Assembly (NCBI GenBank): GCA_016839345.1
Contig: JAEOUL010000208.1
Location: 1 to 23,855, forward strand
Direction of reading: 5' to 3'
Length of the DNA stretch: 23,855 bases
Source: Candidatus Thorarchaeota archaeon
Lineage (GTDB): Archaea > Asgardarchaeota > Thorarchaeia > Thorarchaeales > Thorarchaeaceae
The translations under genes and the position numbers were made by a program. A model generated the notes under the pieces. The model was not told the origin of the DNA, ran no database searches, and saw only the letters and a list, made by a program, of their open reading frames with translations. Below, in pieces: positions 1 through 23,855 of this stretch. Every line of letters starts with the position of its first letter. The first letter of the stretch is position 1.

Positions 1-1085
1 ACCCTGTTAGTGTCTGGGTTGATGATGTATCGAGTGTCTTCATGAATCTCCAGTCGGTTGTTTGACGGGGGAATTATCCAGAGAAAACCTCCTGCAAAGA
101 GGTCAAATCCATCTCCACGTCTATATCCACCCCATCTTGAGATCTGGCGTTCTAGATATTCTTCTCCATAGGCTTGAGTTACCCAATCAGGTGTGTCTTC
201 GATTGTAGGATAACTGAACACTGAACCATTCTCTGCATAGATTACGGGACCACTAGCTCTCTCCACAAACTCAAATCCGATTGGAGTCCTTGTCTGGATA
301 TATACCATGTTTCCAGAGGGATCCCATGTAGGATATGCATACTGATAGCTTGATGTCATGTCATTCAGGTAGTTACCAAACTGTATATTGCGATCCCAAA
401 AGAGACCCTCCCCCATCGCTAGTGTAGTACCTTCAATTAATTCAGGAGTTTCGGACTGTGGGTCGTTTGCATCAACAACAATGAAACCTTTGATAAAATT
501 CTCAGCTAGGACATTTGTCGAAACAATCGTACACACCCAAACTAACTTGTTATTCTTCGTGGTTATATGTGCTGAGGCAACATAGACGTTAGAACCAAAT
601 GGTGAGAGATGTTGCCTTGCAACATATATTGCGTATTCCTCTGTTACTAATCTCACCATATTGTCAGGGATTGATTCATTGAAAAGCGGTAGATCTGTTT
701 CAATGATTTTACTATCGAAGTATTCTGCATTGGAAACATCCGCAGTCCAGCTTATCAAACCAGAAAACATTGGCATCAAAATGATGATGAGCATTCCTAT
801 ACACGTAAGAGGTACTCGGACACCCTGAAGTATCTGCTCTATGTCTCCTCCTCTAAAACCACTTGAAATTACTAATAATGCTCCAAGGCTGACTACAAGT
901 GTGAGTAAAGCCCATGGCAATGTTGATGCCATTAATAGACAAATAATAACCCATGCAATGGTTCCCCAAACGAGTCGAAAGGGAAGCCATCTTATGAGTC
1001 TGTTAGGTCTCAACATATCACTACTGAAAGGGATAGGTATAGCATGGAGTATCAGACTAATTAGTAAAAAGACAAGTACGTTCAT
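1..1085 (-). CDS. Unknown membrane protein, C-terminus cut by left window edge
   Basis: An open frame of about 361 codons runs from an ATG at 1085 off the left edge with no stop. An in-frame TGA lies four codons upstream of the ATG, which therefore is the first available start, and a GAGG motif sits just before it. The first 105 residues are strongly hydrophobic, with about three to four membrane segments (residues 1-16, 38-55, 57-72 and 92-110). A long polar, aromatic-rich and probably extracytoplasmic region follows, with phrases such as YPTWDPSGNMVY and RWGGYRRGDGF. It lies 63 bp downstream of the leuD-like gene on the same strand and may be read through from that operon. I do not recognise the family. 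The shape, membrane segments followed by a large ectodomain, gives no function by itself. Confidence 0.8.
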   Translation of the reverse strand, partial: MNVLVFLLISLILHAIPIPFSSDMLRPNRLIRWLPFRLVWGTIAWVIICLLMASTLPWALLTLVVSLGALLVISSGFRGGDIEQILQGVRVPLTCIGMLIIILMPMFSGLISWTADVSNAEYFDSKIIETDLPLFNESIPDNMVRLVTEEYAIYVARQHLSPFGSNVYVASAHITTKNNKLVWVCTIVSTNVLAENFIKGFIVVDANDPQSETPELIEGTTLAMGEGLFWDRNIQFGNYLNDMTSSYQYAYPTWDPSGNMVYIQTRTPIGFEFVERASGPVIYAENGSVFSYPTIEDTPDWVTQAYGEEYLERQISRWGGYRRGDGFDLFAGGFLWIIPPSNNRLEIHEDTRYIINPDTNR

Positions 1086-1148
1086 CCAGTGTCCTCACAA
1101 TGACATTTCTGAACAATCCACGGAGTGACTCCTTTTAGTGTTTTCCAA

Positions 1149-1655
1149 CTAGCGAGAGTGTTGTTTGAACCAAGAAACTGCTCCTCCAGCTCTGAGAATT
1201 TCTACTATTCTCTCCGGTAATGGGTTTCCATGAAGTATGTCACCATCACCCTTGATTGTCAACGTGCCTTTCCAAAGATTGACTGTTACGGTTTTTCCAT
1301 CCTTGACCAATTTTCTCACATTTGGTATAATCATCAAGGGCAGTCCAACATTGAATGAATTTCTATAGAATATTCTCGCAAATGATTCTGCTACCACACA
1401 TCCTACTCCACTGCATAAGAGAACCTTGGGCGCTTCCTCACGGGATGATCCTCCCCCGAAGTTTGTACCTGCGACTACAATGTCATTCTGTTTGACTTTT
1501 GATATGAAGGCGGGTCTAGGAATTTCGAATGTATGCTTTGCCATTTCCTTGTAATCAAGAAGGGTCAGATACTGTCCCTGAATTATTTGGTCGGTATCAA
1601 CATTATTTCCAAATACCCATGCGCGACCAGTGATGTTTCCAAAGTCCTTAGGCAC
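1149..1655 (-). CDS. leuD: 3-isopropylmalate/homoaconitate dehydratase small subunit (LeuD-like)
   Basis: This is the small (swivel-domain) subunit that pairs with the upstream large subunit to isomerise 2- to 3-hydroxy-alkylmalates in leucine-type chain elongation in the cytoplasm. At 168 aa it has the normal length of archaeal LeuD. Visible landmarks are NVDTDQI near residue 18, the substrate-loop region with YLTL at 29-32, and the conserved GTNFGGGSSREEAP stretch at 63-76. The GTG start at 1655 follows the large-subunit stop by three bases, and its AGGAGT ribosome site lies inside the end of that gene, so the two are translationally coupled. The loop residue after YL is Thr. As I recall, homoaconitase small subunits carry Arg here (YLRT) and isopropylmalate isomerases YLV, so the substrate is not settled by this loop. 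Confidence 0.93.
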   Translation of the reverse strand: MPKDFGNITGRAWVFGNNVDTDQIIQGQYLTLLDYKEMAKHTFEIPRPAFISKVKQNDIVVAGTNFGGGSSREEAPKVLLCSGVGCVVAESFARIFYRNSFNVGLPLMIIPNVRKLVKDGKTVTVNLWKGTLTIKGDGDILHGNPLPERIVEILRAGGAVSWFKQHSR

Positions 1656-1658
1656 CTT

Positions 1659-2924
1659 TCACACACTCCTAGGATCAGTGATTACTCCTTTCAATGCACT
1701 AGCAGCAACAGTTGCAGGGGAGGCAAGATAGATACGGGAGTTATGGTGTCCCATACGACCTCGGAAATTGCGATTGGTGCTTGATATACAAACTTCCCCA
1801 GCACCTAGTACACCGAGGTGACCTCCCACACAAGAACCACAGGTTGAGTTTGTGACTATTCCTCCGGCATCCATTAGAATCTTTATGATTCCTCGTTCTA
1901 AGGCTTCCATGTATGTTGCCCTACTGGCTGGAGTTATGATGAGTCGAACACCGTTATGGATCTTGTTGCCTTTGAGAATCTCAGCTGCGATTATCAAGTC
2001 ACCAATTCTTCCGTTAGTGCATGAGCCAATGAATGCTTGGTCTATGGGTACTCCTGCAACCTCTGTTACTGGTTTTCCATTTGTGGGAAGGTCTGGAGGG
2101 GCAACTGTTGGTTCGAGGGGGTCTTCCGTAAGGTCATAATATCGTTCATCAAAGTATTCTGCATCCAGGTCAATTGGTACTTCCTTCCATTTTTTCTTCG
2201 GAGCATAGTCCTCCATCCAGAATTTCACATCTTGATTGATGGGCATTGGCGAACATTTTGCCCCAGCTTCTACGGTCATATTGCACATTGTCATTCTCTC
2301 ACCAACGCTCATGGCCTCAATAGTAGAGCCATGAAACTCCATTGATTGATAATTCGCCCCATCTGGTCCTAGTTCGTTGATGATTTTGAGAATCAAGTCT
2401 TTACTCATAACTCTATGAGAGAGTTCTCCCTCCACAACAATCTTCAGAGTTTCTGGAACTCTAAACCAGCACTCTCCAGTAGCTAAGATTAATGCTGAGT
2501 CGGTCGCTGCAAGTCCGGTCGAGAAAGCATTGAATGCTCCGTATGTTGTAGAATGAGAATCGCTTCCAACAATAAGTGCTCCCGGCACAACCAATCCTCT
2601 TTCTGGAAGGACCTGATGAGATATACCACAGTCTACATCGCAAAAGTTCGTGATGCCCTGCTCCTTTACGAAGTTCCTGTTTCTTCTATGTATCTCTGCA
2701 CTATTGATGTCGGATGCTGGAGCCCAATGGTCATTTACAACAAGAACTCTGTTTGGATTCCACACTTTTTTGAAACCCATGTCATCAAGAATGGGCAAGA
2801 TTCTAGAACCTAACACTTCATGCACCATCAGTAAATCCACACGTGTTTCAACAATTTCACCAGCACTTGCTTTTCCATCAGTAGTGTGACTTGCTAGTAT
2901 CTTCTCAGCTAATGTCTTCCCCAA
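1659..2924 (-). CDS. leuC: 3-isopropylmalate/homoaconitate dehydratase large subunit (LeuC-like)
   Basis: This is the catalytic iron-sulfur subunit of an aconitase-superfamily hydro-lyase, 421 aa, as expected for the archaeal two-subunit type. The three cluster-ligand cysteines are present: C302 in GSCTNGR, and C362 and C365 in TCGSC. The N-terminus MGKTLAEKILASH is the usual one for the family, which supports the TTG start at 2924. A GGTGAGG ribosome site overlaps the end of leuB, four bases upstream. The SDSHSTTYGAFNAF stretch (121-134) and the C-terminal SSTNRNFRGRMG are also family landmarks. It forms one operon with leuB upstream and leuD downstream. No isopropylmalate or homocitrate synthase is visible in the window, so the pathway (leucine, or another 2-oxoacid elongation) is inferred. 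Confidence 0.95.
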   Translation of the reverse strand: MGKTLAEKILASHTTDGKASAGEIVETRVDLLMVHEVLGSRILPILDDMGFKKVWNPNRVLVVNDHWAPASDINSAEIHRRNRNFVKEQGITNFCDVDCGISHQVLPERGLVVPGALIVGSDSHSTTYGAFNAFSTGLAATDSALILATGECWFRVPETLKIVVEGELSHRVMSKDLILKIINELGPDGANYQSMEFHGSTIEAMSVGERMTMCNMTVEAGAKCSPMPINQDVKFWMEDYAPKKKWKEVPIDLDAEYFDERYYDLTEDPLEPTVAPPDLPTNGKPVTEVAGVPIDQAFIGSCTNGRIGDLIIAAEILKGNKIHNGVRLIITPASRATYMEALERGIIKILMDAGGIVTNSTCGSCVGGHLGVLGAGEVCISSTNRNFRGRMGHHNSRIYLASPATVAASALKGVITDPRSV

Positions 2925-2928
2925 ACCC

Positions 2929-4068
2929 TCACCCCGTTATTCTCTTGATGATCGCGACAGCTACTTCAAATGTGGTAGCAGGTTTTACCTTTTCCCATCT
3001 TCCAATGCAGAGATCTTCAGTTCGGACTTGACCTTCATGTAACACTTCTTCAACAGATTGTCTTATTTTATTGGCGGCTCTGATAGGTCCTTCATCATTC
3101 GATTTACTTCCCAACCATTCAAACATCATCGCAACTGAGAGTATAGCTGCAATAGGATTGGCCTGTCCTTTTCCTGCAATATCTGGTGCTGAACCATGAA
3201 CAGGTTCAAACATACCATGTTTCTCGCCAATATTTCCTGACGGTGCAACGCCTAGACCACCCTGTATTGCGCCTCCTAAATCACTGATTATGTCACCAAA
3301 TGCATTTGGTGCAACAACTACGTCATAGAATTCTGGTTTTCTTAGGGCTAATAGAGTCCAAGCATCTACATAGGCATAGTCCTTTGATACTTTTTTGAAC
3401 TCAGAACCAACCTTGTCAAAAGACTCCCTGAACAACTTGCACCCTGTAAGAAGGTTGCTCTTATCCACACATGTAACTCGCTTTGTGCCATCGATAGGAG
3501 CTCCTTCTCGATTCATTGCAAGCTCAAATGCATATCTAGCAACACGTTCTGATCCTTTTGCAGTGATTATTCGCAGGTCGAATGCAAAGTTTCTGTCTCT
3601 GTCTGATATTCTACCTCGGGCTGGAGTATAGAGCCCTTCTGTATTCTCTCTCACAATCACCATGTCAATATCTTCAGACCTCTTGAATGCGAGTGGAGTT
3701 GGAACCCCCTCGTACAACTTCACTGGTCTGACATTTGCATACAACTCCAGCTCTTGTCTGAGTCCGATTACTATGTTATATCCAGCTAAGTTGCCATCAG
3801 GCAATCTGACAACATTACCCGAAGAATCCATTGCCCCAATTCCACCAAGGAGAATTGCATCTGCCTCTGTTTTCGTGAACTCTTCTGCTTCTTCAGACCA
3901 CTCTCGCATATTTTTAAGAAAATACTGACCCCCACATTCAAACTCATGTATCTCAAGATTCAGCTTTTCAACGGATGCGGCCTCCTTCATCACTGATACA
4001 GCTTCAGGAATGACTTCTTTCCCGATACCATCTCCTGGAAGAACTGAAATCTTATACTTGCGGCCCAC
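2929..4068 (-). CDS. leuB: NAD-type isopropylmalate/isocitrate dehydrogenase family protein (LeuB-like)
   Basis: This is a beta-decarboxylating dehydrogenase of 379 aa that oxidises and decarboxylates a 3-substituted malate. It opens with [14 protein letters not shown]. Catalytic and metal residues visible are Y147 in ENTEGLY, K203 in VDKSN, D235, and D259/D263 in [20 protein letters not shown] (291-301) is the NAD-type adenine-binding loop. The substrate-recognition helix reads [20 protein letters not shown] (97-116). It matches neither the GLLxLRK of classical isopropylmalate dehydrogenase nor the SLNVALRQ of isocitrate dehydrogenase. GTG at 4068 is preceded by AGGTGA, which overlaps the stop of the gene before it. 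It leads the leuBCD run. Isopropylmalate dehydrogenase is the best guess from context; homoisocitrate or another substrate is possible. Confidence 0.9.
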
Positions 4069-4078
4069 TCTGATTCAC

Positions 4079-4468
4079 CTAATAACTTCCTAACCAACCA
4101 AGATTCTTTCCTCTATCATCTATCAAATTCACTCTTGTATCTATTCTTTCTCCTTCATAGTATCGTACAATACATTGGATTGTGAACTGCCTGCCGCATT
4201 TTGTGCACTCGACTAACCAGTTCTCCTCAACTTCTTCTCTGCCCTTTCCACTAACAGAATCCTTTTGAACATCAATGAGTGCAAGTTCGATTCCATCGCA
4301 CTCATAGGTGCACTCCTTCAGAGGTATTGGTTCCATACCTCTCCTTCCAAGTGCAACAAACACTCTATCGGGCAATTCATCCAAAGTGGGGTTATTGTTC
4401 AAATGCTCCACCAATGTTCTGTTTAACACCAGTACGGATAAATGAGATGGTATACCATGCAACATCAT
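4079..4468 (-). CDS. Small Cys-rich protein of unknown function (possible zinc ribbon)
   Basis: I do not recognise this protein of about 129 residues. Counted from the GTG at 4480, it has five cysteines, C57, C61, C92, C95 and C103. The C-x3-C and C-x2-C pairs could bind one zinc. The first 40 residues look like a helix-sheet segment and the end is basic and polar. Start choice is uncertain: GTG at 4480, ATG at 4468 and ATG at 4465 are all in frame. I prefer 4468, which follows an AAGTGA-like site. Any of these starts overlaps or abuts the divergent FAH-family gene that begins at 4467. The stop is ten bases before leuB, whose ribosome site overlaps it, so it is the first gene of the leuBCD operon and may be an accessory or regulatory partner. 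Confidence 0.75.
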   Translation of the reverse strand: MMLHGIPSHLSVLVLNRTLVEHLNNNPTLDELPDRVFVALGRRGMEPIPLKECTYECDGIELALIDVQKDSVSGKGREEVEENWLVECTKCGRQFTIQCIVRYYEGERIDTRVNLIDDRGKNLGWLGSY

Positions 4469-5372
4469 GCGACTTGTCACTTATTCGAGGATGGGTGTTC
4501 CATCAATTGGGGTTGAGCTCGATGAAGGGATTCTCGACATCCCCGATGCTGCTTCTCACTTTGGCAGGAAATACCATATACGGGGTCACAGTTTTCCCAC
4601 AACGATGCTTGACTTACTCCAATGGCCTGCTGGCGTGGATGTAGTTCGTCAGATTGTTGAGAGGTATGAGAAAACTCCGAAAGGAGAACGGTTGATGACC
4701 CATCCTGTTAACTCTGTAACATTTGAAGCCCCAATCTCTCGCCCTGGAAAAATTGTTGCTCTAGGAAAGAACTATCTGGATCATATCGAGGAAACCGGTT
4801 CTAATGTTCCGGAATTTCCTGTTATCTTCACCAAGTTCCCTTCAAGTGTAATCGGTCCTGATGATTCAATAGTGATACCAAAAGTATCCTCCCAAATTGA
4901 TTGGGAAGTAGAACTTGGTATAGTAATTGGTAAGAGCTGCAAAGATGTGGCTGAAGGCAAGTCGTTGGATTATATTGCGGGATATACTGTAATCAATGAT
5001 GTGTCAGCACGCGACCTTCAGATGAATGACGGGCAATGGGTTCGAGGAAAGTCTCTAGATACATTCTGTCCTATGGGTCCTTGTATTGTGACTCGAGATG
5101 AACTAGGAGATGCATCAGGTCTGAAAATGCATACAAAAGTGAATGGTGTCATTAAGCAGGATTCATCCACCTCCAGTCTAATATACAATGTCATCCAGAT
5201 CGTATCATTCCTCTCAAAGTCCTTCATTCTTGAACCAGGGGATGTGATTGCAACTGGTACTCCCTCTGGCGTAGGTTTTGTGAGGAATCCGCCAGAGTTC
5301 TTGAAACCTGGTGATCAAGTTGAGTTATTCATTGAAGGGATCGGATATCTCAGAAACTCTGTGATAAGCTGA
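4467..5372 (+). CDS. Fumarylacetoacetate hydrolase (FAH) family protein
   Basis: This 301-aa member of the FAH superfamily comprises metal-dependent hydrolases, decarboxylases or isomerases of 2-oxo acids and acylpyruvates. The start MRLVTYSRMGVPSIGVELDE is typical, with a short N-terminal domain up to about residue 85. The catalytic domain carries KNYLDH with the general-base His H106, the metal ligands E147 and E149 in DWEVELG, and D178 in NDVSARD. It also has the conserved TGTPSGVG (263-270) and LKPGDQVE (279-286). All key residues are present, so it should be active. The gene diverges from the leuBCD operon with start regions overlapping. Acylpyruvase or oxaloacetate decarboxylase activity is common in such archaeal homologues, but the substrate cannot be read from sequence. 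Confidence 0.93.
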   Translation: MRLVTYSRMGVPSIGVELDEGILDIPDAASHFGRKYHIRGHSFPTTMLDLLQWPAGVDVVRQIVERYEKTPKGERLMTHPVNSVTFEAPISRPGKIVALGKNYLDHIEETGSNVPEFPVIFTKFPSSVIGPDDSIVIPKVSSQIDWEVELGIVIGKSCKDVAEGKSLDYIAGYTVINDVSARDLQMNDGQWVRGKSLDTFCPMGPCIVTRDELGDASGLKMHTKVNGVIKQDSSTSSLIYNVIQIVSFLSKSFILEPGDVIATGTPSGVGFVRNPPEFLKPGDQVELFIEGIGYLRNSVIS

Positions 5373-5384
5373 TTGAACTTAGTT

Positions 5385-5930
5385 TCAAAGACTGTCTGCT
5401 TTTTCTAATGCCTTCTCAGCTTCACTGTACTCGAATAGTCTCTTGTGAGCTCGATTCAGCATTTCCCAGACTTCCTTATCTTTAGGATTCATTTCTAAGT
5501 ATGCTTTGCAAAAAACCTTCATATTCTCCCAGTCGCTTAATTTCTCATAGCAACGGGCTCCATAGTACAAAGCCCTTTTGTGATCTAACTTTGGTCCTGC
5601 GAGGGTTTTGAATATCTCTGAAGCGTATTCCCATTCTTCATCATCAAAACGTGATTTGCCCTCTTCAAACCTTATCTCCATATCGCTATATTGAGGGACC
5701 CTTTGAGCAAAGGAACTTATCATCTGGGTGGAAACACAACATACGATGATAGTTGCCAGAATCGTACTTACACCCAGAGCCATTCCTGGATCAATTGGTA
5801 AATAACCCTGACCTCCTAACCAGGCTGCTATAATCCCACCCACGAAAATAAGAATGGCTGCGCTCGCAATATATTGTGGTGCAGGCATTCGCGTTTGCGT
5901 TTCTGCTTGGTCGGGATTAAGGGGCATCAT
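5385..5930 (-). CDS. Membrane-anchored TPR-like protein
   Basis: This protein of 181 aa has two hydrophobic segments (about residues 22-43 and 51-72) joined by a short GQGYLPIDPG loop. A soluble helical C-terminus of about 100 residues follows. It has tetratricopeptide-like pairs: FEEGKSRFDDEEWEYASEIF, ALYYGARCYEKLSDWENMKVF and VWEMLNRAHKRLFEYSEAEKAL. It probably sits in the membrane with the TPR domain facing the cytoplasm as a protein-binding platform. Two ATGs (5930, 5927) stand together without a clear ribosome site. It is 43 bp downstream of a soluble TPR protein on the same strand, and the two may work together. Its 3' end faces the FAH-family gene 12 bp away. The specific partner is unknown. 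Confidence 0.83.
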   Translation of the reverse strand: MMPLNPDQAETQTRMPAPQYIASAAILIFVGGIIAAWLGGQGYLPIDPGMALGVSTILATIIVCCVSTQMISSFAQRVPQYSDMEIRFEEGKSRFDDEEWEYASEIFKTLAGPKLDHKRALYYGARCYEKLSDWENMKVFCKAYLEMNPKDKEVWEMLNRAHKRLFEYSEAEKALEKADSL

Positions 5931-5973
5931 AGGGTGATATGTGTTTGAATTCCTTTTAGGTGTGGCGAATCAA

Positions 5974-6600
5974 TCAATTATCCTTCTTACTCATCTGTCT
6001 TCGTTTGTGTTCTTCATCGTCCTTCTTAGCCGCAATTCTACCCTTAGCCACACTTATCCATTTTCTGACCATTTCTGCGAGAGTTGGATCAAGTCGTAGA
6101 GCATGCTCACTATATGCAATAGCTTTCTCATCATCTTCTTCTATAAAGTGGGCATTAGCTTTGTTATAGAATGCCTCTGCATAGTCTGGTCTAAGAGCAA
6201 CTGCACGAGTGTACGCTTCAATGGCTGCTTGTCCATCTGCGAGTCTGGAATAACAATTACCTATGTTGTTCCACGCCTCAGCATCATCTGGATTGATCTC
6301 CAGTGCTTCCTCATAGCAATCTTTAGCACCTTCGAAGTCTTTCATTGCATAGAGAGCATTGCCTTTGTTGAACCAGATTTCAAAGATGAAGTTGTCAATT
6401 GCTAGAGCCTCATCATATGCTTTGACTGCTTCTTCATATTCTTCAGCCTCAGTTAAGGCATAGCCGAGATTATACCAGGCTTCAATCCTATCAGGTCTAT
6501 CTTTTACTAGCTCTTCGAGGACCTTGATGGCTTCACTCGTCATACCTGACTGCAAAAGCTGTATAGCTTCATTGAGCTTTTCCATACCATTTTCAGACAA
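5974..6600 (-). CDS. Soluble tetratricopeptide repeat (TPR) protein
   Basis: This 208-aa protein is almost entirely TPR. At least five tandem 34-residue units with the W/Y-x2-L/I/K-G-x2 and A-x3-Y-x2-A-L pattern are visible: AWYNLGYALTEAEEYEEAVKAY, IWFNKGNALYAMKDFEGAKD, AWNNIGNCYSRLADGQAAIEAY and AFYNKANAHFIEEDDEKAIAYS, plus a divergent N-terminal unit. The C-terminus is a charged helix (KKDDEEHKRRQMSKKDN). There is no signal peptide or membrane segment, so it should be cytoplasmic. The start is uncertain between TTG at 6600 and ATG at 6585. It belongs to a minus-strand gene run with the four-helix membrane protein upstream and the membrane TPR protein downstream. The role is protein-protein assembly; the partner is not known. 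Confidence 0.88.
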   Translation of the reverse strand: MSENGMEKLNEAIQLLQSGMTSEAIKVLEELVKDRPDRIEAWYNLGYALTEAEEYEEAVKAYDEALAIDNFIFEIWFNKGNALYAMKDFEGAKDCYEEALEINPDDAEAWNNIGNCYSRLADGQAAIEAYTRAVALRPDYAEAFYNKANAHFIEEDDEKAIAYSEHALRLDPTLAEMVRKWISVAKGRIAAKKDDEEHKRRQMSKKDN

Positions 6601-6651
6601 TGTGACCCTGTGATTGTCTGCATCAGTTGGAATAAGGATTCCGCAATATGA

Positions 6652-7098
6652 CTAATCTGAACTTGTCAATCTTCGTGCTAGAATTGATAGGATCACTCCT
6701 ATCCATGCAATTGATTGTGAAACAAGTGTCAACACATCTAGAAATGCATCAACTCCACCAGCAATCAATGCCTCTGCAAGCATGATAATCAGACCTATCA
6801 ATCCAATTCCTGCGCCAAGACCAATTACAAACTTCCCGGTACCTTCACGGTTCATCGCGATGAGAATCCCGCCAACAATTACTGCAATACCACCAAGTGA
6901 GGCGATATAGAGCAATGCAGTGAGGACTAGTGTGATGATGTCCGCTATGGTTGGGAAGTAGAGGAGTGCATAAGCCGCTATATCGTCAATGAATCCAATA
7001 CTACCAATCCATCCGACTTGGAAAAGCAGAAACCCTCCAATTAGAGCAAGTGTTATTGGAACTTGATTTCTCATATGAACATCTTTTAGCTGGTACAT
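6652..7098 (-). CDS. Small four-helix membrane protein of unknown function
   Basis: This protein has 148 aa with about four membrane helices (residues 13-36, 52-82, 88-115 and 120-142). They are rich in Gly, Ile, Leu and Ala, with a short charged start and a short basic tail (ARRLTSSD). A single loop, MNREGTGKF, lies between helices two and three. No catalytic or transport motif is evident and I do not recognise the family. ATG at 7098 is used here; a second ATG at 7074 would remove only the cytoplasmic leader. The gene starts 21 bp after the PHP phosphoesterase stop, with TPR genes following, so it is probably co-transcribed with them. Its compact hydrophobic composition is typical of small archaeal integral membrane proteins. 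Confidence 0.8.
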   Translation of the reverse strand: MYQLKDVHMRNQVPITLALIGGFLLFQVGWIGSIGFIDDIAAYALLYFPTIADIITLVLTALLYIASLGGIAVIVGGILIAMNREGTGKFVIGLGAGIGLIGLIIMLAEALIAGGVDAFLDVLTLVSQSIAWIGVILSILARRLTSSD

Positions 7099-7119
7099 AA
7101 TTCGGTTTAATTCTTTTTC

Positions 7120-7971
7120 CTAAACTGAAGACCAAGACACTAGTGAGGACTTCCTCTCTCTATATTTAGAGGGTCCTGGGAAACCAATCCGTTTGATTAT
7201 CGCGAGAGCTTGATCAATCCCTTTTCCAACATCCTGAGGCTTATGAGCATCAGATCCAACTGTCACTGTTTCAATACCTGCTTCTCGCAGAGCCTGAATA
7301 ATTCGTTCATCAGGCATCGGCTGTTTCATTCCTCTCCTGAGGGATGAGGTGTTAATTTCGAAACCAACATTTTGACGTTTCATTTTGTCAGCCAAGTTTC
7401 CCAAGTGCGGTTTCCACATGTCGTGAATGGCTTCGCCATAGAACGATTCACCAAATCGCCGGTACAAGTCAATGTGAGCAAGAATGTCAAAGATTTCTAG
7501 ATCCATAGAATCAAGCATTATTGAGAAATACTTCTCTACAAGATCCTCCATAGAGTATCTCCTTAGAGCTTCCTCTGCTCTATCTCCTGCAGAAATTGCG
7601 ACATGATCAATAAGATGAACTGACCCCAAGATAATGTCAAAATCAGTCGAAAAGAACCTCTCAGGAAGTGCATTTTCAACCTCAGGAAAGCAATCAACCT
7701 CTACACCAAGTAGCACTTTTAGTCCAGAGTCTACGAATTGATCACCAGCATCTCGAATTGTTGACTCATAATCTTCAAACCATAGACTGGAGGAAACATC
7801 TACCCTCCTACCTTTCACGTTAACATAACAATCATCTGTTACTCGATCTGTATCGAGATGTGTTGTGAAAGCAATCTCCTTCAGTCCAACCTCAAGCGCC
7901 GCTTTACAAAACTCCCAAACCTCACCTTCTGCATCGATGGAGTAGTTGGAGTGAATATGATAATCAAACAT
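7120..7971 (-). CDS. PHP-domain phosphoesterase, histidinol-phosphatase (HisJ) type
   Basis: This is a trinuclear-metal phosphoesterase of the PHP superfamily, about 283 aa, close to the length of HisJ/HisK histidinol phosphatases. All metal-binding stations are visible in order: DYHIHSNYS at the very N-terminus, FTTHLD, GVEVDCFPE, GSVHLID, AHIDLYRRF and GSDAHKP near the C-terminus. I chose the ATG at 7971 because family members begin within a few residues of the first HxH. An in-frame ATG at 7995 would add eight residues. It is preceded by an MFS transporter gene on the same strand. Histidinol phosphatase is the closest named activity, but no other his gene is in view, so a different small phosphate ester remains possible. 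Confidence 0.88.
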   Translation of the reverse strand: MFDYHIHSNYSIDAEGEVWEFCKAALEVGLKEIAFTTHLDTDRVTDDCYVNVKGRRVDVSSSLWFEDYESTIRDAGDQFVDSGLKVLLGVEVDCFPEVENALPERFFSTDFDIILGSVHLIDHVAISAGDRAEEALRRYSMEDLVEKYFSIMLDSMDLEIFDILAHIDLYRRFGESFYGEAIHDMWKPHLGNLADKMKRQNVGFEINTSSLRRGMKQPMPDERIIQALREAGIETVTVGSDAHKPQDVGKGIDQALAIIKRIGFPGPSKYRERKSSLVSWSSV

Positions 7972-8026
7972 CGTTTGCAAACAGTCCTTCAACATATATC
8001 AGATTGTCTAATGATAAATCACAGTC

Positions 8027-9268
8027 CTAATCTATAACTGGACTAGTGTCTGGATAATATTTCGACGCTCTAACGCGATCAGATGGTCTAACATCCTTCA
8101 TGAATAAAGCCACAATTGTTGCTAGAGTAGTTGTTACGACTAGAAACAAGATGGAGGCAGGAAGACCGTAGTTATCTCCGATTATCCCGAAGACGATTGG
8201 TGATATTGCACCTGGAATAGCACCCACAGAAAACAACAAACCAAACGCCATGCCTCTCGATTCTCTTGGACTGATTTCTGTGAGGTATGCTGTATTGGGT
8301 GGTACTCCGAGGTAGAAGAAGAAGCCAATGATTATCAACATGATAATCAGAACACTTTCACTCAAAGAATAGTTCAATAGGAGAAGAGCAGGTGTGGTAA
8401 GTCCTGTGGATATGACAAGGAACGGTACTCTCCTTTTCATTTTGTCTGAGAGAATAGATGCAATAATTTCACCAACAAGCCCAGCACTTAGCATGATTGT
8501 TGTCAGATACCCCGCCCAAACTAGATCGACAGGATATGTTTCGTAGAGATAAAGTGGCATTAGTAGGGATGTTGACCTGAACGACATGCCTCTCAAACCC
8601 ATGAGTAACAGACCAAGGAAATAGTTCTTGGTCCAGCCCTCTGTGCCTTCACACTCTTCCTCTTTATCCATAAATCCCTCTCTATATCCCACTCTAGATT
8701 CTCTCATAAGAAGAATAAACGGTACAAAGATGAGAAAACCCATCAAACCTAGTGCAATAAGTGACGGTCTCCATCCTCCGAGCCACACAAGTAAGGTCAC
8801 ACCAAGAAATGGAATTACAGCCATCCCAACGAGGCCTCCCATTGCCTGAATTCCTGTGGCTTTAGCCAAGTTCTTCTGGGGAAACTTCTCTGCAAGTGCA
8901 GGAAACACGCTTGGATGGTATCCTGATGCTCCAATTCCTAAGAACAGCTGAAAAATAGCAAGAATGATGAATCCTGGAGAATAGCTCGTGAGAATCATTG
9001 CTCCAGCACTCAACAGAATACTCGCAGAAATGAAAGTATCCCGCCAACGTGCTCCCCTGTCTCCAAGATATCCTACAACAAAGTGAGAGATAGTCATAGC
9101 AACAACTGCAGCACTAGTGATGATTCCTACTTGGGTGTAGGAGAGAGTTAGCTCTGCCTGAATCAGCGGGAGAAAAGGTGAGAGTGCACCCACGTATACA
9201 TGGTTCAAAAAATGAGCCATTGTAACTGCAACCAAGACAGAGTAGGAAGCTTTCGTGGCTCTCGACAA
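8027..9268 (-). CDS. Major facilitator superfamily (MFS) transporter
   Basis: This 413-aa integral membrane protein has about 12 predicted helices in two halves separated by a charged central loop (around residues 190-215, with KEEECEG). The loop between helices two and three reads VGYLGDRGARWRDT, a good match to MFS motif A. The second-half counterpart loop is LSDKMKRRVPF. The profile resembles drug, sugar or organic-acid permeases, and substrate cannot be assigned. It starts at TTG 9268 with GGAAGTGA and GGAG nearby upstream. The first hydrophobic helix begins at residue 9, so no large extension is needed. It heads the run of genes down to 5385. The structured element at 9339-9420 lies just upstream and could be its 5' leader. 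Confidence 0.92.
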   Translation of the reverse strand: MSRATKASYSVLVAVTMAHFLNHVYVGALSPFLPLIQAELTLSYTQVGIITSAAVVAMTISHFVVGYLGDRGARWRDTFISASILLSAGAMILTSYSPGFIILAIFQLFLGIGASGYHPSVFPALAEKFPQKNLAKATGIQAMGGLVGMAVIPFLGVTLLVWLGGWRPSLIALGLMGFLIFVPFILLMRESRVGYREGFMDKEEECEGTEGWTKNYFLGLLLMGLRGMSFRSTSLLMPLYLYETYPVDLVWAGYLTTIMLSAGLVGEIIASILSDKMKRRVPFLVISTGLTTPALLLLNYSLSESVLIIMLIIIGFFFYLGVPPNTAYLTEISPRESRGMAFGLLFSVGAIPGAISPIVFGIIGDNYGLPASILFLVVTTTLATIVALFMKDVRPSDRVRASKYYPDTSPVID

Positions 9269-9338
9269 TTCTCCAAATCACTTCCAAGGCTGAACAAGGC
9301 CACTATACGCATATGTTAAGCTTGCTGGTAGTGACAAC

Positions 9339-9420
9339 AAAAAATAACGTCGGTGAGCTGGCGACTGCGGAATACTCCAAGTCACCAGCATGTTCCGACT
9401 TCGACTCGGAAAGGTTGTTA
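9339..9420 (-). ncRNA. Candidate small structured RNA or structured 5' leader
   Basis: Read on the minus strand, this 82-base stretch has two strong hairpins and a T-run. The first hairpin pairs 9406-9411 with 9393-9398 (TTCCGA arms, seven-base loop). The second has ten-base arms, 9380-9389 with 9357-9366, with one G-U pair and a possible inner three-pair stem (GGA/TCC). A run of six T residues follows at 9344-9339, the archaeal termination signal. A TATA box at 9440-9448 is at the right distance for a start near 9420. Promoter, folded body and T-run together look like an independent transcript. The alternative is a regulatory leader of the MFS gene 70 bp further on. I cannot match it to a known RNA family. 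Confidence 0.5.
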
Positions 9421-9439
9421 GTAATTTCGAGATAAACCC

Positions 9440-9448
9440 CTTTTATAT
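9440..9448 (-). promoter_or_regulatory. TATA box for the candidate RNA / MFS gene
   Basis: The minus strand reads ATATAAAAG here, a strong TATA element flanked by A/T-rich sequence. It lies in the 231-bp gap between the subtilase stop and the MFS start. Transcription would begin near 9420, directly before the two hairpins. Confidence 0.5.
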
Positions 9449-9499
9449 TTTAATAATCAATATCTCGGCAATCATGGTGTATCAAAACACACTTAGATT

Positions 9500-11470
9500 C
9501 TAAATCAGTAGTCCTGAGGTCCAAAGCACAATCCTAAGAGCGATGAGTGCGTCATCAGCCGAACCATACTCGCCCAAAAATGCATAGTTATCTATAAGAT
9601 AATTGCTCCCGGTTATGACCATCCTGCCTACGTCTTCTTTGTACCCCATTACAGACAAGCTATCAGATCGTGCTAGACTGTGGCCATCTGGAGGAGGAAT
9701 GTTTATCGTGGCTCCCAAATAATGGAATCCATTGACTCCTGATGTGATGATGTGTGGTTCGATATTCTCTATTAGTATAGGATCATCTCCAGAAGATACT
9801 TCATTTATCATCAGAGAAAAGCCACTCCAACTGAGGAAATCATTCACTTGTGTTATATTGGTAGTACTTGATCCAAGAGTAACAACGAATATGCCCCCAC
9901 CTGAATCAAAGTAGTCTTCGTATGCTTGTTTTTCTGTTTCAGAGAATGGTAACGAGTATGTTGTCGGAGCTGTTGGAATCGTTTCATTGAGGCTTAATAC
10001 ACATGGATCTATTATTACAACTGAATCGAAATTCTGGAGAACAGAAAGTGTCGTTGCAGAGCTGTTACGTATCTCAGTCACTGAAATATCGTTAGATGTC
10101 AATTCCTTGTAGAATTCTCTAAATTGTCCATAATATGAATCAATAGACCATCCTGAATGACTTATGTCGAAAGCTACACGCGCTTCAGGGTCTGTGACTT
10201 CGAATGAAACATCTATACTGGTGGATCCATACTCTGTGGATGAGAATAGTACTGTCGCATCTACCAGCTCCATGCCAGATGTTGGAATATTGAGGGTTAA
10301 TGGAAATACAAGTGTTTGATTGACTTCGATATCTGTTGGAATATCAAAGATCTCCGGCGTCTCACTCTCTATGCTCACCTCGAAAGTAGTTGAACCTGAA
10401 GTGAAGAGTCTGATATTGAACTCATAGGTGTCTCCAGAGAATAATTTTTCATAGTCTATAGGCAAAACTCCAGGAAAGGCAAGACTAATCGCTGGAAGCT
10501 CACCTTCCTCAGCAGTTTCAGTTATCAGATTCAACGAGTTTTGGATATTTAGCAGGCCAGTTCCCACAACATAGCTCGGATATCCGTTCATTGGTGAGGC
10601 TCCTTTCATTAGAGCTGTAATAATTGAGCCGGGAGTGTGGGTAATATTGTTGGCGTCACAATATCCAATTAGTTCTGCAGCTGCACCAGCAACTCTCGGT
10701 GAGGCAAAACTTGTACCATAATAGCGTCCTCCTGAATCAGCGGCCCATCCATAGGCACTAATGTCTGGTTTCATATATTTCTGGTGAGTTGGACCTGTAG
10801 ACGAAAACTCAGCTGGCACTCCAGTTTCATACACTGCTGCAACTGCGATGCAACGATCAAAAACACTTGGGGATGAGATACTTGTACCCAATAGTCCACT
10901 GTCTCCTTCGTTCCCAGCAGAAGATACAAGAATTACTCCTTTTGAGAATGCCCATTCAATTGCTTGCTCAATAGGGTCGCCCAACACGGGGTCTGAACCA
11001 AGACTCATGCTGATCACACTACAGTTCTGTTCAACTGCCCATTCTATTGCGGCTACGAGAGCCATTGAATATGCAGACCCATCTTGACTCAGAACCTTTC
11101 CATTGACGATAAGTGCATTCGGTGTTTCTGCCACAAGATTTGCCACTAATGTTCCATGAGGAACATTTTCAGGTCGAGAGTCTGTCAAAGTATAGTCGTT
11201 CTCATCATACCCGTATTGAGTTTCAATGAAACTCTTTCCAGCCACAACTCTCCCCTGCAATGCGAAACCCACATCGATTCCAGAATCAAGCACAGCAACT
11301 CTCACCGGGCTATTGTTACTACCTACGAAAGGTCCCATTTGGATGAGGAAAACCAAACCTGATGAAATCACTATCATAAGGATGATAATGACTGCAAGTA
11401 TTCTGGATCCACTGGACCTTGCTTTTCTAGGTGAAGTTGTTTGCCAATAGTAGTCCATTCTATGCACCAT
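9500..11470 (-). CDS. Membrane-anchored subtilisin-like serine protease with GATase-like C-terminal region
   Basis: This is a serine protease of the S8 family, 656 aa. One hydrophobic anchor (23-46) follows a positively charged N-terminus (RKARSSGSR), so the protein is probably tethered with the catalytic part outside. The triad is complete: D62 in AVLDSGID, H105 in PHGTLVA and S254 in GTSFASP, with the oxyanion-hole N187 in SAGNEG. The catalytic domain starts directly after the anchor with no obvious pro-domain. After residue 300 comes a beta-rich region, then (about 435-656) an alpha/beta region with FDSVVIIDP, YFDSGGGIFVV and GRMVITGSNYLID. This domain order recalls eukaryotic site-1 protease. 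ATG 11470 or ATG 11458 are both possible starts. It stands alone, divergent from the P-type ATPase. Confidence 0.92.
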   Translation of the reverse strand: MVHRMDYYWQTTSPRKARSSGSRILAVIIILMIVISSGLVFLIQMGPFVGSNNSPVRVAVLDSGIDVGFALQGRVVAGKSFIETQYGYDENDYTLTDSRPENVPHGTLVANLVAETPNALIVNGKVLSQDGSAYSMALVAAIEWAVEQNCSVISMSLGSDPVLGDPIEQAIEWAFSKGVILVSSAGNEGDSGLLGTSISSPSVFDRCIAVAAVYETGVPAEFSSTGPTHQKYMKPDISAYGWAADSGGRYYGTSFASPRVAGAAAELIGYCDANNITHTPGSIITALMKGASPMNGYPSYVVGTGLLNIQNSLNLITETAEEGELPAISLAFPGVLPIDYEKLFSGDTYEFNIRLFTSGSTTFEVSIESETPEIFDIPTDIEVNQTLVFPLTLNIPTSGMELVDATVLFSSTEYGSTSIDVSFEVTDPEARVAFDISHSGWSIDSYYGQFREFYKELTSNDISVTEIRNSSATTLSVLQNFDSVVIIDPCVLSLNETIPTAPTTYSLPFSETEKQAYEDYFDSGGGIFVVTLGSSTTNITQVNDFLSWSGFSLMINEVSSGDDPILIENIEPHIITSGVNGFHYLGATINIPPPDGHSLARSDSLSVMGYKEDVGRMVITGSNYLIDNYAFLGEYGSADDALIALRIVLWTSGLLI

Positions 11471-11662
11471 TGATTGTTACTGTGTGCGGCATTGTCATTG
11501 CTTACCTAAGCTTTGAAGAACCTATCGACGACGGTAATGCTACCGGAAAGCTTCAAAAGGTTCCCAAACTAAAGAGCAGCTGTCGGACTTGAGGTAGGAA
11601 CATTCGAGTTTGATTTATCTGTAGTCTTTCTACACCAAATATACCCTTGAGAGGTCGTAGCT

Positions 11663-14572
11663 TTGTCCGAAGAAACCACCATTACTGATGCTTCAGTTCG
11701 CCCCTACCATTCAATGCCTCTCGAGGAAGTTTATGAGGTTCTTCAGGTCGAACCTAAACAAGGTCTGCCTTCAACTGAAGTGAGATCAAGGACCAGTGAA
11801 TATGGTGCAAATACAATTCCAAAGATTCGTGGTCCATTTTGGAAAGTCTACATTGCTCCTATTTTGAACTGGCTGATTACAATTTACATCATCAGCTCTT
11901 TTGCACTGATATTCATCGCTTATTTATTTCCATCAGATGAGAATGAAATGGCTCAAGCATTAGTATGGTTGGGTGTTGTTACTGTCAATGCTTTGGTAGC
12001 AATTGTACAGCAATTTCGAGCACAAAAGAAATTGGAAGCCCTTGAACAGCTTTCAGCAGGAGAGGCAAGAGTAATTCGTGATGGCTCTGAGAAGAGCATT
12101 CCACCAATGGAAATTGTTCCCGGTGATATTGTTATCCTAGAACAAGGTGATAGAATCCCTGCAGATGCTCGAATAATCTCTTCGTCAAATCTTACAACTG
12201 ATGAAGCTTCATTGACTGGTGAAAGCGTACCTGTAGTTAAAGATGGAAATTCCACTTTTCCAGCTGAAGCTGCAATTACTGATATGCGAAATATGGTGTT
12301 CTTCGGTTCCTATGTGGCAACTGGAATGGCAACAGTACTTACAACTGCTATTGGTGGTGGTACTGAGATTGGCAAGATTCAAGGAACCCTCGGTGAGCTG
12401 AACACAGGTGATATTCCTCTTCGTAAGAAAACAAATCTGCTTGCCAAATACTTGGGAATTGCTGCGATAGTACTAATGGCTGTGTCACTCTTATGGCAAG
12501 TCTTCCTCTATCCCATTGTCTACGGGACTGGTGAGATTATTCTTGATATCGATCTTATAATGGCACGAGCTCAGGAAGGTATCACTCGTGCGATGACTAT
12601 AATGCCCATCAACATTCCCCTCTTGACCACTATCGTACTCCTGACTGGAGTTCTTGCTATGGCGAAGAAAGGAGTCATTATCCGAGACCTCTCTGCAGTT
12701 GAGAGTCTTGGACGTGTAAGCGTGATATGTAGCGACAAAACTGGAACAATGACCCGGAATCAGATGACTGTCAAATACTGCTGGGATACACACAATCTCT
12801 ATTCGGTAAAAGGAGATGGATATGATCCAACTGGTGGCATCTACTTAATGAAAGGTGCCGATGATATTGTCACTCTCAAGGTTGAGGAAGATGAAGTAAA
12901 GGATATCTTCTCTTGGAAGGGTCTTTACCGTCTCGTAGTGTGTGGAGGCATCAACAACGACTCTGAGATTGTGCAAGAAGAGATACCCGATCAGGGCAGA
13001 ATCTGGAGGCCTTTAGGAGACCCCACTGATGCTGCATTATTGACATTGTTCAGAAAGAGTGGAATTGATGAAAAAGCAATCTCCAAGAAGTATGAGATTG
13101 TTGAGGAATTCCCCTTCGAGTCAGAATTGAAGCGGATGTCAAAGATATGCAAGGATGGGAAGAAATTCGTTGCTTTTGTCAAGGGTGCAACAGAGGTCTT
13201 GCTACCAAAATGTACATTGGTCAATGGAAAGGACACTCCCACAAAAATAACTGCTGATTGTGTCAATCGTGTAAGAACCATGACCAATGATTTTGCCGCC
13301 AAGGGGTATCGAGTAATATCGCTTGCTTATCGACACGTAGACCGTATTCCTACTGGAAAGGATGCTAGAGAGAAAACCGAGAAGGATCTCATCTATCTCG
13401 GATTTGCATGCATTGTGGATCCTCCACGAGACGGTGTCCGTGAAGCTGTCGCAGATTGCCACAGTGCTGGAATCAATGTGATAATGATTACTGGTGATGC
13501 ATCCGCAACAGCAAAGACAATCGCACAGGATCTTGGTATCTTCGGCGAGAACTCACTTGCTGTCGAAGGAACTCACATAGATGAAATCAGTGATGAAGAC
13601 TTTGCGAGAACAAATGTCTTCGCCAGAGTAAACCCTGAACATAAACAAGTGATAGTGGAAAGATATCAAGACCAGAAACGTGTAGTGGCCATGACTGGTG
13701 ATGGTGTTAACGATGCTCTAGCTCTTGCAATGAGTGACGCTGGTATCGCCATGGGAATCACAGGCACAGATGTGGCCAAAGAGGCTGCAGATCTTGTCAT
13801 TACCGATGATAGCTTTGCATCCATTGTAACAGGTGTCCATCAAGGCAGAGGTCTCTTCAACAAAATCCGAATGATGATTTACTTCTATGTGGCAATCAAC
13901 CTGTTTGAGAGCATCATCTTCTTTGGGGCATTGTTCATTCTTCCTGATTGGATCAACATGCTAACCGTGTGGCAGAGTCTCTATCTTGTTGTGACCACAC
14001 ATTCATTCCCGGGACTAGCTCTTGTCTTTGATCGCACGTCTCCAAGAGCGATGGAGGATAAACCAAGAGATAGCCAAGAGATTATCACACGTAACCTGGC
14101 AAAATTCATGGCACTCAATGTATTCCTAATGACAATTGGGGCTGCCGCTGTCTACGCACTCACATTAACTGGTTGGATGGGCATTATTGAAGTGTATCCA
14201 GAGAATAATCTTGGATTCTATGGACCAATAGATTCAGTCTTTAAAGCAACTGTCATGCTCCTCTCAGTAATTCTCATCGTTGAGAGCACGATGGTTCTGA
14301 TAATCCGTCGTATCAATATGCCGCTTTCAAAGAGCCTCCGTGAACCTGGAACTTGGATATTTGTAGTTCTTTTGGGTTTGATTTACATAGCTCACTTTCT
14401 ACTCATGTACGTTCCATTAGCTCAAGAAATTCTTGCACTATATGGTCTGGAATTCTATTTTGCTCCACTCACTCTATATGACTGGTTCTTTGTAATATTG
14501 GCATCATTACCAGCTATTATAGGAATGGAGCTGTACAAGCGACGGTTCAGAAAGAAGGAAATTGATCTGTAG
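11663..14572 (+). CDS. P-type cation-transporting ATPase with atypical ion-binding residues
   Basis: This 969-aa ATP-driven cation pump has the P2/P3-like layout: N-terminal cation-ATPase domain (to about residue 65), M1-M2, actuator domain with TGES (185-188), M3-M4, phosphorylation site D358 in DKTGT, nucleotide domain with KGATE, hinge GDGVND (679-684) and six C-terminal helices. All energy-coupling motifs are intact. The transport site is unusual. The M4 motif, usually PEGLP in Ca2+ pumps, is PINIP (315-319). M5 keeps N746 and E749. M6 has T779-H780 where Ca2+ pumps have T-D. The ion is therefore not predictable. The TTG start at 11663 follows GAGAGGT. It diverges from the subtilase gene. 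No metal-binding N-terminal domain is present, which argues against a P1B heavy-metal pump. Confidence 0.93.
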   Translation: MSEETTITDASVRPYHSMPLEEVYEVLQVEPKQGLPSTEVRSRTSEYGANTIPKIRGPFWKVYIAPILNWLITIYIISSFALIFIAYLFPSDENEMAQALVWLGVVTVNALVAIVQQFRAQKKLEALEQLSAGEARVIRDGSEKSIPPMEIVPGDIVILEQGDRIPADARIISSSNLTTDEASLTGESVPVVKDGNSTFPAEAAITDMRNMVFFGSYVATGMATVLTTAIGGGTEIGKIQGTLGELNTGDIPLRKKTNLLAKYLGIAAIVLMAVSLLWQVFLYPIVYGTGEIILDIDLIMARAQEGITRAMTIMPINIPLLTTIVLLTGVLAMAKKGVIIRDLSAVESLGRVSVICSDKTGTMTRNQMTVKYCWDTHNLYSVKGDGYDPTGGIYLMKGADDIVTLKVEEDEVKDIFSWKGLYRLVVCGGINNDSEIVQEEIPDQGRIWRPLGDPTDAALLTLFRKSGIDEKAISKKYEIVEEFPFESELKRMSKICKDGKKFVAFVKGATEVLLPKCTLVNGKDTPTKITADCVNRVRTMTNDFAAKGYRVISLAYRHVDRIPTGKDAREKTEKDLIYLGFACIVDPPRDGVREAVADCHSAGINVIMITGDASATAKTIAQDLGIFGENSLAVEGTHIDEISDEDFARTNVFARVNPEHKQVIVERYQDQKRVVAMTGDGVNDALALAMSDAGIAMGITGTDVAKEAADLVITDDSFASIVTGVHQGRGLFNKIRMMIYFYVAINLFESIIFFGALFILPDWINMLTVWQSLYLVVTTHSFPGLALVFDRTSPRAMEDKPRDSQEIITRNLAKFMALNVFLMTIGAAAVYALTLTGWMGIIEVYPENNLGFYGPIDSVFKATVMLLSVILIVESTMVLIIRRINMPLSKSLREPGTWIFVVLLGLIYIAHFLLMYVPLAQEILALYGLEFYFAPLTLYDWFFVILASLPAIIGMELYKRRFRKKEIDL

Positions 14573-14584
14573 GCATTTTCAGGC

Positions 14585-14604
14585 TCAGATATGGGTATCT
14601 CTGA
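14585..14604 (+). terminator. Weak hairpin after the P-type ATPase gene
   Basis: AGATA and TATCT arms enclose a TGGG loop twelve bases after the ATPase stop, with partial extension to TCAGA/TCTGA. A T-rich tract is lacking, so a termination role is only possible. Confidence 0.3.
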
Positions 14605-14605
14605 A

Positions 14606-14622
14606 ATGTATATACAATACAT
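14606..14622. promoter_or_regulatory. Palindromic operator-like site upstream of panB
   Basis: Six-base inverted arms ATGTAT and ATACAT surround a five-base spacer, about 15 bp upstream of the panB TATA box. This is a plausible regulator site near the promoter. Because it is A/T-rich, chance occurrence is possible. Confidence 0.3.
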
Positions 14623-14635
14623 ATTCTGCGTGACG

Positions 14636-14646
14636 AATATATATAG
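14636..14646 (+). promoter_or_regulatory. TATA box of panB
   Basis: AATATATATAG lies about 45 bp before the panB start. Transcription would begin near 14667, giving a short leader that contains the GGAG ribosome site at 14673-14676. Confidence 0.6.
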
Positions 14647-14684
14647 AAGGGTATTTCCTCTATCTTTTTGACGGAGATACAGAA

Positions 14685-15542
14685 TTGGTGAGAAAGACCA
14701 CATACAATATCCGCCTTATGAAAAAGAAAGGCAAGAAGATAGTCATGCTCACAGCCTATGATGCGCCTACTGCTGCGATTCTCAGTGAGGTTGGAGTGGA
14801 CATGATTCTTGTAGGGGACTCAGTTGGGAACTCGTTACTTGGCTATGAGAGTACAATCCCTGTCACTCTTGAAGATGTGATACACCACAGTGCCGCAGTT
14901 GCAAGGGCTCGTCCTGAATGTCTTATTGTCGGTGATATGCCGTTTATGTCTTACAAAGTCAGTATAGAACAGGCCTTGGAGAACTGTGGTCTGATGCTCC
15001 AAGAAGGCGGTGCTGAAGCTGTCAAGCTTGAAGGTGCAACAAAACATGTGGTTGACATCGTCAGATCTGTGGTTGATGTGGGTATCCCAGTCATGGGACA
15101 CATAGGACTTACTCCTCAATCAATATACCAACTTGGAGGCTATCGTATTCAGGGCCGAACAGCAGATATGGCTGAGGTGTTGGTTGAGCAGGCTGTTCAG
15201 TTGGAAGAAGCCGGAGCATTTTCCATGGTCATCGAACTAGTTCCTTCTGAAACTGCCAAGCTCATTACTGAAACCGTGAAGATTCCCACAATTGGTATAG
15301 GTGCAGGACCCCACTGTGATGGACAGGTTCTTGTTCTCTGGGACATGCTTGGTCTCTTCGAGGACTTCAAACCCAAGTTTGTCAAGAAGTACGCAAATGT
15401 TCGTGACCTGATTAAAAATGCAGTATCTGAATATTCTCAAGAGGTTCGAAGCGGTAAGTTTCCTGATGAATCACATAGCTTTGAGATGACTGAAGAGGAA
15501 ACAGGACGACTCTATGGTCGTACAAAACCTAGAGAGGACTAA
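14685..15542 (+). CDS. panB: 3-methyl-2-oxobutanoate hydroxymethyltransferase
   Basis: PanB transfers a hydroxymethyl group from methylene-tetrahydrofolate (or tetrahydromethanopterin in some archaea) to 2-oxoisovalerate, giving ketopantoate, the first committed step towards pantothenate and CoA. The 285 aa show the full family signature: MLTAYDAPTAAIL near residue 20, the metal-binding VGDSVGNSLLGY, VGDMPFMSY, EGGAEAVKLEG, GHIGLTPQSI, and IGIGAGPHCDGQVLV. A half-barrel enzyme of this kind is a cytoplasmic oligomer. Start: TTG 14685, or GTG directly after it at 14688; GGAG at 14673-14676 fits either. It has its own TATA box, so it is probably monocistronic. The substrate, 2-oxoisovalerate, links it to the branched-chain pathway that also uses LeuBCD. 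Confidence 0.96.
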   Translation: MVRKTTYNIRLMKKKGKKIVMLTAYDAPTAAILSEVGVDMILVGDSVGNSLLGYESTIPVTLEDVIHHSAAVARARPECLIVGDMPFMSYKVSIEQALENCGLMLQEGGAEAVKLEGATKHVVDIVRSVVDVGIPVMGHIGLTPQSIYQLGGYRIQGRTADMAEVLVEQAVQLEEAGAFSMVIELVPSETAKLITETVKIPTIGIGAGPHCDGQVLVLWDMLGLFEDFKPKFVKKYANVRDLIKNAVSEYSQEVRSGKFPDESHSFEMTEEETGRLYGRTKPRED

Positions 15543-15578
15543 CAATACATTATAGAACTAGATAAAATTAGGAATAAT

Positions 15579-15600
15579 CAAGCCCTTATGAGAGGGCTTG
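15579..15600. terminator. Hairpin between convergent panB and DUF1858 genes
   Basis: Perfect eight-base arms CAAGCCCT and AGGGCTTG enclose a TATGAG loop. It lies between the two converging stop codons and could act in either direction, although neither side has a long T-run. Confidence 0.5.
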
Positions 15601-15613
15601 CAAGAAGAGGAGT

Positions 15614-15823
15614 CTATTTCTCCTTCTTCTCAATCTCTTCATTTATGGCCTTGACGAGTGTGTCAGGATCTATACCGTGAGCCTGTGCACCTTGCTCGAT
15701 ACTCTCGTATCTTGCAGCTGCGCACCCATAGCAATGCAATCCATATTGAAGAAATACTCCAGCTGAATCAGGCCATTTCATGACTACTTCGCCAATGCTC
15801 ATCTCTTTCGTTACTGCTGCCAT
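15614..15823 (-). CDS. DUF1858-domain small protein with Cys pair
   Basis: This small protein (69 aa) matches the DUF1858 / hybrid-cluster-associated disulfide domain in shape: MSIGEVVMKWPDSAGVFLQYGLHC near the N-terminus, a C-x2-C pair (CYGC), and the ESIEQGAQAHGIDPDTLVKAINE tail. The family is usually linked to redox or nitrogen-oxide chemistry and occurs alone or fused to other domains; the exact function is unknown. I prefer ATG 15823, because AAGGTGA ends six bases upstream. The in-frame GTG at 15832 lies inside that site and would add three residues. A strong TATA box (15884-15893, minus strand) and an 18-bp perfect palindrome (15840-15857) precede it, suggesting tight regulation. The C-terminal lysine/glutamate stretch is charged and helical. 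Confidence 0.88.
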   Translation of the reverse strand: MAAVTKEMSIGEVVMKWPDSAGVFLQYGLHCYGCAAARYESIEQGAQAHGIDPDTLVKAINEEIEKKEK

Positions 15824-15839
15824 TGTGTTCACCTTATTA

Positions 15840-15857
15840 ACAATAATTAATTATTGT
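15840..15857. promoter_or_regulatory. 18-bp perfect palindrome, candidate operator of the DUF1858 gene
   Basis: ACAATAATTAATTATTGT is self-complementary over its full length. It lies just downstream of the start predicted from the TATA box at 15884-15893 and directly before the ribosome site. A bound dimeric regulator would block transcription. Confidence 0.5.
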
Positions 15858-15883
15858 CCACGGGTTCTGTTGCGAAATTTGCG

Positions 15884-15893
15884 AATATATACT
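15884..15893 (-). promoter_or_regulatory. TATA box of the DUF1858 gene
   Basis: The minus strand reads AGTATATATT. Initiation about 25 bases downstream would fall near 15862, next to the palindrome. Confidence 0.55.
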
Positions 15894-15905
15894 TTGCTTT
15901 AGCTA

Positions 15906-16328
15906 CTATATGAGCATGTGGTCAAGTCCTTCCTCTTTGAGGATTTCAGGGAACACACTATACAGTGGTTTGATTTTCGAGAGTAGTCCTAGGGCTTTTG
16001 CAACTGAACCATCAAGCTTGACCTGACCTCTGGCCATTGCTACAGTTGTATTGAGTTTCCCTTGCCAGAACTTGTTAGTTGTTTCCGACTTTGACCAGAC
16101 TGAAATCTCTGGCTCCACATCACTATCAAAGACTAGTGTACCAATCTCCCCTTCGGGACCAGGATCTCTGAAGTTTATTGTCATATGGATCTCTGGATCC
16201 TCTATGTCAAACCTGACTACCACCTGTGATTTGGCGAGTTTCTCCATAATCTCAGTGTTTGTCTTGGCTCTTTCCCAAAACTTGTTGAATACTTTCTGAA
16301 ATTGCTCCTTGCTTTCAAAGGCGGGCAT
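15906..16328 (-). CDS. SCP2 sterol-carrier-like lipid-binding domain protein
   Basis: This single-domain SCP2-like protein of 140 aa is the usual size of stand-alone archaeal and bacterial members. The fold is seen as an N-terminal helix (QFQKVFNKFWERAKTN), a beta-sheet region (VVVRFDIEDPEIHMTINF, GTLVFDSDVEPEISVWSK), and the diagnostic FWQGKLNTTVAMARGQVKLDGSVAKALGL helix-turn stretch at about 87-115. Such domains bind lipids or acyl chains in a hydrophobic tunnel. In archaea, which lack sterols, the ligand is unknown. ATG 16328 has a strong GGAGG nine bases upstream. There is no signal peptide, so it should be cytoplasmic. It lies between glutamine synthetase and the DUF1858 gene on the same strand, without an obvious functional link. 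Confidence 0.88.
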   Translation of the reverse strand: MPAFESKEQFQKVFNKFWERAKTNTEIMEKLAKSQVVVRFDIEDPEIHMTINFRDPGPEGEIGTLVFDSDVEPEISVWSKSETTNKFWQGKLNTTVAMARGQVKLDGSVAKALGLLSKIKPLYSVFPEILKEEGLDHMLI

Positions 16329-16389
16329 AATTTTGCCTCCAATGTATTCTGTGTGATATGGGAGGATAGAAGTCTTTTGGAATTCAGAA

Positions 16390-17691
16390 TCAATTCACAT
16401 GCAGGTATCTATCAATCTCCCACCCAGTGACCTTTGAGGAACCTGGGTTTCCAGTTTTGTTGACGTAGTCTTTCCATTCTTTTCTTCGCATTGCAACGAG
16501 AGTATCTACTACAGAATTTCCTAGAACATCTCTCATTGTTTGACTGTGTTCCAAACTGTAGAGAGCTCTCTCTAATGAGTCGGGGAGTGATCTGGTTGAA
16601 GAGGTTGACTCGTAGAGGTCTTTGTCAGTTGGTCTAGGTGGTTCGATCTTTCTGGTTATACCATCCAAACCCGCTGCTAACATTGTAGCTATAACGAGGT
16701 GTGGTGAAGACGTTGCATCAGGACACCGGAGCTCAATTCTTGCAGCTTTATCAGACCCGTTGAAATGAGGCACACGAATCATGGTGCTACGGTTTCTATA
16801 CCCCCATGCAATCCTTGTGGGTGCTTCAAAACCGGGAACCAGTCTCTTGTATGAGTTGACTGTTGGGGCTAAAATAGCAGCCAAAGTAGTTGCATGTTCA
16901 AGAAGGCCTCCTATGTAATATGTCGCGAGAGGCGAGATAGTGCTGCTTGTTTCAGAGGCGAAGAGGTTCCGTGACCCATCAAGACCCCAGATGCTCTGAT
17001 GGAGATGCATTCCTGAACCATTCTGGTGTGGGAATGGTTTTGGCATAAATGTAGCAACCCGTCCTCGTCGATTTGCGGTTTCTGAGATTACAGTGCGTGC
17101 TAACATAATGTTGTCCGCAGCTACTTCTGCCGGCACATATTGGAGTCCAATCTCTTGTTGACCATTTGCTACTTCGTGATGGTGTGACGTGGTTGGAATT
17201 TGGATGGCGTTCAATGTCCTGATGACTTCCCGTCTTAGGTCCAATGAACCGTCTAGAGGTTGTGAGGAGAAATATCCCCCTTGATCAAGGGGAATCACAG
17301 TGCCATCAGTGAGTCTTTTCACAGTGAAAAATTCTAGTTCACTTCCCACCATTAATTGAAATCCCATTTCCGCTGCCTTGGTTACAACTTTTCTTAAAAT
17401 GTTCCTCGGGTCTCTGGGATGCGGTTGTCTTGAAATCTCATGAATACTGCAGACAATATATGCTGCAGAGGGATCCCATGGCTGTTGAGTTGGGGTGGCG
17501 CACCTTGGCAGAAGGAGGAGATCACTTTCATTTACCGCAGCATATCCGGGGACAGAGGAACCATCAAAGACAAACCCATTCTTAACGACTTCCTCTAGTC
17601 TGTCCATACCGACCTCTATGCTTCTTGTGTGTCCCAAAAGGTCGGTGAAGATTAGTCTAAGGAATTCGGCGTGCCCATGTTCTTTGCTCAT
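16390..17691 (-). CDS. glnA: Glutamine synthetase, type I
   Basis: This enzyme makes glutamine from glutamate, ammonia and ATP as a cytoplasmic dodecamer. The 433 aa fit the short type I (alpha) form. Signature stretches are FDGSSVPGY (near 43), SELEFF with two metal-ligand Glu (near 118), GQQEIG, the ATP-site NGSGMHLHQS (near 225), NSYKRLVPGFEAP and RIELRCPDATSSPHL (near 318). The usual NPYL is SPHL here, a modest deviation. The N-terminal beta-grasp domain is short. ATG 17691 is preceded by GAGGT eight bases away; an in-frame TTG directly upstream is less likely. A long leader with hairpins lies upstream, and an Lrp-type regulator is divergent. A gamma-glutamyl-amide ligase paralogue is a possible alternative. 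Confidence 0.92.
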   Translation of the reverse strand: MSKEHGHAEFLRLIFTDLLGHTRSIEVGMDRLEEVVKNGFVFDGSSVPGYAAVNESDLLLLPRCATPTQQPWDPSAAYIVCSIHEISRQPHPRDPRNILRKVVTKAAEMGFQLMVGSELEFFTVKRLTDGTVIPLDQGGYFSSQPLDGSLDLRREVIRTLNAIQIPTTSHHHEVANGQQEIGLQYVPAEVAADNIMLARTVISETANRRGRVATFMPKPFPHQNGSGMHLHQSIWGLDGSRNLFASETSSTISPLATYYIGGLLEHATTLAAILAPTVNSYKRLVPGFEAPTRIAWGYRNRSTMIRVPHFNGSDKAARIELRCPDATSSPHLVIATMLAAGLDGITRKIEPPRPTDKDLYESTSSTRSLPDSLERALYSLEHSQTMRDVLGNSVVDTLVAMRRKEWKDYVNKTGNPGSSKVTGWEIDRYLHVN

Positions 17692-17733
17692 CAATGGCTA
17701 CCTCTAGGGGTTTCAGTTAATGGTTTGAGAGAG

Positions 17734-17752
17734 CGCACTGCCTCCCTGTGCG
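17734..17752 (-). promoter_or_regulatory. Leader hairpin A upstream of glutamine synthetase
   Basis: Arms CGCAC and GTGCG flank a nine-base loop. On the minus (mRNA) strand the loop contains GAGGCA, which is complementary to an arm of hairpin B at 17799-17815. An alternative long-range pairing is therefore possible. Confidence 0.4.
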
Positions 17753-17798
17753 GACCCTGGTGGGGTGATGAAACTTGAGGTTTCCAACTTTCTTCTGT

Positions 17799-17815
17799 GA
17801 GGCAATGACTGCCTC
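17799..17815 (-). promoter_or_regulatory. Leader hairpin B upstream of glutamine synthetase
   Basis: Six-base arms GAGGCA and TGCCTC enclose a five-base loop, near the predicted 5' end of the glutamine synthetase transcript. Its TGCCTC arm could instead pair with the loop of hairpin A. Confidence 0.4.
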
Positions 17816-17866
17816 TCTCTCCTGCTTTTCATGTTATAATAGGCTATATTGTTTTCCTGCTAAAAC

Positions 17867-17881
17867 CGGAAAGTATTTCCG
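17867..17881. promoter_or_regulatory. Operator-like palindrome 1 upstream of the Lrp gene
   Basis: CGGAAAGTATTTCCG has perfect six-base arms around a three-base centre. A close match (13 of 15) lies 41 bp downstream, about four helical turns away on the same face. It sits in the glutamine synthetase/Lrp intergenic region, just past a TATA-like TTATAATA near 17834. Confidence 0.55.
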
Positions 17882-17903
17882 ATTTTTTCGCTATGGATGA
17901 TTT

Positions 17904-18422
17904 ATGGCGGAAAATATTACCGTTTCAAAGATTGACGAAACTGATCTCAAGCTCCTCGATCTACTACAGAAAGATAGCAAAATGAAAAATGCTGAGCTAG
18001 CTAAACAAGTTGGAAGAAGTATCTCTCGAGTCCATACTCGTGTACAATCCCTACAAGCTCGTGAGATCATCGAGAAATTCACAGTAGTTCTAGATCCCAA
18101 GAAACTAGACAGGGAAACCTTGGCATTTATCTTGGTCACAGTCCGATATCGCGTACCAGGAAAGAAGGATGTTTTGTCACAACGCGAGTTTTGTCAGACG
18201 ATTGCAAAACATCCCCTGGTTCAGGGAGTGCATGTCTTGAGTGGTGAGTATGATGTACTTCTCAAAGTTCGGACAAAGAATATTGATGCAATGAATCGCT
18301 TCATAGTTGATTATTTGCGAGAACTCCCGGAAGTTGATAAAACTCTGACAATGTTCGCAATGGAATCATATTATGACTCACTGGAGCTTCGCGAGCTGGG
18401 TTCAGCATTTCACTCTAAGTAA
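17904..18422 (+). CDS. Lrp/AsnC family transcriptional regulator
   Basis: This 172-aa DNA-binding regulator of the Lrp/AsnC (feast/famine) type has a winged-helix domain at about residues 10-60 (DETDLKLLDLLQKDSKMKN, then AELAKQVGRSISRVHTRVQSLQ). A RAM ligand-binding domain follows at about 75-150 (VHVLSGEYDVLLKVRTKNIDAMNRFIVD). Such proteins form dimers and octamers and often sense amino acids. It diverges from glutamine synthetase, which suggests control of that gene and of itself. Two matching palindromes, one upstream and one over its own first codons, support autoregulation. No ribosome site is obvious before ATG 17904, so the message may be nearly leaderless. The extended tail after residue 155 is a helix not always present in Lrp. 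Confidence 0.93.
   Translation: MAENITVSKIDETDLKLLDLLQKDSKMKNAELAKQVGRSISRVHTRVQSLQAREIIEKFTVVLDPKKLDRETLAFILVTVRYRVPGKKDVLSQREFCQTIAKHPLVQGVHVLSGEYDVLLKVRTKNIDAMNRFIVDYLRELPEVDKTLTMFAMESYYDSLELRELGSAFHSK
17908..17922. promoter_or_regulatory. Operator-like palindrome 2 overlapping the Lrp start
   Basis: CGGAAAATATTACCG, two mismatches from palindrome 1, begins one base after the Lrp start codon. Occupancy would hinder transcription of the Lrp gene itself. Confidence 0.45.
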
Positions 18423-18486
18423 GGGATAGTAAGATTTAGTTCAATGGCTAAGAGGTTGTTTCCAGTTCGACGAATGGAAGGAGTAT

Positions 18487-18783
18487 TTATCTCGAGATCG
18501 ACCGCATCTGGAGACCTACTATTATGCGAAGCCGCGCAATCTCAGCTTCCACTTCCCGGATTCTCTCAATATTTGCATGATAAAGCGGCTTACGCATGTC
18601 CATCAAGTTGGGCACCTTGTGAAGTAGTCTTTGTCTAACGAGCTTCTTCAACGCAAAAGTTACAGTTCTTAGCGGCATCTCTGACTCTCTTGAGAGGTCT
18701 CTTGGAGCCATCGGTCCGTGTTCAGTGATATGATCAAGCACCAGGAGAGCACTTCTCGGGAGGTCATTCGGTGTGAACATCAT
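18487..18783 (-). CDS. Small winged-helix (MarR/ArsR-like) DNA-binding protein
   Basis: This single-domain winged-helix regulator has about 98 residues. The helix-turn-helix lies at about 12-55 (ALLVLDHITEHGPMAPRDLSR, ESEMPLRTVTFALKKLVRQ), followed by a wing (LLHKVPNLMDMRKPLYHAN). A C-terminal charged helix (IERIREVEAEIARLRIIVG) may be a dimerising coiled coil. The layout resembles small archaeal MarR-like proteins. Two ATGs (18783, 18780) follow a GTG at 18795; I chose 18783 since no ribosome site separates them. It is divergent from the double-winged-helix regulator operon across a gap full of inverted repeats, and convergent with the Lrp gene. A role in controlling that shared promoter region is likely but inferred. 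Confidence 0.83.
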   Translation of the reverse strand: MMFTPNDLPRSALLVLDHITEHGPMAPRDLSRESEMPLRTVTFALKKLVRQRLLHKVPNLMDMRKPLYHANIERIREVEAEIARLRIIVGLQMRSISR

Positions 18784-18811
18784 TTTGAATATCACAATCC
18801 AGTTACTCTAT

Positions 18812-18839
18812 CGGCAATAATATTAAGTATATTTTGCCG
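18812..18839. promoter_or_regulatory. Inverted repeat CGGCAA...TTGCCG in divergent promoter region
   Basis: Six-base arms CGGCAA and TTGCCG are separated by sixteen A/T-rich bases. A third CGGCAA lies at 18864-18869. The repeated half-sites suggest a regulator-binding cluster between two divergent regulator genes. Confidence 0.45.
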
Positions 18840-18848
18840 TTTCAACGG
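18837..18848. promoter_or_regulatory. Palindrome CCGTT-TC-AACGG
   Basis: Perfect five-base arms surround two bases, overlapping the end of the preceding inverted repeat. It is a candidate operator half of the same cluster. Confidence 0.35.
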
Positions 18849-18858
18849 TATAACTAAT

Positions 18859-18896
18859 ACTTACGGCAATTAATAAAGCTTAAGTTCACCGTAAGT
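18859..18896. promoter_or_regulatory. Inverted repeat ACTTACGG...CCGTAAGT
   Basis: Perfect eight-base arms flank 22 bases, ending about ten bases before the TATA box of the double-winged-helix regulator operon. A protein bound here could repress or activate that promoter. Confidence 0.5.
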
Positions 18897-18906
18897 GCGG
18901 ATTTGG

Positions 18907-18918
18907 CATATATATATG
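18907..18918 (+). promoter_or_regulatory. TATA box of the regulator/fusion operon
   Basis: CATATATATATG lies 24-35 bp upstream of the GTG start at 18942. The transcript would begin very close to the start, although a GGAG is also present at 18933-18936. Confidence 0.6.
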
Positions 18919-18941
18919 TATGAATAACTGGTGGAGATTCT

Positions 18942-20051
18942 GTGACGAAAAAAAGACCCCGTCTTCAGGATTCAGTCCTCCTAGATGCAATCACGCGACT
19001 TGGAGGAAAGGTCACTGCCTCAGAACTTGGTCAAATCTTGGGACATCCTGATAGAACAATAAGGTACAGAATTCGGCGACTCAGAGAGAAGGGATACTTA
19101 GGACGAGTCTGGCCTCAGACCCTTGATACGAAGTTGGGCCTGGGTGATGCTTCAGTCATACTGGACATGTCTAAAGAGTATAGACACCTCCCCCGTGGAT
19201 TTCTTGATTGTTTTCCGAATCTTTACGTTAACTACGCCGCATTCGGACGGTTCAATGGATACTTAGCTGCGGCTGGCTATCCTATCGAGAATCCCAATAT
19301 CTTGGACCGCATGTTACGAGCAATGAAGCAAATGGGTATAATCAGAAACTCCTATATTCTCAGAACACTTGACTTCCTCTCTATTGCAGGCGACCTGAGT
19401 AAGTACCATCCTACTTCAGGATGGATGTGGGACTGGAGAGAGTGGGTTGAACAGTCGAAACAGACACTCAAGACTGGAGAACGATTTCCTCTGGAGTTTG
19501 ATCAGAGTCCCACCCCGTATGACTATGATCACAAAGACATAGAAATCATAGCCGAACTGAAGATGAATAGCGCAATCACACACAAAGAACTGAGTGAGAT
19601 TATCGACCTATCGGAAACTCAGATCGGAGTTAGGATTCGTCGTCTCCAAGAGGCAAACATCTTGAGAGGGTATGCTTGGTTGACAGAACAGACGCCTGCG
19701 AATATTGTGTTGTATACTTACTTTGAGCTCGAAGAACCCGACCATCCTGCTCTCACATGCTTTCTTCATCTGCCCTTCCGTAAAGAACTCGTCATAGAGT
19801 CAACAGACAAGTTCCTAGTGAGATTGACAATGAACTCGAGTGATGTTGCTGGTTACTGTAGGGGTCTGGAAACAATCCGATCGTATTTTAGATCATACTT
19901 CATTCAGTCCTGTGTGAATATTAGAGTGGTACCTGGTGGAATGCGTAGGTTCTATCATTTGCATAATGAGTCCACTGGTCGGTGGGAGATGCCTGTAGAT
20001 GAGTATATCCAGGACTTGGAGAAGTATATTGAGAAGTACAACAACAAGTGA
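18942..20051 (+). CDS. Double winged-helix Lrp-like transcriptional regulator, paralogue 1
   Basis: This 369-aa protein is built from two copies of an Lrp-like unit. The first winged helix is at about 10-55 (VLLDAITRLGGKVTASELGQ, ILGHPDRTIRYRIRRLREKG). It is followed by an alpha/beta region (VNYAAFGRFNGYLAAAGYP, then ILDRMLRAMKQMGII). The second winged helix is at about 197-243 (DIEIIAELKMNSAITHKELS, EIIDLSETQIGVRIRRLQEA). A second alpha/beta region (KFLVRLTMNSSDVAGYCRGL) follows. The protein ends with STGRWEMPVDEYIQDLEKYI. It should bind DNA, with the alpha/beta parts sensing a ligand. The GTG start has GGAG five bases upstream. An adjacent paralogue starts 16 bp later. Target and ligand are unknown; self-control through the upstream repeats is likely. 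Confidence 0.85.
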   Translation: MTKKRPRLQDSVLLDAITRLGGKVTASELGQILGHPDRTIRYRIRRLREKGYLGRVWPQTLDTKLGLGDASVILDMSKEYRHLPRGFLDCFPNLYVNYAAFGRFNGYLAAAGYPIENPNILDRMLRAMKQMGIIRNSYILRTLDFLSIAGDLSKYHPTSGWMWDWREWVEQSKQTLKTGERFPLEFDQSPTPYDYDHKDIEIIAELKMNSAITHKELSEIIDLSETQIGVRIRRLQEANILRGYAWLTEQTPANIVLYTYFELEEPDHPALTCFLHLPFRKELVIESTDKFLVRLTMNSSDVAGYCRGLETIRSYFRSYFIQSCVNIRVVPGGMRRFYHLHNESTGRWEMPVDEYIQDLEKYIEKYNNK

Positions 20052-20067
20052 TGGAGAAACAGAGAAA

Positions 20068-21168
20068 GTGTCGAAACGAAAACGGAAACTCACAGATGCA
20101 AAGCTTCTGGAAGCCCTCACTGAACTTGGTGGTACAGGCAAGGCTCCAGAGATAGGAAAGATGCTTGGGTTTTCCGAGAGGACAATCAGATACAGACTTC
20201 AACGACTGAAAGAGAAAGGACATCTCTATCATGAATGGCCTCAGACACTTGACGTTAAACTAGGGTTATGTGAAACTGGCCTCTTTTTAGAACCTAGTGA
20301 GGAGTATCGTGATATTCCCCGTGATTTCCTCCTATGCTTCAAGAACTTCTATGTCAACTATGCGACCTACGGACGATATAATGGTCATTTCGCAGCAGGT
20401 GGCTATCCACGTGATGAACCTCAACTGATTGACAAGATGACCCAAACCCTGAAGAAGATGAACATCATCAAAGACTGCTTTAGATTCGATACGATCGATT
20501 ATATACCACTCTCAGCAGATTTGTCAAGATACAGTCCAACAACGGGATGGGACTGGGATTGGAGGGAATGGCTCGAGCAATCTGAGAAGGCAATCAAAGA
20601 TGGTGAACCTTCAGGGTTGGATATTGTCTGGGACCATGGTACTATGGATTATGACCACAAAGACATCGCGATTGTAGCAGAGATAAAGGCCTATGGATAT
20701 ATCTCGCCCAAGCAAATAAGCAAGCAAGTAGGCTTATCTGACACTCAGGTCAGGGCTAGAATTAGACGGCTAATGGATGAGAAAGTGCTTCTGGGATCTG
20801 TATGGCTGATTCCACCCACACCTGATTCGATGATACTTTATACATTTGTTGAACTCGATCCTTCTGATGATTCCGCATTGAGCTGCTATAGGTATCTCCC
20901 ATTTCGAAAGGAAGTGTTTGTTGATAAACCAAACAAGTACTGCATCAAGATTGTGATGAACTCACGTGACTTGGTGGGTTACCTGAAGGCGTTTGAAACA
21001 CTCCGCATCTACTTCGACTCATACTTCTTCCAAACAACCTTGAGTGAAATTGTGACTCGTAGGACAATATATGACTACTACCATCTCCACAAGGAATCCA
21101 CAGGTCGGTGGGAGATGCCAGTTGAGGATTATATTCAAAATCTGGAAAAATTCATGGAAGACTATTAG
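20068..21168 (+). CDS. Double winged-helix Lrp-like transcriptional regulator, paralogue 2
   Basis: This 366-aa protein is a tandem paralogue of the preceding gene and is colinear along its whole length. Shared stretches include RTIRYR..RL.EKG, WPQTLD.KLGL, DYDHKDI and ESTGRWEMPV. It has the same two winged helices (about 10-55 and 195-240) and two alpha/beta parts. I chose GTG 20068, not an upstream ATG at 19999, for two reasons. It gives an N-terminus (MSKRKRKLTDAKLLEAL) that lines up residue for residue with paralogue 1, and a GGAG lies eleven bases before it. The extra upstream residues would only read through the end of paralogue 1 in another frame. It is in the middle of the operon, followed after 18 bp by the trimodular enzyme. 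The two may form a heteromer. Confidence 0.85.
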   Translation: MSKRKRKLTDAKLLEALTELGGTGKAPEIGKMLGFSERTIRYRLQRLKEKGHLYHEWPQTLDVKLGLCETGLFLEPSEEYRDIPRDFLLCFKNFYVNYATYGRYNGHFAAGGYPRDEPQLIDKMTQTLKKMNIIKDCFRFDTIDYIPLSADLSRYSPTTGWDWDWREWLEQSEKAIKDGEPSGLDIVWDHGTMDYDHKDIAIVAEIKAYGYISPKQISKQVGLSDTQVRARIRRLMDEKVLLGSVWLIPPTPDSMILYTFVELDPSDDSALSCYRYLPFRKEVFVDKPNKYCIKIVMNSRDLVGYLKAFETLRIYFDSYFFQTTLSEIVTRRTIYDYYHLHKESTGRWEMPVEDYIQNLEKFMEDY

Positions 21169-21186
21169 ATAAGAACGCTTACATTT

Positions 21187-23855
21187 ATGGCATTGATACA
21201 TCTAAAGTCATCATCACGTGGTGTAATCCCTTTGGACGCTCGAGACCAAAAACGACCTAACTTCGATGTAGAATTTGCTAGCGACATTGTCAAGTCACTG
21301 TATAGTCTATCTGGTAGTTTCAGAGAGTTGCCAAGTGAAAGGGATCAGAATTTCCATTTAGTCACCGAAACCGGTGAAGAGTTTGTCCTAAAGATTTCAG
21401 CACCTTCTGAAAAGCGTGAAACTTTGGAATTCCAAAACAGTGCCATGAATCATATTGCAAGTAGAAGTGAGTTGCCAATATCATCTATAGTCCAAAAGAC
21501 AGTATCAGGTGAGAATATCACTCCAATAGAATCTCATGAAGGAGAATCGCACTTCGTGAGGTTGATTTCATTCCTTCCAGGAAGAGTAATGTCTTCTGTG
21601 AACCCGCATTCAGCGGATCTGCTTTTGGATTTTGGACAGTTTGTTGGTTCGATAAGTAGAAGTCTGGCTGATTTTGATCACCCCGCCACTCACAGGGATT
21701 TCTATTGGGATTTGAAGAAGGCGAGCTCCACAATTGAAAAGTTTAGAGAGCATATCTCCGACTCTGAAAAACAGGATCTTGTTGATTACTTTTTGAGTCT
21801 ATATCAAAGACTAGTTGTACCACGAATGGAAGAACTGCTGACAAGCGTTATACACAATGATATCAACGATGATAATGTTGTCATCAATAATCCTCATGAT
21901 GATACTCGTTCTTTTGGAATACTTGATTTTGGAGATATGGTGTATTCTCATACAATCAACGAACTGGCAATCGCGATTGCCTATGCAATGCTCGATAAAA
22001 TCGACCCAATAGGTGCCGCACAGAAAATCATAGCAGGATATCAATCAGTGTTTCCAATGACTGAACTGGAACTTGAGGTTCTTTTCCCACTTGCCTGTAC
22101 ACGACTTGCAACAAGCGTATCGATTTCCGCATATCAGCAGAAACTTGAACCTGACAACGAATACCTGATAGTTAGTGAGGAAAGAGCGTGGGATGTATTA
22201 TCTCAGCTGGCAAAAATCCATCCTCGATTCGCGTACTACTGTTTTCGTGAAGCTGCAGGTATGGAACCATGCCCCGATTCAGTCCGCGTCACTAAGTGGC
22301 TCATAAAGAACTCTCAGTATCTAGCAAGTCCTATTGGTACTCCACTTGATGCAACAAACAGTGTTGTAATAGATCTAAGTGTAGGAAGTACTGATGTTGA
22401 CTCTCCCCATCAACTAGCTGACCATCAACAATTTGGAGATCTCATATCAAGAAAACTCACAGCTGCTGGAGTCAAAATTGGAGTAGGTCGATACAATGAA
22501 CCACGCTTGACATATACTGAGGACCAGTATTTGGAACCCGGAAATGAGGTTAAGACAATTCATCTTGCTATAGATCTGTTTGTTGAAAACGGTACTCCTG
22601 TGGTTTCAGTCTATGATGGTGTCATCCATAGTTTTCAAGATAATTCAGCACCTCTCGATAATGGCCCTACCATTGTAGTAGAATACAAGACAACTTCTCA
22701 CGGTCCTGCCTTCTACATTCTTTACAGTCATCTAACTCGTGACTCATTGGATGGTCTAGCAATTGGACAGATTGTGAAGAAGGGAGAAAGGATTGGAAGA
22801 GTGGGCAAGTACCCGGACAATGGTGGGTGGCCACCACATCTTCACTTCCAGCTCATTGTGGATATGATGGACCATATGGGCGACATATCTGGAGTTGCCC
22901 CTCCGTCTAAGCATGATATCTGGTTGAGTATATGTCCGGATCCCAACTTGATACTTCAGATTCCTGAGTCACTCTTTCCAGAGCCAGATTTGTCGAAGGG
23001 GGAACTCATCCAGCTTCGTGGTGAACACATTGGTCGGTCTCTTGGAGTATCATATAAAAAACCCCTAACAATCGTTCGAGGTTTCATGCAGTATCTCTAT
23101 GATGAGAATGGTCAACAATTTCTCGACATCAGGAACAATGTTCCACATGTTGGTCATAGCAACCCACGAATTGTAAGAGCAATGACCCAACAAGCCATGG
23201 TTCTGAACACAAACACGCGCTACCTGCACCAGAATCTGGTGCGGTATGCTAAGCGGCTGACTGCCAAGCTACCAAAAGAACTCAGTGTCTGTTTCTTTGT
23301 CAACAGTGGAAGTGAAGCAAACGAGCTCGCCCTGAGACTGGCTAGAACTCACACCAAGCGAAAGGACATCATTGCTATCGATGGAGCCTATCATGGGAAC
23401 ACTGCTGAGCTTGTGAATATCAGTTCATACAAACACGATGGACCTGGAGGAGAGGGGGCTCCGCCGCATGTGCACGTAGTAAGGATGCCTGACACATATC
23501 GTGGTGAACATAAGGGATCTGAAGCAGGAAAGAAGTATGCACAGGATGTGTATGAGGCTACCAAGAAATCAGAAGGAGTCGCAGCATTCATCTTCGAACC
23601 ACTGATGGGATGCGGGGGCCAGATTATTTTTCCCGATAGCTACCTCAAGGAAGCCTTCAAGCATGTTCATAATGAAGGTGGAGTCTGTATTGCGGATGAG
23701 GTACAGGTCGGTTTTGGAAGGATGGGTGATTATTTCTGGGGATTTGAAACCCAGGGAGTAGTCCCTGATATTGTAACGATGGGCAAACCGATTGGTAATG
23801 GTCATCCCATTGGTGCTGTGGTCACGACACAAGATATAGCAAATTCATTCACGAC
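21187..23855 (+). CDS. Trimodular APH-kinase / M23 peptidase / class III aminotransferase fusion, cut by right edge
   Basis: An open frame of 889 codons from ATG 21187 runs off the right edge. An in-frame TAG at 21166-21168 (the paralogue 2 stop) fixes it as a separate gene. Three domains follow each other. An aminoglycoside-phosphotransferase-fold kinase spans about 25-300, with H223, D225 and N230 in HNDINDDN and D247 in DFGD. An M23 metallopeptidase-type domain spans about 440-575, with its zinc ligands H459/D463 (HLAID) and the HLH motif 551-553. A class III PLP aminotransferase domain starts near 615 (NNVPHVGHSNP, VNSGSEANE, ADEVQVGFGRMG, PLP lysine K867). Known relatives are bacterial fusions of about 1000 aa related to hydroxylysine kinase and phosphoethanolamine or phosphohydroxylysine phospho-lyase. 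Substrate is unknown. No ribosome site is obvious. Confidence 0.93.
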   Translation, partial: MALIHLKSSSRGVIPLDARDQKRPNFDVEFASDIVKSLYSLSGSFRELPSERDQNFHLVTETGEEFVLKISAPSEKRETLEFQNSAMNHIASRSELPISSIVQKTVSGENITPIESHEGESHFVRLISFLPGRVMSSVNPHSADLLLDFGQFVGSISRSLADFDHPATHRDFYWDLKKASSTIEKFREHISDSEKQDLVDYFLSLYQRLVVPRMEELLTSVIHNDINDDNVVINNPHDDTRSFGILDFGDMVYSHTINELAIAIAYAMLDKIDPIGAAQKIIAGYQSVFPMTELELEVLFPLACTRLATSVSISAYQQKLEPDNEYLIVSEERAWDVLSQLAKIHPRFAYYCFREAAGMEPCPDSVRVTKWLIKNSQYLASPIGTPLDATNSVVIDLSVGSTDVDSPHQLADHQQFGDLISRKLTAAGVKIGVGRYNEPRLTYTEDQYLEPGNEVKTIHLAIDLFVENGTPVVSVYDGVIHSFQDNSAPLDNGPTIVVEYKTTSHGPAFYILYSHLTRDSLDGLAIGQIVKKGERIGRVGKYPDNGGWPPHLHFQLIVDMMDHMGDISGVAPPSKHDIWLSICPDPNLILQIPESLFPEPDLSKGELIQLRGEHIGRSLGVSYKKPLTIVRGFMQYLYDENGQQFLDIRNNVPHVGHSNPRIVRAMTQQAMVLNTNTRYLHQNLVRYAKRLTAKLPKELSVCFFVNSGSEANELALRLARTHTKRKDIIAIDGAYHGNTAELVNISSYKHDGPGGEGAPPHVHVVRMPDTYRGEHKGSEAGKKYAQDVYEATKKSEGVAAFIFEPLMGCGGQIIFPDSYLKEAFKHVHNEGGVCIADEVQVGFGRMGDYFWGFETQGVVPDIVTMGKPIGNGHPIGAVVTTQDIANSFT

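What the first reader, a model, noticed from the sequence alone, without database searches (positions are those of the whole stretch)
18942..23855. Operon of two paralogous double-winged-helix regulators and a kinase/peptidase/aminotransferase fusion
Three genes are 16 and 18 bp apart on one strand. The first two are tandem paralogues made of two Lrp-like units each. The third is a trimodular enzyme with intact kinase, M23 and PLP motifs. Phosphorylation of an amino alcohol or hydroxyamino acid followed by PLP-dependent phospho-lysis is the known chemistry of the related human kinase and phospho-lyases. A dedicated, duplicated regulator pair co-transcribed with this enzyme suggests a ligand-controlled degradation module. 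I know of no described archaeal system of this form.
Basis: partly seen in the sequence, partly recalled or inferred. Interest (0 to 1): 0.7.

Follow-up and report, generated by a model that had tools for sequence, protein, structure and literature searches.

The report
Amine-degrading fusion enzyme with tandem regulators
In uncultured Thorarchaeota, a three-part enzyme of a type already known from bacteria, which probably phosphorylates a small amino alcohol and then splits off ammonia and phosphate, sits beside unusual double-unit DNA-binding regulators whose likely shared DNA target site could be traced to several places in these genomes.

Summary
The genes are real, but the picture changes. 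REG1 (18942-20051) and REG2 (20068-21168), each two fused Lrp units, are 16 bp apart. The third gene is cut by the window end; its ATG at 21187 lies in a conserved, mostly out-of-frame block, so the likely start is TTG 21232, giving a 63-bp gap with a probable promoter of its own. The enzyme belongs to a known bacterial family (PRK06148: kinase, M23, class-III PLP domain), and the PLP domain is closest to human ethanolamine-phosphate phospho-lyase. Nine of nine Thorarchaeota loci found with a REG profile beside the enzyme carry one REG directly upstream; REG2 is an extra copy. REG is not next to the enzyme in 20 other Asgard loci (one with too little upstream DNA to judge). New here: a palindrome, CGGCAA-N16-TTGCCG, upstream of REG genes, also of distant paralogues elsewhere (13 of 30 at 2 or fewer mismatches; 0 of 120 other upstream regions). 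It looks like an autoregulatory operator. No copy lies at the enzyme's own promoter, so control of the enzyme by REG is unproved. Substrate and M23 role stay open.

The parts
18942..20051 (+). REG1: tandem-Lrp regulator (two wHTH + RAM-like units), GTG start
20068..21168 (+). REG2: paralogue of REG1, GTG start, 16 bp downstream of REG1
21232..23855 (+).
21319..22044 (+). APH-type kinase domain (Pfam APH, residues 45-286 counted from ATG 21187)
22558..22857 (+). Peptidase_M23 domain (residues 458-557 counted from ATG 21187); HLAID, YSHL and HLHF motifs present
23062..23850 (+). Class-III PLP domain (residues 626-888 counted from ATG 21187), nearest to ethanolamine-phosphate phospho-lyase; cut by the window end
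18812..18839 (+). Probable operator site 1, CGGCAA-N16-TTGCCG, 0 mismatches
18864..18891 (+). Probable operator site 2, 2 mismatches, spans the TATA-like TTAATAAA at 18870
21178..21190 (+). Conserved block CTTACATTTATGG upstream of the enzyme, probable own core promoter
18487..18795 (-). MARR: small MarR-like wHTH gene divergent from REG1
17904..18422 (+). Ordinary Lrp/AsnC regulator, neighbour in part of the loci
16390..17694 (-). Glutamine synthetase, neighbour in part of the loci

Best explanation
The enzyme is an amine-catabolic fusion. Its kinase domain phosphorylates the hydroxyl of a small hydroxy-amine or hydroxy-amino acid, and its PLP domain then removes phosphate and ammonia to leave an aldehyde; phosphoethanolamine is the first candidate, 5-phosphohydroxylysine the second. 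Shown: domain order, catalytic residues, nearest relatives. Inferred: reaction, substrate and cytosolic place. The M23 domain is an accessory, perhaps a peptidase that frees the amine from a peptide or conjugate (inferred). REG1 and REG2 are single-chain, pseudo-dimeric Lrp regulators. They most likely bind CGGCAA-N16-TTGCCG in the MARR/REG1 divergent promoter and repress their own promoter, since site 2 covers a TATA-like box; the enzyme is then made by read-through, from its own promoter, or both. Shown: conservation and placement of the site. Inferred: which protein binds, the direction of control and the ligand.
For: PRK06148 cut-off 1128 is passed by full-length Thorarchaeota relatives L005 (1206.9) and P0056 (1187.6); the truncated window copy scores 976.7. 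PLP domain of L005: 6tor human ethanolamine-phosphate phospho-lyase 453.7 bits, 5g4i phospho-lyase 317.5, next 200.1; Foldseek ranks the same two entries first. K54, D209, N214, D232 and K856 in 80 of 80 Asgard-side and 9 of 9 bacterial rows, some rows redundant, many unnamed. One REG directly upstream of the enzyme with MARR divergent in 9 of 9 loci. The REG profile finds 19 distinct PDB sequences at E 0.01, all named as transcriptional regulators, NirDL not among them. Palindrome at 1 or fewer mismatches in 8 of 10 enzyme-linked REG loci (the loci it was read from) and in 9 of 30 distant REG loci; 13 of 30 at 2 or fewer; 0 of 120 other upstream regions at 2 or fewer. It occurs in several branches of a quick REG tree, including a six-locus group without detected MARR. 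R38, T39, R41, R43 of the first HTH kept in 36-37 of 37 family members.
Against: No exact half-site CGGCAA/TTGCCG within 200 bp upstream of the enzyme in 17 loci scanned (upstream of L061 partly masked), nor in the window, L001-L005, L007, L008 (motif positions), so REG control of the enzyme is not shown. The enzyme stands without an adjacent REG in 20 further Asgard loci fetched (L074 had only 185 bp upstream). 17 of 30 distant REG loci lack the palindrome at 2 or fewer mismatches, among them loci that have MARR. 12 of 29 exact matches phylum-wide are not at REG loci as far as looked (9 examined, 3 not); the control pattern gives 8. In the window alone the palindrome is not beyond chance at 2 mismatches (5 of 100 shuffles). 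M23 residues are incomplete in 9 of 80 Asgard-side rows, and the domain is absent in one Asgard and one bacterial fusion. Nothing fixes the substrate.
Confidence: 0.6

Rival explanations
1. MARR, not REG, binds the palindrome; REG is a partner or is unrelated to the site.
For: MARR is divergent from REG at the enzyme loci (9 of 9) and was detected in 15 of the 31 distant REG loci fetched, plus a partial hit in L111. In G007 a 1-mismatch palindrome also lies between two MARR copies.
Against: Six REG loci (L120-L123, L128, L129) carry perfect sites, in pairs 47 bp apart, with no MARR detected. Several MARR-bearing loci lack the site at 2 mismatches.
Confidence: 0.25
2. REG1/REG2 are not regulators but NirDL/AhbAB-like siroheme decarboxylases, which are also two fused Lrp units.
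Against: By sequence the profile hits DNA-binding regulators and not NirDL at E 0.01. No His or Cys reaches 60% in any column of 37 family members, while the title of the NirDL structure paper names two essential histidines (title seen in the reference list of PMC10548856). A conserved DNA palindrome accompanies part of the family.
Confidence: 0.05
3. The PLP domain is an ordinary class-III transaminase and the kinase acts on something else.
For: Database names say aminotransferase; the fold is that of class-III transaminases.
Against: The two phospho-lyases lead every other PDB entry listed by over 100 bits. In the split or bimodular loci read (Burkholderia, Pseudomonas, Chelatococcus, Pannonibacter, Asgard L075) the kinase stays fused or adjacent while M23 is absent.
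Confidence: 0.1
4. REG and the enzyme are neighbours by descent only, without functional link.
For: Palindrome is absent at the enzyme promoter; distant REG genes have other neighbours; the enzyme also occurs without REG next door.
Against: Adjacency and orientation are kept in 9 of 9 loci although REG identity to REG1 falls to 37% (L009), and in the window the extra copy REG2 lies between REG1 and the enzyme.
Confidence: 0.3

Closest known systems
PRK06148 (NCBIfam NF004799) kinase-M23-class III fusions of alphaproteobacteria
   Same: Same three domains in the same order; full-length Thorarchaeota relatives pass the cut-off; some bacterial loci have an Lrp/AsnC gene next door (L078, L079) or a glutamine-synthetase-family gene (L011)
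   Different: Archaeal host; identity of L005 to 8 bacterial rows, medians 34.5% (kinase), 34.3% (M23), 51.3% (PLP); no tandem-Lrp REG in the bacterial loci read
Human ETNPPL (AGXT2L1) and A1RDF1 phospho-lyase
   Same: Best and second-best PDB matches of the PLP domain
   Different: Those chains are the PLP enzyme alone; here it is fused to a kinase and an M23 domain; substrate untested
Hydroxylysine kinase AGPHD1 (HYKK) plus PHYKPL
   Same: Kinase followed by phospho-lyase; Veiga-da-Cunha et al. 2012 took bi- and trifunctional bacterial fusions as the clue (recalled; paper not held)
   Different: No comparison with HYKK or PHYKPL sequences was made here
Lrp/AsnC regulators; BarR of Sulfolobus acidocaldarius
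   Same: wHTH + RAM-like unit; BarR sits beside and activates an aminotransferase gene and regulates itself; a second target is called glutamine synthase in the abstract and glutamate synthase (gltB) in the body (PMC4977709 passages)
   Different: REG is two units in one chain; no AsnC_trans_reg Pfam match for REG1 or REG2; the second BarR target is not shown to be the glutamine synthetase seen here
NirDL / fused AhbAB siroheme decarboxylase
   Different: 16% identity; no conserved histidine; sequence profile does not find it

Membership tests
PRK06148 fusion family | Full-length score above the curated cut-off of 1128 bits | tested here: met
   Relatives L005 1206.9 and P0056 1187.6; the window's own truncated copy 976.7, so shown through relatives only
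PRK06148 fusion family | Kinase, M23 and class-III PLP domains in that order | tested here: met
PLP phospho-lyase (ETNPPL group) | Closest to phospho-lyases rather than transaminases | tested here: met
PLP phospho-lyase (ETNPPL group) | Releases phosphate and ammonia from an O-phosphorylated amine | not testable with these tools
   needs enzyme assay
APH/HYKK-type small-molecule kinase | Catalytic Lys, HxD..N and DFG-like residues | tested here: met
   K54, D209, N214, D232 in 80 of 80 Asgard-side and 9 of 9 bacterial rows; H207 in 79 of 80 and 8 of 9; HND and DFGD present in the window
M23 peptidase | HxxxD and HxH zinc/catalytic residues | tested here: met
   present in the window; all five residues in 71 of 80 Asgard-side and 8 of 9 bacterial rows
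M23 peptidase | Peptide-bond cleavage | not testable with these tools
   needs assay
Lrp/AsnC regulators | wHTH plus RAM fold | tested here: met
   model of REG1 shows it twice; HTH_AsnC-type Pfam match in 23 of 23
Lrp/AsnC regulators | Pfam AsnC_trans_reg ligand domain match | tested here: inconclusive
   No match for REG1 (E up to 1) or REG2 (E up to 0.01); for the other members only the 25 commonest of 71 families are shown and it is not among them; the model does show that domain shape
NirDL siroheme decarboxylase | Two fused Lrp units | tested here: met
NirDL siroheme decarboxylase | Two essential histidines | tested here: not met
   No His at 60% or more in any column of 37 family members. 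The requirement is taken from a paper title and the equivalent positions were not mapped

The most novel reading that the evidence does not exclude
REG proteins are a new family of covalently dimerised Lrp regulators of Thorarchaeota and near relatives, reading their own palindrome CGGCAA-N16-TTGCCG. They were copied, often with a divergent MarR partner, to several loci, and at this one were recruited and duplicated to govern a one-chain line that frees an amine from peptides (M23), phosphorylates it and cleaves it to aldehyde, ammonia and phosphate, with glutamine synthetase nearby to take the ammonia.
Probability: 0.3. Interest if true: 0.7.

Novelty: new variant of a known kind. Interest (0 to 1): 0.5.

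Why it matters
It gives a concrete, testable regulator and DNA-site pair for uncultured Asgard archaea (I recall few such pairs; not searched exhaustively), next to an enzyme whose PLP domain is close to the human phosphoethanolamine-degrading enzyme. Kinase and lyase can be assayed directly, and the M23 domain in the middle of an archaeal metabolic enzyme is a small open question that one experiment could settle.

Tried and rejected
No whole genome is held for the window. Family search by NF004799.0 failed in the genome search, so protein queries were used. The kinase domain of L005 alone has no PDB relative at E 0.1 by sequence. The phosphodiesterase-like gene after the fusion has no PDB match at E 0.01 and only a weak partial PhnA hit (18.7 bits, cut-off 407.6), so a phosphonate or glycerophosphoethanolamine role is a lead only. 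Rfam found nothing in the window at gathering scores. Literature: in the listings of searches I saw no paper on the archaeal fusion, on PRK06148 function, or on a tandem-Lrp family with this palindrome; the one PRK06148 hit was seen only as a listing (a Mycoplasma secretome paper). The library lacks most subscription papers. Nearness of peptidase or gamma-glutamyl genes to the fusion was noticed but not tested. ETNPPL and PHYKPL specificity residues were not compared. Equal contig lengths (11 shared between the REG list and the fusion list; 5 shared by REG1-like and REG2-like proteins) were taken only as a hint of linkage. The age of the REG duplication is unsure: the careful tree puts REG2 in a 16-row clade apart from the single REG of L005, the quick tree puts the two together.
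Full report
What is there. Where homologues of REG1 and of the fusion carry an organism name, it is Thorarchaeota or another Asgard name (Promethearchaeota, Odinarchaeota, Hermodarchaeota) in the lists seen; the window is most likely Thorarchaeota. REG1 (18942-20051) and REG2 (20068-21168) follow each other with 16 bp between them, and REG2 has GGAG upstream of a GTG start. The third gene is cut by the window end.

Start of the third gene. Among 9 aligned enzyme-linked loci (window, L001-L008) the block is exact in the window, L002, L003, L004, L005 and L008, has 1 mismatch in L001 and 2 in L007, and is missing in L006. Its ATG is in frame with the enzyme in the window and out of frame in L001-L005 and L008. 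Of 17 other loci scanned upstream of the enzyme (L006 and L009 included), only REG-less L058 has it (1 mismatch, at -54); the other 16 have 4 or more mismatches at best, though several show another TATA-like stretch there by eye. The spacer between block and start looks unconserved in the alignment. I read the block as the enzyme's own core promoter in this sub-lineage and TTG 21232 as the start; both are inference. A 2-mismatch search of the whole window finds the block once with 0.59 expected, so its weight rests on the comparison between loci.

The enzyme. Pfam gives APH 45-286, Peptidase_M23 458-557 and Aminotran_3 from 626 (numbers from ATG 21187). The NCBIfam model PRK06148 covers it; full-length relatives pass the cut-off, the truncated window copy does not. 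Of the 120 homologues listed out of 2,692, all but P0152 carry the three Pfam domains by my reading of the list. In 227 Asgard genomes 56 had a match at E 1e-60 or better, but that tally includes stand-alone aminotransferases and is not a count of fusions. Bacterial fusions are common on rhizobial replicons: 86 of 308 plasmid records with a match cover 80% or more of the query.

Chemistry. With the L005 relative the best PDB matches are 6tor (453.7 bits) and 5g4i (317.5), then 200.1; with the truncated window protein 307.4, 211.4 and 116.1. ETNPPL converts phosphoethanolamine to acetaldehyde, ammonium and phosphate (PMC8233209, passages). Of the residues checked, K54, D209, N214, D232 and K856 are invariant in 80 Asgard-side and 9 bacterial rows; others vary a little (H207 79 of 80 and 8 of 9; R663 76 of 80; E60 more so in bacteria). 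The five M23 residues are complete in 71 of 80 and 8 of 9 (the 80 are 61 rows of alignment A2 and 19 fetched loci, some redundant, many unnamed). A bimodular form without M23 exists in the Asgard genome G051 (L075) and in Pannonibacter (L083), a degenerate M23 in L076, and separate kinase and lyase genes in Burkholderia, Pseudomonas and Chelatococcus. So kinase plus lyase is the core and M23 an accessory. That the M23 domain works as a peptidase here is inference.

Neighbourhood. In the nine Thorarchaeota loci that a REG profile found beside the fusion (L001-L009) the order is MARR reverse, one REG forward, fusion forward in 9 of 9; an Lrp gene is upstream in seven and glutamine synthetase in five, some contigs being short. 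L010, the tenth locus of that scan, has a 25% identical REG and no fusion. In 20 further Asgard fusion loci, chosen mostly for contig length, no REG stands next to the fusion; L074 has only 185 bp upstream, and L060 has a faint REG-like hit (19%, 5e-5) several kb downstream. Six of the 20 have an Lrp gene within about 3 kb upstream and four have glutamine synthetase. As annotated, bacterial fusions have an Lrp/AsnC gene next door in L078 and L079 and a glutamine-synthetase-family gene in L011, but neither in L012, L080 or L081 (the plasmid gene tables are incomplete); L055 and L056 show no Lrp by BLAST against my reference set. Downstream in several Thorarchaeota loci come a phosphodiesterase-like gene, a roughly 190-aa unknown and a threonine-dehydratase-like gene; the window ends before them.

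Palindrome. The MARR/REG1 spacer has CGGCAA-N16-TTGCCG at 18812-18839 and a degenerate second copy at 18864-18891 that spans the TATA-like TTAATAAA at 18870. In the window alone a 2-mismatch search expects 0.35 matches and finds 2, which 5 of 100 shuffles reach; the strength lies elsewhere. In about 300 bp upstream of REG genes the best site has 1 or fewer mismatches in 8 of 10 fusion-linked loci (not L001, L009), from which the motif was read, and in 9 of 30 distant REG loci with enough upstream DNA (31 fetched, one too short), which were not used to define it; at 2 or fewer it is 13 of 30, so 17 of 30 have none at that level. None of 120 upstream regions of other ORFs of 200 aa or more in the same loci reaches 2. 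Loci of one orthologous group are not independent, but sites fall in several branches of an unsupported quick tree. In 12 chosen genomes at up to 1 mismatch there are 27 matches against 10 for the reversed control pattern, and 16 of the 27 lie at REG/MARR loci. In 227 genomes there are 29 exact matches in 22 genomes, control 8; 17 of 29 lie at REG loci, nine were examined and show neither REG nor MARR, three were not examined. Pairs 47 bp apart occur in L120-L123, L128, L129 and L156. The first six have no MARR that my HMM detects, which favours REG as the binder.

Limits. No exact half-site lies within 200 bp upstream of the enzyme in the 17 loci (L061 partly masked), nor, from the motif positions, in the window, L001-L005, L007 and L008; a direct link from REG to the enzyme is not shown. 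Autoregulation is said to be usual for Lrp proteins (PMC2995911, passages). BarR, an archaeal Lrp beside an aminotransferase gene, is the nearest described arrangement I saw (PMC4977709, passages). I score the finding as a new variant of known kinds: a known enzyme type with a lineage-specific, double-unit regulator that has a traceable DNA site.

Noticed in passing
window 9340-9430, minus strand; L005 490-580, minus strand: Hairpin kept between the subtilisin-like and MFS genes, folding better than shuffles in both (z -4.2 and -6.0), ending in a U-rich run; no Rfam family. Could be a terminator or a small RNA.
   Followed up: partly
L110, L112-L119, L124-L126, L131, L132, L135: Divergent MARR-REG gene pairs recur at other loci with other neighbours (15 of 31 distant REG loci).
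   Followed up: partly
L005 14229-15383; L008 14251-15393; L074 3348-4869: Phosphodiesterase-like gene overlapping (L005) or directly following (L008) the fusion, then a threonine-dehydratase-like gene; L074 instead has both L-serine dehydratase subunits after the fusion.
   Followed up: partly
L071 11458-13065 (minus); L083 1533-3128: Gamma-glutamyltransferase gene about 100 bp upstream of the fusion in an Asgard genome and about 4.8 kb upstream in Pannonibacter; chance not tested.
   Followed up: no
L005 fusion, PLP domain: The archaeal PLP domain is 48% identical to human ETNPPL in the Foldseek alignment, near its median of 51% to 8 bacterial fusions; the origin of the eukaryotic enzyme would be worth a proper tree.
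   Followed up: no
L075 (G051), L076 (G045): Asgard fusions without M23 (L075) or with a degenerate M23 domain (L076).
   Followed up: partly
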